From Arcobacter arenosus (GTDB lineage Bacteria; Campylobacterota; Campylobacteria; Campylobacterales; Arcobacteraceae): a DNA stretch of 64,000 nt. This document shows positions 1-64,000 of the stretch, one piece after another. Location of the stretch: the NCBI RefSeq assembly GCF_005771535.1, contig NZ_VANU01000004.1, forward strand, positions 1-64,000, written 5' to 3'. A model generated the notes under the pieces. The model worked only from the letters and a program-made list of their open reading frames with translations. It did not search any database and was not told the DNA's origin. Position numbers and translations under genes: made by a program. The number at the start of each line of letters is the position of its first letter. Within the stretch, counting starts at the first letter, position 1.

Positions 1-1
1 T

Positions 2-61
2 CTTGCCAAAGTCAAGATGATTGGTTATAATCCTACAGAGTCACAAGATACGGCGTCATGA
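2..61 (+). CDS. 3' end of an unidentified gene (partial)
   Basis: The frame from base 2 stays open to a TGA at 59-61 and would give a 19-residue C-terminus ending in ESQDTAS. The other two plus frames stop within 30 bases. The stop lies 38 bases from the end of the minus-strand kinase gene, so a convergent pair would make sense. I do not recognise the family from so short a tail, and chance is a real alternative. Confidence 0.3.
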   Translation, partial: LAKVKMIGYNPTESQDTAS

Positions 62-99
62 AATAACTGACAAAAAATTTCAGGAGAAATTGTGCTGTG

Positions 100-2118
100 T
101 CAGGTCAAGTCTAGTTTTGTACAGGTAATTATTACTTCAAAACATGCCCCTACATACTCTTTATTATTGTATGTAAACTTTTTATTGTATACATCTAATT
201 TAAAGTTATGTCTTTCCCTTAAGATTTTGTCAACCATAACTAAACCTAGTCCTGTGCCCTGAGATTTATATTTTGTTGTAAAATATGGTTCGAAAATTCT
301 ATCTTTTATAGAAGAATCAATTCCCCCTGCACTGTCATAGATTCTTAAAACTAAACTGTTTCTATCTATTCTTTTTACTTCTATAAAGATATATCTATCT
401 TCTTCATTTTCTACTAATTCTTTTAAAGCATCTTTTGCATTATTTAAGATATTAATAAAGGCTTCTGATAATTCGTTTTTACTTGCCACAATACTAATAT
501 CTTCATCTATCTTTGTTATTAGTTTAATATATGAACTATTTAATGAACTTTGAACTAAAGAGATAGAGTTTTCAATAACATTTTTAATACTAACTAAAGA
601 AGTGCCCTTTTCATCTTTGATAAAGTTTCTAAAATTATCTATCGTAGTTGATAAATAATTAGCTTGTTTCATAACCTCTTCAGAACAATGTAAAATCTCT
701 TCATTACTAATTGGCATTTCCATATCAACTTTTAAACTTAATCCACTAACATTTGTAGTAATTGCACTTAAAGGTTGTCTCCATTGATGGGCAATATTCC
801 CAATCATTTCACCCATTGAAGCTAGTTTTGTTTGTTGCTCTACAATTTTTAAACTTGTTGTATCTTTTATAAATATCAAAAATCTTTGTTTATCTGGAAG
901 TAAAGATATTGAATAATTAATTGGAATAAGCTTTTTATCAAAAGATATACAATTAGCCTCTTGGTTTTCAATAAAACCTTTTTCTAGAGCTATTTTAATT
1001 CCATTTAATAGTTTATCTTTATATTCTTCTACAAGGAGGTCTAAAAAATTCATTTTAAATGAGTTTTTTTCATCAAAGGCAAAAATAGTGATAAACTCTT
1101 TATTAAAATTGAATATATCAAGTTTTTTGTCAATAACCAAGATTGCATCCCTTGAATAATTAAAGATTGTTTCAAACTCCTCTTTTTGTTGAACCAATCT
1201 ATTCTCATATTCTTTTTGTGCAGAGATATCTCTCATAGAGCAATAAACTAACTCTTCATCAAAGACTTTAATTCTAACAATGCTTACAAATACATCAAAA
1301 AGTGTTCCATCTTTTCTTTTATATTTTGATTCAAAACTTATGGGTTCAAAGCTTGTTTTATTTATATTTTCTAAAATCACCTCTTCTTCATGAATAGCTT
1401 CAAAATCTGTAACCTTGAAAGTTAATAACTCTTTATCTTCATAGCCTAATACTTTTTTAAATAATTTACTATATTCAATAAGATTTCCTCCTAAATCAAC
1501 AATAAAGATTGCATCCGATGAGTTTTCTAATAAATACTTATATTTTTGTTTTTCAAAACTTATCTCTTCTTGTAGTTTTTTTTCTGCAGTAAAATCTCTA
1601 CCAATACCTAAAACTCCAATTATTTTCCCACTATTATTTAAAACTTTTGTTTTTGTAGTTTTAAGATACTCTTCATGCCCATCATTTTTAAAAACTACTT
1701 TTTCAAAATTAGATAATGGGACATCTGATTCCATAGCATTTTTATCATGTTCAGTAAAAAATTCCGCCAACTCTTTATCTACAAAATCAAAATCTGTTTT
1801 TCCTATGATTTCTTCTTTTTTTGCACCAAAAAACTCTTCAAATCTTTTATTACACTCTAAAAATACCCCATTTTTATTTTTTATCCATAATAGGTCTGGA
1901 ATATCATTTAATATAGTATCAAACTCATTTTTTCGAAGTTCCATTTTTTTCTCAAAACCTTTTTTCAATATAAAAACAATGATTGATAAAATTATTAGAT
2001 TAAAAAATAAAAATAGATAAATTATTTGCGAGGATAAACTGATATGATACTGCTTTGTATCAGCAGAAAAAAGAAAAACTGTAAGAAATATTAAACTTAA
2101 TATAATTTTTGTTTTCAT
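100..2118 (-). CDS. PAS-domain sensor histidine kinase
   Basis: A 672-residue membrane sensor kinase. The N-terminus has a hydrophobic leader and a second membrane segment (about residues 28-52). Three PAS-like domains follow (roughly 65-180, 190-305 and 310-420), the first two with the KKDG/RKDGT type of PAS core. The HisKA box reads GNIAHQWRQPLSAI with the phospho-accepting His near residue 440. The ATPase domain shows the N box (NILNNAKDAL), the G1 box (YDSAGGID), the F box (IFEPYFTT) and the G2 box (GTGLGLVMV), so it should be active. No response regulator lies next to it, making it an orphan kinase. It is divergent from the lipid-modification operon, with 131 bases between the two starts; whether it senses anything related to that operon is not shown. 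The signal is unknown. Confidence 0.93.
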   Translation of the reverse strand: MKTKIILSLIFLTVFLFSADTKQYHISLSSQIIYLFLFFNLIILSIIVFILKKGFEKKMELRKNEFDTILNDIPDLLWIKNKNGVFLECNKRFEEFFGAKKEEIIGKTDFDFVDKELAEFFTEHDKNAMESDVPLSNFEKVVFKNDGHEEYLKTTKTKVLNNSGKIIGVLGIGRDFTAEKKLQEEISFEKQKYKYLLENSSDAIFIVDLGGNLIEYSKLFKKVLGYEDKELLTFKVTDFEAIHEEEVILENINKTSFEPISFESKYKRKDGTLFDVFVSIVRIKVFDEELVYCSMRDISAQKEYENRLVQQKEEFETIFNYSRDAILVIDKKLDIFNFNKEFITIFAFDEKNSFKMNFLDLLVEEYKDKLLNGIKIALEKGFIENQEANCISFDKKLIPINYSISLLPDKQRFLIFIKDTTSLKIVEQQTKLASMGEMIGNIAHQWRQPLSAITTNVSGLSLKVDMEMPISNEEILHCSEEVMKQANYLSTTIDNFRNFIKDEKGTSLVSIKNVIENSISLVQSSLNSSYIKLITKIDEDISIVASKNELSEAFINILNNAKDALKELVENEEDRYIFIEVKRIDRNSLVLRIYDSAGGIDSSIKDRIFEPYFTTKYKSQGTGLGLVMVDKILRERHNFKLDVYNKKFTYNNKEYVGACFEVIITCTKLDLT

Positions 2119-2249
2119 TCTAAAACTCTCTATATGATTTAAATGATGCCTTAATAACTATAAAAACACAATAAACTTTCCTCTAAAAGGACATAAAAAC
2201 TATACAAAAATACACATATACTCAATAAAATAAATAAAAAAGATTTATC
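2119..2249. promoter_or_regulatory. Divergent intergenic region, probable promoters for both sides
   Basis: This 131-base AT-rich spacer separates the sensor kinase from the eight-gene lipid operon and must carry promoters in both directions. On the plus strand two TATAC-cored elements occur (2201-2205 and 2217-2221) just before AT-rich sequence that could serve as a -10 box. The second resembles the 10-base element of the photolyase promoters at 8 of 10 positions, but the spacing differs, so I give this little weight. Confidence 0.3.
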
Positions 2250-3005
2250 ATGGAAACAAATAATAGAATTTGGATTATTGGTGGAAGTAGCGGTATTGGA
2301 CTTGAATTAGTGAAAATACTATTAAATAATAATCATTATTTAATAGTAAGCTCCAGAGATACAAATAACAATGAAGCCTTACAACTACTGCAAGAAAAAT
2401 TTCAAAACAACCTTTATTTATTAGATTTAGATGTTAGTAAAGATAACTTTAAAAATGAGATTCAAGAGGCTTGGCAAGTATACAGAGGTTTAGATATTTG
2501 GTTTTACAATGCAGGAACTTATGAAGTTATGGATATAAACAATTGGAATAAAGAGCACTTTATTAAAATGAATGAAACAAATTACTTAGGCGTTGTAAAA
2601 TTAATGTGTGAGATTATTCCATATTTTAAAAACCAAGGTTTTGGGAAATGGATATGGAATCTAAGTCTCTCTACATATTTTGGCTTACCAAAAGGTGGAG
2701 GTTACTCTGCACCTAAATCTGCTTTATTAAACCTTGCTCAATCTATTCATCCGGAGCTTGATTCCATTGGAGTTAAATTAAAAGTTATAAACCATGGTTT
2801 TGTAAAAACTAGACTTACTTCAAAAAATAATTTTGAGATGCCTCAACTAATGAGTGCTAGTTATGCAGCAAAAAAAATTAGTGAAGAGATATTTGATGAT
2901 AAGAAATTCGAAATTTCATTTCCTTTTAAATTAAAAATGTTTTTAAAATTTCTATCTATACTTCCTTACAAAATCTCTTTATTTATTACAAGAAAGATGA
3001 TTTAA
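2250..3005 (+). CDS. Short-chain dehydrogenase/reductase
   Basis: A 251-residue SDR-family oxidoreductase. The nucleotide-binding glycine motif is GGSSGIG near residue 11, the NAG motif lies in WFYNAGTY, and the catalytic Tyr-Lys pair is in GGYSAPKSALL (YxxxK), preceded by a serine-rich strand. These are the classical SDR features, so an NAD(P)-dependent reductase is very likely; the substrate cannot be told. The C-terminus carries a basic hydrophobic tail (LKMFLKFLSILPYKISLFI) that could associate with membrane. It opens the eight-gene operon, and its TAA overlaps the next start by one base (TAATG). SDRs of this type accompany CFA-like methyltransferase, DUF1365 and FAD-oxidase genes in other proteobacterial genomes, so a lipid substrate is a reasonable inference. 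Confidence 0.9.
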   Translation: METNNRIWIIGGSSGIGLELVKILLNNNHYLIVSSRDTNNNEALQLLQEKFQNNLYLLDLDVSKDNFKNEIQEAWQVYRGLDIWFYNAGTYEVMDINNWNKEHFIKMNETNYLGVVKLMCEIIPYFKNQGFGKWIWNLSLSTYFGLPKGGGYSAPKSALLNLAQSIHPELDSIGVKLKVINHGFVKTRLTSKNNFEMPQLMSASYAAKKISEEIFDDKKFEISFPFKLKMFLKFLSILPYKISLFITRKMI

Positions 3006-3424
3006 TGAAAATAGAAGAATATGCTTCTTTTTTTGAAAATATTAAAGAAGATACAAAAAAACAAGAATATGAAAAATATTTTAGTGAAGAGGTGAATTTT
3101 AAAGACCCTTTTCATCAAGTAGAGGGTATTGAAAACATCTATAATATTTTTCAAAATATGTTTCAAAACCTTGATAATACAAAGTTTGATGTCACTGAAA
3201 TAGTTTCAAATAAAAAGATAGCTTATTTAAAATGGGATTTTACCTTTTCATTTAAAAATAAAAAAGAGATAAATAGATTTACAGGAGTTAGTAGAGTAGT
3301 TTTCGATGAAAACAACAAAGTTTTAATACATGAAGATTACTGGGATGCAGCACATAATATTTATGAAAAATTCCCTATTCTTTCAAGCTTGCTAAAATTT
3401 GCAAAATCAAAAATACAGAACTAA
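3005..3424 (+). CDS. NTF2-like / SnoaL-like protein
   Basis: A 139-residue protein with the look of the NTF2-like fold. The opening helix contains YEKYFSEEVNFKDPFHQV (the usual FxDPF turn), followed by a helix in IFQNMFQNL, a strand with KWDFTFSF, and a final HEDYWDAA segment. The family covers small isomerases, cyclases and ligand-binding proteins; no catalytic assignment is possible from sequence. Translation is coupled to the SDR upstream through a TAATG overlap, and the transporter starts six bases after its stop, so it belongs firmly to this operon. A role in handling a lipid or small hydrophobic intermediate is inference from context. Confidence 0.8.
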   Translation: MKIEEYASFFENIKEDTKKQEYEKYFSEEVNFKDPFHQVEGIENIYNIFQNMFQNLDNTKFDVTEIVSNKKIAYLKWDFTFSFKNKKEINRFTGVSRVVFDENNKVLIHEDYWDAAHNIYEKFPILSSLLKFAKSKIQN

Positions 3425-3430
3425 AATCAA

Positions 3431-4666
3431 ATGAACTATTATTATCCACTAATTGCTATGCCCCTTGCAATACTTGGTTTACCATTATATATCTATCTTC
3501 CAACATATTATGCTGTTGATTTAAATATTAATATCACCCTTGTTGGTGTAGTTTTATTTTTAGCAAGATTAAGTGATGTATTTAGTGATCCTTTAATTGG
3601 GTTTTTAAGTGATAAATCCCAAAGGGTTTTAAATAGTAAAAAACCTATAATGTTTATAGGCTTTTTATTAGCCACATTTTCATTTTATGCCCTAATAAAT
3701 CCAATCAAAGAGTATGCTTTATACTTTCTAATATTTTTCTCTATTTTAATCTATTTAGGGTTTAGTATGATTATGGTTCCTTATTTAACATGGGTTTCTG
3801 AAATAAGTGATGATTATAATGAAATTAGTTCCTTAAATAGTAATAGAGAACTTTTTACAATAATAGGTTTAGTTTTAGCTTTAATTGCCCCTACAATGAT
3901 TGATTCCCAACAACTTTCCCAAAAACTAAACCTACTTTTTTTATTATTTATATTTTTATTTACCCCTTTATTTTTAATAACACTTTTAAAAATGAAAACA
4001 AAATTTACAAATAATCAAACTGAGATAAAATTAAGTATATTAAAACTACTTTATAAAGAGAAAGAGGATTATAAATATTTACAAATAGGATATTTTTTTA
4101 ATTCTTTAGCAAATGCAATTCCTGCAACACTATTTATTTTATTTATTCAAGTAGTTATTCAAGACAAAAATTCTAATGAGTGGATTTTAATAGTATATTT
4201 TCTTGCAGGAATTATTGCTTTACCCTTTTGGAACAAACTATCAAAAAGCAAAGGTAAAAAACAAGTCTGGGTATTATCAATACTTTTAGCTTCCATAAGC
4301 TTTTTCTTTGTAGTTTTTCTAAAACAAGGGGATATCTTATGGTTTGCATTAATCTCATTTGTTACAGGCCTTAGTCTTGGCGCTGATATTGCTTTTCCAA
4401 CTGCAATTCAAAGTGATATCATACAAAACTCAAAATATAAACAATTATCCTCTACGTCATTTGGAATATGGACGATGTTAACAAAACTTGCCCTTGCTAG
4501 TTCTGTTATGATAACTTTCTCAATTTTAGGATTAATTGGTTTTGATGAAAACAACATAAATCAAAATATGATTTTGACACTATCTTTACTTTATGCCCTT
4601 TTACCAGTTATTTTAAAACTTTTCTCTTTATATTTTATTCTTAAATTTAAAGAAAGAAGAAAATAA
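3431..4666 (+). CDS. MFS transporter, GPH (MFS_2) type
   Basis: A 411-residue polytopic protein with about 12 predicted membrane helices. The cytoplasmic loop after helix 2 reads RLSDVFSDPLIGFLSDKS, the signature layout of the glycoside-pentoside-hexuronide (MFS_2) branch rather than ordinary drug-efflux MFS proteins. No soluble domain is fused. Homologues of this type are regular members of the CFA-like/DUF1365/FAD-oxidase cluster in other phyla, where the substrate is not known to me; sugar transport is unlikely in this setting. A lipid or lipid-precursor role is inference. It lies six bases after the NTF2-like gene. About 70 bases separate it from the lipocalin, so an internal promoter there is possible. 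Confidence 0.85.
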   Translation: MNYYYPLIAMPLAILGLPLYIYLPTYYAVDLNINITLVGVVLFLARLSDVFSDPLIGFLSDKSQRVLNSKKPIMFIGFLLATFSFYALINPIKEYALYFLIFFSILIYLGFSMIMVPYLTWVSEISDDYNEISSLNSNRELFTIIGLVLALIAPTMIDSQQLSQKLNLLFLLFIFLFTPLFLITLLKMKTKFTNNQTEIKLSILKLLYKEKEDYKYLQIGYFFNSLANAIPATLFILFIQVVIQDKNSNEWILIVYFLAGIIALPFWNKLSKSKGKKQVWVLSILLASISFFFVVFLKQGDILWFALISFVTGLSLGADIAFPTAIQSDIIQNSKYKQLSSTSFGIWTMLTKLALASSVMITFSILGLIGFDENNINQNMILTLSLLYALLPVILKLFSLYFILKFKERRK

Positions 4667-4739
4667 TCTTATAAAAAGACAAAATATTCATACAAAAAAA
4701 CTTCATTTGATTATAAAATCGTTTTCAAGAGGAGTTCAT

Positions 4740-5288
4740 ATGAAGAATTTTACATTCCTAGTAATATTTATGAGTATAGTTTCCTTAATAATTTTGACTA
4801 AAACTCCCTCTTACGCCAAAGCCCCAGCCCCCGTGATTTATGTAAACCCAATTGAATTCAGCGGGCTTTGGTACGAAATTGCAAGAACATATAATAGTTA
4901 TGAAGAAAATTGTGTTGCACCTACTGTTGAATATAAAAAAATTTCTAAGACAAAACTTGAAGTATACAATAGATGTTTTAAAGAAAAAATTGGTGCAGAT
5001 TTAAAAGAATATAAGGGTGTTGTTGAGCCTTTAGGCTCTAATGGCAATATGTCTTTAATGGAAAAAACATATTACTGGATTTTTTCTGAAGAGTATAGGA
5101 TTATTTATCTAGACAATTATGAAACTGCAGTAGTAGTTGATGAAAATATGGAATATGTTTGGATAATGAATAGAAAACCTACTATAGAAAATAAAAAGTT
5201 AGGAGATATTATCTCAATGTTAAATAACTACATTGATACAGATAAATTAATATTTCCCTTGCAAGATAAAAATGGAAGATACAAATGA
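4740..5288 (+). CDS. Secreted lipocalin (Blc family)
   Basis: A 182-residue lipocalin. I start it at ATG 4740 because AAGAGGAG sits just upstream with good spacing, and the protein then begins with a normal signal peptide ending around TPSYA; an in-frame ATG at 4707 would add 11 residues without a ribosome site. The lipocalin first motif is FSGLWYEIAR, and a pair of cysteines (ENCV and NRCF) may form the family's disulfide. Unlike E. coli Blc there is no lipobox, so it should be free in the periplasm. Bacterial Blc proteins bind lysophospholipids or fatty acids, which fits an operon with a lipid methyltransferase. Its stop overlaps the next start as ATGA. Confidence 0.88.
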   Translation: MKNFTFLVIFMSIVSLIILTKTPSYAKAPAPVIYVNPIEFSGLWYEIARTYNSYEENCVAPTVEYKKISKTKLEVYNRCFKEKIGADLKEYKGVVEPLGSNGNMSLMEKTYYWIFSEEYRIIYLDNYETAVVVDENMEYVWIMNRKPTIENKKLGDIISMLNNYIDTDKLIFPLQDKNGRYK

Positions 5289-6535
5289 GTGAAAAAAAAC
5301 TAAAAATTGCAGTAATTGGAGCTGGGATAAGTGGTCTTGGCTCAGCATACCTTTTAAGTAAAAAGTATAATGTTGATATTTTTGAAAAAGAGAATAGACT
5401 AGGAGGTCATGCAAGAACAACTCAAATTATGAATGATGGTAAACAGTTTGGAGTTGACACAGGTTTTTTGGTTTTTAATCATCAAACATACCCTCTTTTA
5501 ACAAAACTATTTAAAGAGTTGGATGTAAAAATTGAAAAGAGTGATATGAGTTTTGCTTTTTGGGATAAAACATCAAATATAGCTTATAATGGACAATCAT
5601 TAAAAGGGATGTTTGTACAAAAAAAGAATCTATTTAATCTAAGCCATTATAAAATGATAAGTGATATTTTAGATTTTAATAAAAAAGCAAATGATGATTT
5701 GGAAACAAACTCAAAGGATTTAGATGTTAGCTTAGAAGAGTATTTAAAACCCTATTCTAAATATTTTAAAGATAGATATATAATACCAATGGGTGCATCT
5801 ATTTGGTCTACTCCAACTCAAAAAATGAATGAGTTTCCAGCAAGAACATTTTTGACTTTTTTTAAAAATCATGGTTTATTAGGTGTTGATACACACCACC
5901 AATGGTTAACTGTTAGTAATGGCTCTATAAATTATGTAAATAAAATCAAATCAAAAATCTCTGGAAAGATTTTTCTAAATTCAAATATAATATCAGTAAA
6001 AAGAGAAGATGATAAGGTTTATATCACAACAAAAGAAGACGGTGAATTAGAGTATGATAAAGTTGTTTTTGCCTTACATGCACCAGATGTATTATCTATT
6101 TTAGATGAGCCTTCTGTTGAAGAGTTAACTATTCTTTCATGTTTCAAATACAAAAAGAACAATGCTGTATTACATAATGACACTAAAGCTTTATACCCTA
6201 ATAAAAAATCATACGCAGCTTGGAATTATAAAACAAATGGAAATGAAGAATCAGTTACCTTATCTTATTGGTTAAATTTACTTCAAAATCTAGATTCAAA
6301 AAAAGAGTATTTTGTTTCTTTAAATGAAACAGATTCTTTAGATAATGTGATTGAAAGAATTGAATACTCACATCCGCAATTTGACCAAAAAGCAATCAAT
6401 GCTCAAGAAAAAAGAGAATTAATTAATGGAAAAAACAATACTTACTATGCAGGGGCATATTGGAGATACGGTTTCCATGAAGATGGTTTATATAGTGCAA
6501 ATACTATAGCAAAAGAGTTTGGATGTGAATTATGA
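5285..6535 (+). CDS. FAD-dependent amine-oxidase-like protein (NAD(P)-binding domain)
   Basis: A 416-residue flavoprotein. The N-terminal dinucleotide fold is explicit: AVIGAGISGLGSAYLLSK, then the acidic strand end DIFEKENRLGGHARTT. The C-terminal FAD contact region reads YYAGAYWRYGFHEDGLYSA, characteristic of the branch of flavin amine oxidases that is clustered with DUF1365 and CFA-synthase-like genes. Such proteins are often annotated as a dehydrogenase, desaturase or amine oxidase; the substrate here is more likely a fatty acyl chain than an amine. It is linked on both sides by ATGA overlaps. A flavin desaturase acting with the methyltransferase downstream would resemble furan-fatty-acid synthesis in alphaproteobacteria, but that is an inference. 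Confidence 0.9.
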   Translation: MSEKKLKIAVIGAGISGLGSAYLLSKKYNVDIFEKENRLGGHARTTQIMNDGKQFGVDTGFLVFNHQTYPLLTKLFKELDVKIEKSDMSFAFWDKTSNIAYNGQSLKGMFVQKKNLFNLSHYKMISDILDFNKKANDDLETNSKDLDVSLEEYLKPYSKYFKDRYIIPMGASIWSTPTQKMNEFPARTFLTFFKNHGLLGVDTHHQWLTVSNGSINYVNKIKSKISGKIFLNSNIISVKREDDKVYITTKEDGELEYDKVVFALHAPDVLSILDEPSVEELTILSCFKYKKNNAVLHNDTKALYPNKKSYAAWNYKTNGNEESVTLSYWLNLLQNLDSKKEYFVSLNETDSLDNVIERIEYSHPQFDQKAINAQEKRELINGKNNTYYAGAYWRYGFHEDGLYSANTIAKEFGCEL

Positions 6536-7278
6536 TACAGCATAATTACCTTGATGGTTCAATTTTTCATAAAAGATTTCATCCTAAAACCCATGATTTT
6601 AAATACAAATTTTTTATGATTGATATTGATTTAAACTCTTTTGAAAAGTTAAATAACAATAGGCTATTTTCTTATAATAGTTTTAATCTATTTTCATTTT
6701 TTACAAAAGATCATTTTGGCAAAAGTGATGATTTTTTAAGAAATGTCGATGAATTATTAAGTAAATATAAAATAAAAAAAACATCAAAAATGAGATTTAT
6801 AACCCTTCCTCGAATCTTAGGTTTTGTCTTTAATCCAATTAGCGTATTAATTTTATTTGAAAATAATAAACCTACATTTATGTTTGCAGAAGTTCACAAC
6901 TATAATGGAGGAAGAGTTGTTTATCCAGTTGAATTAAAAGAGAAAAATGAAAAAACCCTAACTGGTAAAACTAAAAAAGATATGTATGTTTCCCCTTTTT
7001 TTAAAAGGGATGGGGATTATAGCTTTGATTTAACCTATGATGAAAATGATTTTCAACTATCAATTAAACTATATGAAGATGGCAAAAAGGTTTTAGTTTC
7101 AAACCTTATAACTAAAAAAATAGAATTTAGTGATAAAAAAACAATGAACTTGTTTTTTAAACACACCCTACTAACTTTTTGGGTTGTTACAAGAACAATC
7201 TACCAAAGTATAAAATTAAGGTTAAAAGGTCTTAAATGGACTAAACCAATTCCACAAGATCAAACAAGGAGAATATAA
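6532..7278 (+). CDS. DUF1365 family protein
   Basis: A 248-residue protein of the DUF1365 family, recognised by its start (HNYLDGSIFHKRFHPKTHDF), the central RFITLPRILGFVFNPISV stretch and EVHNYNGG. No signal peptide is seen. A hydrophobic segment near LLTFWVVTRTIYQSIKL in the C-terminal part may rest on the membrane. The function of the family is unknown; it almost always neighbours a flavin oxidase and a CFA-synthase-like methyltransferase, as here. It starts inside the stop of the flavoprotein (ATGA), and the methyltransferase follows after a single base, so the three proteins are probably made in fixed ratio. Confidence 0.9.
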   Translation: MIQHNYLDGSIFHKRFHPKTHDFKYKFFMIDIDLNSFEKLNNNRLFSYNSFNLFSFFTKDHFGKSDDFLRNVDELLSKYKIKKTSKMRFITLPRILGFVFNPISVLILFENNKPTFMFAEVHNYNGGRVVYPVELKEKNEKTLTGKTKKDMYVSPFFKRDGDYSFDLTYDENDFQLSIKLYEDGKKVLVSNLITKKIEFSDKKTMNLFFKHTLLTFWVVTRTIYQSIKLRLKGLKWTKPIPQDQTRRI

Positions 7279-7279
7279 A

Positions 7280-8506
7280 ATGGAAGCTTTCTGGAAAAAA
7301 ATTGGGGAAAATTTTTTATCAAAAATTGAAATTGGAAGTTTAGAAGTTATATACCCAAATGGGGAGATTAAAAAATATGGAAAAACTTCATACCCAAAGG
7401 CAAAAATTAAACTTTATACAAATAAATTTTTTAAAAGAATAATGTTTTATGGGGATATAGGATTTGCAGAAAGTTATATGGATAAAGATTTTGATTGTGA
7501 TGATTTAACCTCATTGATCAAGATTGCTTTATTAAACTCATCATCATTGCAAACAGTAAGTAATTATGAAAAAAACTTTTCTTTGTATAACCTATTTCCT
7601 TTTATAAATAAAGTCAAGCACTACTTAAGAAAAAACTCTAAAACAAAGGCCAGAAAAAACATCTCAAAACATTATGATTTGTCAAATGATTTTTTTAAAC
7701 TCTTTCTTGATGATACAATGATGTATTCAGCAGCAGTTTTTAAAGACCCAAATGAACCATTATTTGATGCTCAAAAAAGAAAAATTGATATTTTAGCAAA
7801 AAAACTAAATCTAAAAAAAGGCTCAAAAGTTTTAGAGATTGGTTCAGGATGGGGAGCAATGGCTAGTCATTTAGTTAAAGAATATGATTGTAAAGTAACA
7901 ACATTAACCCTATCTAAAGAACAAAAAAAACTATGTGAGGATAGATTTAAAGAGAACAAAATAGAAGAATCTATTGATGTTTTATTAAAAGATTACAGAG
8001 ATATGGAGGGAAAATTTGATGCCATTATTGCTGTTGAGATGTTTGAAGCTGTAGGACGTGAATATTTTGATGTATTCTTCAAAAAATGTGAAGACTTATT
8101 AAAACCATCTGGAAATCTTGTTATGCAGATTATTACAATGCCAGACCAAAGATATGATTCATATTGTAAAGGGACTGATTTTATTCAAAAATATATCTTC
8201 CCAGGTGGCCACTTACCAAGTGTTTCTAAAATTTTAGATGTAACAACTAATCATACAAACTTAAACCTACTTCACATGGAAGAGTTTACAGAGCATTATG
8301 CAAAAACATTAAATATCTGGCATGATAATTTCAATAAAAAAATTGAAGAGATAAAAAAGCTTGGTTTTGATGATTATTTTATAAGAATGTGGAAAATGTA
8401 CCTTTGTTATTGTGAAGCTGCATTTTTAACAAGAAATATTGGATTAGTTCAAATTACCTTAACAAGGTATAACAATATCCACTTAAACCAAGGTCTAGTA
8501 GCATGA
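7280..8506 (+). CDS. Cyclopropane-fatty-acid-synthase-like SAM methyltransferase
   Basis: A 408-residue methyltransferase of the CFA/mycolic-acid family. Features include SKHYDLSNDFFKLFLDDTMMYS, the SAM site VLEIGSGWGAMASHL, IIAVEMFEAVG and the later YIFPGGHLPS loop. The family transfers a methyl or methylene from S-adenosylmethionine to the double bond of an acyl chain in membrane phospholipid. A strong AAGGAG lies ahead of the ATG. Being part of the flavoprotein/DUF1365/DUF3833 set, it may be a specialised lipid methyltransferase rather than the housekeeping CFA synthase; the sequence alone does not tell them apart. I leave the symbol blank for that reason. Confidence 0.9.
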   Translation: MEAFWKKIGENFLSKIEIGSLEVIYPNGEIKKYGKTSYPKAKIKLYTNKFFKRIMFYGDIGFAESYMDKDFDCDDLTSLIKIALLNSSSLQTVSNYEKNFSLYNLFPFINKVKHYLRKNSKTKARKNISKHYDLSNDFFKLFLDDTMMYSAAVFKDPNEPLFDAQKRKIDILAKKLNLKKGSKVLEIGSGWGAMASHLVKEYDCKVTTLTLSKEQKKLCEDRFKENKIEESIDVLLKDYRDMEGKFDAIIAVEMFEAVGREYFDVFFKKCEDLLKPSGNLVMQIITMPDQRYDSYCKGTDFIQKYIFPGGHLPSVSKILDVTTNHTNLNLLHMEEFTEHYAKTLNIWHDNFNKKIEEIKKLGFDDYFIRMWKMYLCYCEAAFLTRNIGLVQITLTRYNNIHLNQGLVA

Positions 8507-9039
8507 AAAAACTACTTGCCTTATTAATATTTCTAACATTTTTTTTTACAGGATGTACGAAGATGCAATTAGAAGATTTTAAAGATAAAACACCAGAATT
8601 TATCCCACAGGAATATTTTAATGGAAAAATGACTGCTTATGGTTTAGTAAAAGATAGAAGTGGTCAAATTATTAGAACCTTTAAAGGTGTACTTATTGGC
8701 TCATGGGATGAAAAGGGAATTGGAACATTAGATGAAAAGTTTGTTTATGATGATGGGGAAGAGTTAACAAGAGTTTGGACTTTAAAACCTACAGGTGAAA
8801 AATCATTTGATGCAACCGCACATGATATAGTTGGAACTGCAAAGATGAAATCTCTAGGAAATACTGTAATGATAGATTATGTTATGAGAGTACCATATAA
8901 TGATTCTACAATAGATATTAGTGTTAGAGATTGGTTACATTTGCAAGAAGATGGAGTAATAATCAACCACTCAAAAATGAAAAAGTTTGGATTTACAGTT
9001 GGAGAGCTTGTTATTACCATAATTAAAGACTTTCCATGA
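8503..9039 (+). CDS. DUF3833 lipoprotein
   Basis: A 178-residue protein with a lipoprotein signal (LTFFFTGC, lipidated Cys near residue 18). The body matches the DUF3833 family: YFNGKMTAYGLVKDRSG, GSWDEKGIGTLDEKFVYDDG and a beta-rich tail including MDYVMRVPY-like strands. The function is unknown, but it is a constant companion of the CFA-like methyltransferase and flavoprotein. Its start overlaps the methyltransferase stop (ATGA). As a lipoprotein it probably sits on the inner or outer membrane facing the periplasm, which with the lipocalin gives this operon two extracytoplasmic lipid-handling candidates. It is the last gene of the tight run; thiD starts 30 bases on with its own ribosome site. 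Confidence 0.9.
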   Translation: MKKLLALLIFLTFFFTGCTKMQLEDFKDKTPEFIPQEYFNGKMTAYGLVKDRSGQIIRTFKGVLIGSWDEKGIGTLDEKFVYDDGEELTRVWTLKPTGEKSFDATAHDIVGTAKMKSLGNTVMIDYVMRVPYNDSTIDISVRDWLHLQEDGVIINHSKMKKFGFTVGELVITIIKDFP

Positions 9040-9069
9040 TAAATTATTAAAAATGAAATAAGGATTTTT

Positions 9070-9837
9070 ATGAAAGTCGTTTTAACTATTGCCGGTAGTG
9101 ATAGTAGTGGTGGAGCAGGAATTCAAGCTGATTTAAAAACTTTTGAGAACTTTGGAGTTTTTGGGGCATCAGTTTTAACTGTCCTAACAGCTCAAAATAC
9201 AACAGGTGTAAAAAGTATTAGTCAAATTGATTCAAATTTTGTAAGAGAACAACTTGAGATGGTTTTTGATGACTTTGAAGTTGCAGCTGTAAAAATTGGA
9301 ATGCTTTTTTCAAATGAAATTATTGATACAGTTAGAGAATTTATAAAAAACTTAGATATTCCAATAGTACTTGACCCAGTTTTTGTATCAAAGGCTGGTT
9401 CTAAACTTTTAAGCGATGATGCAGTAGAAAATATGAAATCTTTATTTCCATACGTTACATTAATAACACCAAACACCTTTGAAGCAAAGGGTTTATTTAA
9501 CTTCAATGAAAACAATAATAGTGGAGTTGAAGAGATAAAATCTTTACCTTGTAAAGTTTTAATTAAAAATATAAAAAAAGGAACTCAAAGTATAGATAGA
9601 TTATATTCAAATGAAAATATCATAGAATTTGAATCTGCTTTTTTGAATTCTGAAAATACCCATGGTACAGGTTGTAGTTTTAGTAGTGCAATAGCCGCTA
9701 ACATTGCCTTAGGTAAAAACTTAGAAGATGCAATTTCAGTTGCTAATAAATTTGTTTTTGAAGCAATTAAAAATGCCCCTGAACTAGGAAAAGGTAAAGG
9801 GCCTATTGCCCACAAAAAAGGATTTGAATGTCTATAA
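9070..9837 (+). CDS. thiD: Hydroxymethylpyrimidine/phosphomethylpyrimidine kinase ThiD
   Basis: A 255-residue kinase of the thiamine pathway that phosphorylates HMP and then HMP-P to HMP-PP. The ribokinase-fold N-terminus is intact (LTIAGSDSSGGAGIQADLKTF), as are the substrate region LTAQNTTGV and the C-terminal anion hole and catalytic Asp region in NTHGTGCSFSSAIAANIALG. Its length is normal. The ribosome site AATAAGGA precedes ATG 9070. thiE overlaps its end by 10 bases, so the two are co-translated. Confidence 0.96.
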   Translation: MKVVLTIAGSDSSGGAGIQADLKTFENFGVFGASVLTVLTAQNTTGVKSISQIDSNFVREQLEMVFDDFEVAAVKIGMLFSNEIIDTVREFIKNLDIPIVLDPVFVSKAGSKLLSDDAVENMKSLFPYVTLITPNTFEAKGLFNFNENNNSGVEEIKSLPCKVLIKNIKKGTQSIDRLYSNENIIEFESAFLNSENTHGTGCSFSSAIAANIALGKNLEDAISVANKFVFEAIKNAPELGKGKGPIAHKKGFECL

Positions 9838-10445
9838 AATTAAATGGATTATATGTTATTAGTGATGATATCTTAACCCCTAAAGAAGTACTATTTGAAA
9901 AGATAGAAGAAGCTTTAAAAGGTGGGGCAAAAATTGTTCAGCTAAGAGATAAAAAATCATTAGATGAAGAGATAGAACAATTGGTGATAAACTTAGACGC
10001 TTTATGTAAAAAATATGAGGCATTATTTATTTTAAACGATAGAATTAATCTTGCTATAAAACTTCAATGTTCAGGTTTACATGTAGGTAAAAGTGATTAC
10101 GAAAAAATAGATTATATTAGAGAAAATTTCAAAGGTATTCTTGGTATTTCATGTTATGGTGATTTAAAAACAGCAAAACTTATGGAAGAAAAAGGTGCTA
10201 ACTACGTTGCCTTTGGATCTTTTTTTGCTTCACCTACTAAACCACAAGCAAAAGTGGTATCAAAAGAGATATTAAAAGAGGCTAAAAAACTATTAAACAT
10301 TCCAACATGTGCCATTGGAGGAATCACTTTAAAAAATGCAAAAGAATTATTAGAAAATGATGTTGATATGTTAGCTGTTATTAGTGACATATGGAAAAGT
10401 GATAGTATTGAAAATAGATGTAATCAATTTTCTAAACTATTTTAA
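9828..10445 (+). CDS. thiE: Thiamine-phosphate synthase ThiE
   Basis: A 205-residue TIM-barrel enzyme joining HMP-PP and the thiazole phosphate to make thiamine monophosphate. Family marks are KIVQLRDKK, LFILNDRINLA, the diphosphate loop GLHVGKSD, GISCYGDLKTA, YVAFGSFFASPTKP and the C-terminal phosphate loop CAIGGITLKNA. All substrate-contacting segments seem intact. It overlaps thiD by 10 bases. No other thi genes (thiC, thiG, thiS) are in the window. A THI5-like protein is coded 10 kb away, but its sequence argues against a role in pyrimidine synthesis. Confidence 0.96.
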   Translation: MSIKLNGLYVISDDILTPKEVLFEKIEEALKGGAKIVQLRDKKSLDEEIEQLVINLDALCKKYEALFILNDRINLAIKLQCSGLHVGKSDYEKIDYIRENFKGILGISCYGDLKTAKLMEEKGANYVAFGSFFASPTKPQAKVVSKEILKEAKKLLNIPTCAIGGITLKNAKELLENDVDMLAVISDIWKSDSIENRCNQFSKLF

Positions 10446-10463
10446 TTATAAATGGAAAAAAAA

Positions 10464-10820
10464 ATGAAAGCAATAATATTTATAGCCCATGGTAGTAAAA
10501 AAGAGCAATCTAATAATGAGTTTGTAAACTTAATTGAAAAAGTTTCAAAGGAAGATACTAAATATGACTTAAAAAAAGCAGCTTTTTTAGAACTAGCAAC
10601 TCCTAGCGTCCAAGAATTAGCTGTTGATTTTATAAAAAAAGGTGCTAAACATATTAGTTTTTATCCATATTTTTTAAACTCTGGGAAACATGTATTAGTT
10701 GACCTTCCAAATATTATTGAAGATTTAAAAAAAGAGTATCCCCTTATAGAATTAAAATTACTTCCACACTTTGGAAAATCAGAAAAAATCAAAGATATAA
10801 TCCTTTCTGACATAAACTAA
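10464..10820 (+). CDS. Small CbiX/SirB-like chelatase domain protein
   Basis: A protein of about 118 residues with a single CbiX-type half domain. It starts AIIFIAHGSKKEQSN, with the metal-inserting His in AHGSK, and later has ISFYPYFLNSGKHVLVDLP, the second signature with its His. Single-domain CbiX proteins act as homodimers to insert cobalt, iron or nickel into sirohydrochlorin or a related tetrapyrrole. I prefer ATG 10464 because GGAAAA precedes it; ATG 10452 would add four residues and lacks a ribosome site. It follows thiE by 18 bases. With ferrochelatase at 20507 it is the second metal-insertion gene in this half of the window. Confidence 0.85.
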   Translation: MKAIIFIAHGSKKEQSNNEFVNLIEKVSKEDTKYDLKKAAFLELATPSVQELAVDFIKKGAKHISFYPYFLNSGKHVLVDLPNIIEDLKKEYPLIELKLLPHFGKSEKIKDIILSDIN

Positions 10821-10892
10821 AACATCATAAACTTACATTTTTTTACTACTAATATCTTCTTAAAAATAGAATAATTACAAAAAGGAGTTTAT

Positions 10893-11174
10893 ATGTTTAA
10901 TGATATTGTTTTCACAGCGCTTGGTGCTACAAAAAAGATTAGAAAAAGTGTAAAAAAAGAATTAAAGTCTTTAGAAAAAAAAGGGATGCTAAGAAAAGAA
11001 GATTTAAAAGCATTTGTTGATAATCTTGAAGCAGAGGGAAGAATAGAAGATAAAAAGATAAAAAAAGAGATTAGATCAATGTTAAAAGAGATAATCAATG
11101 AACTTGGCCTTGCTACAAAAAAAGACCTTCAAAGACTAAAAGTAGAGCTTTTAGAAGAATTAAAAGGTAAATAA
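10893..11174 (+). CDS. Phasin-like small helical protein
   Basis: A 93-residue, highly charged helical protein that opens MFNDIVFTALGATKKIRKSV and continues as an amphipathic, coiled-coil-like lysine/glutamate-rich helix. It resembles the small phasin-superfamily (PHA-granule-associated) proteins of Campylobacterota. No PHA synthase is in the window, so granule binding is not supported by context. A strong AAAGGAG lies ahead of the ATG. The gene is followed one base later by the TTG-started EAL gene, and probably begins a four-gene operon with it, the UbiB-like gene and DUF2805. Confidence 0.72.
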   Translation: MFNDIVFTALGATKKIRKSVKKELKSLEKKGMLRKEDLKAFVDNLEAEGRIEDKKIKKEIRSMLKEIINELGLATKKDLQRLKVELLEELKGK

Positions 11175-11175
11175 T

Positions 11176-12234
11176 TTGAAATGTGACAAATGCAATGAAA
11201 AACTAGGGTTTGAATCATTACCATCAAAAATATATTTTGTAAGTGAATTTGATGAACTTATGGCAAAAAGCCGAATATTTTTAATGAAATTAGGTTTAAA
11301 CCTATTTAAAATTCATGATTTACACTATATAAAAGTTGAGGATACAAAAGAGTTTTTTAAATCAAATATTGATGCAATAAAAAGTCACTTTAATCAAATG
11401 TCAGCACAAGATATAAAAGTTTATGTCGATTATGAAAATTTAGGTTTTTCATACAAAATGGTTTTACATGCAAAACCATTACAAAGATATATAAACATGA
11501 TAGATGATAAAGAGTTTTTTGATGTGATAAATAATCAATCTTTAACTTCGTATTTCCAACCTATAATTGATGTAAATACAAACTCAATTTATGGGTATGA
11601 AACTTTAACAAGAGGAGTTAAAGCCGATGGTTCTTTAATCTATCCAGATGAATTATTTGAAAAATCTGCAAGAAATGATATGAACTTCAAACTAGACAGA
11701 ATGTGTAGAGAAAGTGCTTTAAAAACTGCTGCTACTAAAAAAGTTAATAAAAAAGTATTTATTAATTTTTTACCAACTTCTGTTTATGACCCTGAGTTTT
11801 GTTTAAAATCAACTGTTAAATGGGCAAAACAACTAGAAATAGATCCCTCAAACATAATATTTGAAGTTGTTGAAACAGAAAAAGTAACAGACCAAAACCA
11901 TCTAAAATCTATTTTAGAATATTATAGAAATGAAGGTTTTAAAATAGCATTAGATGATGTTGGAGAAGGTTATTCAAGTTTAAATATGATAATTGAACTA
12001 AAGCCTGATATCATTAAAATAGATAGAAATATTATAAAAGATATAGACAAAGATGATTATAAAGTCTCTGTTTATAAAGCATTAGTTAGTTTAGCAAGGG
12101 ATAGAGGTATTAAAATATTAGCTGAAGGTATTGAAACAGCTTATGAGTTAGAGATAATAAAAGAGATAGGTGTTGACTATCTTCAAGGTTATTATTTTGC
12201 TAAACCATTACCTGAACCAATTAGAAAAATTTAG
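11176..12234 (+). CDS. EAL-domain cyclic-di-GMP phosphodiesterase
   Basis: A 352-residue cytoplasmic protein. The first residues, KCDKCNEKL, hold a CxxC pair that might bind metal; a roughly 110-residue region without a recognised domain follows, then an EAL domain. The motifs are largely preserved: YETLTRG in place of EALLR, INF, FEVVETE, ALDDVGEGYSSL (loop 6), IIKIDRN, LAEGIET and YLQGYYFAKP. The Glu, Asn, Glu, Asp-Asp, Lys, Glu and Gln needed for metal and c-di-GMP appear to be present, so activity is likely. The start is TTG at 11176, one base after the previous stop, with AAAGGTAAATAA as ribosome site; no ATG nearby would keep the CxxC motif. Confidence 0.9.
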   Translation: MKCDKCNEKLGFESLPSKIYFVSEFDELMAKSRIFLMKLGLNLFKIHDLHYIKVEDTKEFFKSNIDAIKSHFNQMSAQDIKVYVDYENLGFSYKMVLHAKPLQRYINMIDDKEFFDVINNQSLTSYFQPIIDVNTNSIYGYETLTRGVKADGSLIYPDELFEKSARNDMNFKLDRMCRESALKTAATKKVNKKVFINFLPTSVYDPEFCLKSTVKWAKQLEIDPSNIIFEVVETEKVTDQNHLKSILEYYRNEGFKIALDDVGEGYSSLNMIIELKPDIIKIDRNIIKDIDKDDYKVSVYKALVSLARDRGIKILAEGIETAYELEIIKEIGVDYLQGYYFAKPLPEPIRKI

Positions 12235-12245
12235 AAGGATAAGTT

Positions 12246-13784
12246 ATAAAATATTTTTCACCATTAAGGGTTTATCAAGTATTTACATTTTTATTAACAA
12301 TATATTTAGTAATAAAAAGAAAAAAAAGTTTTTTACTACTAAAACCTTTAAAACCTAAAAAGCTAAAGGAGACTATTGTAAAACTAGGAGCTAGTTTTAT
12401 TAAACTTGCCCAAGTATTAGCTACAAGGTCTGATTTTTTTACAGAAGAGTATCTTAATGAACTAAAAAATCTCCATGACCAAATCCCTCCTATGAATCAT
12501 AAACAATTTAATGAGGTATACAATATAGCTTTTAAAGATAAAGATATTTTTAAAAGTTTCCAAGAGTCACCTATAGCTTCTGCTTCAATTGGACAAGTTC
12601 ATGTAGCATATCTTAAAAATGGGAAAAAGGTAGCTGTAAAACTAAGAAGAGTTGGAATAAAAGAACAAGTTTTAGCAGATATAAAAATCATTTCGATTTT
12701 TAACTTTTTATTTAAACCCCTATTCTCTTCTTATACAAAAAACTCTATAGAAGCTGTAGTTTCTGAATTTTCAAAAATGATAGTTGAAGAGATTAGTTTA
12801 AACCAAGAATTAAAAAATCTTAAAAACTTTAGAAGAGTTTACAAAAAACAAAAAGTTAAATTCCCAAAAGCTTATAAAAAATACTCTTGTGATGATGCGA
12901 TGGTTATGAGTTTTGAAGAGGGATTTAGATTTGATGATAAAGAAAATATATTTAAAAACAATATTGATTTTAAATCAATAATCTCAAACTTAGTTGACTT
13001 TTATACAACTCAAATGTTGATAACTGGATTTTTCCATGCAGACCCACACCCAGGTAACCTATTAGTAAATAAAAAAGGTGAACTTATATTACTTGATTTT
13101 GGAATGGTTAAAACTGTACCAAATGACAAAAGAATAGCTATTATTGAGCTTATTAAAGCAGCAAATGAAAAAGATTATGAAACTTATATTAGTGCAAGTA
13201 AAAAACTAGGAACAATTGCATATGAAGCACCAACAAGTGAATTAGCAGAGTTTACTTCAAAAATGTTTGATATATTTTCAAATGATAATTTAGATAGTGA
13301 ATCTATGCAAAAGCTTGCCTTTGAAATTCTTGAAACTACAAGAGATTTACCTTTTAAACTACCAAGTGATGCAATTTATATTTTAAGGGTAAGTGCAATT
13401 ATAGAAGGTCTTGGCACAACATATATAGAAAACTTTAACGGGGTAAAAGACATTTTGCCAATATTGACTCAAAATCTGCCAAAGGCTTTAGGAACTAAAA
13501 GTACCATAAGTGAGACAATTATTGCGGAAGCAAAAGAACTACCATTTATCATAAAAGATTTTAAAGTGATGGTAAAAAAAGCTAGTGAAGGAACACTTGA
13601 AGTTGAAGTAAGTAGAAACCAGCTTGAGTACATAATCACAAGTTTAAAGAAAGTTCTTAAATCATACGCAATATCTTTTGGTTTTGTTTTAGCTTCTATG
13701 TTTTATTTAATGTATGGCTTTGAGCCTAAAGAGATATCAATTGTTTTATTTTTATTAGGATTTATAAGGGTATTTTACAAATGA
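12246..13784 (+). CDS. UbiB/ABC1 (AarF) kinase-like protein, apparent ATA start
   Basis: A UbiB-family protein of about 512 residues. The first ATG is at 12492, but the frame is open from 12243 and the missing part is clearly coding: KETIVKLGASFIKLAQVLAT covers the family's KxGQ motif, here KLAQ at about residues 53-56. No ATG, GTG or TTG occurs in this stretch. ATA at 12246, seven bases after AAGGA, gives a typical N-terminus (KYFSPLRVYQVFTFLL). Other motifs are the A-rich loop SPIASASIGQVH, VAVKLRR, HADPHPGN and LDFGM, with two C-terminal membrane helices. The family supports quinone or lipid metabolism; as these bacteria use menaquinone, the role here is unclear. It ends in an ATGA overlap with DUF2805. 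Confidence 0.88.
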   Translation: MKYFSPLRVYQVFTFLLTIYLVIKRKKSFLLLKPLKPKKLKETIVKLGASFIKLAQVLATRSDFFTEEYLNELKNLHDQIPPMNHKQFNEVYNIAFKDKDIFKSFQESPIASASIGQVHVAYLKNGKKVAVKLRRVGIKEQVLADIKIISIFNFLFKPLFSSYTKNSIEAVVSEFSKMIVEEISLNQELKNLKNFRRVYKKQKVKFPKAYKKYSCDDAMVMSFEEGFRFDDKENIFKNNIDFKSIISNLVDFYTTQMLITGFFHADPHPGNLLVNKKGELILLDFGMVKTVPNDKRIAIIELIKAANEKDYETYISASKKLGTIAYEAPTSELAEFTSKMFDIFSNDNLDSESMQKLAFEILETTRDLPFKLPSDAIYILRVSAIIEGLGTTYIENFNGVKDILPILTQNLPKALGTKSTISETIIAEAKELPFIIKDFKVMVKKASEGTLEVEVSRNQLEYIITSLKKVLKSYAISFGFVLASMFYLMYGFEPKEISIVLFLLGFIRVFYK

Positions 13785-14026
13785 AAAAAATCAATCTAAA
13801 TGAAGAGGATAAAAACAGACTTATACAAATGGCCTGGCAAGATAGAACAACTTTTGAAGGTATAAAAAAAGAGTTTGGTCTAACAGAAAATCAAGTTAAA
13901 AATCTAATGAGAAAATTAATATCAAAAAATGGCTTTAAAAGATGGAGAAAAAGAGTTCAAGATAGAATAACAAAACATGAAAAAAAAGTTGACTTTAAAC
14001 CTATTAGATTTAAAGGACCATGGTAA
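13781..14026 (+). CDS. DUF2805 (TIGR03643) family protein
   Basis: An 81-residue basic protein of the DUF2805/TIGR03643 family. It shows IQMAWQDRTTFEGIKKEFGL, a helix-turn-helix-like region LTENQVKNLMRKLI, then FKRWRKRVQ and KPIRFKGPW at the end. The HTH and the basic C-terminus suggest nucleic-acid binding, but the function is unknown. It overlaps the UbiB-like gene by ATGA. Its neighbourhood here is the photolyase and lipid-modification region. It converges on the diguanylate cyclase gene with only three bases between the stops. Confidence 0.85.
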   Translation: MKKINLNEEDKNRLIQMAWQDRTTFEGIKKEFGLTENQVKNLMRKLISKNGFKRWRKRVQDRITKHEKKVDFKPIRFKGPW

Positions 14027-14029
14027 AAA

Positions 14030-15793
14030 CTAAAGAACTACAACTTTATTTCTACCATCATCTTTAGCTTTATATAATGCATCGTCGGCTCTTTTTAAAA
14101 TTGTACTAGCATCATCTTCTAAATCAAATAATGTTAATCCAAAACTTGCTGTAACAGTTCCCACAGTTTCAAAGCTTTCAGATTCTATTATCTTTTTTAA
14201 ATCTTCCATAAGTTTTAAGGTTCCTTCTAATGAAGTTTCAGGACAAATTATAACAAACTCTTCTCCACCCCATCTTCCAAGGTAATCAACATTTCTAATA
14301 TTTTCTTTTAAAATTTTAGCAATTTTAATTAATACACTATCACCTACTTGATGCCCATAATTATCATTTATACTCTTAAAATTATCAATATCAATAATAG
14401 CAAATCCAAAAGCATGATTATATCTTTTTGAACGAACTATCTCATTTTGTAGGAGCTCATCAATTTTCAATCTATTATTTATACCTGTAAGCTTATCAGT
14501 AATAGCAAGATGTTCCAATTGAGTTTTTAATTTTTCCTTTGATTCAAGCATATTATTTAAATAAACTGCCATTTGATTGAACTCTTTAAATAATATTTTT
14601 TTACTATCTATTTTTGTTTTTTTACTACTTGATTTTTCAAAAAAAGTATTAAATTCTTCTATTGATTTTCTAATGCGTCTATTCCACCAAATCATTGAAT
14701 ATAAAGATAAAAGAGTCAAACAAATCATTAAAAACCCAACTATATAAATTCTATTTTTTTGTTCCTCTTTTTGTTTTAAAGCTTTATAAAATATCTCTGA
14801 TTTAATATCATCTAAATGTGAACCACTTCCAATATACCAATCCCAGGGTTTAAAGCCTTCTATATAAGTAAATTTAGTTGTTTTTTCATTGGAATCAGGC
14901 TTTTTCCAAATATATTTAACAAAACCACCCTCTTTTTCCTTTGCTACTTTAATAAACTCTTTTACAACAAATAAACCATTTTCATCTTTAAAATTTAGCA
15001 TATTCTTCCCTACAAGTTGAGGATTTAAGGGATTCATTAAAACTGTCCCATCTAAATTGTTTATAAAAAGATATTCGTACTTTCCATACCTCACTTCATT
15101 TAATCTATTTAGAACCTCATTTTGAACAATTTTTTCATAATCTTTAAGATATTCAGAAGTTCCTATATATAAATCAAAAGGTTCAAAATATTTTATAAAA
15201 CCAATTTTTTTACTTTCATTTTCCTTATTGTCTGTTCTATAAAAGTAATATTCAACATATCCCTCTTTTTGTTTTGATGAAGCAATGTATTTAAATAAAT
15301 TATGAAGATTTATACCATGGGTATCTTTATAATCTCTAAGAAAATAGGTGCCTTCATATTGAGGAAAGATAGGATGTAAAATAGCTTCCCCATCTAATTT
15401 TAAAATAAAAAAATACCCTCTACCATCAAAAAATCTAAATTCTCTTAAAGACTCTTTTATTATTGAAATAATCTCTTCATCTGATTTTGTATCTTTAAAC
15501 TTATTGTATAAATTATCTGCAATATGATAGGCATCATAAATTTTATCTTTCAAAACTTCTTTTAGATTGTTTTCTGCATTTATTCTTTTATATTTTATAT
15601 AATCAATTGCATTTTCAACTTGATTTTTAAGTAGAGTTTTTCTTTGTTCTAGTTGCATATTTTGGTAATTTTTGATAATTTGTTCAGAACTAAACCTTAC
15701 TTCAAAAAACCAAAGTAGTGTTAAACTAAAAGTAAAGAAAAAAGAAACAAAAAGTATAATATTTGTAAAGGAAAAATGCTTCAAGTATTTCAT
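14030..15793 (-). CDS. Double-Cache diguanylate cyclase (GGDEF)
   Basis: A 587-residue membrane enzyme that should make cyclic di-GMP. An N-terminal helix (IILFVSFFFTFSLTLLWF) and a second one near residue 345 flank a periplasmic sensor of about 300 residues. The sensor has two Cache-like modules, each with its ligand-pocket stretch (RGYFFILKLDGEAILHP and EYLFINNLDGTVLMNP). A linker helix leads to the GGDEF domain with active motif GRWGGEEFVII and upstream DIDNFKSINDNYGHQVGD. An RxxD-type inhibitory site is not obvious. With the EAL protein 2 kb away, both synthesis and breakdown of c-di-GMP are encoded beside the photoprotection genes. The ligand is unknown. Confidence 0.93.
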   Translation of the reverse strand: MKYLKHFSFTNIILFVSFFFTFSLTLLWFFEVRFSSEQIIKNYQNMQLEQRKTLLKNQVENAIDYIKYKRINAENNLKEVLKDKIYDAYHIADNLYNKFKDTKSDEEIISIIKESLREFRFFDGRGYFFILKLDGEAILHPIFPQYEGTYFLRDYKDTHGINLHNLFKYIASSKQKEGYVEYYFYRTDNKENESKKIGFIKYFEPFDLYIGTSEYLKDYEKIVQNEVLNRLNEVRYGKYEYLFINNLDGTVLMNPLNPQLVGKNMLNFKDENGLFVVKEFIKVAKEKEGGFVKYIWKKPDSNEKTTKFTYIEGFKPWDWYIGSGSHLDDIKSEIFYKALKQKEEQKNRIYIVGFLMICLTLLSLYSMIWWNRRIRKSIEEFNTFFEKSSSKKTKIDSKKILFKEFNQMAVYLNNMLESKEKLKTQLEHLAITDKLTGINNRLKIDELLQNEIVRSKRYNHAFGFAIIDIDNFKSINDNYGHQVGDSVLIKIAKILKENIRNVDYLGRWGGEEFVIICPETSLEGTLKLMEDLKKIIESESFETVGTVTASFGLTLFDLEDDASTILKRADDALYKAKDDGRNKVVVL

Positions 15794-15880
15794 TATTTTT
15801 TTCCTATTTTTCTGCTTTTATTTTCATTTTACCATAAACTTACCTTTTATAATAAAATTATTTAAAATTAAATTTTTATT

Positions 15881-16354
15881 TTAATTTTTATTCTTGAAAG
15901 ATATATATTCTTTTCTTACATCAACGATAAAACCTTTTTTTAAAAATTCCCTACCCAATAAAATAGGATAATTCATCTTTTTTCTATTTGTTAATGTAAA
16001 CTCAGTTTCTATATATTTTCCAAAAATAAAAACTTTTGTTAATATAACGTATCTTTTTTCTAAAATTCCATTGGAACTTCTAACCTTTGCAACTCTTTTA
16101 ATTGGAAGTTTAAACTTTTCATTTTCATATTTTTTATGAGTTTCATCCAGAACATCAAAAACCACATATTTATCATCAATTGATTCAATAAAACTACAAT
16201 GTAAAGATGAAGTTTTAGCTCCAGTATCAACTTTTGCTCTTATATCCTTTAAATTTAATAAAGGTAAATCTACTCGATCATATTTTCCTATTACAATATT
16301 ATCTGCGTATAAACTTGTAAGAAAAAAACATAAAACTAAAATTTGTTTAATCAA
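15881..16354 (-). CDS. Retropepsin-like periplasmic protein (RimB / DUF785-type)
   Basis: A 157-residue protein with a signal peptide (MIKQILVLCFFLTSLYA). The body is the family formerly called ATP-dependent zinc protease: RAKVDTGAKTSSLH holds the aspartate of a retropepsin-like active site, and YPILLGREFLKKGFIVDV is the conserved C-terminal part. Structurally such proteins resemble a single aspartic-protease lobe that would work as a dimer. Homologues often neighbour RimK-type ligases; none is here. An AT-only inverted repeat (15864-15888) overlaps its 3' end and may be a weak terminator. It follows the lipocalin gene on the same strand by about 58 bases and may belong to that transcript. 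Confidence 0.82.
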   Translation of the reverse strand: MIKQILVLCFFLTSLYADNIVIGKYDRVDLPLLNLKDIRAKVDTGAKTSSLHCSFIESIDDKYVVFDVLDETHKKYENEKFKLPIKRVAKVRSSNGILEKRYVILTKVFIFGKYIETEFTLTNRKKMNYPILLGREFLKKGFIVDVRKEYISFKNKN

Positions 16355-16412
16355 ATTATCTCTTTTATAATATAAAATTTATAAGATATTATATGATAAT
16401 TTGATTATAAAA

Positions 16413-16925
16413 TTACTCTTGTATTGTCCAAATAAACTTTGAGGTGTCAAAACCATTTTTGAAGGCTATATCTATTAATCTTTTTTTTATTTTCTCATCA
16501 ATTGTTTTAGTTCTACTTAATATCCATAGATACTCCCTACTTGGACTTCCAACTAAAGCGTATTTATAATTTTTATCTAAAGAAATTATCCAATAGTCCC
16601 CATAAAAGGGTCTAAAAAAACTAACTTTCAATTTTGAGTTTGTACTATCAGTAGAATATGCTACCCCTTTTGCTTCTTTCTTTTCACCACTTTCTATTTT
16701 AGTACATCTATTAATTACTCTAATTTGTTCATCTTCAAGTAAAGAATAATTTGCTGTAACATTTTTACATCCCTTTTCAAAGAAATGTTCAAATCTAGCT
16801 ATTTCATACCAAGTACCTAAATATTTGTTTAAATCAACTCTAGATTCTGTTGATAGATTCTCATATTTTGTTGAACAACCCACAAAAAAAATAATAGCTA
16901 CAGTTAATATTAATTTTTTTATCAT
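16413..16925 (-). CDS. blc: Lipocalin lipoprotein (Blc family)
   Basis: A 170-residue outer-membrane-type lipocalin. The lipobox IIFFVGC gives a lipidated Cys near residue 17. Motifs are LGTWYEIARFEHFFEKGC, INRCTK with the second Cys of the likely disulfide, YWIISLDKNYKYALVGSP and EYLWILSRT. This is the classic Blc arrangement; E. coli Blc binds lysophospholipid and is induced by envelope stress. The gene is the last of the hemH-THI5-like-PhrB-like-cry run, starting two bases after the cryptochrome stop. It is the second lipocalin in the window; the other lacks a lipid anchor. Confidence 0.93.
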   Translation of the reverse strand: MIKKLILTVAIIFFVGCSTKYENLSTESRVDLNKYLGTWYEIARFEHFFEKGCKNVTANYSLLEDEQIRVINRCTKIESGEKKEAKGVAYSTDSTNSKLKVSFFRPFYGDYWIISLDKNYKYALVGSPSREYLWILSRTKTIDEKIKKRLIDIAFKNGFDTSKFIWTIQE

Positions 16926-16927
16926 TA

Positions 16928-18217
16928 TTAATCCTTTATTTTATATATCTTTTCTTTTACATCTAGTGCCATTTGTTTATAATCAAAATCAGGTAAAGTC
17001 TCTTCTTTTTCAAGCCACTTTTTGACATACTCTTTCCCGCCATAAAAGCTTGATTGTTTAACTGGGTCAAAAACCCTATATTGTTTATCATTTCCAACTC
17101 CAGATTGATAAGCAAAATTTCCATAATTTGAGGCAGGAGAAAAATCTAATAAATACTCCTCAAAAAATGCAGCACAATATCTAAAATCCAAGCCAAGATT
17201 TTTTATAAAGTAACTTGATAACAGCTGTCTTTGTCGATTACTTATCCATCCAGTTTTTTTTAGTTCTATTATCCCTGCATCAATAATATCAACACCTGTT
17301 TTTGCATTAAAAAATAGTTCTAATTTATCTTTATTTTCTGAAAACTTGTAAACTTTATAGGACAATCCCTCTTTTAGAAAAAGTTTATTACCACTTTGAA
17401 GCATTACTAAATGAAAAAAATCTCTCCAAAGTAATTCAAAAAAAATCCAATAAGAAGATTTTGAAACCCCAAGTTTATTTTCATACTCTTTTATTTTATA
17501 ATATAAGGTTTTAGCACTAATACATCCACTTGCTAGATAAGGAGAAAACTTTGTGGAATTGTTAAAACCATCCACTAAACTTCTAGTATCATAATAAGTG
17601 TGTAAATGTTTAGATAAATACTCATCAACCCTATTTAAAGCATCTGTTTCTCCACCTTTTAAAACTCTTTTATTTTCATCTAAAGATAAGTTAATCTCTT
17701 CAATTTTTATACACATAAAAAGTTTATCTTTTGAATCAATCACTTTTACAGGTTCGTTTATAGTCATTTTTTCTGCTTTTTTTCTAAAATGACTGAAACT
17801 TTTTTTATAATCGAACTCAAATGGTTCTAACATTGTTTGATTAAAAAAGCTTTTACCCTTGTATTTTTCTAACTTCTTTTCAAACTCTTTCTCTTCAACT
17901 CCAATCTCTTTTTCAAAAAAAACCCTTAAATCATAATCTTCATTTAAAATCTCTAAAGTTTTTTCTATATCATCAACGATATAAAGCCAAATATTTTTTT
18001 TAAGTAAGTTTTTCTTTAAATCAATTAAAGACTCATATATAAACTGTTTTCTAAACTCTCCACACTTATTAAAACCTAAGTTTGTTCCTTTTAAAAGTTC
18101 CAAAGAATAAAGAGATATCATATTCTCACAACATTTTGAAGCTTCATTTAAAGCTAAGTTATCATTTATTCTAAGATTGTTTCTAAAAACTGTAATACAA
18201 AGTTTTGGCTTATGCAT
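16928..18217 (-). CDS. cry: Cryptochrome DASH
   Basis: A 429-residue member of the photolyase/cryptochrome family. The N-terminal domain starts CITVFRNNLRINDNLAL. The FAD domain shows FSPYLASGCISAKTLY, LLWRDFFHLVML, TGVDIIDAGIIELKKTGW, ISNRQRQLLSSYF and ASNYGNFAYQSGVGND, the last two being typical DASH signatures. DASH proteins bind FAD and a folate antenna and repair pyrimidine dimers mainly in single-stranded DNA, or act as light sensors. I start at ATG 18217, since GAGGAG lies upstream; a further in-frame start would add ten residues. It overlaps the upstream PhrB-like gene by eight bases and is followed by the lipocalin, so expression with them is expected. Confidence 0.93.
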   Translation of the reverse strand: MHKPKLCITVFRNNLRINDNLALNEASKCCENMISLYSLELLKGTNLGFNKCGEFRKQFIYESLIDLKKNLLKKNIWLYIVDDIEKTLEILNEDYDLRVFFEKEIGVEEKEFEKKLEKYKGKSFFNQTMLEPFEFDYKKSFSHFRKKAEKMTINEPVKVIDSKDKLFMCIKIEEINLSLDENKRVLKGGETDALNRVDEYLSKHLHTYYDTRSLVDGFNNSTKFSPYLASGCISAKTLYYKIKEYENKLGVSKSSYWIFFELLWRDFFHLVMLQSGNKLFLKEGLSYKVYKFSENKDKLELFFNAKTGVDIIDAGIIELKKTGWISNRQRQLLSSYFIKNLGLDFRYCAAFFEEYLLDFSPASNYGNFAYQSGVGNDKQYRVFDPVKQSSFYGGKEYVKKWLEKEETLPDFDYKQMALDVKEKIYKIKD

Positions 18218-19598
18218 TAAATAACTCCTCTTTAAATCTATTTGCATTTTCTAAATGGTTTAGGAGTTTTTTTTCATCCATTTTATTAAGTAATGAGATT
18301 TGCATTTTCATTCTTGGGTTATCTTTAAAAAGATGATTATATTTATATAAAAAGCTCCAATACAAACCATCCCAAATTTCACACCAATCTTCACTTTTTT
18401 TATAATCATTTGACATTTTTAAAATATAATTAGAACTACTAATATATGGTTTAGTTGTAATTGACCCACCATCACTAAAACCACTCATACCATATACATT
18501 TCCTACCATTACCCAATCATAAGCATCAATATAGTTTGCCATAAAAAACTCATATACCTTATTTGGCTTTATCTCTAAAAGTAAAAATAAATTCCCAATT
18601 ATCATAAGTCTTTCTATATGGTGATTATAAGAACTTAGCCTTAGTTTTTTTATTGCATCATCAAAGGGTTTTAAGGAAGTAGTCCCTTCATATACTTTTT
18701 TTGGAATCTCATTTTCAAAACCAAAAAAATTTGAGTTTCTTAAATTTACATGGGAACTTTTATAAATAGAGAGCATAAACTCTCTCCAACCTATTATTTG
18801 TCTTAAAAATCCCTCTTTTGCATTAAAAGGTACATCAACTTTTGAAGCTTCTTTTATTAGATATTTTAAATCTAAAAGTCCAACATTTAAACTTGAAGAG
18901 ATGTTGGAGTGAAACAAGAAAGAGCCATTTTTTACAATAGCATCTTGATAAACACCATATTTTTCAAATTTATTTTTTAAAAAATAGCCCAAATTTGCCT
19001 TTGCTTCTTCAAAAGTTATGGGGTAAGTAAACTGTTCACAAGTTCCTATGCTTTTAAATTTTTTACAATATTCTTTTGCTTCATGTAAGTATTTATTTTC
19101 AAAATTTAGTATTTGAGGAATCAATTCATTTTTTGGCATCTTTTTTCTATTTTCACTATCATAACTCCATTTCCCACCATAAGGTTTCCCCTTTTCTATA
19201 AATAGATTTAAGTCTTTTCTTCTATTTATATAATATTTATGTAAAAATTTATTTTCATCACTTACATTTAAAAAATTTGGATTATCAAAAATACTTAGAT
19301 CTTTAAAATTTATTTTTATTTTTTTTAATAACCAATCATCCACAACATCATAAATAGATACCTTTTTTTCTTTATAAATATCTAAATAACTTTCATCTTC
19401 ATAATATTCCACATCTATATCATTTTGTATTAAATACTCTTCATAAAACTTCATTGAAGCTCTATGAAAAATAAGTTTTTGAATATGAAAAGTATATAAA
19501 GTAAAAAACAAAGGCTCTTCAATTAAAAGAACCTTTTTATTTTTTAAGTTCTCAATATTTTCAAATAGTTGATGGGGATATAAAATAAAAATACTCAA
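18210..19598 (-). CDS. PhrB/CryB-type photolyase-related protein lacking FeS cysteines
   Basis: A 462-residue protein of the deoxyribodipyrimidine-photolyase-related (FeS-BCP/CryPro) group. It begins FILYPHQLFENIENL and shows KWSYDSENRKKMPK, GFLRQIIGWREFMLSIY, SSYNHHIERLMIIGN and YDWVMVGNVYGMSGFSDGG. In the well-studied members four cysteines bind a [4Fe-4S] cluster: one before the HHIxRL helix and three after KxMSDYC. Here the first site is AIKKLRLSSYNHH with no Cys, and the C-terminal region reads KMSNDYKKSEDWCEIWDG with a single Cys. The cluster is therefore probably absent while the flavin region is kept. It could be a (6-4) photolyase or a blue-light sensor. It sits between the THI5-like gene (one base away) and cry. 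Confidence 0.9.
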   Translation of the reverse strand: MSIFILYPHQLFENIENLKNKKVLLIEEPLFFTLYTFHIQKLIFHRASMKFYEEYLIQNDIDVEYYEDESYLDIYKEKKVSIYDVVDDWLLKKIKINFKDLSIFDNPNFLNVSDENKFLHKYYINRRKDLNLFIEKGKPYGGKWSYDSENRKKMPKNELIPQILNFENKYLHEAKEYCKKFKSIGTCEQFTYPITFEEAKANLGYFLKNKFEKYGVYQDAIVKNGSFLFHSNISSSLNVGLLDLKYLIKEASKVDVPFNAKEGFLRQIIGWREFMLSIYKSSHVNLRNSNFFGFENEIPKKVYEGTTSLKPFDDAIKKLRLSSYNHHIERLMIIGNLFLLLEIKPNKVYEFFMANYIDAYDWVMVGNVYGMSGFSDGGSITTKPYISSSNYILKMSNDYKKSEDWCEIWDGLYWSFLYKYNHLFKDNPRMKMQISLLNKMDEKKLLNHLENANRFKEELFNA

Positions 19599-19599
19599 C

Positions 19600-20484
19600 T
19601 TAGCTCCAAATTGAATTGTATTGAGATTCTTCTAATCTAACAATTTCAAGCTCTTCTAAAAAGTTTGTTAATTCAAGCCATTTTTTGTTGTTAGATTTGA
19701 TTTTATCTTTAAATCTTGGAATTGTATCTTCAATAATTTTATCCATAAGTAAGGATTTCTCCTCTTTAGAATATTCATAATATAACGCTTTTACCTCATC
19801 AATATTCTCTTTACAATATTTAATCATATCATTGGTGATTTTTATAAACAATTTTATCTCATCACCTTTTTTCTCTAAAATTTCTTTTGAACTCATAAAC
19901 TCTAAAGCTGAAAAGTTAGGGAAAGGAGATAGATAATCATCAATAAAAATATTCTCAAAGTTTTCATATTCGGCTTCAATACCTTCAAAATTATAAAAGC
20001 ATAACCATGCACCATCAAAGCTTTCATCATTTTTCATATTTGTTATATGCCAAAAATCTGTTTGTACAAACTCTACATTTTCAAAATCAAGTTCAAAGTT
20101 GTTAACATTTGCATATCTTTTTAAAATTTCAAAACCAATTTTATTTGTTATCTCATTAGCTGCAGGTGTAGTAATTTTAATTTTTTCATTAGCTTTTAGT
20201 TTTTCAAGCCTATCTTTTCTAATCATCACACCACCTCTAGTCTCAAAGAAGCAACCCAATGATTTCAAGCCCTCATAATAGTGTTCAAATAAATGAATTG
20301 GTTCATTACAATGTATATCAATAGTACCTTTTTTTAACTCTTCAAATCCATCATAATGTTCTGTTGGTACAATTATATTTACATCAAGAGCAAATTGTTT
20401 ATAAACACCTTTTTTTATCCCAACAATCATAGGTAGATGGTCAGGGTTTAAAAACCATTCTAAGGCAACATCTATTTTTGTCAT
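19600..20484 (-). CDS. Cytoplasmic NMT1/THI5-like binding protein
   Basis: A 294-residue protein with the periplasmic-binding-protein type 2 fold of the NMT1/THI5 family. It opens KIDVALEWFLNPDHLPMIVG, matching the family's first strand, and has EELKKGTIDIHCNEPIHLFE and DGAWLCFYNFEG. There is no signal peptide, so it should stay in the cytoplasm and is not a standard ABC-transporter receptor. In yeast Thi5, an HMP-P synthase, a Lys holds PLP, a His supplies substrate atoms and a CCCFC motif binds iron; here the His seems to be kept (EPIH), but the Lys position is Asn and the Cys motif is absent. I do not know its ligand. It lies in one operon between hemH and the PhrB-like gene. Confidence 0.8.
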   Translation of the reverse strand: MTKIDVALEWFLNPDHLPMIVGIKKGVYKQFALDVNIIVPTEHYDGFEELKKGTIDIHCNEPIHLFEHYYEGLKSLGCFFETRGGVMIRKDRLEKLKANEKIKITTPAANEITNKIGFEILKRYANVNNFELDFENVEFVQTDFWHITNMKNDESFDGAWLCFYNFEGIEAEYENFENIFIDDYLSPFPNFSALEFMSSKEILEKKGDEIKLFIKITNDMIKYCKENIDEVKALYYEYSKEEKSLLMDKIIEDTIPRFKDKIKSNNKKWLELTNFLEELEIVRLEESQYNSIWS

Positions 20485-20506
20485 TTATCCCTCCTTTCTA
20501 TTGTGC

Positions 20507-21442
20507 TTATGCACATCTATTTTCAAATAAATCTTTTAATGTTTCAAGAAAATATTGATTATGATTTGGAGCACGTGCAACTCTATAATCTTTTATTCCA
20601 ACCTCATCAGCAATCTCTTTATACTCAATATCAAGTTCAAATTGTGTTTCAGAGTTATCTACTGTAAAAGATATTGGATAAACGATAACTTTTTTATCTT
20701 TCATCTCATGGAGTTTATCATCCATATATGGTCTAATCCACTCCATAGGTCCAAGTCTAGACTGATACGCTGTATGTATGTTTTTAAACTTTATACCTTG
20801 TTTTTCTAACTCTTTTTTTGCACACTCTACATTTGCAAGAATATGTTTTTGGTAAGGGTCCCCTTTATCAATAGTTCTTTGAGTTAAACCATGGGCTGAA
20901 AAGATTAATTCAAACTCTTCAGGATTGTCATAGCCTAAAGACTCTTTTATTCTTTCTACTATTGCTTTATTATATAACTCATGGTCGTAATAGGAATCAA
21001 GGGTTCTAATTTTACCTTTAACTCCTAATTTTTTTGCCCATTTTTCAAACTCTTCAATTGATGATTTAGTTGTAGTTGAAGAATAATGTGGATACATTGG
21101 AATTGCATAAATTTCATCATAAGGTTTTAAGTGTTCTAATACATCTTTTGCAAAAGGTGGTGTATATCTCATTTTATAAAAGACATCAGCATCAACTATT
21201 TTTTCTAATCTTCTAGCTAATCTTTTTGTATGACCTACTATTGGAGACATACCCCCTAAAGCTTTATAGTTTTCTTTAGCTTCTTTTTTTCTCATACTTG
21301 TAATAAAAAAGCCTATCATTGCTCTTATTGGCTGGGGAGCACCAATTATATATTTGTCATTAAACATATTTGTTAGGAAAACCTCAACCTCATCTAGGTT
21401 ATTTGGTCCTCCCATGTTCATTAATACAATTGCTTTTTTCAC
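20507..21442 (-). CDS. hemH: Ferrochelatase HemH
   Basis: A 311-residue ferrochelatase that inserts Fe(II) into protoporphyrin IX, the last step of protohaem synthesis. The proximal motif LMNMGGPNNLDEVEVFL and the catalytic His in FSAHGLTQRTIDKGDPY are present, with AYQSRLGPMEWIRPY and the acidic metal path in YPISFTVDNSETQFELD. It starts at GTG 21442 after AAAAAGGA. That ribosome site lies in a small inverted repeat (21446-21464). Removing protoporphyrin, a strong photosensitiser, would suit a photoprotection operon. Whether this is the cell's only hemH cannot be seen from the window. Confidence 0.95.
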   Translation of the reverse strand: MKKAIVLMNMGGPNNLDEVEVFLTNMFNDKYIIGAPQPIRAMIGFFITSMRKKEAKENYKALGGMSPIVGHTKRLARRLEKIVDADVFYKMRYTPPFAKDVLEHLKPYDEIYAIPMYPHYSSTTTKSSIEEFEKWAKKLGVKGKIRTLDSYYDHELYNKAIVERIKESLGYDNPEEFELIFSAHGLTQRTIDKGDPYQKHILANVECAKKELEKQGIKFKNIHTAYQSRLGPMEWIRPYMDDKLHEMKDKKVIVYPISFTVDNSETQFELDIEYKEIADEVGIKDYRVARAPNHNQYFLETLKDLFENRCA

Positions 21443-21445
21443 TTA

Positions 21446-21464
21446 TATCCTTTTTATTAGGATA
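21446..21464 (-). promoter_or_regulatory. Hairpin covering the hemH ribosome binding site
   Basis: Read on the minus strand, TATCCT and AGGATA form a 6-bp inverted repeat around a 7-base A-rich loop, ending three bases before the GTG start of hemH. The AAGGA ribosome site is part of the loop-proximal strand, so folding would hide it. At 6 bp, mostly A-T, the stem is weak; a thermosensor-like or protein-modulated role is only a possibility. Confidence 0.4.
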
Positions 21465-21501
21465 ATATTCAATTTATCTGTTTTTTTGTATGTAATTCTT
21501 G

Positions 21502-21969
21502 TTAGTTTATATTATTTTGTTGAGATAAAATTTCTTTTGTGACTTTATGTCTATAGTTAAACATCTTCTCTAATTCTCTTTCCACAAAGAAATTAAAAAG
21601 TTTACCTATTTTACCAAAGGGTAAGACATATAAAACCTCATCTTTTAATTCCACACTATTACCTCTTTTAGTAAAGATATGGGAATGTTTCCAATACCTA
21701 AACGGAGATTTCATTGCAAAATCAACAAGAAGATTAGGTTTTTGATTTTTTAATATTTTAACTTCCCAATATATTGGTATTGGCATAAATTTTTTTTCAG
21801 TTTTTAATCTTAGAATTTCATCTTCTTTTGCTTCAAAGCTATCGTTTAGCATGGTTACTTTCATATCAGGAGGAGTAATTTTTACTAAGTTATTTGAATC
21901 AAGATGAAATTCATACAAATCCTCCAAAGTACAGTTTTTTATTAATGAAGTTTTTTCATACCTAAACAT
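21502..21969 (-). CDS. SRPBCC-family protein
   Basis: A 155-residue protein of the SRPBCC (START-like, polyketide-cyclase) superfamily. Landmarks are the opening YEKTSLIKNCTLEDLYEFHLDS-like region (first helix plus strand), VKITPPDMKVTM, IPIYWEVKIL and the long C-terminal helix FFVERELEKMFNYRHKVT. The YRH ending is typical of the branch paired with TIGR01777 epimerase-like proteins, which lies directly upstream, three bases away. The fold forms a deep hydrophobic pocket; the ligand is unknown. Together with the two lipocalins it makes three putative hydrophobic-ligand carriers in this region. Confidence 0.82.
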   Translation of the reverse strand: MFRYEKTSLIKNCTLEDLYEFHLDSNNLVKITPPDMKVTMLNDSFEAKEDEILRLKTEKKFMPIPIYWEVKILKNQKPNLLVDFAMKSPFRYWKHSHIFTKRGNSVELKDEVLYVLPFGKIGKLFNFFVERELEKMFNYRHKVTKEILSQQNNIN

Positions 21970-21972
21970 TTT

Positions 21973-22827
21973 TTATCCTACTAAGTCTTCTATAGTATCT
22001 TCTATATTAGTATATTTAAATTTAAAGCCACTATCAATTAATCTTTTTGGTTTCGCACATTGACCATCAGTTAATACCTTAGCTCCTTCACTAAATATTA
22101 AATTTAATGCAAATTCAGGTACTGGTAATATTGTAGGTCTGTTTAAAGTTTTTCCTAAAGCTTTTGTAAGTCCTAAATTAGTTGTTGGTGTTGGTGCTGT
22201 TAAGTTATAAACACCATCACATTGTTTATTTTCTATTACATACTCATATGCATCTAATAAATCACTTATATGGATAAATGAAAAATCTTGTTTACCATCT
22301 CCAATAGTACCACCAATTCCAAGTTTAAATGGAGTTAACATCTTTTTTAAAGCTCCACCATCACCTAATACAATACCAAATCTAAATATAGCTGTTCTTA
22401 TATCTAAATCTTTGGCCTTTAAAGCTTCGGTTTCCCAATCTCTTGCTAATACTCCTAAAAAATCTTTTGAATAGCTAAAGTCCTCTTCACTATAACAACT
22501 AGCGTTGTCATATATACCAACTGCTGAAGTTGATATAAACACCTCAGGCTTTTTTTCTGCTTTACTAAAAGCATTGATTAAAGCTTTAGTAGTATCTATT
22601 CTACTTGAATATAATAGTTTTTTGTAAGACTCAGTCCATCTGTTAATAATATTTGCACCAGCAAGATTAATAACAACATCCGCTTCTTCTATAATTTTTG
22701 TAAGTTCATTTATATCTTTAAGGGTTTCTCTTTTTATTCCTATTACTTTAAAACCCTTATTTTCAAATCTGTTTTTTATACTAGTACCAACAAAACCACT
22801 TGAACCAGTTATTGCTAAAGTTTTCAT
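21973..22827 (-). CDS. TIGR01777 / YfcH-like NAD-dependent epimerase family protein
   Basis: A 284-residue extended-SDR protein. The dinucleotide motif is LAITGSSGFVGTSI, followed by VINLAGANIINRWT, STSAVGIYDN, FRFGIVLGDGGALKKM and QDFSFIHISDL, all typical of TIGR01777 (E. coli YfcH). The usual YxxxK pair is not evident at its standard place, as in much of this subfamily. The catalysed reaction is unknown. I start it at ATG 22827, five bases after AAAGGAG; a GTG six bases upstream overlaps the ribosome site. It is the first gene of the second transcript of the island; its promoter and a direct repeat are at 22857-22889. Confidence 0.9.
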   Translation of the reverse strand: MKTLAITGSSGFVGTSIKNRFENKGFKVIGIKRETLKDINELTKIIEEADVVINLAGANIINRWTESYKKLLYSSRIDTTKALINAFSKAEKKPEVFISTSAVGIYDNASCYSEEDFSYSKDFLGVLARDWETEALKAKDLDIRTAIFRFGIVLGDGGALKKMLTPFKLGIGGTIGDGKQDFSFIHISDLLDAYEYVIENKQCDGVYNLTAPTPTTNLGLTKALGKTLNRPTILPVPEFALNLIFSEGAKVLTDGQCAKPKRLIDSGFKFKYTNIEDTIEDLVG

Positions 22828-22856
22828 ATTCACTCCTTTGCAATTTAATTTTACAA

Positions 22857-22889
22857 ATTATAGTATATTTATGATTTATTAGTATATTT
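22857..22889 (-). promoter_or_regulatory. Promoter with tandem 10-base operator upstream of the TIGR01777 operon
   Basis: On the minus strand TATAAT (22857-22862) lies 30 bases ahead of the ATG at 22827, a good -10 box. Directly upstream are two exact copies of AAATATACTA (22861-22870 and 22880-22889 in plus coordinates) repeating with a 19-base period. Tandem direct repeats of about this size are how LytTR-type regulators bind, and the lytTR gene ends just upstream. The distal copy recurs at the same distance from the -10 box of the photolyase operon (28338-28347). Confidence 0.62.
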
Positions 22890-22908
22890 TATTTGTTAGT
22901 TAAAATTT

Positions 22909-23616
22909 TTAAAAGCTTCTTTTATCTAGATATTCTCTAAAGTCTTTTGCCCCATCTTTAGAGCTTGTTACAATATCATCGATTCCATTAAATGATATCT
23001 CTAGTTTAGATTGTTCTACACTTTGCATAGATTTAATTTTATCTACATTTACAATATATGACCTATGTACCCTAAAGAAGTTTTTCCCTTCTAATACAGA
23101 TTGCATATCACCAATCTTTTTTCGTAAATAGGCATCGGCATCTTTGATTTTTATGATAACTTCATCTAAGTCCGCTTTAATATAAAAAATATCATCTATA
23201 TCAATAAGATAGATTTTATTTCCTCTTTTTGCTACAAGTTTTTTTGTTTCATCAGCTTTTACAATATATTTTTCCATTTTATTCAATGAGTTTCTTATTG
23301 ATTCATTGGAAATAGGTTTTAGTAAATAATCAATACCCCCACTTTGGAAAGCTTCAAGGGCATGTTCCTCATAAGCAGTTTGAAATACGATAAAAGTTTT
23401 TGGATTTAAGTTTACAATAGTATTTGCTAATTCTAAACCATTCATTTCAGGCATTGATATATCTAAAAAAGCAACATCAAACTTCTCTTTGGTTAAAACT
23501 TTTATTGCTTCAATAGCACTAGAACAAGCAGTAACATCTAAAATCCCTTCTTCATTTAAAAGTCTATTTAACCTACTAAGTGCTAGTTTTTCATCATCAA
23601 CTATCAATACTTTCAA
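22909..23616 (-). CDS. LytTR-family response regulator
   Basis: A 235-residue two-component regulator. The receiver has the acidic pair (VDDE), the phosphorylated Asp at about residue 52 in FLDISMPEMNG and a conserved Lys in LLKPIS. The C-terminal LytTR DNA-binding domain includes IDDIFYIKADLDEVIIK, LRKKIGDMQSVL and FFRVHRSYIVNVDKI. The start is TTG 23616, six bases after GAAGGA and two bases past the kinase stop; an earlier in-frame TTG would leave no spacing. LytTR proteins bind imperfect direct repeats; such a repeat lies just downstream of this gene in the next promoter. It is the last gene of the photolyase transcript. Confidence 0.93.
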   Translation of the reverse strand: MKVLIVDDEKLALSRLNRLLNEEGILDVTACSSAIEAIKVLTKEKFDVAFLDISMPEMNGLELANTIVNLNPKTFIVFQTAYEEHALEAFQSGGIDYLLKPISNESIRNSLNKMEKYIVKADETKKLVAKRGNKIYLIDIDDIFYIKADLDEVIIKIKDADAYLRKKIGDMQSVLEGKNFFRVHRSYIVNVDKIKSMQSVEQSKLEISFNGIDDIVTSSKDGAKDFREYLDKRSF

Positions 23617-23618
23617 TA

Positions 23619-24608
23619 TCAATCCTTCAAGCTTATTATAAATTTCATATTAGAACCATCTACTTGATGGCTTAATCTCCCAACATTAAGTAAATCTAAT
23701 CTTTTATCAAGATTATTTAAACCTGTTCCATATTTTATTCTTTGGGATAGTTTACCATTATTTATAATAATAATCTCCTTTGAAGAGACTAATATATCTA
23801 TTTTCAATCTATTTCTATTGTATCCATGCTTAATTGCATTTTCTACTAACAACTGAATAGAAAACTTAGGTACTAAAATATTTTCATCATCTTCATTTAA
23901 CTCAACATTTAATTCTATATTATTCTCAAACCTAATGTTTTCAATATTTAAATAGGTTTTAACCATCTCAATTTCAGTTTTAATTGGTATTAAACTCTCT
24001 TTAGTAATAGCATTACGTAAAAATCTTGACAACTCAAGGGTTGCCCTCTCTGCATCTTTTTTATCTACATAAATTAGTTCAGAAATTGAATTTAAAGCAT
24101 TAAATAAAAAATGTGGATTTAATTCATTTTCCAAAGCTTTGATTTTTGTTTCTAAAACTTGTGAGTTTATATTTTCATATCTATGTTTCATTGATACAAA
24201 TTGGTGTAAAATCAATCCAATTAAAAAAGTTAAAAAACCAATAATTATAGAGATAAAAAACCAATAAGCACTTATAAACTCTACAATTTCAATTTTGAAA
24301 AAAGAACCAAGATAAAAACTAAAAGAAAAACCTAAAAATCCAGATAAAAAAGAAAAAATGAAACTAATCAAATACCAGAATTTCTCTTTTAATTTTGGGA
24401 GAATAAAATCATTTGAAATTGTAATAAATACAAATGAGAATAAAGAGATACAAAAAGCTGTTAAACTACTAAAAAGTACTGTATATATATTTTTAAATTC
24501 TTCATTTAAAAAATAAAAAAACCAAGAGATTAAAAACCCAAAACTAGTTCCAATAAATACTATATAAAGCCAGTCTTTTTTTGAAATTTTTAATTTTATT
24601 CTATCCAT
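23619..24608 (-). CDS. LytS-type (His_kinase/PF06580) sensor kinase
   Basis: A 329-residue kinase with four membrane helices in the first 150 residues and almost no periplasmic loops, hence a membrane-embedded sensor. The phospho-acceptor motif ELNPHFLFNALNSISELIY is the LytS-type sequence, with His at about residue 165. The ATPase part shows LLVENAIKHGYNR (N box) and GTGLNNLDKRLDLL. It overlaps the CrtI-like gene by eight bases and the regulator follows at once, so this pair is translated with the photolyase and flavoprotein genes. No PAS, LOV or BLUF domain is present; light may be sensed indirectly, for example through membrane or redox state. That is inference. Confidence 0.92.
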   Translation of the reverse strand: MDRIKLKISKKDWLYIVFIGTSFGFLISWFFYFLNEEFKNIYTVLFSSLTAFCISLFSFVFITISNDFILPKLKEKFWYLISFIFSFLSGFLGFSFSFYLGSFFKIEIVEFISAYWFFISIIIGFLTFLIGLILHQFVSMKHRYENINSQVLETKIKALENELNPHFLFNALNSISELIYVDKKDAERATLELSRFLRNAITKESLIPIKTEIEMVKTYLNIENIRFENNIELNVELNEDDENILVPKFSIQLLVENAIKHGYNRNRLKIDILVSSKEIIIINNGKLSQRIKYGTGLNNLDKRLDLLNVGRLSHQVDGSNMKFIISLKD

Positions 24609-26019
24609 TAAATTCCTTGTTTAAAGCCTTTACCCCAATTGCAACACCAGGCCAACCTTGACCTGCAAATACTGAATCGCCTATATTGTATAAACCTTTA
24701 AAAGGTGTTTTAGCACTTGGAGTAGAAAAAACATTTTTCATAGTGATAGCCCTACCTCCACAATTATATCTATTTATATATCTGTTAAAAGTAAGGGAAG
24801 AAGCACTAAATTTTTTAATTATATCCTCTTTTTTTATAGTATTAAGTTTCTGCAATAGTTTATCGATTATAAACTCCTGAGTTTGTTCTTTTTTTAGCTC
24901 ATATTCTTCTTTATTTAATTTTTTCCAAAATGAAGCCTTAGTATGAGAGGAGATAGTTATAGAATAACCTCTATTTGACATCTTTTCATCATCTTTACTA
25001 CTAATAGAGATAAAAAATGAATTTGAAATACAATTTGGTATTTGCTCATCAAGAATTATTAAATAATGGTGTAAAAGATCATAATTTTTTTCTAAAACCA
25101 AATTTACCACAAAAGCACTTTGGTCATTAAAGTCAAAGCTTTCATAATATTTTTTAATTCTTTCATCTTCAAAAAGTTTTCCACTATCATAAATAGTAGA
25201 ATTTAATACTACATTTTTTGATAAATATTCATCTTTATTTGAAATAAGTCTAAAATAGTCTTTTTCTAAAACTATTTTCATAATCTCCTCTTTTTTCTTA
25301 GTTTCAATATTTTCAAGTAATCCATCAAATAAACTACCCATTCCACCATTTACATAAAACACATCATGAAAAGGGTATGAAAGTCCTAATGCCAAAGAAA
25401 GTAATGATATATCCTTTGATGTTGTTTGTAAAGTAATTAAAAGCTGTGCATCAATAAAATGTTGATATTCTAAACTTATATCTCCAAGGGTTTCTTTTAT
25501 AAAACTATTTGCACTTTTAAATACTTCAATATTAAAACTTTTAAATAGTTTTATTAATGTATTTGCACTAAGTATATATGACTTTAAAGAATATTTTCCA
25601 TAATAGATATCATGTATTTGCCAAAACTTTTCATCAAGTTCTTTTATCTTTGCCCAAAAAACTCTATTGTTTTTATTAGGAAAAGCTTTATTTATTTGGT
25701 CTAAAAACTCTTCAAAATCTTTTACTCTATCGATTGTTTTTTCATTTTGTAAAACTCTAAAAGCTATATTGCTTTTTTTAATATCAGGTTTATAATCAAT
25801 ATTATCAAAAATCTCTTTTACGGGATGTCCTGTTTCATATCCTACAAAGGTAGTTGCTCCACTGTTAAAATAACTTCCATATCTTTTAAAAGTACTTGCA
25901 CATCCACCTAAGTTTGAATCTTTTTCAAAGACAACAATATCTTTATCTTTGTTAAGTGAGGCAAACATACTACCTCCCATTCCAGAGCCAATTACGCAGA
26001 CTTCATAATATCTACACAT
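24601..26019 (-). CDS. Phytoene-desaturase-like (CrtI/CrtO-type) FAD oxidoreductase
   Basis: A 472-residue flavoprotein. The Rossmann motif VIGSGMGGSMFASL is followed by IVVFEKDSNLGGCASTFKRY, and the C-terminal FAD motif reads LYNIGDSVFAGQGWPGVAIG. This layout is that of carotenoid desaturases, isomerases and related retinol-saturase-like enzymes. I start it at ATG 26019 after AGAGG; this gives an eight-base overlap with the photolyase end and places the GxGxxG motif at the N-terminus as expected, while longer reading would add 45 unsupported residues. No phytoene synthase or cyclase gene is in the window, so the substrate is unknown. Its place between photolyase and LytS makes photoprotection a fair guess. 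Confidence 0.88.
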   Translation of the reverse strand: MCRYYEVCVIGSGMGGSMFASLNKDKDIVVFEKDSNLGGCASTFKRYGSYFNSGATTFVGYETGHPVKEIFDNIDYKPDIKKSNIAFRVLQNEKTIDRVKDFEEFLDQINKAFPNKNNRVFWAKIKELDEKFWQIHDIYYGKYSLKSYILSANTLIKLFKSFNIEVFKSANSFIKETLGDISLEYQHFIDAQLLITLQTTSKDISLLSLALGLSYPFHDVFYVNGGMGSLFDGLLENIETKKKEEIMKIVLEKDYFRLISNKDEYLSKNVVLNSTIYDSGKLFEDERIKKYYESFDFNDQSAFVVNLVLEKNYDLLHHYLIILDEQIPNCISNSFFISISSKDDEKMSNRGYSITISSHTKASFWKKLNKEEYELKKEQTQEFIIDKLLQKLNTIKKEDIIKKFSASSLTFNRYINRYNCGGRAITMKNVFSTPSAKTPFKGLYNIGDSVFAGQGWPGVAIGVKALNKEFNG

Positions 26020-27343
26020 TTTTAGCCTCTTTGAATCTGTCAATTGCCATTTTTCTAGATAATGATATATCAACCATAGATTTTGGATAATCAACAAATA
26101 AATTTGATTGAACACCATTTTCAATATGAAAAAGTCTAGGGGATAAACTTTCAAAATCTTTTATAACTGATTTGATAAATATCCCATCTTTATCAAATTT
26201 TAAAGATTGTGTATAAGGATTAAATACTCTAAAATATGGTGCAGCATCTGCTCCTGTACTTGCTCCCCATTGCCAAGAACCAACATTTGATGAACATTCG
26301 TAATCAAGTAGTTTTAAAGCAAAATACCCTTCTCCTTTTTTCCAATCTATAAAAAGGTTTTTTGTTAAAAATGAGCATACAATCATTCTAAGACGATTAT
26401 GCATAGTTCCTGTTTCATTTAGATGTCTCATAGCTGCATCTATAATAGGAACACCAGTATTTCCCTCACACCATTTTATAAAATCATCTTCATTTTCATT
26501 CCACTTTATACTCATACCATTGAAATTATCAAATTGTGAATATGGGAAGTGGTATAAAATATAATTGTAAAATTCTCTCCAAAAAAGCTCTCTAATAAAA
26601 CCCTCACTATAATTATATTTTCTGTAGTAATTAAATAATTGTTTAGGAGATACTATTCCAAATCTTAAATGCACAGATAGTTTTGAAGTTCCATCTTTAA
26701 AGAAAAAATCTCTATTTTCTTGATATTCTTCTAATTTTGAAGTAAATTCTTCCATTAATATACAAACATTTTTAGTTAAAAACTCAGGAAGCTCAACTTT
26801 TTCAAAACCCATATCTTCTAAACTTGGAATAGTTTCATAATCAAACTCTATTTTTTTAAGTGATTCATTAAACTTATATGTTTCTATACTACTAGAAGTA
26901 GTTATCATATTCATAGATTTATAATATGGTGTAAAAACTTTATATGGGGTACCATCATTTTTTAAATGTTCATTTGGGTGGGTGATAAAAGAATCGTAAA
27001 ACCTTTTCATTGGTAAAAACTCTTCTATTTGCTTATCTCTATTTTTTGCATAATCATCAAAATCACATGAGCATAAAATCTCATCAAACCCATCTTTTAA
27101 GTTTTTAATAATATCCTTTGGTTTTCCATAAAAAATTGCTAAATCGAGACCTTTTTCTTTTAATTGTTTTTTTAAAGATAAAACCGTTTCATAAATAAAA
27201 GTTACTCTCTTATCATCTTTTGGTAATTTATCTAAAATATTTTTATCAAAAATAAAAATTGGCAATACTTCATCTTTTGCATTTGAAAGTATCGCATTAT
27301 CTTCGATTCTAAGATCTCTTCTAAACCAAAGGATTTGTTTCAT
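26012..27343 (-). CDS. phr: Deoxyribodipyrimidine (CPD) photolyase
   Basis: A 443-residue class I CPD photolyase that uses blue light and FADH- to split cyclobutane pyrimidine dimers. It starts QILWFRRDLRIEDNAILSNA (antenna domain). The flavin domain shows LSVHLRFGIVSPKQLF, ELFWREFYNYILYHFP, TGVPIIDAAMRHLNETG, MHNRLRMIVCSFLTKNL and NVGSWQWGASTGADAAPYFR, with the Asn, Trp and Asp positions of active enzymes. The C-terminus has the usual YPKSMVD stretch. Its ATG overlaps the stop of the DUF523-DUF1722 gene (TAATG), the same pairing as ybgA-phr of E. coli. It is the third photolyase-family gene of the island and the most certain repair enzyme. Confidence 0.97.
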   Translation of the reverse strand: MKQILWFRRDLRIEDNAILSNAKDEVLPIFIFDKNILDKLPKDDKRVTFIYETVLSLKKQLKEKGLDLAIFYGKPKDIIKNLKDGFDEILCSCDFDDYAKNRDKQIEEFLPMKRFYDSFITHPNEHLKNDGTPYKVFTPYYKSMNMITTSSSIETYKFNESLKKIEFDYETIPSLEDMGFEKVELPEFLTKNVCILMEEFTSKLEEYQENRDFFFKDGTSKLSVHLRFGIVSPKQLFNYYRKYNYSEGFIRELFWREFYNYILYHFPYSQFDNFNGMSIKWNENEDDFIKWCEGNTGVPIIDAAMRHLNETGTMHNRLRMIVCSFLTKNLFIDWKKGEGYFALKLLDYECSSNVGSWQWGASTGADAAPYFRVFNPYTQSLKFDKDGIFIKSVIKDFESLSPRLFHIENGVQSNLFVDYPKSMVDISLSRKMAIDRFKEAKNV

Positions 27344-28293
27344 TATTTAAAAGCCTCCACTTTTGATCTAAGTGCCATCTCTTTAGGATATGGAGTTAAA
27401 AACTTTTGTCTTTCAAGATATTCAATATTAAATCTTTTTACATAAATTTTTATTATTTTAATAACTGCAACCAAAGGTATAATATGTTGTTTAAACTCTT
27501 CCAATGAAGTTAAAATCTCTTCTTTTTCATCTTTTGTGATATATTTTTTAAAATATCCGAAAATATGCATTAAAACATTGTAAGTGTTTGAAGTTCTACC
27601 TTTTAAAGCAATAGCTTCCAAAAATCTTTGTTTATATAAAGCTAATACCTCTTCAAGAGTTTTCTTTTCATGATTTGCAACAATTTGACCTAACTCTTTA
27701 TATGACTTGTGTGATTTTGAATAAATAAGATATTTATATGAAGTATGGAAATCAACTAACTCTCCAAATGTTGGTTGCGTTTTCATAAATTCAAAGATAT
27801 CTTTGTAAGCAAATACTTGCATTAAAAAGTTTTCTTTTAACCATGGGTCACTTAATCTTCCCTCCTCTTCAATTGGAAGTAAAGGAAACTTTTCCATAAG
27901 CTCTTTAGCAAAAACTCCTACTCCGACATTTTCACTTTGACCTTCACCATCAGGATAGATTTTAACCCTTGCCATTCCGCAAGTTGGAGATTTTGATTTT
28001 AAGATATAACCACAAAGCTCATCTTCACTAATACTATCAACTAAACTTTTAGAAACGTCAACAATCTCTTTTGTTACATCTTTTTTAGTGTTAGTAGTTC
28101 TTATAATAAGTTCACCATTTATTCTTACTTGTCTAATGGCTTCTCTAGGAGTTGGGTATATTTGCCCTTCTGGACAAAAAGATCTAAATTCAAAATGTTT
28201 TGACAATTCATCATAAACAAATTTATCCTTAGAATGTTGACCATCATATCGACACTGTATCCCAAGTAAACATGTAGAAATACCTATTTTCAT
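27343..28293 (-). CDS. DUF523-DUF1722 fusion (TudS/YbgA-like)
   Basis: A 316-residue two-domain protein. Residues 1-150 are DUF523: GISTCLLGIQCRYDG, FRSFCPEGQ and SKSPTCGMARV. The three cysteines C8, C40 and C105 and Glu42 match the [4Fe-4S] ligands and catalytic Glu described for TudS thiouracil desulfidases. Residues 190-310 are DUF1722 (YbgA): KYLIYSKSHKSYKELGQ and a helical tail with FKQHIIPLVAVI. YbgA neighbours the photolyase gene in E. coli too. TudS-type enzymes remove sulfur from 4-thiouracil compounds; 4-thiouridine is the near-UV-absorbing base of tRNA, which would link this protein to photodamage. That last step is inference. It is the first gene of the photolyase operon. Confidence 0.9.
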   Translation of the reverse strand: MKIGISTCLLGIQCRYDGQHSKDKFVYDELSKHFEFRSFCPEGQIYPTPREAIRQVRINGELIIRTTNTKKDVTKEIVDVSKSLVDSISEDELCGYILKSKSPTCGMARVKIYPDGEGQSENVGVGVFAKELMEKFPLLPIEEEGRLSDPWLKENFLMQVFAYKDIFEFMKTQPTFGELVDFHTSYKYLIYSKSHKSYKELGQIVANHEKKTLEEVLALYKQRFLEAIALKGRTSNTYNVLMHIFGYFKKYITKDEKEEILTSLEEFKQHIIPLVAVIKIIKIYVKRFNIEYLERQKFLTPYPKEMALRSKVEAFK

Positions 28294-28314
28294 CTTAAAG
28301 CCTTTTTTTGTTTT

Positions 28315-28347
28315 ATTGTAACAAATTAAGGTATTTTTAGTATATTT
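28315..28347 (-). promoter_or_regulatory. Promoter with operator element of the photolyase operon
   Basis: On the minus strand a TACAAT -10 box (28315-28320) precedes the DUF523-DUF1722 start by 22 bases. Upstream, AAATATACTA (28338-28347) is identical to the repeat of the TIGR01777 promoter and begins 23 bases from the start of the -10 box, the same offset as there. The site where the proximal copy should lie (28319-28328) matches only 6 of 10 bases. The leader is short, and AAAG sequences next to the start provide the ribosome site. Confidence 0.58.
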
Positions 28348-28368
28348 CAGATGTCAGTTTATCAATTT

Positions 28369-29289
28369 TTACATAAATAAAAATATTGCAATAGGGATAT
28401 AAAATAAAGAGATTAAGATAGAGATAAATACAGTTAAAGACATCATTTCAGGTTTTAAGTTTAAAAGTGTTGCAATTGTAACTGTATTTCCTGCTAAAGG
28501 AACAATAGAATATAAAAACATTACTTTATAAAACCCTTCATCAAGAAGAAGTAAAAAATTTCTATCTATATATATAAATAGTAAAACAATTCCCGGCCAA
28601 AGTAAAAATTTTAAAGAAAGAGCGTATGAAATAAATTTAACATCAAAAGCCTTTGCACTTTTTAGTTTTTCCATCCCCATACCTAAAAACATCATTCCTA
28701 AAATTGCATAACATCCTTTTAAATAGATTATATAGTTTAAAAACATCTCAGGCATTTTTATACCTAAAAAATTAAAAACAAAACCTAATATAAATGCATA
28801 TAAAACAGGAAGCTGAATAACTTTTTTTAAACTTTGTCTAGCTGTAAAACTTCCCTTTGCTGTAATGAAATATCCAACTGAATTTTGATAAAGCATTGTT
28901 CCTAAAACAGCAAAAATAAAAACATCCACAAGATGATCATCAAATAAAATTATAGCTATAGGAATACCAATATGACCAGTATTTCCAGTAGAACTAGCAA
29001 AGGCAAGAAGATTTGAAGTATTATCTTTCCATACTTTTTTAAATAAAAAAAGTAAAACAAAAGCCATAATAGAACTTGCTAAAAAGAAAAAAACAGGTAA
29101 AAAGACAACTGAACTATCAAGCTTAACACTCATTGTTGCATTAAAAGCAATTAATGGACCTAAGATATAAAATAAAATCTTGGCAATAGTTTCTTTATTA
29201 CAACCTAATAATCTAGTGCTTATAAACCCTAATATAACTGAAAAATAAAGAGGAACAATCTTTGAAAAAAGTGCAAAAAATACTGACAT
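28369..29289 (-). CDS. AEC-family transporter
   Basis: A 306-residue membrane protein with about ten hydrophobic helices in the two-halves pattern of the auxin efflux carrier family. Characteristic stretches are FFALFSKIVPLYFSVILGF at the start, SSTGNTGHIGIPIAI (the helix-break motif with conserved Asn) and IVPLAGNTVTIATLL in the second half. Bacterial members export or import small carboxylates such as malate. The substrate is not apparent. The cupin gene lies one base upstream on the same strand, so the two form a small operon that reads toward the photolyase island but ends before its promoter. Confidence 0.88.
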   Translation of the reverse strand: MSVFFALFSKIVPLYFSVILGFISTRLLGCNKETIAKILFYILGPLIAFNATMSVKLDSSVVFLPVFFFLASSIMAFVLLFLFKKVWKDNTSNLLAFASSTGNTGHIGIPIAIILFDDHLVDVFIFAVLGTMLYQNSVGYFITAKGSFTARQSLKKVIQLPVLYAFILGFVFNFLGIKMPEMFLNYIIYLKGCYAILGMMFLGMGMEKLKSAKAFDVKFISYALSLKFLLWPGIVLLFIYIDRNFLLLLDEGFYKVMFLYSIVPLAGNTVTIATLLNLKPEMMSLTVFISILISLFYIPIAIFLFM

Positions 29290-29290
29290 T

Positions 29291-29641
29291 TTAATCTACT
29301 AAAGTTATCTCATCCTCTTTTGTAGTAATCATACATAAAAACTCATATGGTTTATCAAAACAAGCTTCATAATAATGAGGGACTCCAGTTGGGATATATA
29401 AAAAGTCACCCTCTTTTGCATGAATTATCTCATCACCAATTTTAACCTTTGCCTCACCTTTTAATACATATTGTTGATGTTGTATTAAATTTGTATGATT
29501 TGGCATAGTTCCACCAACTTCTAAAGTAACTTTTCTAACAATAAAGTCTTTATCAATATTTGGAGTTAAAACTGCAATTGTAGCACCATTTGTTTTTGGT
29601 ATCTCATTTGTTACATAATCTTCAATATTTTTACAATACAT
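29291..29641 (-). CDS. Single-domain cupin protein
   Basis: A 116-residue cupin. The two conserved motifs are seen: MPNHTNLIQHQQYVLKGEAK (metal-binding His positions plus the Glu/Gln region) and YIPTGVPHYYEA with the second-motif His. Such small cupins bind a divalent metal and act as dioxygenases, isomerases or ligand sensors; sequence alone does not decide. It is transcribed with the AEC transporter and divergent from the alanine symporter gene, with 158 bases between starts. Confidence 0.85.
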   Translation of the reverse strand: MYCKNIEDYVTNEIPKTNGATIAVLTPNIDKDFIVRKVTLEVGGTMPNHTNLIQHQQYVLKGEAKVKIGDEIIHAKEGDFLYIPTGVPHYYEACFDKPYEFLCMITTKEDEITLVD

Positions 29642-29799
29642 TTATAACCTTTATTATATTCTAATTTAAAAGTTTAATTAGTGAATATTTATTTAATTAA
29701 AAAACCATTATAGACAAAATCTCCTTTATTTTTGAATCTTTCTTGACACTTTTACCCCACTTCGCTTAGTTAGAATTTATTTTTGAAAAGGAGAAAATT

Positions 29800-31254
29800 A
29801 TGTTAGCAGAAATCAACAGTTTCTTAAATGACCTTATATGGGGAAATATTTTAATATATTTATTACCATTATTAGGTATATTTTTTACAGTAAGTTCTAG
29901 GTTCGTTCAGTTTAGATATTTCTTTAAAATGTTTAGTATTTTAAGACATACAGAACATGATAAACATGGACATATTAGTTCATTTCAAGCACTAATGCTT
30001 AGTGTTGCAGGACGTGTTGGTGGTGGGAACATCGCAGGTGTTGCTGTTGCAATTACAATTGGTGGTCCAGGAGCAGTTTTCTGGATGTGGATTATTGGAC
30101 TAATTGGTATGAGTACAAGTTTCTTTGAGTGTTCACTTGCACAATTATATAAAGAAAAAGATGCTCAAGACTCTTGTGTTTATAGAGGTGGACCAGCTTA
30201 TTATGCAACTAAAGCTTTAGGTCAAAAATGGGTTGGGGTTATCATTTCTATTTTAATTATGATCACTTTTGGTTTTGCTTTTAATGCAACACAATCTTTT
30301 ATCATAACTACATCGTTTGAGTCTTCATTTAATATTCCAACATGGATTACAGGTATTTCTTTAACTTTAATTTTTGCATTAGCAATTTTTGGAGGGATTA
30401 AAAGAATTACTAAATTTTCTGAATTTATTGTTCCAATTATGGCAGTTGGTTATTTACTAATTGCAATTATTGTTATTGCATTAAACTTAAGTGAGATTCC
30501 ATCTTTAATTTCAATGATTGTACATGAAGCTTTTAATCCAAGTTCTGCAATTGGTGGTGGTATTGGTGCTGTTATTTTACAAGGTGCAAAAAGAGGAATG
30601 TTCTCAAACGAAGCTGGATTAGGTTCTGCTCCAAATGTTGCAGCTGTTGCTTATGTAGCCCATCCTGTTCAACAAGGTATTGTTCAATCATTCTCTGTAT
30701 TTATTGATACAATTATTCTTTGTTCTTGTACTGCATTTATAATTCTTTTATCTGGTGTTTATCAACCAGGAGTTGAAGGGGTTCAAGGAGTATTATTAAC
30801 TCAAAATGCTTTAATTGAACATATTGGTCCTTATGGAGGATATTTTGTAACAATTGCCCTATTCCTATTTGGTTTTTCATCTATGTTATATAACTACTAC
30901 TTAGCTGAGAACTCTGTAAACTTCTTTATAAAAGGTAATGTTACTGCATTTAATATCTTTAGAGTTATTGTAGTTGCACTTATTATTTGGGGTTCATTCC
31001 AAGATTTAGGTTCAGTATTTTCATTTGCAGACCTTTCTATGGGACTTCTAGCAGTTATTAACTTAATAGTAATTGCCCTACTTTATAAACCAGTTTTACA
31101 ATTAATCAAAGGTTATGACAGACAACTTAAAGAGGGTAAAAAACCTGTTTTAAGATATAACGATTATACTGATTTTAATATTGACAAAAAAATCTGGAAA
31201 GAGATTGTTGATACTATTCAAAACAATAGAGCAAAAGGTGAAAAAGACCTTTAA
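29800..31254 (+). CDS. Sodium:amino-acid symporter, AGCS family
   Basis: A 484-residue membrane transporter with about eleven helices. The AGCS signature is complete: SVAGRVGGGNIAGVAVAI near the N-terminus, then GGPGAVFWMW, GGPAYYATKALG, GAKRGMFSNEAGLGSAPNVA and the C-terminal MGLLAVINLI region. The family takes up alanine or glycine with sodium, and in some species other amino acids. AAAGGAG precedes the ATG. The gene ends within a perfect inverted repeat and is followed by a two-component system and aspartate catabolism genes, so amino-acid use seems the theme of this stretch. Confidence 0.94.
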   Translation: MLAEINSFLNDLIWGNILIYLLPLLGIFFTVSSRFVQFRYFFKMFSILRHTEHDKHGHISSFQALMLSVAGRVGGGNIAGVAVAITIGGPGAVFWMWIIGLIGMSTSFFECSLAQLYKEKDAQDSCVYRGGPAYYATKALGQKWVGVIISILIMITFGFAFNATQSFIITTSFESSFNIPTWITGISLTLIFALAIFGGIKRITKFSEFIVPIMAVGYLLIAIIVIALNLSEIPSLISMIVHEAFNPSSAIGGGIGAVILQGAKRGMFSNEAGLGSAPNVAAVAYVAHPVQQGIVQSFSVFIDTIILCSCTAFIILLSGVYQPGVEGVQGVLLTQNALIEHIGPYGGYFVTIALFLFGFSSMLYNYYLAENSVNFFIKGNVTAFNIFRVIVVALIIWGSFQDLGSVFSFADLSMGLLAVINLIVIALLYKPVLQLIKGYDRQLKEGKKPVLRYNDYTDFNIDKKIWKEIVDTIQNNRAKGEKDL

Positions 31255-31283
31255 TATTTAGTAGACTAAAGTCTACTAAATAT
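31254..31283 (+). terminator. Perfect 13-bp hairpin after the symporter gene
   Basis: Bases 31254-31266 (ATATTTAGTAGAC) pair with 31271-31283 around a four-base TAAA loop. The repeat begins on the last base of the symporter stop codon. No clear T-run follows, so it is either a weak intrinsic terminator, an mRNA-stabilising 3' structure, or an operator ahead of the kinase gene at 31331. Confidence 0.6.
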
Positions 31284-31330
31284 CAAAACTTTTAAGTAAA
31301 AATAAGACATTATATAAGCTGGAAAAGAAA

Positions 31331-32476
31331 ATGACACAAAGGTTTTTTATGTTCAATAAAGAAGGTATCCCTTTTTTTATTATTACTATTCCTTTTTTAA
31401 GTATATTATTTATCTCTTTTTTCACTCTTTCATATTATTTAAAACTCTCAAATGAAAATTTTGAGAAAGATATAAATGAGTACAAAAAACTATATGCTTT
31501 AGAAAGTAATATTACAAAAAAACAAATTGAGGAAAAAATATCTTTAAAAATAAAAGAGCATGAAGAAACAGAAAAAAAATTTAAAAGATTTATTGTACTC
31601 ACCACTGTTTCTATCTTAATTTTTATGGCTTTATTTTCACTATTAATGACTACTATTATAAATGATTTGATAAAAAAATATAAACTTCAAGTTCAATACA
31701 AAGAGAATAAACTCCAAAAGTTAAATAGAAATTTAGCTTCTAAAGTTGAAGAAGGGATTGCAGAGGGTAAAAGAAAAGATAAAGCTATGTTACAACAATC
31801 AAAGTTAGCAAGAATGGGTTCTATGATTAGTATGATTGCCCATCAATGGAGACAACCACTTACTGAACTTTCTGGTATTTTAATGGAGCTTGAAACTGCA
31901 ACTAGATTTAAAAAAGTTAACGAGGAGCATATTTTAAACTCAATTGAAAGAAGTGATACTATGATTGAATTTATGTCAAATACCATTGATGATTTTAGAA
32001 ACTTTTATAAACCAGATAAAATCAAAGAGGATTTTTATTTAGTAGAATCATGTAAAAAAGCTCTAAGTTTAATTAGTGCAACATTAAGTGAAAATCAAAT
32101 AAAACTTGAATTTGATGTAAGACAAGATAGTAAAATTCATGGATATCCCACTGAATTTTCCCAAGTAATTTTAAATTTATTGATAAATGCTACGGATATT
32201 TTAATTGAAAAGAAAATTCAAAATCCAAAAATAAAGATTAAAATTGAAAAAAGAGAAGATACCTCAATAATAATTGTTAGCGATAATGCAGGAGGGATAA
32301 AAGAAAAAAACTTTGAAATGATTTTTGACCCATATTTTTCAACTAAAGAATCATCAAAAGGTACAGGCTTAGGATTGTATATTTCAAAGCTTATTATTGA
32401 AAAAAATATGGGTGGAGAACTAAGTGTTAGAAACGACCAAGAGGGTGCAGTTTTTAAAATAGCTTTAATAGGATAA
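31331..32476 (+). CDS. Two-transmembrane sensor histidine kinase
   Basis: A 381-residue kinase. Two membrane helices (about residues 14-36 and 88-115) enclose a short periplasmic loop of charged residues, too small for a Cache domain. A coiled coil leads into SMISMIAHQWRQPLTELSG with the phospho-accepting His. The ATPase domain has LINATDILIEKKIQN, SDNAGGIKEKNFEMIF, PYFSTKE and GTGLGLYISKLI. The response regulator gene starts nine bases after its stop, so the two form a standard pair. The signal is not evident; neighbouring genes for alanine uptake and aspartate breakdown suggest nutrient sensing, as inference. Confidence 0.93.
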   Translation: MTQRFFMFNKEGIPFFIITIPFLSILFISFFTLSYYLKLSNENFEKDINEYKKLYALESNITKKQIEEKISLKIKEHEETEKKFKRFIVLTTVSILIFMALFSLLMTTIINDLIKKYKLQVQYKENKLQKLNRNLASKVEEGIAEGKRKDKAMLQQSKLARMGSMISMIAHQWRQPLTELSGILMELETATRFKKVNEEHILNSIERSDTMIEFMSNTIDDFRNFYKPDKIKEDFYLVESCKKALSLISATLSENQIKLEFDVRQDSKIHGYPTEFSQVILNLLINATDILIEKKIQNPKIKIKIEKREDTSIIIVSDNAGGIKEKNFEMIFDPYFSTKESSKGTGLGLYISKLIIEKNMGGELSVRNDQEGAVFKIALIG

Positions 32477-32485
32477 AAAATAAGA

Positions 32486-33166
32486 ATGGACGAAATATTA
32501 TTAGAAAATTTAAAAAACATACCAATTTTGTGTGTTGAAGATGAAGATGGAATTAGAAAAACTATTGTAGATACTTTAAAATATTACTTTGATGAAGTTT
32601 ATGAAGCAAGTGATGGAAATGAAGCTTATGAAATATATTCAGAATATAAACCAAAAATCATTTTAAGTGATATACAAATGAAAAACTGTGATGGAATAGA
32701 ATTTGTTAAAAGAATTAGAGAAAATGATATGTCAACAACAATCATTATGCTAACAGCTTATTCAAATGAAGAGTATCTCATGGATTTAATAAATTTAAAT
32801 ATCAACCACTTTATTTTGAAACCTCTAAATCTAAAAAAACTAAATACAGCTCTTCTGAAATATTTAAAAAAGTCCCATAAACCTATTGTCCTATGCGAGA
32901 ATTTAGCTTTAGATTTAAATAAAAGGGAACTACTTTATAAAGATGAAGAACCTATTATTTTAAGAAAAAGGGAAAAAGAGTTTTTAGAGCTTTTATACCA
33001 AAGAAATGGTTCAATATTATCATATACAGATATTGAAGAAGAGCTTTGGACAGATAAAGAGATGACAACCCATGCTTTAAAATCTTTTATAAAAGAATTA
33101 AGGGCAAAATTGCCAATAAATATTATAAAAAATATACCTCAAGAAGGTTATGCCTTAAATATCTAA
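32486..33166 (+). CDS. OmpR-family response regulator
   Basis: A 226-residue regulator paired with the kinase just upstream. The receiver has the acidic pair (CVEDED), the phosphorylated Asp at residue 62 (IILSDIQMKNCDG), Thr in MLTAYS and Lys in ILKPLN. The C-terminal winged helix shows LRKREKEFLELLYQRNG, ALKSFIKELRAKL and PQEGYAL. Targets are unknown; aspA lies 64 bases downstream with its own promoter and is a natural candidate. Confidence 0.95.
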   Translation: MDEILLENLKNIPILCVEDEDGIRKTIVDTLKYYFDEVYEASDGNEAYEIYSEYKPKIILSDIQMKNCDGIEFVKRIRENDMSTTIIMLTAYSNEEYLMDLINLNINHFILKPLNLKKLNTALLKYLKKSHKPIVLCENLALDLNKRELLYKDEEPIILRKREKEFLELLYQRNGSILSYTDIEEELWTDKEMTTHALKSFIKELRAKLPINIIKNIPQEGYALNI

Positions 33167-33196
33167 AATGACCACTTTTTCCCTACTTTTATATAT

Positions 33197-33221
33197 TATA
33201 ATTTTTTAATTATTTAAAAAA
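33197..33221 (+). promoter_or_regulatory. Promoter and leader hairpin of aspA
   Basis: TATAAT at 33197-33202 is a good -10 box 28 bases ahead of the GTG start. An inverted repeat TTTTTTAA-TTAT-TTAAAAAA (33202-33221) immediately follows, reaching the AAGGG ribosome site. It consists only of A and T, so it is weak. Confidence 0.5.
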
Positions 33222-33230
33222 AGGGAAAAA

Positions 33231-34634
33231 GTGAAAAAAGAATTCAGAATCGAAAAAGATTTTTTAGGGGAAAAAGAGATTGAAAAAGATGCTTACTATG
33301 GGATTCAAACACTAAGAGCAAGTGAAAACTTTGATATAACTCATACTAGTTTATCTTTATTTCCAACATTTATAAAATCTATAGCAAAAGTAAAAAAAGC
33401 TTGTGCCTTAACAAATTATGAGTTAGGTGATTTAACAGATATACAAAAAAATGCAATTATTCAAGCATGCAATGAGATTATTGATGGAAGATATCATGAT
33501 CAATTTATTGTTGATCCTATTCAAGGTGGAGCAGGAACTTCAACAAATATGAATGCAAATGAGGTAATTGCAAATAGAGCCTTAGAGATTCTGGGGGAAG
33601 CAAGAAGTACATATGAGATTATTCATCCAAATAATCATATAAATATGTCTCAATCTACAAATGATGTTTATCCAACAGCAATTAAAATTACCCTACATGA
33701 ATTAATATATAAATTAAAAGATTCACTTAGATATTTAAGAGATAGTTTTGATGAAAAGGCAATTGAGTTTAAAGATGTTCTTAAAATGGGAAGAACACAA
33801 CTTCAAGATGCAGTTCCTATGACTTTAGGTCAAGAGTTTAAGACCTATGCAGTTATGGTTAACGAGGACATAAATAGATTAAAAGATTGTCAAACTTTAT
33901 TAAAAGAAGTAAATCTTGGAGCAACTGCAATTGGAACAGGAATAAATACAAAAGCAAAATATCAAAGAAGAGTTATAAGTAACCTAAGAGAAGTTACTGG
34001 AGTTGATTATATTAGTGCTGGGGATTTAATTGAAGCAACACAAGATACAGGTGTATTTGTTCATATTTCAGGTGTTTTAAAAAGAGTAGCAATCAAAATT
34101 TCAAAAGTTTGTAATGACTTAAGACTTTTAAGTTCTGGTCCAAGAGCTGGATTAAATGAGATTAATCTTCCTAAAATGCAACCGGGAAGTTCAATTATGC
34201 CAGGGAAAGTAAATCCTGTAATTCCAGAAGTTGTAAATCAAGTAGCATTTGAAGTAATTGGAGCTGATACTACTATATCTATTGCTTGTGAAGGTGGACA
34301 ATTACAATTAAACGTATTTGAACCTTTAGTTGCATATAAACTATTTACATCAATTAATATTATGAGAAGATCATTTCATACCCTTGCAGATAAATGTATT
34401 AAAGGGATTACGGCAAATGAAGATGTTTGTATGGAAAATATTTTAAATTCTGTTACAATAGTAACTTGTTTAAATCCAATTCTTGGATATGAAAAAAGCT
34501 CTGCATTAGCAAAAGAGGCTCTTGCAACAAATAAAAGAATATATGATATTATTTTAGAGCAAGAACTATTTACAAAAGAGGAGTTAGATAAACTTCTTCA
34601 TCCAAAAAATATGGTAACAAACTATCAAGGGTAA
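33231..34634 (+). CDS. aspA: Aspartate ammonia-lyase (aspartase)
   Basis: A 467-residue member of the fumarase/aspartase superfamily that converts aspartate to fumarate and ammonia. Signatures are the N-terminal EIEKDAYYGIQTLRA, QGGAGTSTNMNANEV, SQSTNDVYPTA, GRTQLQDAVPMTLGQEF and the signature loop GSSIMPGKVNPVIPE. The GIQTLRA form distinguishes aspartase from fumarase C, which usually has GAQTQRS. The start is GTG 33231 with AAGGG seven bases before it. In Campylobacterota this enzyme feeds aspartate into fumarate respiration and the TCA cycle. The following asparaginase-like gene could supply aspartate. Confidence 0.96.
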   Translation: MKKEFRIEKDFLGEKEIEKDAYYGIQTLRASENFDITHTSLSLFPTFIKSIAKVKKACALTNYELGDLTDIQKNAIIQACNEIIDGRYHDQFIVDPIQGGAGTSTNMNANEVIANRALEILGEARSTYEIIHPNNHINMSQSTNDVYPTAIKITLHELIYKLKDSLRYLRDSFDEKAIEFKDVLKMGRTQLQDAVPMTLGQEFKTYAVMVNEDINRLKDCQTLLKEVNLGATAIGTGINTKAKYQRRVISNLREVTGVDYISAGDLIEATQDTGVFVHISGVLKRVAIKISKVCNDLRLLSSGPRAGLNEINLPKMQPGSSIMPGKVNPVIPEVVNQVAFEVIGADTTISIACEGGQLQLNVFEPLVAYKLFTSINIMRRSFHTLADKCIKGITANEDVCMENILNSVTIVTCLNPILGYEKSSALAKEALATNKRIYDIILEQELFTKEELDKLLHPKNMVTNYQG

Positions 34635-34650
34635 AAATTTAAGGAATAAA

Positions 34651-35145
34651 ATGAATATAACTATTATAAATACTGGTGGAACATTTAATAAAAGATATAA
34701 TCCAATAAAAGGACAACTTGAAGTACCAAGTGATAATATAGCATTAGACAAGATTACACAATCTTGTCATAATGTAGAGTTTGAAATCAAAAATATTGTT
34801 TCAAAAGATAGTCTTGATATGACTGATATTGATAGACAAACTATAACTGATGCTGTAATAGAATCAAAAAATGAGAAAATTATAATAATTCATGGAACTG
34901 ATACAGTTGATTTAACATCAGCATTTTTAAAAGAACAAGTAAAAAATAAGAAAATTGTTTTTACTGGAGCAATGGTTCCAATGAGTATAGATGAAGTTGA
35001 AGCAACAATGAATTTTTCAATGGCACTAGGTTTTTTAAGTGCAGATATTAAAGATGGAATTTACTTAGCTATGCATGGTGTAGTTGTTGATGCAAGTAAA
35101 CTAAAAAAAGATAAATCAATTGGTAAATTTTTAATTCAAGAATAA
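34651..35145 (+). CDS. One-domain asparaginase-like protein
   Basis: A 164-residue protein equal to only the N-terminal domain of L-asparaginase. Both active-site threonine motifs are kept: INTGGTFNK and IIHGTDTVDLT, followed by VFTGAMVPM and the domain's last strand YLAMHGVVV. Full enzymes are about 330 residues and their second domain completes the active site in a dimer. The stop is a clean TAA and no remnant of the second domain follows, so this is not a recent truncation; short homologues occur in related bacteria. It is 16 bases after aspA, so an asparagine-to-aspartate role is likely, though activity is unproven. Confidence 0.85.
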   Translation: MNITIINTGGTFNKRYNPIKGQLEVPSDNIALDKITQSCHNVEFEIKNIVSKDSLDMTDIDRQTITDAVIESKNEKIIIIHGTDTVDLTSAFLKEQVKNKKIVFTGAMVPMSIDEVEATMNFSMALGFLSADIKDGIYLAMHGVVVDASKLKKDKSIGKFLIQE

Positions 35146-35147
35146 AA

Positions 35148-35249
35148 ATGGAAAATTTAGAGAATGAAGTAATAAGTTTTGGTATAATTGCATTAGTAGT
35201 GTTACTTTTAGCATACTTAACAAAGAAAAAAGAAGATAATTACAAGTAA
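35148..35249 (+). CDS. Single-pass membrane microprotein
   Basis: A 33-residue reading frame that begins two bases after the asparaginase stop. It has an acidic start (MENLENEV), a hydrophobic segment (FGIIALVVLLLAYL) and a basic/acidic tail (TKKKEDNYK), that is, one membrane helix with a positive-inside tail. The close coupling and the sensible topology support a real gene, although the ribosome site (CAAGAATAA) is weak. I do not recognise a family; it may partner a transporter or oxidase. Confidence 0.5.
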   Translation: MENLENEVISFGIIALVVLLLAYLTKKKEDNYK

Positions 35250-35290
35250 TATTTGTTTTTTTACTTTTTTTAATTTTTTTCTTGTATAAT
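35250..35290 (+). promoter_or_regulatory. T-tract promoter of the efflux operon
   Basis: TATAAT at 35285-35290 stands 30 bases before the TolC-like start. Upstream, T-tracts repeat about every ten bases (35254-35281) in place of a -35 box, the pattern known for housekeeping promoters of Campylobacter and Helicobacter. The ribosome site is TTAGGA before ATG 35320. Confidence 0.72.
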
Positions 35291-35319
35291 CCCCTCAAAA
35301 AAAGGCTTTAGGATGGGAT

Positions 35320-36672
35320 ATGTATAAATTTTACTTATACTTATTATTACTCTATTCATATGGTTTATCTCAAACTATAAATTATGAAGATGTAATTTCA
35401 CAAACTTTAGAAAACAATAATAATCTTAAACTTCAAGAATTAAATATTGAAGCTTCTAAATTAGATATACAAAAAGTTAATGGCTTTTCTTACGGTAAAC
35501 TTGAGTTAAGCCATGAAGTAATGAGAACAAATCATCCTGGATATATTTTTAATTCAAAATTATCATCTAGGGAGGCTTCTTTTAATGATTTTGGAGCTTT
35601 AGACTTTACTGGTCCTTCTGCAATTAATGTTATTCCAGATAATCTAAATAATCCAGAACCTAGAAATAATTTTTCAACAAAAATAACTTATGATATACCT
35701 CTTTTTACAGGGTTTAAACTCTCAAATCAAGAAGAGCTTTTAAAAATAAAAAATAAAGCTGAACTACTAAAACTAACACTTGATAAAAGAGCTTTAGAGT
35801 TTGAAGTTTTAAAAGCTTACAATGCAGCAGTTGTAGCAAAAGAGTTTATAGAAGCTACGAAACAAGCTAAACAAGCAGTTTCACAATTCGTAAAATCAGC
35901 AAATGAGTTTTACAATGAAAGTTTAGTTACTAAAATTGATACAAAACAAGCAAAAGTTCAAGAATTAAAAGTTCAAAGTAAAGTTACCCAAGCACAAAAT
36001 AAATTTGATATTGCAATTGCATATTTAAGATTTTTGAGTTCAAATGAAAAATTATCAAATGTAAAATCTCTAAAACTTTTTAGATTAAACAATAATCAAG
36101 AACTAAAATCTTTATACAAAGAAGCAATTGAAAATAGAGTTGATTTAAAAATGCTTGATATCTCAAAAGATGCTATGGAAAAAAATGTTGATTTAAATAA
36201 ATCCTCTTTTTATCCAAATTTATATTCCCATTTAGAATATGGTTTAAATGATGATACACTAAATTTTAGTTCTTCAAAAGATTATTATATGGGCTTATTA
36301 GGGCTTAAATATACAATTTTTGACACAAGTAGAGATGCAGATTTACAAAAAAGTAAAATAGAATTAAATAAAACAAAACTAAATTTAAATCAACTTCAAA
36401 ATGCTATTAAATTAGAATTAGAAAAAGCTTTTTTAAATCTAAAGGCAAAGGAAAAGATACATTTAGAAAAAATTGAAGCAAAAGAGTTATCTTTTGAAGT
36501 TTTAGAGCAGTCTAAACTCATGTATAAAAACCAATTAATATCAATGACAGAACTTCTAAAACAAGAAGCATCTTACAGAGAAAATGAAGCAGAATTAATA
36601 ATGGCTAATTATGAAAAATCTATAGCTCAAGCAAGATTAAAACTTGCTCTTGGAAAAAGCTTAAGGGATTAA
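35320..36672 (+). CDS. TolC-family outer membrane efflux protein
   Basis: A 450-residue outer-membrane channel component. A signal peptide (FYLYLLLLYSYGLSQ) is followed by the duplicated alpha-helical repeats of the OEP family: NNLKLQELNIEASKLDIQKV, FEVLKAYNAAVVAKEF, and in the second half LKLEKAFLNL-like and AELIMANYEKSIAQARLKLA. As in TolC it should form a trimeric outer-membrane barrel with a periplasmic tunnel. It is the first gene of a four-gene efflux operon with adaptor and a two-part RND permease; 13 bases separate it from the adaptor. There is no lipobox, unlike OprM. Confidence 0.92.
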   Translation: MYKFYLYLLLLYSYGLSQTINYEDVISQTLENNNNLKLQELNIEASKLDIQKVNGFSYGKLELSHEVMRTNHPGYIFNSKLSSREASFNDFGALDFTGPSAINVIPDNLNNPEPRNNFSTKITYDIPLFTGFKLSNQEELLKIKNKAELLKLTLDKRALEFEVLKAYNAAVVAKEFIEATKQAKQAVSQFVKSANEFYNESLVTKIDTKQAKVQELKVQSKVTQAQNKFDIAIAYLRFLSSNEKLSNVKSLKLFRLNNNQELKSLYKEAIENRVDLKMLDISKDAMEKNVDLNKSSFYPNLYSHLEYGLNDDTLNFSSSKDYYMGLLGLKYTIFDTSRDADLQKSKIELNKTKLNLNQLQNAIKLELEKAFLNLKAKEKIHLEKIEAKELSFEVLEQSKLMYKNQLISMTELLKQEASYRENEAELIMANYEKSIAQARLKLALGKSLRD

Positions 36673-36685
36673 AGGATTATAAGTA

Positions 36686-37459
36686 ATGAAAAAAAGATCA
36701 ATAACTTTAATAATATTTTTAACAAGTGTAATAAATTTAAATGCACTTGAATTAAGTGGTACAGTAATTTCTGATAATGAAAAAATTATCACAAGTAGAT
36801 ATATGGGATTTATTGAAAAAGTATATGTAAGTGAAGGAGATTTTGTAAAAAAAGGTGAACTTTTATATAAGATTGATTCTTCAAATATTGATAGTTTAAA
36901 AAGAGAAGCTCAATTAAATCTTCAAATCCAAGAAAATAATTATAACAATGTAAAAACAAATTATGAAAGATATAAAAGATTATATGAAAAAGATTTAGTT
37001 CCAAAATATGATGTTGAACAACTTGAGCTAAAACTAAAAAATATAAAAAATATGATATCAATTGCAAAAGCAAAACTAAAAGAGGTAGAATCTCAATACA
37101 ATTATTTAAAAATTGTTGCTCCAAATGATGGTTTAGTTATTAAAAAAAGCATTAAAAGTGGCGAAATGGCTATGCCTTCAAGTCCAGCTATAATTCTTTC
37201 TGATTTAAATTCACTTAAAATAAAAACAGATATTAGTGAAAGTAATTTAAGAAAAATAAAAATTGGGAAAGAAGTAGAGATTCAAATTGATTCATTAAAT
37301 TTAAATACAAAAGGGAAAATTGCCTCTATAATTCCAAATGTTCAAAATATGACACACTCTTTTACAATAAAAATCTCTTTTGATTCAAAGGGAATGAATA
37401 TCTACCCTGGTATGTATTCAAAAATATTTATTAAAGTGGATGAGAATGGAAAACAATAA
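36686..37459 (+). CDS. RND efflux periplasmic adaptor (membrane fusion protein)
   Basis: A 257-residue adaptor with signal peptide (LIIFLTSVINLNA). The lipoyl halves are in SRYMGFIEKVYVSEGDFVKKGELLY and YLKIVAPNDGLVIKKSIKSGE, flanking a coiled hairpin of about 80 residues with LYEKDLVPKYDVEQ. The beta-barrel part is IKIGKEVEIQIDS. It links inner-membrane permease and TolC-like channel. At 257 residues it is shorter than the usual 350-400: the C-terminal membrane-proximal domain is nearly absent. It overlaps the permease N-half by 20 bases. Confidence 0.9.
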   Translation: MKKRSITLIIFLTSVINLNALELSGTVISDNEKIITSRYMGFIEKVYVSEGDFVKKGELLYKIDSSNIDSLKREAQLNLQIQENNYNNVKTNYERYKRLYEKDLVPKYDVEQLELKLKNIKNMISIAKAKLKEVESQYNYLKIVAPNDGLVIKKSIKSGEMAMPSSPAIILSDLNSLKIKTDISESNLRKIKIGKEVEIQIDSLNLNTKGKIASIIPNVQNMTHSFTIKISFDSKGMNIYPGMYSKIFIKVDENGKQ

Positions 37460-38978
37460 TCTAAATATTGCAGGAAGACTTGCACAAATTTTTATTGACC
37501 ACCCTTTAACTTTTATATTAGGTACATTTACTTTGATTCTTGGAGTATTATCTTTAGAATTTATGCCAAGGGAAGAAAACCCACAAATAAAAGTTAGCGG
37601 TGGAGCAGTAATTGTTGCCCTACCAGGAGCAAAACCAAGCGAGATAAAAAAAGTAATAATTGAGCCTTTAGAAAAGAAAATAAAAGAGATTAAAGGTGTT
37701 GAACATATCTATTCTTATGCAAAAGATTCAGTTGGTATAGTTCAAGCTCAATACTACATCGGTGAAGATAAAGAGGAATCAAATTTAAAACTTTATGACC
37801 AAATAATGAGAAATATAGATATGCTTCCTAAAGGGGCAATGCCACCAATTGTCAAAACTATGGATATAGATACAGATATTCCAATAGCAACTATTGCTTT
37901 TTATCCAAATCAAAATAAAATTTCTCAAACTGAACTTTTTAATGAAGTAAATAAAATAGCTTTTGAGATAAATAAGATTGATCAAGTTGCCCTTGTGGAT
38001 TTAAAAGGGGAAAAGAAAGATCAATACAATATTGAAGTAGATTCTAGCAAGCTATCAGCTTATAATTTATCATTAGGACAGATTGCAAAACAAATTAAAG
38101 CTTTATCTTTAACTACCCCTAATATGGTATCAGATAACTTACATGATTCCTTAACTGTCTTAAGTATTAAAAATGCTATTGAGACAAAAGAGGATTTAGA
38201 AAATATCATTATTTCATACAACTTCAATACACCAATATATTTAAAAGAAGTTGCAAAAATCTCTAGAAGTTTTGATATACAAAATAAAAAAGAAGCACTT
38301 ATTTTTACAAAAGAGAATACAAAAGGATTAAATCAAATAACATTAACGGTATCAAAACTAAAAGGTGCAAATTCAGTTACCATTAATGAAAAGATTTTTA
38401 AATATATTGATTCAATAAAACCTGAATTAGAAAAGAAAAATATAAAAATGGTAATCACAAGAGATGATGGATATACAGCCAATAATGCAGTTAACTCTTT
38501 AGTTCAAAACCTGCTTATCTCTATTTTGATTATTGCCATATTACTTATTTTTTCTTTAGGTTTTAAAGAAGCAATGATTGTATCACTTCTTGTTCCATCT
38601 ATTTTATCAATTACCCTTTTTGTAGGATTTATGATTAATGAAACAATAAACAGAATCACTTTATTTGCATTAATAGTAAGTCTTGGGATGCTTGTTGATG
38701 CAGCAATTATTGTAATTGAAAATATTGTTAGACATAAAAAAGAAGATGGTGGTAAAACTGATATTAAAACTATTTCAATAAATGCTACAAACGAAATAGG
38801 AAATGCCACAAACATAGCAACAATAGCTATTATTATGACATTTATTCCAATGTTTTTTGTGGGAGGGATGATGGGACAATTTATGCACCCTCTTCCTGTA
38901 TTTGTTCCTATAGCTTTAATAGTTTCACTAGTTGTAGCTTATGTTTTTACACCATATTTTGTAAAAAAATTTTTATAA
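37440..38978 (+). CDS. RND permease, N-terminal half (split gene)
   Basis: A 512-residue protein equal to the first half of an RND pump: TM1 (HPLTFILGTFTLILGVLSL), the porter subdomains PN1/PN2 (IKVSGGAVIVALPGAKPSE), then TM2-TM6. TM4 contains the proton-relay region VSLGMLVDAAIIVIENIV. It ends right after TM6 (VAYVFTPYFVKKFL) with TAA. Typical pumps are about 1030 residues in one chain; here the second half is a separate gene with its own ribosome site (GGAGATAG). The start may be ATG 37440 or 37446; the second has better spacing from TGGATGAG. Confidence 0.9.
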   Translation: MRMENNNLNIAGRLAQIFIDHPLTFILGTFTLILGVLSLEFMPREENPQIKVSGGAVIVALPGAKPSEIKKVIIEPLEKKIKEIKGVEHIYSYAKDSVGIVQAQYYIGEDKEESNLKLYDQIMRNIDMLPKGAMPPIVKTMDIDTDIPIATIAFYPNQNKISQTELFNEVNKIAFEINKIDQVALVDLKGEKKDQYNIEVDSSKLSAYNLSLGQIAKQIKALSLTTPNMVSDNLHDSLTVLSIKNAIETKEDLENIIISYNFNTPIYLKEVAKISRSFDIQNKKEALIFTKENTKGLNQITLTVSKLKGANSVTINEKIFKYIDSIKPELEKKNIKMVITRDDGYTANNAVNSLVQNLLISILIIAILLIFSLGFKEAMIVSLLVPSILSITLFVGFMINETINRITLFALIVSLGMLVDAAIIVIENIVRHKKEDGGKTDIKTISINATNEIGNATNIATIAIIMTFIPMFFVGGMMGQFMHPLPVFVPIALIVSLVVAYVFTPYFVKKFL

Positions 38979-38989
38979 GGAGATAGTAA

Positions 38990-40648
38990 ATGAAATTAGA
39001 AAAATTTATTTATAATATTATTGAATCTCCTTCCAAATCAATGTTAGTTTATCTAATAACATTAGCACTTTTTGCCCTTTCAATTGCTACATTCCCAACT
39101 GAAATTATAAAAGCAAAAATGCTACCAAGTAAAGATTCTGACACCTTTTCTGTATATGTTGATTTAAAAGATGGAAGTTCAACAAAACAAACAAAAGAGG
39201 TTACTTCTTGTATCTCAGAAAAACTAATATCTAAAGAGATTGTGACAAATGTTTCTATATTTATTGGCGAGGGTCAACCCCTTGATTTTGCTGCATTAGT
39301 TAAACAAAGTGCCTTAAAAGACAAAGAATCCCAAGCAGAAATTATGGTAAATATTAAAAAAGCCCATAACAGAGATATTCAAAGTTATAACTTTGTTAGT
39401 GAAGTGCGGGATGAATTACAAACATGTTCTAAATATGATGCTAATATAAAATTAATTGAGCTACCTGCAGGACCACCTGTATTAGCTTCAATAGTTGCCG
39501 AAATATATGGCGGAAACTCTTTTGAAAGTAGAAGAGAATTTTCAAAAAAAGTTGCAAAAGTTTTAGAGAAACAAGAAACTTTGGTTGATGTTGATATCAT
39601 GGCTGATGATGAGTATTCTAAATTCGAAATTGAATTAGATAATAATAAAATCATCAAAACAGGTATCTCTTTAGAGCAAATTAAAAATGTCCTTTATATA
39701 GCCTATGAAGGTATCACTTTATCAGTTGTTAATGAGAGTGATACAGAATCACAAGTTCCAATTTTTTTAAGATTAGATGACTCAAGGGTTTTTAATTCTA
39801 ATAATATTGAAGATATTTTAAATAAACTATCTACACTTAAACTTATGAGTAAAAATGGTTTTTTAGTTCCTCTTAGTGAATTGATAAGTATAAAAAAAGT
39901 GATTAAAGAACCAACATTAACTTCAAAAAATTTAACTCCAATGATAAATGTAATCGCAGAAACAAATAAAGATAGCCAGATATACCCTTTATTAGACGCA
40001 AGAGATGCTTTTTTAAACAACTTTGATAAAAACTATGAAGTGAGTAAATCTAATCTTTTAAACCTAGAATTCAAAGATAAAAACACAGGTGAGAAGTTTG
40101 AATTAGTTTGGGATGGAGAACTTAAGGTTACCATTGATACTTTTATTGATTTAGGGGGAGCTTTTATTATCGCTTTAGTTTTAATATTCTTCCTAATGGT
40201 TATGTATTATAAATCTTTTGCAATCTCTGGTGGAATAGTGTTAGCCTCATTTATTTCAATTATTGGAGTAATATTTGCACATATAATTATGGATATGATT
40301 ACAACAGATACTTTCTATTTAACTGCTACTTCACTTATAGGATTTATTGGGCTTATTGGTATTAATTCAAGAAACTCTACATTAATTATTGATTTTTCTA
40401 AACAATTAGTTGAAGATAAAGGATTAACAATAAATCAAGCAGTTGCACGTGCAACAGCAACGAGATCAAAACCAATTATTCTTACAGTTTTAACTATGGT
40501 ATTTGCCTCATCTTTACTTGCAACAGATGCTGTATTTGGAGGATTAGGAGTTGCTCTTATTGGAGGAACATTAATCTCTTATGTAGTTTCAATGTTTTTT
40601 GTTCCTGTAATTATTAGAAATCAAATGAAAAAAATTATAAAAAATTAA
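38990..40648 (+). CDS. RND permease, C-terminal half (split gene)
   Basis: A 552-residue protein equal to the second half of an RND pump. TM7 is MLVYLITLALFALSIATF, followed by the PC1/PC2 porter region (FSVYVDLKDGSSTKQTKEV) and TM8-TM12. TM10 reads LIGFIGLIGINSRNSTLIIDF, the counterpart of the GIVVNNAI motif, and KPIILTVLTMVFAS follows. It must assemble with the N-half to make each pump protomer. The gene lies 11 bases after the first half, each part complete, so this is a stable split and not a frameshift. The substrate is not predictable; the shortened adaptor and this permease suggest the HAE/HME-like branch. Its stop overlaps the kinase stop on the other strand. Confidence 0.9.
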   Translation: MKLEKFIYNIIESPSKSMLVYLITLALFALSIATFPTEIIKAKMLPSKDSDTFSVYVDLKDGSSTKQTKEVTSCISEKLISKEIVTNVSIFIGEGQPLDFAALVKQSALKDKESQAEIMVNIKKAHNRDIQSYNFVSEVRDELQTCSKYDANIKLIELPAGPPVLASIVAEIYGGNSFESRREFSKKVAKVLEKQETLVDVDIMADDEYSKFEIELDNNKIIKTGISLEQIKNVLYIAYEGITLSVVNESDTESQVPIFLRLDDSRVFNSNNIEDILNKLSTLKLMSKNGFLVPLSELISIKKVIKEPTLTSKNLTPMINVIAETNKDSQIYPLLDARDAFLNNFDKNYEVSKSNLLNLEFKDKNTGEKFELVWDGELKVTIDTFIDLGGAFIIALVLIFFLMVMYYKSFAISGGIVLASFISIIGVIFAHIIMDMITTDTFYLTATSLIGFIGLIGINSRNSTLIIDFSKQLVEDKGLTINQAVARATATRSKPIILTVLTMVFASSLLATDAVFGGLGVALIGGTLISYVVSMFFVPVIIRNQMKKIIKN

Positions 40649-41874
40649 TCAGCAATATGGATTATAAACTCTAATCCATCGCTGATATTCTTAGCACTTA
40701 TCTCGCCCCCAATTTTCTCCACAATATTTTTAACTAGATACAAGCCAATTCCTGTACCTTCCTTTTTTGTAGTATAATGTCTATCAAATAATCTTTCTAA
40801 AGTATAATCACTTACTCCACCTGCATTGTCTTTAAAAACAATACTAAAGCCAGTTAAATCTTTTTTTGTATATATATCTATATTTCTAACTCTTTTTTTA
40901 TTTTCCACAAAGGCATCAATCGAGTTGTTTATTAAATTAATAAATACATGTGTAAACTCATTTTGATGTACATGTATATAAAAGTTTTCATCTATATCAA
41001 TATTTAAAATTACATTGTTTTTTACTAAAACATCTTTTAATAGCATTCTTACATATGTAATTAATTTTAAAAGCTTTACACATTGAAGTTCACCTTTTGG
41101 CTTTAAAAAATCTCTAAACTCTTTAAGTGTTGTAATTAAATGATTAATATTGTCAATTTGTTCTTGGGTATAGTTTTCAATTGTTTTTTTATCAAGTCTA
41201 TCTTTTTTACACTCATTTTTTATAAATTCAGTTCTAACTTTTATACCATTTAAAGGGGATATCCATTGATGGATAATTATCTCAATTAACTCTCCCATGG
41301 AAGCTAACCTTGATTGTTCTTTTAACATTTCAAGTTGGTTAGAACTTTTTTTCATCTCTTTATCAACTAAATGTTGAAGATTTTCCTTCATCTCATATTG
41401 TTGTTGAATATCTATTAATATAAAAAAATAAAGATGTTTATTTATTGGATGATTAATTGCTTTAATTTGGAATCTTCTAGTTGAATTATCATAACACTTA
41501 AAATTAATTTCCAAATCATTTATTAAATACTCTTTATAGCTCATCCAATTAAGAAAAGTTTCTAATGTCTCCTTTGGAATAAAGGAAGTAAAGTTTGTCT
41601 TAGTATTAATTTTTTTAAAATATTTTTCAACATAATTATTGACTTTTTCTATTTTAAAACTATCATCAACTATAAAACATGGGATTGGAGCATTGAAAAA
41701 GAGTGTAGTAAATTCTTCTTGATTTTCAAGTATATTATCTGCAGTAGTTTCATTTTTGTATGTTTTAATCTCTTGAATAATACTATACACATCTTTTTCA
41801 CTTATAGTACTACTCAAACTGTTGTTATTTTTGTTTAATCTTAAAAAGATTTCATGGCTTAAATTATCTTGCAT
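40645..41874 (-). CDS. Cytoplasmic PAS sensor histidine kinase
   Basis: A 409-residue soluble kinase with no membrane segment. A PAS domain occupies about residues 55-170 (APIPCFIVDDSFKIEKVN). The H-box is GELIEIIIHQWISPLNGIK, a variant of the HQWRQPL box with Arg-Gln replaced by Ile-Ser, and the His is retained. The ATPase region contains NLINNSIDAFVE, FKDNAGGVSDYTL, RHYTTKKEGTGIGLYLVKN. No response regulator is adjacent. It converges on the efflux operon with the stop codons overlapping by three bases. The signal is unknown. Confidence 0.9.
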   Translation of the reverse strand: MQDNLSHEIFLRLNKNNNSLSSTISEKDVYSIIQEIKTYKNETTADNILENQEEFTTLFFNAPIPCFIVDDSFKIEKVNNYVEKYFKKINTKTNFTSFIPKETLETFLNWMSYKEYLINDLEINFKCYDNSTRRFQIKAINHPINKHLYFFILIDIQQQYEMKENLQHLVDKEMKKSSNQLEMLKEQSRLASMGELIEIIIHQWISPLNGIKVRTEFIKNECKKDRLDKKTIENYTQEQIDNINHLITTLKEFRDFLKPKGELQCVKLLKLITYVRMLLKDVLVKNNVILNIDIDENFYIHVHQNEFTHVFINLINNSIDAFVENKKRVRNIDIYTKKDLTGFSIVFKDNAGGVSDYTLERLFDRHYTTKKEGTGIGLYLVKNIVEKIGGEISAKNISDGLEFIIHIAD

Positions 41875-42060
41875 AATTAAATTCTATAAATTATCAAGTT
41901 AGCTTCATCATATAGTTAAATTACAATAATTTATATTCTCCCGTCTATATATTATAAATAATATCTTATCATATATTTTTAGTATTTTTTATTAATCTTT
42001 CTGTATTTATTAAAAAAAAATTAAAAAAAACAACTATTTAATATAGTTAAGTATAGAAGT

Positions 42061-44901
42061 TTATATATTTTTAGAAAGTTGAATAGTAAAAACAGCCCCT
42101 TCAGTTCCATTTTTAACTGTTAAAGAACCGCCACAATGATCATTTATAATAATTTTACTCATATATAAGCCTAGTCCCGTCCCCTCTTTTTCACTTTTTG
42201 TTGAAAAATATGGATCAAAAATCTTTTCAATTATCTCTTCATCAATTCCATTTCCATTATCACTTATTTCAATATATACATTTTGCTCATCACTATATGT
42301 TCTAATTTTAATTTTTGAATCTAAAACTAAATTTTCAACTAACACATCTTCAGCATTTTTAATTATGTTCAATATAACTTGATTTATCTCTGTTGCATGA
42401 ACCATTACTTCTTCATTTGAGTCTAATTCTATTTCCAACTTTATATTATTTGATTCTAAAGAACCTTTTATAATTGAAACTGAATTATTTATAATATTTT
42501 CAAGACAAATAAGAATTTTTTCCTTATCACTTTTAAAGAAATTTCTAAAATCATCAATGGTAGTAGATAAGTGAATAGAGTAATCACTTATTAAAGATAA
42601 CTCTTTTTCTAAATTTTGTTTAGGAAGTTTTTCATCTAACATCAATCTTATTAAAATATTATTTGTAGTTGCAGAGATTGCAGTTAATGGTTGTCTCCAT
42701 TGATGGGCAATCATTGATAACATCTCACCCATTTGAGCTAACCTACTTTGTTGAATCAATTGTTTGGTTTTTTCTTCATTTTTTGCAATTTCACTTTGTA
42801 CTTTTTCTTCAAGTTTAATTGTTAAAGAATTTAATTCATCTTCAATATCTTTTCTTTTTTGAATATCTCTCCACACAATATGGATTAATTTTTTATCTTG
42901 AAATTCAATTGCTGTAATAACAACATCAAGCCATATTAATGTTCCATCTTTTTTCTTATGAAGCATTTCAAAGGTGCAAGAACCCTCTTCTATAGTTTTA
43001 TGTAAATATTTATCTATTAACTCTAAAGAATTGCTTCCATCTGGTTGAAAAGGTGGTAAAATATTTTCTCTATTAGTATTTATAAACTCTTCTTCACTTT
43101 CAAAACCTAATAATTGATAAGATTTAGGATTACATTTTACTATTTTAGTTTTTCCATCAAATGTTGCCAAAAAAACACCATCAGATGAATCATTAAAAGT
43201 TTTTTCAAATAGAATTTTTTGGGAATGAAGTTCTAATGTTTTTTCTTCAAGTTCTTTTGATTTTAATTCAATATTTCTATTTGCTTCTTGAAGTTTTTTA
43301 TTATGGGTATTTAATACTATTTGTCTATATATCATAATTATAAGGATAATTAAAATTACAATTGCAATTTGCCAAAACTTTGTATAATCAACAAAGTTTT
43401 CATATTTTACAGACATCCATTTATTTTTCAACTCTTGTATTTTAGCAATGGAAATAGACTTAATCGCCTTATTTACAATTGAGACTAATAAATCATAATC
43501 TTCTCTAATCATAATTCTAAAATCTAAATTAAATTCGGTAGTTCCAGAGATTTTTATATCATTAAAGCCATATTTTCTAATATAATGGGATAATTCAGGA
43601 AGAATGTCAATAATTGCAAAAACCTCATTATTCGACAATCCTTTTAAAGCATCAAAATTATTTTTATAACTTGTAAACTTTATTTGTGGATATTTTTCGA
43701 TTAAAATTTTATATATTCCTGTATCTTTTACAATTCCAACTTTTTTACCATCTAAAATAGAAGTATTTGTAATATATCTTTTGTCAAGTTTTGTTGCAAT
43801 AGCAAGGGGATAAGACATATATGGAATAGAAAATCTGCTATATGAAACTTTATCTTCTGTAACTACAGCAGCAAGGGTTAAATCAGCTTCTTTATTTTTA
43901 ATTTTTTCTTCAATTTTTTCATAGCTATCAACAACTTCACAGGAAGAATCAATTAAAGCTTTTTCTTTTATTATATTCCAAAAATCAACAGAGATTCCAT
44001 GGGGTTTATCATTTACAAAAATAAAAGGATGCCAATTTGTAGTGATACATTTAATTTTCTTCTCAACTAAAAACAATCTCTCTTTTGCTTCTAATTCTTC
44101 AATTATATTTGCTTTTTCTTTCTCTAAACCATAGGTATCAATCCATTTTTTTCTTAAATTACTCCACTCAATTTTAGAAATAGAATCAAAAGATTTTTTC
44201 ATAATTCCATAAAGAATTTTATTCTCTTTTGTTATTCCAAATCTTAAATCAGTTTTTTTTAGGTTTGGGAGGTTTAGTTCATCTAACACTTTCATATTAG
44301 TATATTGCTTATTTTTAATTGCATTTTGAGTACTTAAAAGGTGTCCAAAGATAATATCAACTTCACCAAAAGCTAAGGCATCTAATTTTTTTTCAAAACT
44401 TTCATATTCAACTATTTTAAATAAATTTAAATCTTCAATTAGATTTTTATAAAAAATGTTTTTTGTCATACCTAGTTTCATATTTTTTAATGAATTTAGG
44501 TCGGTATAATCTGTTAAATCTTTTCTTGAGAAAATCATTAAAGGGATTTCAAAATAAGGTTTTGTGTAGTTTGTAAAACTTAATCTACTATCACGATAAG
44601 AGATTGCATCAATTATATCAATCTTTTTTTCTTTGAATTTTTTTAGATTAACTGGCCATTTATTAACTTCATATTCAAAGTTTAAAGAACTCTTTTCTGA
44701 TATTAATTGTAAAATATCATAAGAGAATCCTTCTATTTCCCCATTTTTTAAAATAGAAAAAGGTGGAAAGTCTGGTAACATTGCCACCTTGATTTTATTG
44801 TTTTTTATATACTCTTTTTCTTCTTGTGAAAAATTTAATTCTGCAAAAAGTGTAAGTTTAAAAAGTAAAAGTAAAAATAAAAATTTTAACAATCTACTCA
44901 T
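42061..44901 (-). CDS. Tandem SBP-domain (BvgS-like) hybrid-less sensor kinase
   Basis: A 946-residue membrane kinase. A signal peptide (LLKFLFLLLLFKLTLFA) leads into two periplasmic solute-binding (SBP_bac_3, Venus-flytrap) domains at about residues 25-255 and 275-500, the second containing DLTLAAVVTEDKVSYSRFS. One membrane helix (IAIVILIILIIMIY) is followed by a coiled coil, a PAS domain with KKDGTLIWLDVVITA, and a HisKA box EMLSMIAHQWRQPLTAI. The ATPase motifs are NIIKNAEDVL, ISDNGNGID, PYFSTKSEKEGTGLGLYM. It resembles BvgS/EvgS but lacks receiver and Hpt domains. The first codon overlaps the GNAT gene stop (ATGA), so it is the last gene of the engB/lpt run. No partner regulator is nearby. 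Confidence 0.93.
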   Translation of the reverse strand: MSRLLKFLFLLLLFKLTLFAELNFSQEEKEYIKNNKIKVAMLPDFPPFSILKNGEIEGFSYDILQLISEKSSLNFEYEVNKWPVNLKKFKEKKIDIIDAISYRDSRLSFTNYTKPYFEIPLMIFSRKDLTDYTDLNSLKNMKLGMTKNIFYKNLIEDLNLFKIVEYESFEKKLDALAFGEVDIIFGHLLSTQNAIKNKQYTNMKVLDELNLPNLKKTDLRFGITKENKILYGIMKKSFDSISKIEWSNLRKKWIDTYGLEKEKANIIEELEAKERLFLVEKKIKCITTNWHPFIFVNDKPHGISVDFWNIIKEKALIDSSCEVVDSYEKIEEKIKNKEADLTLAAVVTEDKVSYSRFSIPYMSYPLAIATKLDKRYITNTSILDGKKVGIVKDTGIYKILIEKYPQIKFTSYKNNFDALKGLSNNEVFAIIDILPELSHYIRKYGFNDIKISGTTEFNLDFRIMIREDYDLLVSIVNKAIKSISIAKIQELKNKWMSVKYENFVDYTKFWQIAIVILIILIIMIYRQIVLNTHNKKLQEANRNIELKSKELEEKTLELHSQKILFEKTFNDSSDGVFLATFDGKTKIVKCNPKSYQLLGFESEEEFINTNRENILPPFQPDGSNSLELIDKYLHKTIEEGSCTFEMLHKKKDGTLIWLDVVITAIEFQDKKLIHIVWRDIQKRKDIEDELNSLTIKLEEKVQSEIAKNEEKTKQLIQQSRLAQMGEMLSMIAHQWRQPLTAISATTNNILIRLMLDEKLPKQNLEKELSLISDYSIHLSTTIDDFRNFFKSDKEKILICLENIINNSVSIIKGSLESNNIKLEIELDSNEEVMVHATEINQVILNIIKNAEDVLVENLVLDSKIKIRTYSDEQNVYIEISDNGNGIDEEIIEKIFDPYFSTKSEKEGTGLGLYMSKIIINDHCGGSLTVKNGTEGAVFTIQLSKNI

Positions 44902-45359
44902 AAATCATAAACCATTGCAATTTCATCACAAACAGGAAAGTGTTTACATCTAATACAATCAGCCCATATTTTATGTTCTGGTATTTTCTCTTTCTCTATT
45001 TCATAAAATCCCAATGATTCAAAAAAACCTTTTTGATAAGTTAAGGAAAGGATTTGTTGTAAACCCAAAGTTTTAGCCTCTTTTATACAAGCTTCTACTA
45101 ACCTCTTACCTAATTTTAAACCCCTAAAGTTTTTAGACACAACTAAGCTTCTTACTTCAGAAAGTCTTGCTGAATGTACGTGTAAAGCAGTAAAACCTGC
45201 CATTACACCATCAACTTCTACAACTGTATATGATCTAATTGTATTAGCCATTTCATCTTCTGTTCTAAGAAGAATAATTCCATTTTCAACTTCTTCTTTA
45301 ACTAATGATTGCATTGTAGCAATATGGCTAACATCTGGTTTATAAAATTTAATTTCCAA
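44898..45359 (-). CDS. GNAT acetyltransferase, N-acetylglutamate-synthase-like
   Basis: A 153-residue GNAT protein. The acetyl-CoA loop is FRGLKLGKRLVEACIKEA, after VRSLVVSKNFRG. The C-terminus ADCIRCKHFPVCDEIAMV, with four cysteines, is typical of the short N-acetylglutamate synthase type seen in bacteria without a full ArgA, so a first step in arginine synthesis is likely. The cysteine cluster may bind zinc. It overlaps engB by 11 bases and the kinase downstream by four. Confidence 0.85.
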   Translation of the reverse strand: MEIKFYKPDVSHIATMQSLVKEEVENGIILLRTEDEMANTIRSYTVVEVDGVMAGFTALHVHSARLSEVRSLVVSKNFRGLKLGKRLVEACIKEAKTLGLQQILSLTYQKGFFESLGFYEIEKEKIPEHKIWADCIRCKHFPVCDEIAMVYDL

Positions 45360-45951
45360 AAAGATATCCTGTAATTCTATCTTGAAGTTGTTGTAAACCT
45401 CGTTTTTTTAAGTTTGAAATAAAAATACCCTCAGGGTATTCTCTTTTTAACTTTTGTAAATCATTTTGTTTCAATTTATCAATTTTTGTAAAGGCATTAA
45501 TGATAATTTGATCGCCTCTTTTTATTGTCTTTAAAAACTCATCTACATTTTTGTCAATTGCTAAATCTGGATGTCTTGAATCAATCAAATGAACAAAAAT
45601 CTGTAAACAAGGTCTTTGTTCTAAATATCCAGTTAAGTTTTTATTCCAATCTCTTTTTAAACTTTTTGAAACCTTAGCATATCCAAAACCTGGTAAATCA
45701 ACAAATCTAGAATAAACATAAGGTAACTCTTCATCTTCTGTTTTAAACTTAATATCAAAATAGTTTATCAACTGTGTTTTCCCTGGAGTAGAAGATGATT
45801 TAGCTAAACCTTTTCTATTTGTAAGGGTATTTAATAAAGAAGATTTACCAACATTACTTCTTCCTAAAAAAGCAACTTCTGCTTTATCTGGACTTGGAGA
45901 ATCCATAATACTTTGAGCTGAAGTTAAAAACTTTGCATCAACAATTTTCAT
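45349..45951 (-). CDS. engB: Ribosome biogenesis GTPase EngB (YihA/YsxC)
   Basis: A 200-residue small GTPase needed for 50S subunit assembly. G motifs: GRSNVGKSSLLNTL (P-loop), STPGKTQLINYF (switch I), DLPGFGYAKV (G3), NAFTKIDKLK (G4, TKID) and ISNLKKRGL (G5 region). Its length is standard. It starts on the last base of lptA's stop region, overlapping by one base, and its end overlaps the GNAT gene. The pairing with lptA is common in Campylobacterota. Confidence 0.96.
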   Translation of the reverse strand: MKIVDAKFLTSAQSIMDSPSPDKAEVAFLGRSNVGKSSLLNTLTNRKGLAKSSSTPGKTQLINYFDIKFKTEDEELPYVYSRFVDLPGFGYAKVSKSLKRDWNKNLTGYLEQRPCLQIFVHLIDSRHPDLAIDKNVDEFLKTIKRGDQIIINAFTKIDKLKQNDLQKLKREYPEGIFISNLKKRGLQQLQDRITGYLFGN

Positions 45952-46448
45952 TATTTCTTCTCTTCTTTATTTTTATCATTGTTATTAACATTAATGATAA
46001 ATCTTACTGGTTTATTTTGAGTTCCTTTAACCTTTGCATTACCTGTCAATTGGTTAATAAAAATAGTTTCCCCAAAAAGTTCTCTTTGTTCACTTTCTTC
46101 TTTTACGTAACCATTACCAATGATTGTATATTCTTGTTTTTTTGGAGAATAGATAACTCTATTACCTTTCCCTTTATATATTTTACCATTACTATAAATT
46201 TCAAAATCTGCATTACCTGAAGCCACATATTTAAATGGGGTATTAGACTTACCCTTCTTATTAGCTTCCATAAAAATCTCTAATTTATATGCATTTAGTT
46301 TATCTTTGCCCATTTTTAATTTTACATTACCAGTAAAGATAGTTATTCCTTTTGAATCATCCGATTCAAAACTATCAGCATCAATAATTAATTTATCATT
46401 TGCAAAAATCAAAGTTGTAAAAAACAACAATGTTATAAAAAATTTCAT
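45951..46448 (-). CDS. lptA: LPS transport periplasmic protein LptA
   Basis: A 165-residue periplasmic protein with signal peptide (FFITLLFFTTLIFA). The OstA/LptA beta-jellyroll is recognisable: DSFESDDSKGITIFTGNVKL, KLNAYKLEIFM, SNTPFKYVASGNADFEI, GKGNRVIYSPKKQEYTIIG. It forms the bridge carrying lipopolysaccharide from LptC to the outer membrane. It lies three bases after lptC and is followed by engB. The Lys-rich tail (NNDKNKEEKK) is unusual and may be disordered. Confidence 0.92.
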   Translation of the reverse strand: MKFFITLLFFTTLIFANDKLIIDADSFESDDSKGITIFTGNVKLKMGKDKLNAYKLEIFMEANKKGKSNTPFKYVASGNADFEIYSNGKIYKGKGNRVIYSPKKQEYTIIGNGYVKEESEQRELFGETIFINQLTGNAKVKGTQNKPVRFIINVNNNDKNKEEKK

Positions 46449-46451
46449 TTA

Positions 46452-46985
46452 TTAATTTCCTTTATTTGTATCAATTTCAAAATGAGTGTTTTTAGCACTC
46501 ATATAATATTTATTTAAATCAAGATATATATTTTCACCCTTAATGTAATTTTCATAATAATTACCGTCAAAGGGTTTTGAATTAAACGCAATTTTCGTTT
46601 GTGCATTATAATCTAATTCATCGGTATTTAAATTAACATAATCATTTCTAGTAAACTTTACATTATTTAAAAATTTGAACTTTTCAGCTCTTTTTACAAT
46701 TTTATCAGCCAATAATGTATCAGTTATAATATCACCCTTTGAGTTTATATTTCTTGTTGTTAAAGAACCATTAAGTAATACATCTTTTGTTTTATATCTT
46801 ATTGCCTTTTTTGAATAAACAATCCTATTCATATTTTGTGGACTTAATGTATACATTATTGAATCATCAAACACTAAAAGGGGCAAATCTTCAATTGATT
46901 CTTTTTTATCCACTTTATCAAAGGGGATAAAGTAGCTAAAAGTTGCAAGAATCAACAAGGATAAAACAAAAATTCTTATAACCAT
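46452..46985 (-). CDS. lptC: LPS export protein LptC
   Basis: A 177-residue protein with a single N-terminal membrane helix (IRIFVLSLLILATFSYF) and a periplasmic LptC-type beta-jellyroll containing KKAIRYKTKDVLLNGSLTT and DELDYNAQTKIAFNSKPFDG. LptC ties the LptBFG transporter to LptA. Sequence similarity is weak across this family, so position counts: it overlaps kdsC by ten bases and precedes lptA, the same kdsC-lptC-lptA order as in E. coli. Confidence 0.9.
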   Translation of the reverse strand: MVIRIFVLSLLILATFSYFIPFDKVDKKESIEDLPLLVFDDSIMYTLSPQNMNRIVYSKKAIRYKTKDVLLNGSLTTRNINSKGDIITDTLLADKIVKRAEKFKFLNNVKFTRNDYVNLNTDELDYNAQTKIAFNSKPFDGNYYENYIKGENIYLDLNKYYMSAKNTHFEIDTNKGN

Positions 46986-47473
46986 GCTTTAATAAAATCC
47001 TCTTCTATCCCATCTTCTTTTATAATATACTCAATCATCTCTCTAACCGCACCTTTACCGCCATAAGATTTACATTGAATATTTACAATCTCTTTTATAT
47101 ATTTTGAACCATTAGCAGGAGTAAAAGATATAGCAGCTTTTTTTAGCATCTTATAATCATTTAAATCATCACCAATAGCTGCAACTTCATTCCAAGTAAT
47201 ACCCTCTTCTTCTAGGATTTTTTCTAACACTTCATCTTTATTATGAACACCTTGATATAGATGCTCAATTTTTAAATCTTTAGCTCTTCTTTCAACTATT
47301 AAAGAGTTTCTTCCTGTAATAATTGCAGCTTTTTTCCCAAGCTTTTTTGTCCATGTTGCAATTGCTAAACCGTCTGCAACATCAAAAGTTTTAAGTTCAT
47401 CACCATTATTTGAATATGTAATTCCACCATCTGTTAATGTTCCATCAACATCAAGAACAATTAACTTAATCAT
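46976..47473 (-). CDS. kdsC: KDO-8-phosphate phosphatase KdsC
   Basis: A 165-residue HAD phosphatase releasing phosphate from 3-deoxy-D-manno-octulosonate 8-phosphate for LPS core synthesis. Motif I is VLDVDGTLTDG with both catalytic aspartates, motif II is IITGRNS, the Lys is in the HNKDEVL stretch, and motif III is AIGDDLNDYKML. There is no cap domain, as expected for this tetrameric family. It overlaps hisB by four bases and lptC by ten. Confidence 0.95.
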   Translation of the reverse strand: MIKLIVLDVDGTLTDGGITYSNNGDELKTFDVADGLAIATWTKKLGKKAAIITGRNSLIVERRAKDLKIEHLYQGVHNKDEVLEKILEEEGITWNEVAAIGDDLNDYKMLKKAAISFTPANGSKYIKEIVNIQCKSYGGKGAVREMIEYIIKEDGIEEDFIKAWL

Positions 47474-48042
47474 AAAACACCTTTTGTACTTGGTATTCCA
47501 AGCTTTTCATTTTTTGCTAAAGCTCGTCTAAGTGCCACGGCAAAGGCTTTGAAACTAGCTTCTAAAATATGGTGTTTATTTCTTCCTCTATCATTTATAA
47601 TATGAACTGTTAGACCTGCATTTCCTGAAAGGGCATGGAAAAACTCTTCGGCAAGCTCAACATCAAACTCTCCAACTTTTCCAGTTACATTAACCTCATA
47701 AACTAAAAAAGGTCTATTTGATAAATCTAAAGCACATGTAGTTGCCGCTTCATCCATTACAACTGTTGCATTTCCATATCTTTCAACATTTTCGATTGGG
47801 AAAATCTCTTCTTTTAAAGCTTTTCCTAAAACAATACCACAATCTTCAACTGTATGGTGTGCATCAATATGTAAATCACCTTTACAAGTTAAATCTATAT
47901 CAATACCACTATGTTTTGAAAGGGCTTCAAGCATATGGTCAAAGAAACCTACTCCTGTATCTATTTGAGAGGAACCATTACCTGATATATCAACTCTACA
48001 TTTAATATCTGTTTCTTTAGTTTGTCTATTTAATTCTGTCAT
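47470..48042 (-). CDS. hisB: Imidazoleglycerol-phosphate dehydratase HisB
   Basis: A 190-residue monofunctional dehydratase of histidine synthesis. The manganese-binding repeats are visible: GFFDHMLEALSKHSG and DAHHTVEDCGIVLGKAL in the first half, and EEFFHALSGNAGLTVH and NKHHILEASFKAFAVALRRAL in the second. The histidinol-phosphatase domain of E. coli HisB is absent, as usual outside enterics. It lies between rlpA and kdsC with ATGA-type overlap to kdsC; a histidine gene in an envelope operon is a typical Campylobacterota arrangement. Confidence 0.96.
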   Translation of the reverse strand: MTELNRQTKETDIKCRVDISGNGSSQIDTGVGFFDHMLEALSKHSGIDIDLTCKGDLHIDAHHTVEDCGIVLGKALKEEIFPIENVERYGNATVVMDEAATTCALDLSNRPFLVYEVNVTGKVGEFDVELAEEFFHALSGNAGLTVHIINDRGRNKHHILEASFKAFAVALRRALAKNEKLGIPSTKGVL

Positions 48043-48050
48043 CTATTTTC

Positions 48051-48860
48051 CTATTCAGCAATAATCATTGCCCCAGTTAAACCATTATTTGTTCTATAAT
48101 CTCTAGCTTCTTCTTCTGATCTAAACCCTGCAATCCAAACTCTGTTTATTGGTTTACTTTCAAAAGTACCTTCTTTAATAACAACATTATACCTATCTTC
48201 TAATGCTAATTCAAATTTTCTTTTTGTAATTTTAGCACCTTCAAGTCTTCTAAATGCACCAACTTGAATATAATATTTTCCAACAGTTGCAGTTTCTTGT
48301 TTTTCCTCTTTTGTTTGAGCAATTTTTGCATGGAATCCAAGAACTGTAATTTTAACATTAGCAGTTCCCTTTTTTACCATATCAACATCATGGGCAGCTT
48401 TATTTGAAAGGTCAATAATTCTTCCACTTACAAAAGGCCCTCTGTCATTAATTCTAACAATAGTTGATTTACCATTATCAAGGTTCTCAACTTTTACCAT
48501 TGTATTCATAGGTAAAGTTTTATGGGCAGCAGTTTGAGCATACATATCATAAATCTCACCATTAGAAGTTTTTTTTGCATGAAAATTTGGACCATACCAA
48601 GATGCAATTCCCCTTTGTGTATCCCCAACTTTTGCTAAAGTTGGATAATACCATTTCCCAGCAATTTTATAAGGCCTCATAGTTGCTCTATGCATTGCTT
48701 TAGAATTTTTAATTTCTTGAGATCCAAGTGGCTTGTGTACTTTTTTACCAAGAATAGGTATATAACTACCATAATTTGTTGATTTTGAAGAACATCCAGT
48801 AAATATTACTCCAAAAGCTAAAGCTGAAAAACTAAATTTGATTATTTTATCTGATAACAA
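48051..48860 (-). CDS. rlpA: RlpA septal-ring lytic transglycosylase lipoprotein
   Basis: A 269-residue lipoprotein (lipobox VIFTGCSS). The double-psi beta-barrel includes GIASWYGPNFHAKKTSNGE, AAHKTLPMNTMVKVENL and VRINDRGPFVSGRIIDLS, the RGP/D residues being those of active RlpA. The C-terminal SPOR domain (YYIQVGAFRRLEGAKI) binds denuded glycan at the division site. RlpA cleaves glycan strands without stem peptides. It overlaps mltD by 14 bases, so two peptidoglycan-cutting enzymes are co-translated. Confidence 0.95.
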   Translation of the reverse strand: MLSDKIIKFSFSALAFGVIFTGCSSKSTNYGSYIPILGKKVHKPLGSQEIKNSKAMHRATMRPYKIAGKWYYPTLAKVGDTQRGIASWYGPNFHAKKTSNGEIYDMYAQTAAHKTLPMNTMVKVENLDNGKSTIVRINDRGPFVSGRIIDLSNKAAHDVDMVKKGTANVKITVLGFHAKIAQTKEEKQETATVGKYYIQVGAFRRLEGAKITKRKFELALEDRYNVVIKEGTFESKPINRVWIAGFRSEEEARDYRTNNGLTGAMIIAE

Positions 48861-50250
48861 GTCTATCCCCTATTTTAAGAAAACTATCTTTTAAATTATT
48901 ATCTTTCATAATTTTCTTAACATCAACCTTATATTTTCTAGCAATAGAATACAAAGAATCACCGCTTTTAACAGTGTATCTTTTTTTAGTAGGTCTACTA
49001 CTCATTTTAAAAATATTTCTATTTTTTATCATATCATTTGGAATTGGCAATAAAAGTTTTTGCTTTAATGATAAAAATGATGATTTTAATTTATTTTGTT
49101 TTTTTATCATTTCAACTGTGATATTATACTTTTTTGCAATACCAATTAAGGTATCTCCACTTCTTACAGTATGAACTGCATAAACAGTATCTTTAATGCT
49201 GTTTTTATTTAAATTAAATCTACTTAATCTACTATATGGGATATTGATTGTATAAAAATTTTCACTTGGAGGGACTATTCCTCTTTTTAAGTGTTTGTTT
49301 AATTCATATAACTCTTCATATTTCATACCAATTGCTTTTGCAATATTATTTAAATGCCAACCACCTTTAACAGGAACAGTTGCAATTGTTTTTGAAATAC
49401 CCATATTTAATAAGTGTGAATTAGCATCATTTTTTATGAAATTTTGTGAATTTAACATAGCTAATGAGATAATCTTTCTAATATATCTTCTAGATTCTTT
49501 TGGAAGATATTGTCTATCTAAACCTTTTTGTTCTTGAAGTAAATCTTCAATATCTGGATTGATTCCCCAAGTTTTAACCTCTTCATATACATCTCTTAAT
49601 TTATAATAAGAAACTCTTCTTTTTTGGTATTGAGCAATTGTTTTTCTAAATTCATATATCTTTTTACTTCTTTTTTGTGAAGGGTGTTTTTCCACATAAA
49701 TATCTAAAATAGCTCTAGTTAATGCTTCTATAACTCTTCCTTCACCACAGTTATATGCAATTGCAGCTAAATACCATTTATCAAATCTATCATGTAAGGC
49801 ATTTAAATATTTTGTTGCAGCAATTGTTGATTTAACGAGATCCATTCTCTCATCAACATAAAAATCATTTTTTAAACCATACATTTTTGCAGTTCCATGC
49901 ATAAATTGCCAAAGACCTGTTGCTCTTACATAAGATTTAGCATCAATATCAAAATTTGATTCTGCCATTGCCATATAAATAAATACATCTGGAATATTTT
50001 GTTGTCTTAGTATATCTTTTACTCTTGGTACAAATAATGATGCTTCATTAAGTTTTTCTAAGTAATTATGGGAATTTCTTCTATTTTGAAATTGCTCATA
50101 CACCTCTTGAAGTTTATAGTCAGTTATAAAAGAAGATTTAATATCTAAATCTTCCAGAATTTGTAAATCTCTTTGTGTGAAATTTGAACCTATTAAGGAT
50201 GCATAAGAATAAATAGAAAAAACAAAAATTAGTAATAATAGTTTTTTCAA
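48847..50250 (-). CDS. mltD: Membrane-bound lytic murein transglycosylase D with two LysM domains
   Basis: A 467-residue periplasmic enzyme. The SLT domain has the catalytic Glu in MAMAESNFDIDAKSYVRATG, then LWQFMHGTAKMYGL and IAAIAYNCGEGRV-like AYNCGEGR. Two LysM modules close the protein (YAVHTVRSGDTLIGIAKKYN and YTVKSGDSLYSIARKYK). I favour TTG 50250 as start: AGGAAAG stands eight bases before it and the protein then opens with a clean signal peptide (KKLLLLIFVFSIYSYA); ATG 50280 would add ten residues without a ribosome site. There is no lipobox. It follows tatD by 38 bases. Confidence 0.94.
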   Translation of the reverse strand: MKKLLLLIFVFSIYSYASLIGSNFTQRDLQILEDLDIKSSFITDYKLQEVYEQFQNRRNSHNYLEKLNEASLFVPRVKDILRQQNIPDVFIYMAMAESNFDIDAKSYVRATGLWQFMHGTAKMYGLKNDFYVDERMDLVKSTIAATKYLNALHDRFDKWYLAAIAYNCGEGRVIEALTRAILDIYVEKHPSQKRSKKIYEFRKTIAQYQKRRVSYYKLRDVYEEVKTWGINPDIEDLLQEQKGLDRQYLPKESRRYIRKIISLAMLNSQNFIKNDANSHLLNMGISKTIATVPVKGGWHLNNIAKAIGMKYEELYELNKHLKRGIVPPSENFYTINIPYSRLSRFNLNKNSIKDTVYAVHTVRSGDTLIGIAKKYNITVEMIKKQNKLKSSFLSLKQKLLLPIPNDMIKNRNIFKMSSRPTKKRYTVKSGDSLYSIARKYKVDVKKIMKDNNLKDSFLKIGDRLVIR

Positions 50251-50288
50251 ATTCACTTTCCTATATATAAAAATAGACAATAGTATAG

Positions 50289-51077
50289 CTAAAGTATCGT
50301 AGAAAATTCCTTAAATAGCCTTATTGCGTTATTTGTGGTAAGTTCTTCTATCTCATCTTTTGTCATATTTAATAATTCAGCCATTTTCTCTGCCACTAAA
50401 TTTGTATAAAAAGGCTCATTTCTTTTCCCTCTATGAGGATGTGGCGTCAAATATGGACCATCAGTTTCTATAATAAGTTTTTCTTTGGGAACTTTTGATA
50501 AAACCTCTATAAGTTTTCTTGCATTTTTAAATGTTAAGACTCCACCAATTCCATAATAGAAATTATGTTCAGATAAAGGAAGAAGATGTTCACTTGCATT
50601 ATAGCAATGTAAAACTCCACCAACCTCTTTCGCATTTGTATCAATTAATATTTCTCTTGAATCGTTTGAAGCATCTCTAATATGAACAATAAGAGGTTTT
50701 TTTACTTTTTTTGCAAACTCAATTTGAGCTATAAAAACCTCTTTTTGTTTTTTTATATTTTGTTGTTTTTCTTCTTCATCTTCAGGAAGTCTATAATAGT
50801 CAAGCCCACATTCACCAATTGCAATACATTTTGGATGATTTACATATTTTTCCATAATTGCTTCATCATACATATCAATATCATAAGGGTGTATTCCAAC
50901 AGCAAAAAAAACTTCATCATATTTTTCTGCTAGTTTTATAGCTTGAGGTAAATCGTTAAAATCTGCTCCTGGAATTAAAAAGCCTTTAACTTTATTTTCA
51001 AGGGCACGATTTATAACTTCATCTATATCTTCATAGTATTGTTTATTATCAAGATGTATATGTGTATCTATTATGAT
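50289..51077 (-). CDS. tatD: TatD-family metal-dependent hydrolase, apparent ATC start
   Basis: A protein of about 262 residues of the TatD deoxyribonuclease family. Metal ligands are in IIDTHIHLDN at the very start, GECGLDYYR, LIVHIRDA, VLHCYN and IETDGPYLTPHPHRG. The first ATG (50873) lies after the DTHIHLD motif and would remove a third of the barrel. Reading back, the frame is open and the family's usual MIIDTHIHLD corresponds to ATC ATA ATA GAT at 51077. AAAAGG sits eight bases ahead. An ATG there would create the ATGA overlap so common in this genome, so the start looks like a one-base change. Confidence 0.9.
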   Translation of the reverse strand: MIIDTHIHLDNKQYYEDIDEVINRALENKVKGFLIPGADFNDLPQAIKLAEKYDEVFFAVGIHPYDIDMYDEAIMEKYVNHPKCIAIGECGLDYYRLPEDEEEKQQNIKKQKEVFIAQIEFAKKVKKPLIVHIRDASNDSREILIDTNAKEVGGVLHCYNASEHLLPLSEHNFYYGIGGVLTFKNARKLIEVLSKVPKEKLIIETDGPYLTPHPHRGKRNEPFYTNLVAEKMAELLNMTKDEIEELTTNNAIRLFKEFSTIL

Positions 51078-51379
51078 GCGAAATACCTTTTCTCAATTAA
51101 ATTTAATAAACCATTGATATCTTCAATATCTTCAGTTTTAATCCAAGCATCAACACCAAAGTTTTTAAAGGCGTCAAAATCACTTTCATCATCAAGCAAT
51201 GCAATAGAAATAAATTTTTCAGCACACGCTTCTAATTTATTCTCTTCAAAATCAAATATTGTATTAATATCTAAGATTGCAATTTGTGCACCACCACTGT
51301 TTCCACTTTCAAAATGCTCAACATCATGTTTTGAATCAATAACTGAATCATCTACATCACAAAAAGTTACAATTTTCAT
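51071..51379 (-). CDS. Conserved hypothetical acidic protein
   Basis: A 102-residue acidic protein I cannot place in a named family. It starts KIVTFCDVDDSVIDSKHD, includes AQIAILDINTIFDFEENK and ends NLIEKRYFAS. The alternating strands and helices suggest a small alpha/beta, receiver-like fold, but no phosphorylation site is convincing. AGGAG lies before the ATG. It sits between hslU (71 bases upstream) and tatD, overlapping the apparent tatD start by seven bases; its last codon (Ser) exists only because the tatD start is ATC and not ATG. Confidence 0.75.
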   Translation of the reverse strand: MKIVTFCDVDDSVIDSKHDVEHFESGNSGGAQIAILDINTIFDFEENKLEACAEKFISIALLDDESDFDAFKNFGVDAWIKTEDIEDINGLLNLIEKRYFAS

Positions 51380-51450
51380 ATACGACTCCTAAAGAAGATT
51401 TTATAAATTCTATCCAAAAAAAAATAATAATAAATTAAAAATTAAATTTT

Positions 51451-52779
51451 TTAAAGAATATATCTCGCTGTATCCTCATTTTCTACAATATCTTCAAGTT
51501 TCTCTTCCACAAGCTCTTTTGTGATAATAACTTTTTCACCTGATTTTTCATCGGCTTCATATGAGATATCTTCAATCACCTTTTCAATAACTGTGTGAAG
51601 TCTTCTAGCTCCAATATCTTCAGTTTTTTCATTTGCACTTACTGAATATTTAGCAAAAGCTCTTATTGCTTCATCATTAAACTCTAGTTCAACTTTTTCT
51701 ACTGCTAAAAGTGCCTGATATTGTCTTAAAAGAGAATTTTTTGTATTAGTTAATATTTTATATAAAGCTTCTTCATCCAGATTTTCTAATTCTACTCTTA
51801 AAGGAAATCTTCCTTGTAACTCTGGGAGTAAATCGCTTGGCTTACTAACATGAAAAGCCCCTGCTGCAATAAATAAAATATGGTCAGTCTTAATTTGTCC
51901 AAATTTAGTATGAACTGAACTTCCCTCAACAATTGGAAGTAAGTCCCTTTGAACACCCTCTTTACTTGGGTCTTGATTTTGATTATTTTTTCCTGTTGCA
52001 ATCTTATCAATCTCATCTAAGAAAATAATACCACCATTTTCAGATCTTTTAACTGCTTCTATTTTAATAGCCTCATGGTCAAGTAAAGAATCACTAGCTA
52101 CATCTTTTAACAATATTTTTGCATCTTTTATTGTAACTTCTTTTTTGATTTTCTCTTTATTTAAACCACCAAGCATTTTACTTAGGCTTTCTTGCATAGA
52201 GCTCATATCCATTGGCATAGATGAATCAATAATTTCAACATGAGTCTTTTTAGGAACTTCTATTTCGATTTTTCTATCATCTAAATCACCATTTAAAAGT
52301 TTCTCTTCCATTTTATTGTAAGTTTTAATAAATGACTCTCTTGCACTTTCACTTGCACTTTCAGGAAGAGGTGGTACTAATTTTTCAATTATTTGTTTAT
52401 TTACTTCATCATCAATTTTATCTTTAATTTTATCTTCAAATTCTCTTGTTACTAAATTTATTGATTCATAAACTAAATCTCTAATCATAGATTCAACATC
52501 TCGACCAACAAATCCAACTTCAGTATATTTTGAAGCTTCAACTTTAATAAATGGTAATCCCATCATTTTTGCAAGTCGTCTTGCTATTTCTGTTTTACCA
52601 ACTCCTGTACTTCCAATCATCAAAATATTTTTTGGCATTATCTCTTCACGTAAGATTGGCTCAACATTCATTCTTCTATATCTATTTCTCAAAGCTAGGG
52701 CGATAGTTTTTTTAGCATTATCTTGCCCAATTACATAATCATCTAAATATTTTACAATTTGCTTTGGTGTCATTTCCAT
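51451..52779 (-). CDS. hslU: HslU ATPase subunit of the HslUV protease
   Basis: A 442-residue AAA+ unfoldase that feeds substrates into HslV. It begins TPKQIVKYLDDYVIGQDNAKK; Walker A is MIGSTGVGKTEIARRLA, the pore loop lies in EVGFVGRDVESMIRDLV, Walker B is GIIFLDEIDKIA, sensor 2 is in DIGARRLHTVIEKV, and the C-terminal docking tail ends in ARYIL. Everything needed seems present. It begins seven bases after hslV. Confidence 0.97.
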   Translation of the reverse strand: MEMTPKQIVKYLDDYVIGQDNAKKTIALALRNRYRRMNVEPILREEIMPKNILMIGSTGVGKTEIARRLAKMMGLPFIKVEASKYTEVGFVGRDVESMIRDLVYESINLVTREFEDKIKDKIDDEVNKQIIEKLVPPLPESASESARESFIKTYNKMEEKLLNGDLDDRKIEIEVPKKTHVEIIDSSMPMDMSSMQESLSKMLGGLNKEKIKKEVTIKDAKILLKDVASDSLLDHEAIKIEAVKRSENGGIIFLDEIDKIATGKNNQNQDPSKEGVQRDLLPIVEGSSVHTKFGQIKTDHILFIAAGAFHVSKPSDLLPELQGRFPLRVELENLDEEALYKILTNTKNSLLRQYQALLAVEKVELEFNDEAIRAFAKYSVSANEKTEDIGARRLHTVIEKVIEDISYEADEKSGEKVIITKELVEEKLEDIVENEDTARYIL

Positions 52780-52785
52780 TTAATA

Positions 52786-53322
52786 TTAATCCTCTATCTC
52801 TAAAATCTTTATATTTTGATTTGTATATATACAAAGTTCACCTGCTATCATTAGTGATTCTTTTACTAAATCAACTGGTTTTAAATCTGAATGTTTTGCA
52901 AGTGCTCTTGCGGCACTAATAGCAAAGTTTCCTCCACTACCAATTGAAGCTATACTTCCATCTTCAGGTTCAACAACATCACCAGTACCACTTAATATAA
53001 AAATATGTTCTTTATTTAAAACAATCATCATAGCTTCAAGTCGTCTAAGAACTTTATCTTTTCTCCACTCTTTTGAAAATGCAACTACTGCTTTTAATAA
53101 ATCACCCTTAGATGTTTCTAAGTGACCTTCAAACATATCAAATAGATTAAAAGCATCAGCTGTACTTCCAGCAAATCCAGCTAAAATCTGATCTTTATAA
53201 AGTCTTCTAATTTTTGTAGCATTTCCTTTTAAAACTGCATTACCAAAAGTAACCTGACCATCGCCGCCAATTACAGCTTGTCCTTGACCTTTGTAAGCAA
53301 GTATGGTTGTAGCTTCAAACAT
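52786..53322 (-). CDS. hslV: HslV peptidase subunit of the HslUV protease
   Basis: A 178-residue proteasome-like peptidase. The catalytic Thr is exposed by removal of a four-residue propeptide (MFEA before TTILAYKG), the form seen in Campylobacter and Helicobacter. Other features: [48 protein letters not shown]. It starts directly after the rplI stop and is followed by hslU. Confidence 0.97.
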
Positions 53323-53772
53323 CTATTCAACTCCAATAATATCAACTTTTAAACTTGCATGAATTGCATGACCTAATTTACAATCAACTGTAAAAATACC
53401 TGTTGCTTTAATTTTTTTATCTAAAGTGATAGCTTTTTTATCAATAACAATTCCAAAATCTGCTTCTAAAGCTTCACTAATCTCTTTATTTGTAACTGAA
53501 CCAATCAAGTGACCATTTGCACCAACTTTATGTTTTATAGTTAATTTAGTTGATTCTAATTTTTCCGCAAGTTCTTTTGCATCTGCAATCTCTTGTGCTT
53601 CTGCAGCTGCTTTTATTTTTTGTTCCTCTTCAAAATTTGCAATAACTTCATCAGTAGCATGTAAAGCAAAACCTTTTGCAATTAAAAAGTTTTTTCCATA
53701 TCCATCTTTTACATCTTTAATGTCACCTGCTTTACCAGTTCCTTTTACATCTTTAATTAATAGTACCTTCAT
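53323..53772 (-). CDS. rplI: 50S ribosomal protein L9
   Basis: A 149-residue ribosomal protein. The N-domain starts [20 protein letters not shown] and continues [13 protein letters not shown]; the long connecting helix spans about residues 41-75; the C-domain has [27 protein letters not shown] precedes the ATG. It is the first gene of the long minus-strand run; in this genome the usual partners rpsF and rpsR are not adjacent upstream. Confidence 0.97.
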
Positions 53773-53890
53773 AATTTCTCCAATTCTTTTTAAAAAGTTG
53801 ATTATTTTACAATAAGTTGTTTGAATTGAGTATTAAGATTTTAAGACATGAAAATTTATCTCTCATTATTTCAAGTTAAGTTTTAGAATA

Positions 53891-53896
53891 TATAAT
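53891..53896 (+). promoter_or_regulatory. -10 box of the GNAT gene
   Basis: TATAAT stands 36 bases before ATG 53933, with the ribosome site AAAGGAG at 53918-53924. The surrounding 160-base spacer (53773-53932) also has to hold the rplI promoter on the other strand, where I see no clear consensus. A CTTTTTAAAAAG palindrome lies near 53790. Confidence 0.5.
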
Positions 53897-53932
53897 TTGA
53901 ATATATAGTTCTTACTTAAAGGAGTGTTGATT

Positions 53933-54355
53933 ATGGTAAATATAATAAAAGCTGAACCGATACATGTTTATGATATAAAATCTCTTTTACTACAATTAGG
54001 TTATGAAAGTGAAGAATCGCAATTATTATCAGCTTTATCTTTAGAGGATAAAAATTCTGAAGTTTTTATTGCTATAAAAGAATCAAAAGTCGTAGGGCTG
54101 ATGTCACTTATTTACTTTCATTATTTTCCTATTCAAAAATCTCTTTGCCGTATTACTTCAATTGTTGTAAATGAGAACTCAAGAAATACAGGTATTGGAA
54201 AAAAGCTTATTGATTTTGCTCTTAATCAAGCACAGGCAAAATCTTGTGCCCAATTAGAAGTCACAACATCTTTATCACGTAAAGCAACTCAGGCATATTA
54301 TGAACAACTAGGATTTACAAAAGCCTCATACCGATATTATTTAAATATTAACTGA
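53933..54355 (+). CDS. GNAT-family N-acetyltransferase
   Basis: A 140-residue acetyltransferase. The acetyl-CoA binding segment is ITSIVVNENSRNTGIGKKLIDFA, followed by CAQLEVTTSLSRKATQAYYEQLGFTKASY, the usual GNAT tail with the YxxxGF turn. I take ATG 53933 as start, eight bases after AAAGGAG; GTG 53924 overlaps that site. The substrate is unknown. It stands alone, between the rplI run and the convergent YeiH-type gene. Confidence 0.88.
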   Translation: MVNIIKAEPIHVYDIKSLLLQLGYESEESQLLSALSLEDKNSEVFIAIKESKVVGLMSLIYFHYFPIQKSLCRITSIVVNENSRNTGIGKKLIDFALNQAQAKSCAQLEVTTSLSRKATQAYYEQLGFTKASYRYYLNIN

Positions 54356-54367
54356 TATTAACTACAT

Positions 54368-55339
54368 TTATTGTTGTAAGATTATAATCATAAGCAAAGA
54401 AAAGATAATTTGAAATTTAAATACATAGCCAGCTAAAACAAACGCATCCCAACCACTCTCTTTAATAGCTTTAAATGAAATTTTAAGTCCAATTGCACTC
54501 ATTGCTATAATTAAAAGCATTTCAGAACTCCAAGAGATCCCTTCAACTATTTTTTCAGGCAAAATTCCAACTGAAGCTAAAATAGAAAAGAAAATGAATC
54601 CAAGTATAAAAAGTGGCACTTGAATCTTTTGTGAAGTTTCTGTTGTAGTAGTTGATTTTTTAGCAACAAAATAGATAAGCCATAGAATCACAGGTGTTAA
54701 AAGTAATATTCTTCCCATTTTTACAATTGTCGCACTTTGCCCAACTGTTTCATTTACTCCAAAACCTGCAGCTATTGCATGCCCAACAGATTGTAATGTG
54801 TTTCCTAATAAAATCCCTATTTGAACATCACTTAATCCTAATAAAACTCCAATAATAGGCAAAACAAATAAACCAATGGTTCCTAATAAATTAACAATAG
54901 CAATAGCTAAAGCAGATTTTTCTTTATCAAGTTTTACTATATCTTTTGTTGCGGCAATTGCAGCACTTCCACAAACTGCATTACCAATACCTAAAATTAA
55001 AGCGAATTTAGTATCAAAATTTTGTTTTTTTGCAAGAAAATTTGTAAAAACTATGGTTGATATTAATGAGATTATAATTAATAAAATTGTTCCAAAACCT
55101 AACTCTTCTAAAACATTAAAATCTAAATTAATTCCTAATAGCGAGATAGCAAGAGCTAAGATAGTCTTTTCACTAAAAGTTATTCCTGAATTGAATTTTG
55201 AAGGTAATTTAATTAAATTTCCAACTATAGCACCTAAAATAATTGCTATTGCAACAGAGCCAATTGGTATATAAGAAGATAAAAAAAAGGCAAAAAAGGC
55301 AACTAAAATACTTAATAAAATTCCATATATTTTTTCCAT
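54368..55339 (-). CDS. YeiH/UPF0324 family membrane protein
   Basis: A 323-residue protein with about ten membrane helices, of the UPF0324 (YeiH, Cons_hypoth698) family. Conserved stretches are PIGSVAIAIILGAIVGNL, LALSISLLGINLDF-like LAISLLGINLDFNVLEELG, GIGNAVCGSAAIAATKDIV and VGHAIAAGFGVNETVGQSATIVKMGR. Members have been linked to sulfite, taurine-derived sulfur or other anion export; the substrate here is not established. It converges on the GNAT gene with 12 bases between stops. Confidence 0.88.
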   Translation of the reverse strand: MEKIYGILLSILVAFFAFFLSSYIPIGSVAIAIILGAIVGNLIKLPSKFNSGITFSEKTILALAISLLGINLDFNVLEELGFGTILLIIISLISTIVFTNFLAKKQNFDTKFALILGIGNAVCGSAAIAATKDIVKLDKEKSALAIAIVNLLGTIGLFVLPIIGVLLGLSDVQIGILLGNTLQSVGHAIAAGFGVNETVGQSATIVKMGRILLLTPVILWLIYFVAKKSTTTTETSQKIQVPLFILGFIFFSILASVGILPEKIVEGISWSSEMLLIIAMSAIGLKISFKAIKESGWDAFVLAGYVFKFQIIFSLLMIIILQQ

Positions 55340-55408
55340 GGCGAATTATATAAAAAAATTTTATAATTAAAGCTTTGAGAAATAAAAGTTTTACTTATAC
55401 TTGACTAT

Positions 55409-56050
55409 TTAACCCCAGATTTGCATAGGAGGAGTATTAGCTACTGCTTTTAAAATATTTGCCCGTGAAACAATTCCTAATAAATTATCATCTTGGTCAA
55501 CTACAGGTATTGCCGTTAAGGAAAAATCAACCATAACCTTAGCAACCCTTCTAATATCAGTTATGGGATCACTAGTTATAACTTCATTAAAATCAAAAGT
55601 TGATAATTCTCGTTGCATAATGTTTTGAGCAAATTCTAAATCACCAACAAGTAAATCTAAAATAAACTCTTGAGTTACCAAACCAATAATTTGATTATCA
55701 TCTTTTTTTAAAACAGGAATTTGTCTAAATTCATGTTCTTGCATCAATTCGTAGGCTTCAAGAAGAGTATTATCCTCATTTAAACTTATTACATCCCTTG
55801 TCATTAAATCTTCTACATGAAAAATTGGCTCTTTTGTATCAATATTAGCCATTTTTTTGTAAACAGCTTTAGCCTCTTCAATATTTTGATTTTCATAAAG
55901 CTTTTTTTTAGATTTTAAGCTATGGTCTTTAGGAAGACCCTCTTCTGTATTGTTTCTAACCCTTGCAATTGAATCAACATTGGAAAGAGTATATAAATTA
56001 TCAATTGTGCTTCTAAAACTCAATCCATTGTTGTTATAAATTGCAAACAT
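55409..56050 (-). CDS. CBS-domain pair protein
   Basis: A 213-residue protein with a 65-residue N-terminal region without a known domain and then two CBS motifs: VEDLMTRDVISLNEDNTLLEA through IIGLVTQEFILDLLV, and VITSDPITDIRRVAKVMV through LLGIVSRANILKAVA. Such Bateman modules bind adenine nucleotides or SAM and usually regulate a partner. The only close neighbour on the same strand is the recombinase-like gene 25 bases upstream. It may form a regulatory pair with it, an inference from position alone. Confidence 0.87.
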   Translation of the reverse strand: MFAIYNNNGLSFRSTIDNLYTLSNVDSIARVRNNTEEGLPKDHSLKSKKKLYENQNIEEAKAVYKKMANIDTKEPIFHVEDLMTRDVISLNEDNTLLEAYELMQEHEFRQIPVLKKDDNQIIGLVTQEFILDLLVGDLEFAQNIMQRELSTFDFNEVITSDPITDIRRVAKVMVDFSLTAIPVVDQDDNLLGIVSRANILKAVANTPPMQIWG

Positions 56051-56074
56051 TTAATTAGCCTTTTTCTTAGAGTT

Positions 56075-56716
56075 TCAACTAGCTATGTCTAGTGTATTTG
56101 GCAAAGAATGTCTAATATTTCTTTTTTTAACATAATTGTTCAAACCAATATGATTATTATATCCTAATAGTTTTGCTATTTTTCTAACTGATAATCCAAC
56201 AGCTAATAACTCTTCTATTTTATCTCTTTGTTTATCAAACTTAGATTTTTGAATTGTTCCTTTTGGTTTTCCTAAACTTTCACCTTTTAATTTTTTTGCA
56301 GTTAGAGCTTCTTTTGTTCTTAAACTCATTAAATCCTTTTCAAGGTTTACAGTCATCGAGATAACACCAAGTATCATTTGTGTCAACATATCTTTATCAT
56401 CAATTAAATCAAGATTTTGTTTAACAATAATAATTCTAATTTTATTTGAAAGTAAAAACTTAACTATCTCTAAAATTGTCTCAATGGTTCTGCCAAAAAC
56501 ATTTAAATCATAAACAACAACAGTTGAAGAATGCTCACAGCTTTTTAAAAAGTCCAGAATATTTTTCTCATCATCAGGAGTATCTATAACTATTTCAATC
56601 TCTTTATTAATAGAAATATTGTTCTTAGAAATATATTCTTCTAAACCTTTTTTTTGATCTTTTGTATAACTCTCATTATTGTTGTTAACTCTAACATATG
56701 TGAAAACTTTAGACAT
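56075..56716 (-). CDS. Serine-recombinase-like protein with degenerate active site
   Basis: A 213-residue protein with the resolvase N-terminal fold and a C-terminal helix-turn-helix. The N-terminus reads FTYVRVNNNNESYT where active resolvases have YxRVST; the nucleophilic Ser is Asn. The second catalytic cluster, LDRLGR in active enzymes, is DLNVFGRT, so the Asp and first Arg are lost. Helix E and KEALTAKKLKGESLGKPKG, typical of the family, are kept, and the HTH is LLAVGLSVRKIAKLLGYNN. It probably binds DNA without recombining it. Long AT-rich palindromes lie in front of the gene. No inverted repeats or cargo suggest a mobile element. Confidence 0.85.
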   Translation of the reverse strand: MSKVFTYVRVNNNNESYTKDQKKGLEEYISKNNISINKEIEIVIDTPDDEKNILDFLKSCEHSSTVVVYDLNVFGRTIETILEIVKFLLSNKIRIIIVKQNLDLIDDKDMLTQMILGVISMTVNLEKDLMSLRTKEALTAKKLKGESLGKPKGTIQKSKFDKQRDKIEELLAVGLSVRKIAKLLGYNNHIGLNNYVKKRNIRHSLPNTLDIAS

Positions 56717-56939
56717 ATTAATTCCTTTACAAAAAATATAATTAAATATATTTAATAAACAAATTGTTAAATTATATATATTTAAAACTTATACAAAATG
56801 ATATACTTTTATTTATTAATTTAAGCTTAAAAAAAGCTTATTTAGATAATTTTATCAATGATATTTATTATTCTTTTGAAAATAAAGTCTTTTTTGGCTA
56901 ATATCTCCTTTTATTAGTACTTTATGAAGGTTTTTAAAA
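56717..56939. promoter_or_regulatory. AT-rich divergent region with palindromes
   Basis: The longest non-coding stretch here (223 bases) separates the recombinase-like gene and ubiX. It contains a perfect 16-base palindrome ATTAAATATATTTAAT (56741-56756), a related AT-rich repeat near 56775-56790, and a hairpin TAAGCTT-AAAAA-AAGCTTA (56822-56840). The palindromes lie within 40 bases upstream of the recombinase-like gene, where an autoregulatory operator would be placed. Promoters for both flanking genes must be here. Confidence 0.5.
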
Positions 56940-57494
56940 GTGAAATTAGTAATTGGAATAACAGGAGCAAGTGGCGCTAAACTTGCACTTAAATTTGTAC
57001 AAAAACTGCCTTCAAGTGTTGAAGCTTTTGTAGTGGTATCAAAAAGTGCCCGAAAAGCTTTGAAACTGGAGCAGAACATCGACATAAAAGATGAACTTTT
57101 AAAAAGGGAAAATACTCATATTTTTAAAGAACATCAAATAGAAGCGTGTATCTCATCTGGATCTTTTAAAACTGACAAAATGATAATACTTCCTTGTTCA
57201 ATGAATACCCTTGCAAAATGTGCTGTTGGTATTTCAGACAATCTTATAACTAGAGCTTTTACAGTGATGTTAAAGGAAAAAAGAGAGGTTGTTTTAGCAC
57301 CAAGAGAGATGCCTTTTTCTACTCTTGCTTTAGAAAACATGCATAAACTATCAACTCTTGGAGTGATTATTGCCCCACCTGTATTAGCCTACTATTCAAA
57401 ACAAGATTCTATAGAACTTATGGAAGATTTTTTAATAGGAAAATGGTTTGATTTATTAAAAATTGAACACAATCTATATGAAAGATGGAAATAA
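56940..57494 (+). CDS. ubiX: Flavin prenyltransferase UbiX
   Basis: A 184-residue enzyme that makes prenylated FMN for UbiD-type decarboxylases. Motifs: VIGITGASGAKLALKFVQ, VVVSKSARKAL, the ACISSGSFKTDKMIILPCSMNTLA segment (SSGS plus PCSM), ISDNLITRAFTVMLKEKRE and LVPREMPF-like VLAPREMPFS. The start is GTG 56940, with GAAGG nine bases before. These bacteria make menaquinone by the futalosine route, where MqnP/UbiD-like enzymes may need prFMN. It is the first gene of the ubiX-coaD-tmk-hisS-speA-cysE run. Confidence 0.95.
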   Translation: MKLVIGITGASGAKLALKFVQKLPSSVEAFVVVSKSARKALKLEQNIDIKDELLKRENTHIFKEHQIEACISSGSFKTDKMIILPCSMNTLAKCAVGISDNLITRAFTVMLKEKREVVLAPREMPFSTLALENMHKLSTLGVIIAPPVLAYYSKQDSIELMEDFLIGKWFDLLKIEHNLYERWK

Positions 57495-57496
57495 AA

Positions 57497-57997
57497 ATGG
57501 GAAATTGCAAAAGAGAAAAAAATGTAGAAGGAACTTATAAGAAAGCTATTTATAGTGGAACTTTTGATCCTATTACAAATGGTCATATGGATATTATTTG
57601 TCGAGCTTCAAATATTTTTGAAGAAGTGATTATTGCTGTTGCACAAAGTGAAGCAAAAAATCCAATGTTTGACCATGAACAAAGGGTTAAGTTTGTTAAA
57701 GCAGCAACAAATAAAATTGAGAATGTTAAAGTTGTAGGATTTGATACTTTACTTGTTGATTTAGCAACAGAATTAAAAATAAATACTATTGTTAGAGGGC
57801 TTAGAGCCGTTTCTGACTTTGAATATGAACTTCAAATGGGTTATGCAAATTCATCTATAAATAAAGATATTGAAACACTTTATTTGATGCCAAAGCTAGA
57901 GAATGCTTTTGTTTCATCAACAATTGTTAGAGAAGTTATTAAATTTAATGGAAAATACCAACACTTGGTACCAAAAGAGGTTCTAGAATGTATATAG
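57497..57997 (+). CDS. coaD: Phosphopantetheine adenylyltransferase CoaD
   Basis: A 166-residue enzyme of coenzyme A synthesis. The HxGH-type motif is IYSGTFDPITNGHMDIICRA; other parts are VAQSEAKNPMF, VRGLRAVSDFEYELQMGYAN and FVSSTIVREVIKFNGKY. The start is uncertain: ATG 57497 has GGAAATAAAA before it, while ATG 57485 overlaps ubiX by ten bases. Both give a 13- to 17-residue N-terminal addition compared with the usual MKKAIYSGTF. A good ribosome-site sequence, AGAAGGA (57526-57532), sits just where it would serve the shorter form, but no start codon follows it in frame. Confidence 0.94.
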   Translation: MGNCKREKNVEGTYKKAIYSGTFDPITNGHMDIICRASNIFEEVIIAVAQSEAKNPMFDHEQRVKFVKAATNKIENVKVVGFDTLLVDLATELKINTIVRGLRAVSDFEYELQMGYANSSINKDIETLYLMPKLENAFVSSTIVREVIKFNGKYQHLVPKEVLECI

Positions 57998-58554
57998 TAA
58001 TTGAAGGTATAGACACGGCAGGTAAATCAACTCAACTTGATATACTAAAACAAAAGTTTCCCCAAGCTGTTTTCACTAAAGAACCAGGTGGAACTGAAAT
58101 TGGTTTAAAATTAAGGGCAATGGCTTTAAATGGTGAAGCCAAAAGTAAAGTTGCGGAGATGTTCCTTTTTTTGGCTGATAGAGCTGAACATATTGAAGAG
58201 ATAATAAAACCAAATAAAGAAGGAATTGTTGTAAGTGATAGAAGTGTAATTAGCGGTATCTCTTATGCTTCTAACTTGCCCCTTGAAGTTGTTACAAGTT
58301 TAAACCTTATTGCAACATCAAATATTCTTCCTAGTCATGTGATACTATTAGAGTTATCAAAGGATGAATTAACTAAAAGATTAAGCGGTAAAACAAACGA
58401 TTCAATCGAATCAAGGGGTATTGATTATTTAATTGATATTCAAAATAGAATGAAAAAAACAGTAGAAATACTAAATTTAAATCATATTTTTATAGATGCA
58501 AGCCTTAGCATCGAAGAGATTTCAAAAAAGATAGAGGATTTTATAAATGGCTAA
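57988..58554 (+). CDS. tmk: Thymidylate kinase
   Basis: A 188-residue dTMP kinase. The P-loop is VIEGIDTAGKSTQLDIL (IDxxGKST), DRS/DRSVISG is present (VVSDRSVISGISYA), and TKEPGGTEIG is the substrate-binding segment. The LID carries LSGKTNDSIESRG. Slightly shorter than the usual 200-210. It overlaps coaD by ten bases and hisS by eight, so all three are translated together. Confidence 0.95.
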   Translation: MYIVIEGIDTAGKSTQLDILKQKFPQAVFTKEPGGTEIGLKLRAMALNGEAKSKVAEMFLFLADRAEHIEEIIKPNKEGIVVSDRSVISGISYASNLPLEVVTSLNLIATSNILPSHVILLELSKDELTKRLSGKTNDSIESRGIDYLIDIQNRMKKTVEILNLNHIFIDASLSIEEISKKIEDFING

Positions 58555-59764
58555 CATTCAAAGCTTAAGAGGAATGAATGATATATTAGGTGACGATAGT
58601 AAACTATTTACATATTTTGTAGAAAATGCATCAAGAATTGCAAAAAACTATGGGTTTACCTACTTAGAAACTCCAATTTTAGAAGAAACAGCATTATTTA
58701 AAAGAAGTGTTGGTGAAAGTTCAGATATTGTAAATAAAGAGATGTATCAATTTATTGATAAAGGTGAAAACGATGTTTGCCTAAGACCTGAAGGTACAGC
58801 AGGGGTTGTTAGAAGTTTTGTAGAAAATAAATTTGATAGAGCTGGTGGAACATATAGATGGTTTTATTATGGACCAATGTTTAGATATGAAAGACCTCAA
58901 AAAGGTAGATTAAGACAGTTCCATCAATTTGGAGCAGAGGTGTTTGGTCAAGCATCAGTTTATGAAGATGCAACAATTATAATGATGCTTAAAGATATTC
59001 TTGATTTCTTTGAAATTAAGTTTAAATTACAACTAAATTCATTAGGTTGTCCAACATGTATGCCTCCGTATAGAGAAAACCTAGTTAAGTATTTAACAAA
59101 TATAAAAGAAAACCTTTGTGAAGACTGTAATAAAAGGATTGAAACAAATCCAATTAGAGTTTTAGATTGTAAAAATGAAAACTGTCAAAAACTATTATAC
59201 AATGCCCCTAAAATCACTAACAATTTATGTGAAAAATGTGATAGTGACTTTATAAGTCTTAAAGATGTATTAGACTATAACAATATAGAATATGTAGTTG
59301 ATACAAATCTTGTTAGAGGTTTAGATTATTACTCTCAAACAGCCTTTGAATTTACCTCTTCAGAAATAGGTTCTCAAAGTGCAATAGCTGGTGGTGGAAG
59401 ATATGATAGATTAGTTGAGTTTCTAGGTGGAAGAGCAACTCCTGGAATAGGATTTGCAATTGGTATAGAAAGATTACTTGAATTAATTAAAACAAAAGAA
59501 GAGGATAAAGATACAATATATCTTGGCGCAATGACAGATGAAGCATTAAACCTTTTAACAAAAATCGCTTCTAAAAAAAGAAAAAACTCCATAACTATAA
59601 TGGAATATACTCCAAGAAGTTTTGGGAAACACTTTAAAATTGCTCAAAAACAAGATGCTAGTATAGTAGCTTTAATTGGGGAAAATGAATTAAAAAATGG
59701 AACAATATTTGTTAAAAATATTAAAACACAAGAAGAAAAAACAATCAAAATTGAGGATTTTTAA
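58547..59764 (+). CDS. hisS: Histidyl-tRNA synthetase
   Basis: A 405-residue class II synthetase. Motif 1 region: NYGFTYLETPILEETALF; motif 2: YRWFYYGPMFRYERPQKGR with FHQFGAEVFG; the histidine-binding loop LVRGLDYYSQTAFEF; and motif 3: GIGFAIGIERLLELI. An internal cluster of cysteines (LGCPTC, LCEDC, CKNENC, LCEKC) in the insertion suggests a zinc-binding domain. It overlaps tmk by eight bases and is followed by speA after two bases. Confidence 0.97.
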   Translation: MANIQSLRGMNDILGDDSKLFTYFVENASRIAKNYGFTYLETPILEETALFKRSVGESSDIVNKEMYQFIDKGENDVCLRPEGTAGVVRSFVENKFDRAGGTYRWFYYGPMFRYERPQKGRLRQFHQFGAEVFGQASVYEDATIIMMLKDILDFFEIKFKLQLNSLGCPTCMPPYRENLVKYLTNIKENLCEDCNKRIETNPIRVLDCKNENCQKLLYNAPKITNNLCEKCDSDFISLKDVLDYNNIEYVVDTNLVRGLDYYSQTAFEFTSSEIGSQSAIAGGGRYDRLVEFLGGRATPGIGFAIGIERLLELIKTKEEDKDTIYLGAMTDEALNLLTKIASKKRKNSITIMEYTPRSFGKHFKIAQKQDASIVALIGENELKNGTIFVKNIKTQEEKTIKIEDF

Positions 59765-59766
59765 CT

Positions 59767-61563
59767 TTGAATAATTATGGTATTGACATTTGGGCTGATG
59801 ATAACTTTATAATAGAAGATGGTGTTGTTAAAATTAACTATGCATCTAAGCCTTCATTAATTGAAATGGTAAAAGAGATAAGAGAGCAGGACTATAAAGG
59901 CCCTTTACTTTTTAGATTTCCACATCTTATACAAAAACAAATAGATAAGCTATTTAATCTATATAATAATGCTATAGATGAATATAATTATAAAGGAAAG
60001 TTCAATGCTGTATTTCCTTTAAAGGTTAATCAACTTCCAAACTTTATTCATCCATTAATAAAATGTGGTGAAAAATACAATTATGGATTAGAAGCTGGAA
60101 GTAAAGCCGAGCTTTTCTTAGCCATGACTTATAATAAATATGGTTCACCAATAACTGTTAATGGTTTTAAAGATAAAGAGATGATTCATTTAGCTTTTAT
60201 TGCGAAAAAGATGGGACATGATATTACTGTAATCATTGAAGGATTAAATGAACTTGAAACAATTTTAGAAGTTGAAAAAGAAACAAATTTACCAACTCCT
60301 AGTATTGGGATTAGAGTTAGATTATTTAATAGTGGAAGTGGTGCATGGGCAAAATCTGGTGGAATTGATGCAAAATTTGGATTAAGTTCAACGGAGATTC
60401 TTGAAGCCTTTGAGATGCTTGAAGAAAACAACTTATCTGATATGCTTACAATGATTCATTTCCATATTGGTTCAGCAATGAATACAATTAAGCCCCTTAA
60501 AAATGCCCTTAAAGAAGCTGGACATATCTATGCGGAATTAAAGAACCTTGGTGCTACAAAATTAAATGCTATTAACATTGGTGGTGGTTTAGCAGTTGAG
60601 TATTCTCAATTTCAAAGAACTTTACAATATAGCTTACAAGAGTTTGCAAATGATGTAATATTTACACTAAAAAATATTGCAAAACAAAAAGGGGTAGAAG
60701 AACCAAATATTTTTACTGAATCTGGTAGGTTTATTAGTGCCTCTTCGACTGTTTTAATTACTCCTGTTTTAGAACTTTTTACAGCAGAATTTGATGAAGA
60801 ACATTTAAGGTTAAAAGAGATTAACCCACCACTAATTGAAGAGCTAAGAGACCTATACAATGATATAAATTCAAAAACAGCACTTGAATATATGCACGAT
60901 AGTATTGATCACCTAGATTCATTATTAAAACTTTTTGATTTGGGTTATATTGATTTAGAAGATAGAAGTAATGCAGAAATTCTAACAAACCTAATTATTA
61001 AAAAAGCTATTTGGTTTTTAGAGGTTGATGATTATGATGAATTAAAAAGAATTGATAATAAGATTCAAGAAAAATATCTTGTTAACTTTTCAATTTTTCA
61101 ATCATTACCTGATTTTTGGGGTATAAAACAAGAGTTTCCTATTATGCCAATTACACATTTAAATAAAAACCCAACAAGAAGTGCATCTTTATGGGATATA
61201 ACTTGTGATAGTGATGGTGAAATTGGATTTGATCCAAATAAACCACTTTTTTTACATGATTTAGATTTAAAAAAAGAGGAGTATTATCTTGGTTTTTTCC
61301 ATGTAGGAGCATATCAAGATATATTAGGGATGAGACATAATTTATTCTCTCACCCAACAGAAATAAATGTTATATTTGAAAATAATGAGGTTAAACTAGA
61401 AAATATTCTAGAATCTCAAAAAATTATCGATATCCTTGAAGATATAGATTATGATACAAAACAGATAAAAGAGGTTTTAAAAAAGAATTTAGATAACAAT
61501 ACATATAAGATACTAAAAAAATATTTGCATGACAACAGTTATCTAAAAACAACTTGGAGCTAA
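59767..61563 (+). CDS. speA: Biosynthetic arginine decarboxylase SpeA
   Basis: A 598-residue PLP enzyme converting arginine to agmatine for polyamine synthesis. It begins NNYGIDIWADDNFIIEDGVV; the PLP Lys lies in NAVFPLKVNQL, followed by YGLEAGSKAELFLAM, GSGAWAKSGG, IHFHIGSAMN, AINIGGGLAVEYS, and the second substrate-binding segment with WDITCDSDGEI. The start is TTG 59767, with GAGGA about ten bases ahead, inside the hisS end region. Slightly shorter than the E. coli enzyme (about 630-660). cysE follows after one base. Confidence 0.96.
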   Translation: MNNYGIDIWADDNFIIEDGVVKINYASKPSLIEMVKEIREQDYKGPLLFRFPHLIQKQIDKLFNLYNNAIDEYNYKGKFNAVFPLKVNQLPNFIHPLIKCGEKYNYGLEAGSKAELFLAMTYNKYGSPITVNGFKDKEMIHLAFIAKKMGHDITVIIEGLNELETILEVEKETNLPTPSIGIRVRLFNSGSGAWAKSGGIDAKFGLSSTEILEAFEMLEENNLSDMLTMIHFHIGSAMNTIKPLKNALKEAGHIYAELKNLGATKLNAINIGGGLAVEYSQFQRTLQYSLQEFANDVIFTLKNIAKQKGVEEPNIFTESGRFISASSTVLITPVLELFTAEFDEEHLRLKEINPPLIEELRDLYNDINSKTALEYMHDSIDHLDSLLKLFDLGYIDLEDRSNAEILTNLIIKKAIWFLEVDDYDELKRIDNKIQEKYLVNFSIFQSLPDFWGIKQEFPIMPITHLNKNPTRSASLWDITCDSDGEIGFDPNKPLFLHDLDLKKEEYYLGFFHVGAYQDILGMRHNLFSHPTEINVIFENNEVKLENILESQKIIDILEDIDYDTKQIKEVLKKNLDNNTYKILKKYLHDNSYLKTTWS

Positions 61564-61564
61564 T

Positions 61565-62344
61565 ATGGAAGATAAAAAAAACATACATGAACTAATAAAA
61601 GAAAAAATTTTAAAAGAGGAAAAAGAGTTAGGTTTATGGAAACAGATAAAAGAGGATTTTTCTGTACCTAAACTTAACGACCCTGCCCTAGATTCAAGTT
61701 TTGAACTATTTTTTAATTATCCTGGGGTTTGGGCAATTATAAACCATAGAATTGCAAATAGACTTTATAATAAAGGATGGGTAAAACTATCAAGGGCAAT
61801 TGTTGGAATTGGTTCATTATTTACTAAAACAGATATACATCCAGCTGCAACAATAGGAAGAAGAGTATTTATTGACCATGCAATTGGAGTAGTTATTGGA
61901 GCAACTGCAATAATTGAAGATGATGTTTTAATCTATCAAGGGGTTACACTTGGTGGAGTAAGTCTTGATAGAGGGAAAAGACACCCTACTATTAGAGCAA
62001 ACTCTGTTATTGGAAGTGGAGCAAAAGTATTAGGAAACCTTGTAATAGGTAAAAATAGTAAAATTGGAGCAAATTCTGTAGTAATTTGCGATGTGCCTAA
62101 GAACTCAACAGCAGTTGGAGTTCCAGCCAAAATCATAAAAAGAGAAGATAAAAATGGAAGACTTAATCATAGTGATCTTCCAGATATCAACAAAGAGATG
62201 TTTGAATATCTATTAAAAAGAGTTGCCCTTTTAGAACATCATATGGATTCTTGTAAAGATGTTGATTTAGAAAAAGAGGAAAATGAATTAGAAAACATTT
62301 ATACAAAATTCATTAAAGCAATGAATTCAATTGAAAAAAAGTAA
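61565..62344 (+). CDS. cysE: Serine O-acetyltransferase CysE
   Basis: A 259-residue enzyme that acetylates serine for cysteine synthesis. The left-handed beta-helix hexapeptide repeats are evident from IHPAATIGRRVFIDHAIGVV through GVTLGGVSLDRGKRHPTI and IGANSVVICDVPKNSTAVGV; the catalytic His and Asp are in FIDHAIG and nearby. The C-terminal tail after residue 200 (LKRVALLEHHMDSC and an acidic helix) is longer than in many bacteria. It is one base after speA; a sulfur-type transporter gene follows. Confidence 0.95.
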   Translation: MEDKKNIHELIKEKILKEEKELGLWKQIKEDFSVPKLNDPALDSSFELFFNYPGVWAIINHRIANRLYNKGWVKLSRAIVGIGSLFTKTDIHPAATIGRRVFIDHAIGVVIGATAIIEDDVLIYQGVTLGGVSLDRGKRHPTIRANSVIGSGAKVLGNLVIGKNSKIGANSVVICDVPKNSTAVGVPAKIIKREDKNGRLNHSDLPDINKEMFEYLLKRVALLEHHMDSCKDVDLEKEENELENIYTKFIKAMNSIEKK

Positions 62345-62349
62345 CCTAA

Positions 62350-63093
62350 TTGATTGAACTTTTACTTTTTGGATTAATTACAGGTTTTGTATCCGGCTTC
62401 TTTGGTATTGGTGGAGGTACTATTTTAGTTCCAATGTTGATACTTTCTGGTTTTATTATCAAAGAGGCAATTGCAATCTCAATAATGCAAATGGTATTTA
62501 GTTCAATATATGGTTCATTTTTAAATGCAAAAAAAGCCAAAAACATCTTCAAAGATGGTTTTATTTTAGGAGTTGGAGGGTTTGTAGGGGGTCTTCAAAA
62601 TAGTTTTGTACACTCACTTGTATCAAATGAATTTTTACAATACTTATTTATTATAATAATTGTTTTATCAATTATCAAAATCTTTATCTCCCCTGCTCAA
62701 TCTTCACAAGAAGTTAAGAATCATAGTAAAGCCTCGTTATTTATAATAGGTTTTATTGTAGGTATTATAGCTATGAGTATTGGTGTAGGTGGTGCTATTA
62801 TGTTAATACCTCTTCTTGTAGGTGTTGCTAAGTATCCATTAAAAACTGCTACAAGTCTTAGTTTATTTTTTGTGATTTTTTCTTCAATTGCTGGATTTAT
62901 TTCTTTATCTTTAGCAGGACAAATGCTTTTTTATGAAGGGTTTATAGTTGGTTTAGCTTCACTTGTTGGGGTATATTTTGGAATAAAAATAAAAAATACA
63001 ACACCTATTACTTCATATAAACAATCAATCTTATTTTTAAATTTCTTAATTTTAATTACAATGATTTATGATACTTTTTTTAAAGTCTCTTAA
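62350..63093 (+). CDS. TSUP (TauE/SafE) family transporter
   Basis: A 247-residue membrane protein of the TauE/SafE family with about eight helices. The repeated signature is seen twice: LITGFVSGFFGIGGGTILVPML and FIVGIIAMSIGVGGAIMLIPLL. Members move sulfite, sulfoacetate or other organosulfur anions. The start is TTG 62350, five bases after cysE and with a weak ribosome site; the second TTG soon after is an alternative. Location after cysE suggests sulfur metabolism. Its end overlaps the aconitase-like gene on the other strand by four bases. Confidence 0.88.
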   Translation: MIELLLFGLITGFVSGFFGIGGGTILVPMLILSGFIIKEAIAISIMQMVFSSIYGSFLNAKKAKNIFKDGFILGVGGFVGGLQNSFVHSLVSNEFLQYLFIIIIVLSIIKIFISPAQSSQEVKNHSKASLFIIGFIVGIIAMSIGVGGAIMLIPLLVGVAKYPLKTATSLSLFFVIFSSIAGFISLSLAGQMLFYEGFIVGLASLVGVYFGIKIKNTTPITSYKQSILFLNFLILITMIYDTFFKVS

Positions 63094-64000
63094 ACAATAT
63101 CCTTTAAAATAAAAGGAACTAGACCGCCATTTTTATATATTTGAATCTCAAATTCATTATCAAGTCTAAGTTTTAACTTTATTTGATATATTTGCTCCCC
63201 TTTATATATAAAAGCATCTAATTTTAAATCTTTTTTAATTTCACTATTTTTAATATTTATTGACTCATAACCTTTTAGATTTAAAGATTTAATATCATCA
63301 TCAATAAATTGTAAAGGCAAAATACCCATTTTAATCAAATCTTTTCTATGATTCTCACCAAATGATTTTGCAATTATTGCTTTTACTCCTAAAAGTTTTG
63401 TAGCTTTTGCTGCCCAATCGTTTGTTTCTCCGATACCATAATTTTCATCTGCTATTATGATTAAGTCTTTTTGAGACTGATGGACTCTTTTTGACTTTTC
63501 ATAAAAAGATATGATTTCACCTGTTTTGAAGTCTTTTGTAAATGCACCCTCCTTTGATACCATCATATTTTTTATCTCATTTGTATCAAAAGCACCTAAA
63601 ACCATCAGCTTACTACATCCTCTTCTATCTTCAAAGGTTCCAAAATCAAAAGATTTTACACCTTTTTCTTGAAGAAAATTTGCAACATTAATATATGGAG
63701 TTATTTGAATATTTGAAGAGATATATTTAGTTTTTATCTCATTATTAAATAAAGCTAGAATTTCACCATTTTCAATATTTATTTTATCTTTAAAACTCTC
63801 TTCTTTAAAAGGAAATACCTGTACAAAACTAGAGTCATCATTCCATGGAAAAGATTCACTTTTCTCAACTATAATATCTTGCCATTTTTCATTTCCTAAA
63901 AAAATATTTTTATAAATATCTTTATATAAAGTATCATCAATTTTTTCCAAATACCTTAGAACTTCACTATGCTCTGGCCATAATTCATTTGGATTCAATT
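63090..64000 (-). CDS. Divergent aconitase-family protein, C-terminal part (5' end beyond window)
   Basis: The 303 visible residues align with the end of aconitase A/AcnD. Matching parts are FPWNDDSSFVQVFPF, GTFEDRRGC in place of YGSRRGNHE, and GIGETNDWAAKATKLLGVKAI for the swivel-domain GSGSSRDWAAKG. Several positions that bind substrate in active aconitases are changed: RRGNHEVMMRGTF has become RRGCSKLMVLGAF, GSGSSRD has become GIGETND, and the TTDHISPAG stretch is TKYISSN. The frame runs to the window edge, so the cluster-binding domain cannot be checked. It may be a non-catalytic or altered-substrate relative. It converges on the TSUP gene with a four-base overlap. Confidence 0.82.
   Translation of the reverse strand, partial: LNPNELWPEHSEVLRYLEKIDDTLYKDIYKNIFLGNEKWQDIIVEKSESFPWNDDSSFVQVFPFKEESFKDKINIENGEILALFNNEIKTKYISSNIQITPYINVANFLQEKGVKSFDFGTFEDRRGCSKLMVLGAFDTNEIKNMMVSKEGAFTKDFKTGEIISFYEKSKRVHQSQKDLIIIADENYGIGETNDWAAKATKLLGVKAIIAKSFGENHRKDLIKMGILPLQFIDDDIKSLNLKGYESINIKNSEIKKDLKLDAFIYKGEQIYQIKLKLRLDNEFEIQIYKNGGLVPFILKDIV

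Follow-up and report, generated by a model that had tools for sequence, protein, structure and literature searches.

The gene at positions 56075..56716 (- strand) of the window, the 64,000-nucleotide stretch of Arcobacter arenosus DNA that was analysed, encodes a 213-residue serine resolvase-like protein that is catalytically dead by sequence, seemingly a former plasmid enzyme that has become a DNA-binding protein controlling its own gene. Genome comparison places the gene in nearly all Arcobacteraceae, usually at one fixed chromosome position by ubiX-coaD-tmk-hisS. Its enzyme half has apparently been lost and its DNA-binding half has been frozen family-wide, with a seemingly matching loss in the DNA site.

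The original prediction described a serine recombinase in which the fold, the GKPKG linker and the helix-turn-helix (HTH) are intact, and this was borne out. The Pfam Resolvase domain (PF00239) matches residues 5-146 with 62.5 bits (gathering score of 23.3), and HTH_38 matches residues 162-186 below threshold. In NCBIfam, the top match is the Master DNA invertase Mpi family (NF009949), with 89.6 bits for a cut-off of 272 bits. An AlphaFold2 model produced with 53 relatives as input (pLDDT of 87.7) displays a long helix (residues 110-143) and a helical C-terminal domain, and its best Foldseek matches in the PDB are Tn3 resolvase-site III, gamma-delta resolvase and Sin-DNA complexes. Whole-chain TM-scores to these complexes are modest (0.43-0.53), probably owing to a differing placement of the two domains. 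The resolvase fold, the E helix and the C-terminal HTH are all present by Pfam, AlphaFold2 and Foldseek; the linker (LGKPKG) and HTH span residues 148-202 (56111..56275, -). The A. arenosus genome encodes one other resolvase, L001 (G000:C6:10149-10769), which is canonical (GYLRVSTDKQ, SRLGR), ~36% identical to the dead protein, and has a different HTH.

We compared the catalytic residues of 36 dead Arcobacteraceae orthologues with those of 17 intact active relatives. The nucleophilic Ser10, predicted from the window alone to have become Asn, is replaced in 36/36 orthologues, by Asn in 35 of them, including the window protein (Asn11, codon at 56684..56686, -), the exception being L096, which starts MSKFISFVRCIENN. 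The ISSRK/SSRK loop bearing Arg45 is two residues shorter and has lost this Arg in all 36 orthologues. The second motif, whose DR was also correctly noted as replaced, reads NVFGR in the window protein instead of the SRLGR of active relatives, with Val at the Arg68 position in 34/36 orthologues and the Arg71 equivalent kept. Because the equivalents of Arg8, Gln19 and Arg71 are retained in 36/36 orthologues, the active site is, as judged from this alignment, dismantled but not wholly erased. Furthermore, in the dead set, 15 positions (including N11, N13, N14, Y17, C60, N72, V73 and F74) are at least 94% fixed for a residue unlike the prevailing one in the active set. The alignment therefore indicates that, instead of simply decaying, the old pocket gave way to a new set of conserved residues.

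Median within-genus pN/pS (uncorrected proportions, with pS near 0.5) was 0.16 over the full length of the gene. By region, it was 0.24 (residues 1-104), 0.14 (residues 105-147) and 0.015 (linker and HTH, residues 148-202). Neighbouring genes gave 0.10 (hslV), 0.17 (tmk), 0.18 (hisS), 0.19 (coaD), 0.21 (ubiX), 0.29 (rplI) and 0.38 (a CBS-domain gene, the least constrained gene measured), making the DNA-binding end ~sevenfold tighter than the most constrained neighbour measured. Mean consensus of the DNA-binding end is 0.95 in the dead set vs. 0.82 in the active set, while for the N-terminal domain it is 0.67 vs. 0.78. The two consensus sequences are identical at 43/55 HTH positions and at 34/104 positions of the catalytic domain. 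By these measures, purifying selection on the HTH is extreme.

A search of 36 congener and family genomes found orthologues with 60-91% identity in all but three. There was no orthologue match in G034 and G035 (1.3 and 1.6 Mb), and the 1.3-Mb family genome G022 has a single divergent, fast-evolving copy with 42% identity (L065, G022:C76). In L065, the catalytic Ser is likewise absent, and its upstream region is without the array described below. Among 200 genomes of the order, full-length family orthologues score E 1e-94 or better, and the search yielded no orthologue outside the family, the matches there being far weaker (E 1e-26 to 1e-42). The best matches in genome contigs are from Arcobacteraceae (Poseidonibacter, Malaciobacter, Aliarcobacter, Halarcobacter and other bins), followed by canonical recombinases (42-46% identity) in Legionella, Paracaedibacter, a Rickettsia endosymbiont and others. 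Arcobacteraceae-type orthologues in records titled Helicobacter pylori, Desulfosporosinus and Sulfurospirillum (L105, L109 and L118) probably come from mislabelled metagenome bins. Plasmid relatives annotated as recombinases occur in Legionella, Cardinium, Megaera, Persicobacter and Campylobacter. In a midpoint-rooted tree, where the direction of change was deduced from residue loss, the dead set lies entirely on one side of a single branch (support 100/98, 100% of 200 bootstrap trees). The dead clade is thus monophyletic in this tree, for which one origin suffices, and its nearest relatives are canonical, presumably active resolvases, several of them plasmid-borne (in Legionella, Cardinium and Megaera). 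Both the shared HTH signature and the phylogenetic neighbourhood point to descent from the Legionella/Cardinium-type subgroup of plasmid resolvases.

The gene was predicted to lie outside any mobile element, and it is indeed surrounded by housekeeping genes: it lies between rplI-hslV-hslU and ubiX-coaD-tmk-hisS-speA, an arrangement retained in most family genomes. The stretch between rplI and the dead resolvase gene is variable across the family. The divergent ubiX-like gene (56940..57494, +), the syntenic neighbour in most Arcobacteraceae, is a possible second target. The gene has moved elsewhere, away from ubiX, in L054 and L057 (G036 and G018, from one genus), and this counts against the idea that ubiX is an obligatory target. 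The upstream array of these two copies appears rearranged. Distance from dnaA is 0.57-0.66 of the chromosome in 11/12 genomes and 0.47 in the last, which we judged too loose to back a role at the terminus.

Upstream of the gene, the original prediction had pointed to AT-rich palindromes. Taken singly, these are unremarkable for such AT-rich DNA, but comparison of 53-66 orthologous upstream regions reveals a conserved array there. In the window, this putative operator array (56726..56809, -) matches our array model R1 with 39.4 bits (E 1.6e-9), the next best match in the genome scoring 15.4 bits. The order of blocks in aligned upstream regions is TTTAAG-N5-TTTAAG, TAACATTTTGTATAA, TTAAACA..ATGTTA and a third block that ends with TTTTTGTAAAGG at the ribosome-binding site. 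The region of the window aligned with the TTTAAG repeats of the family, which have an 11-bp period, is 56813..56830 (-), and its second copy resembles the Campylobacter -35 element. Three junctions follow: TATCATTTTGTATAA (56789..56803, -), which overlaps a putative -16/-10 promoter element, ATTTAACAATTTGTTTATTA (56753..56772, -) and ATTATATTTTTTGTAAAGGA (56723..56742, -), which adjoins the ribosome-binding site. A putative 31-bp dimer site, site A, with outward-facing TGTATAA...TTTAACA, spans 56765..56795 (-). Inward WACA..TGTW at 11 bp was found in 53/66 distinct upstream regions and outward TGTW..WACA at exactly 31 bp in 28/66, with 45 counts at 29-31 bp and mostly a few at other spacings, these sequences being related by descent and not independent events. 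From these spacings, we infer that the array consists of adjacent 31-bp dimer sites whose abutting ends give the ACA-N5-TGT junctions, with half-sites of either orientation possible; in Sin site II, they are direct repeats (PMC2428073). Promoters in C. jejuni have -35 TTTAAGTnTT, -16 TTTTTTTG and -10 TATAAT elements (PMC3824568). Since junction 1 overlaps a Campylobacter-type -16/-10 element, its conservation has two possible causes and may partly reflect promoter constraint. Array blocks 2 and 3 are downstream of the putative promoter.

Active relatives differ upstream. The motif AACGNNCGTT is present at about -108 to -121 in 17/29 of their upstream regions, and in none of those of the dead set (0/47; 0/33 in a second set that overlaps the first). 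AACGNNCGTT would be the crossover site (site I) of active relatives, whose res-site geometry, taken from alignments, is not uniform.

Model R1 finds one strong match per genome in 16/16 congeners, each time at the gene's own promoter (30-46 bits), all others scoring at most 18 bits. In the wider family, the strongest matches are at the gene's promoter in the genomes with the gene position at hand, and weak ones (E 0.01-0.05) are not all at that promoter. The dimer pattern likewise recurs at the own promoter across 16 genomes and is otherwise at control level, and TATCATTTTGTATAA is at the own promoter in each of the 14/16 congeners that have it, with two extra copies in all. In the A. arenosus genome, the two other exact TATCATTTTGTATAA copies, one in folC and one overlapping the end of a response-regulator gene, were taken as chance. 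A genome-wide regulon is not supported by exact or near matches, which are no commoner than those of a reversed-pattern control; in the A. arenosus genome, sites with at most one mismatch number 39 vs. 45 for this control. Weak R1 matches (15.8-17.9 bits) were seen in three congeners before an ABC-transporter substrate-binding gene (L226, L227 and L229), and may be promoter similarity only.

Taken together, the shared residue loss, the single origin, the fixed synteny, the purifying selection on the HTH and the conserved array argue for domestication as a DNA-binding protein, as originally predicted; that this protein is also a regulator is a part of the prediction that we infer from its self-operators only. 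The reading that we favour, and consider fairly probable, is that of a domesticated plasmid resolvase left with its accessory DNA-binding role and repressing itself via a res site devoid of site I. A plasmid-type serine resolvase would have been captured once, before diversification of the Arcobacteraceae, and fixed beside the ubiX operon. It would then have lost cleavage (Ser10, Arg45 and Arg68), and its res-like upstream region the crossover-site signature, while keeping fold and DNA-binding domain. The dead protein would sit on head-to-tail ~31-bp sites spanning its own promoter and leader, as resolvases do on accessory sites II/III, and dimers occupying the array would shut off its own transcription. 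There are precedents, in that S10A subunits at Tn3 res sites II or III still support recombination (PMC9943657) and that a promoter overlapped by site II is repressed when Sin occupies this site (PMC2428073). Self-regulation alone does not explain retention of the gene. Any wider role would probably lie in transcriptional or architectural control of the divergent promoter region, possibly of the ubiX operon, with perhaps a few degenerate sites elsewhere. The purpose of autoregulation is possibly an effect on ubiX, a few degenerate targets, low-specificity architecture or tethering of the locus.

The strongest alternative, which we regard as unlikely, sees in the dead protein a nucleoid-associated or architectural factor, one bending or bridging AT-rich DNA at numerous degenerate sites, with its own array merely the strongest of them. 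An HTH surface that is near-invariant over 55 residues in a core gene found across the family would fit such a protein, as would the missing discrete regulon, which is expected if specificity elsewhere is low. The self-array, however, is spaced and conserved like a specific operator. Lower still, we place a guard against incoming elements, which would occupy res of plasmids with related resolvases and thereby block resolution or repress genes. The HTH consensus is common to plasmid-borne active resolvases and, its own promoter aside, the dead protein has few or no chromosomal targets. Nevertheless, the canonical relatives within Arcobacteraceae (L001, L066, L068 and L070) have an HTH different from that of the dead protein, so that a steady target is not evident, and operators of the dead set are unlike active res. 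Marginally less probable again, by analogy with Sin, which pairs two site IIs via its DNA-binding domains, is a resolvase-derived tethering element instead of an ordinary repressor. Dimers on the single array would hold or shape this one locus by pairing its sister copies or by bending the region, in either case with no cut made.

The original prediction also supposed control of the dead protein through nucleotide binding to a CBS partner. The gene for a CBS-pair protein (55409..56050, -) does come next in the window, on the same strand after a 24-bp gap, which is in favour of a dead resolvase regulated by, or working with, this protein. The two genes are neighbours in 12 of 15 congeners, the window included, but in none of the other genera examined, and constraint on the CBS gene is weak (see its pN/pS above). 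We therefore rejected this partnership on synteny, as very improbable. The CBS-pair protein has an uncharacterised N-terminal part of ~75 residues, is fast-evolving and is genus-restricted at this place. Finally, an active recombinase using another nucleophile is scarcely credible: despite the retained Arg8, Gln19 and Arg71 equivalents, the Arg45 loop is shortened and Arg68 replaced, the crossover-like motif is absent, and none of the Ser residues of the N-terminal domain reaches 80% conservation among dead orthologues.

These findings describe what would be a natural separation of the accessory function of a resolvase from its catalytic function, and suggest that "recombinase" annotations of this Arcobacteraceae core gene are misleading. 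In a literature search with partial coverage, most subscription journals being outside it, we found no paper that deals with this Arcobacter gene or with a catalytically dead serine recombinase in a regulatory role, and no description of such a dead enzyme as a fixed core gene. In passages of a review on recruited mobile elements from 2022, host-recruited serine recombinases act by cutting and rejoining DNA (inversion, excision), and its authors know of no evidence that serine resolvases take part in chromosome segregation (PMC8987985).

Compared with known systems, the dead protein resembles the small serine resolvases Tn3, gamma-delta and Sin in its fold, long E helix, GKPKG-type linker, HTH and putative upstream multi-site array, but unlike them it has no nucleophile, Arg45/Arg68 or recognisable crossover site, and is a fixed chromosomal core gene product. 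No inversion activity is expected from its match to the Mpi family, far under the cut-off. Among its closest relatives are the "recombinase family proteins" of Legionella, Cardinium, Megaera and Persicobacter plasmids (36-47% identity), which share with it the HTH signature GTIQKSKF...NHI.LN.Y. These proteins are plasmid- or element-borne and not core, and the canonical relatives on contigs keep the catalytic residues and, for 17/29, the upstream AACGNNCGTT. A further close counterpart is the binding of accessory site II by Sin and of site III by Tn3 resolvase, which is catalytically silent, as that of the dead protein would be. For these active enzymes, silent binding is one mode among others, whereas for the dead protein it would be the sole remaining mode.
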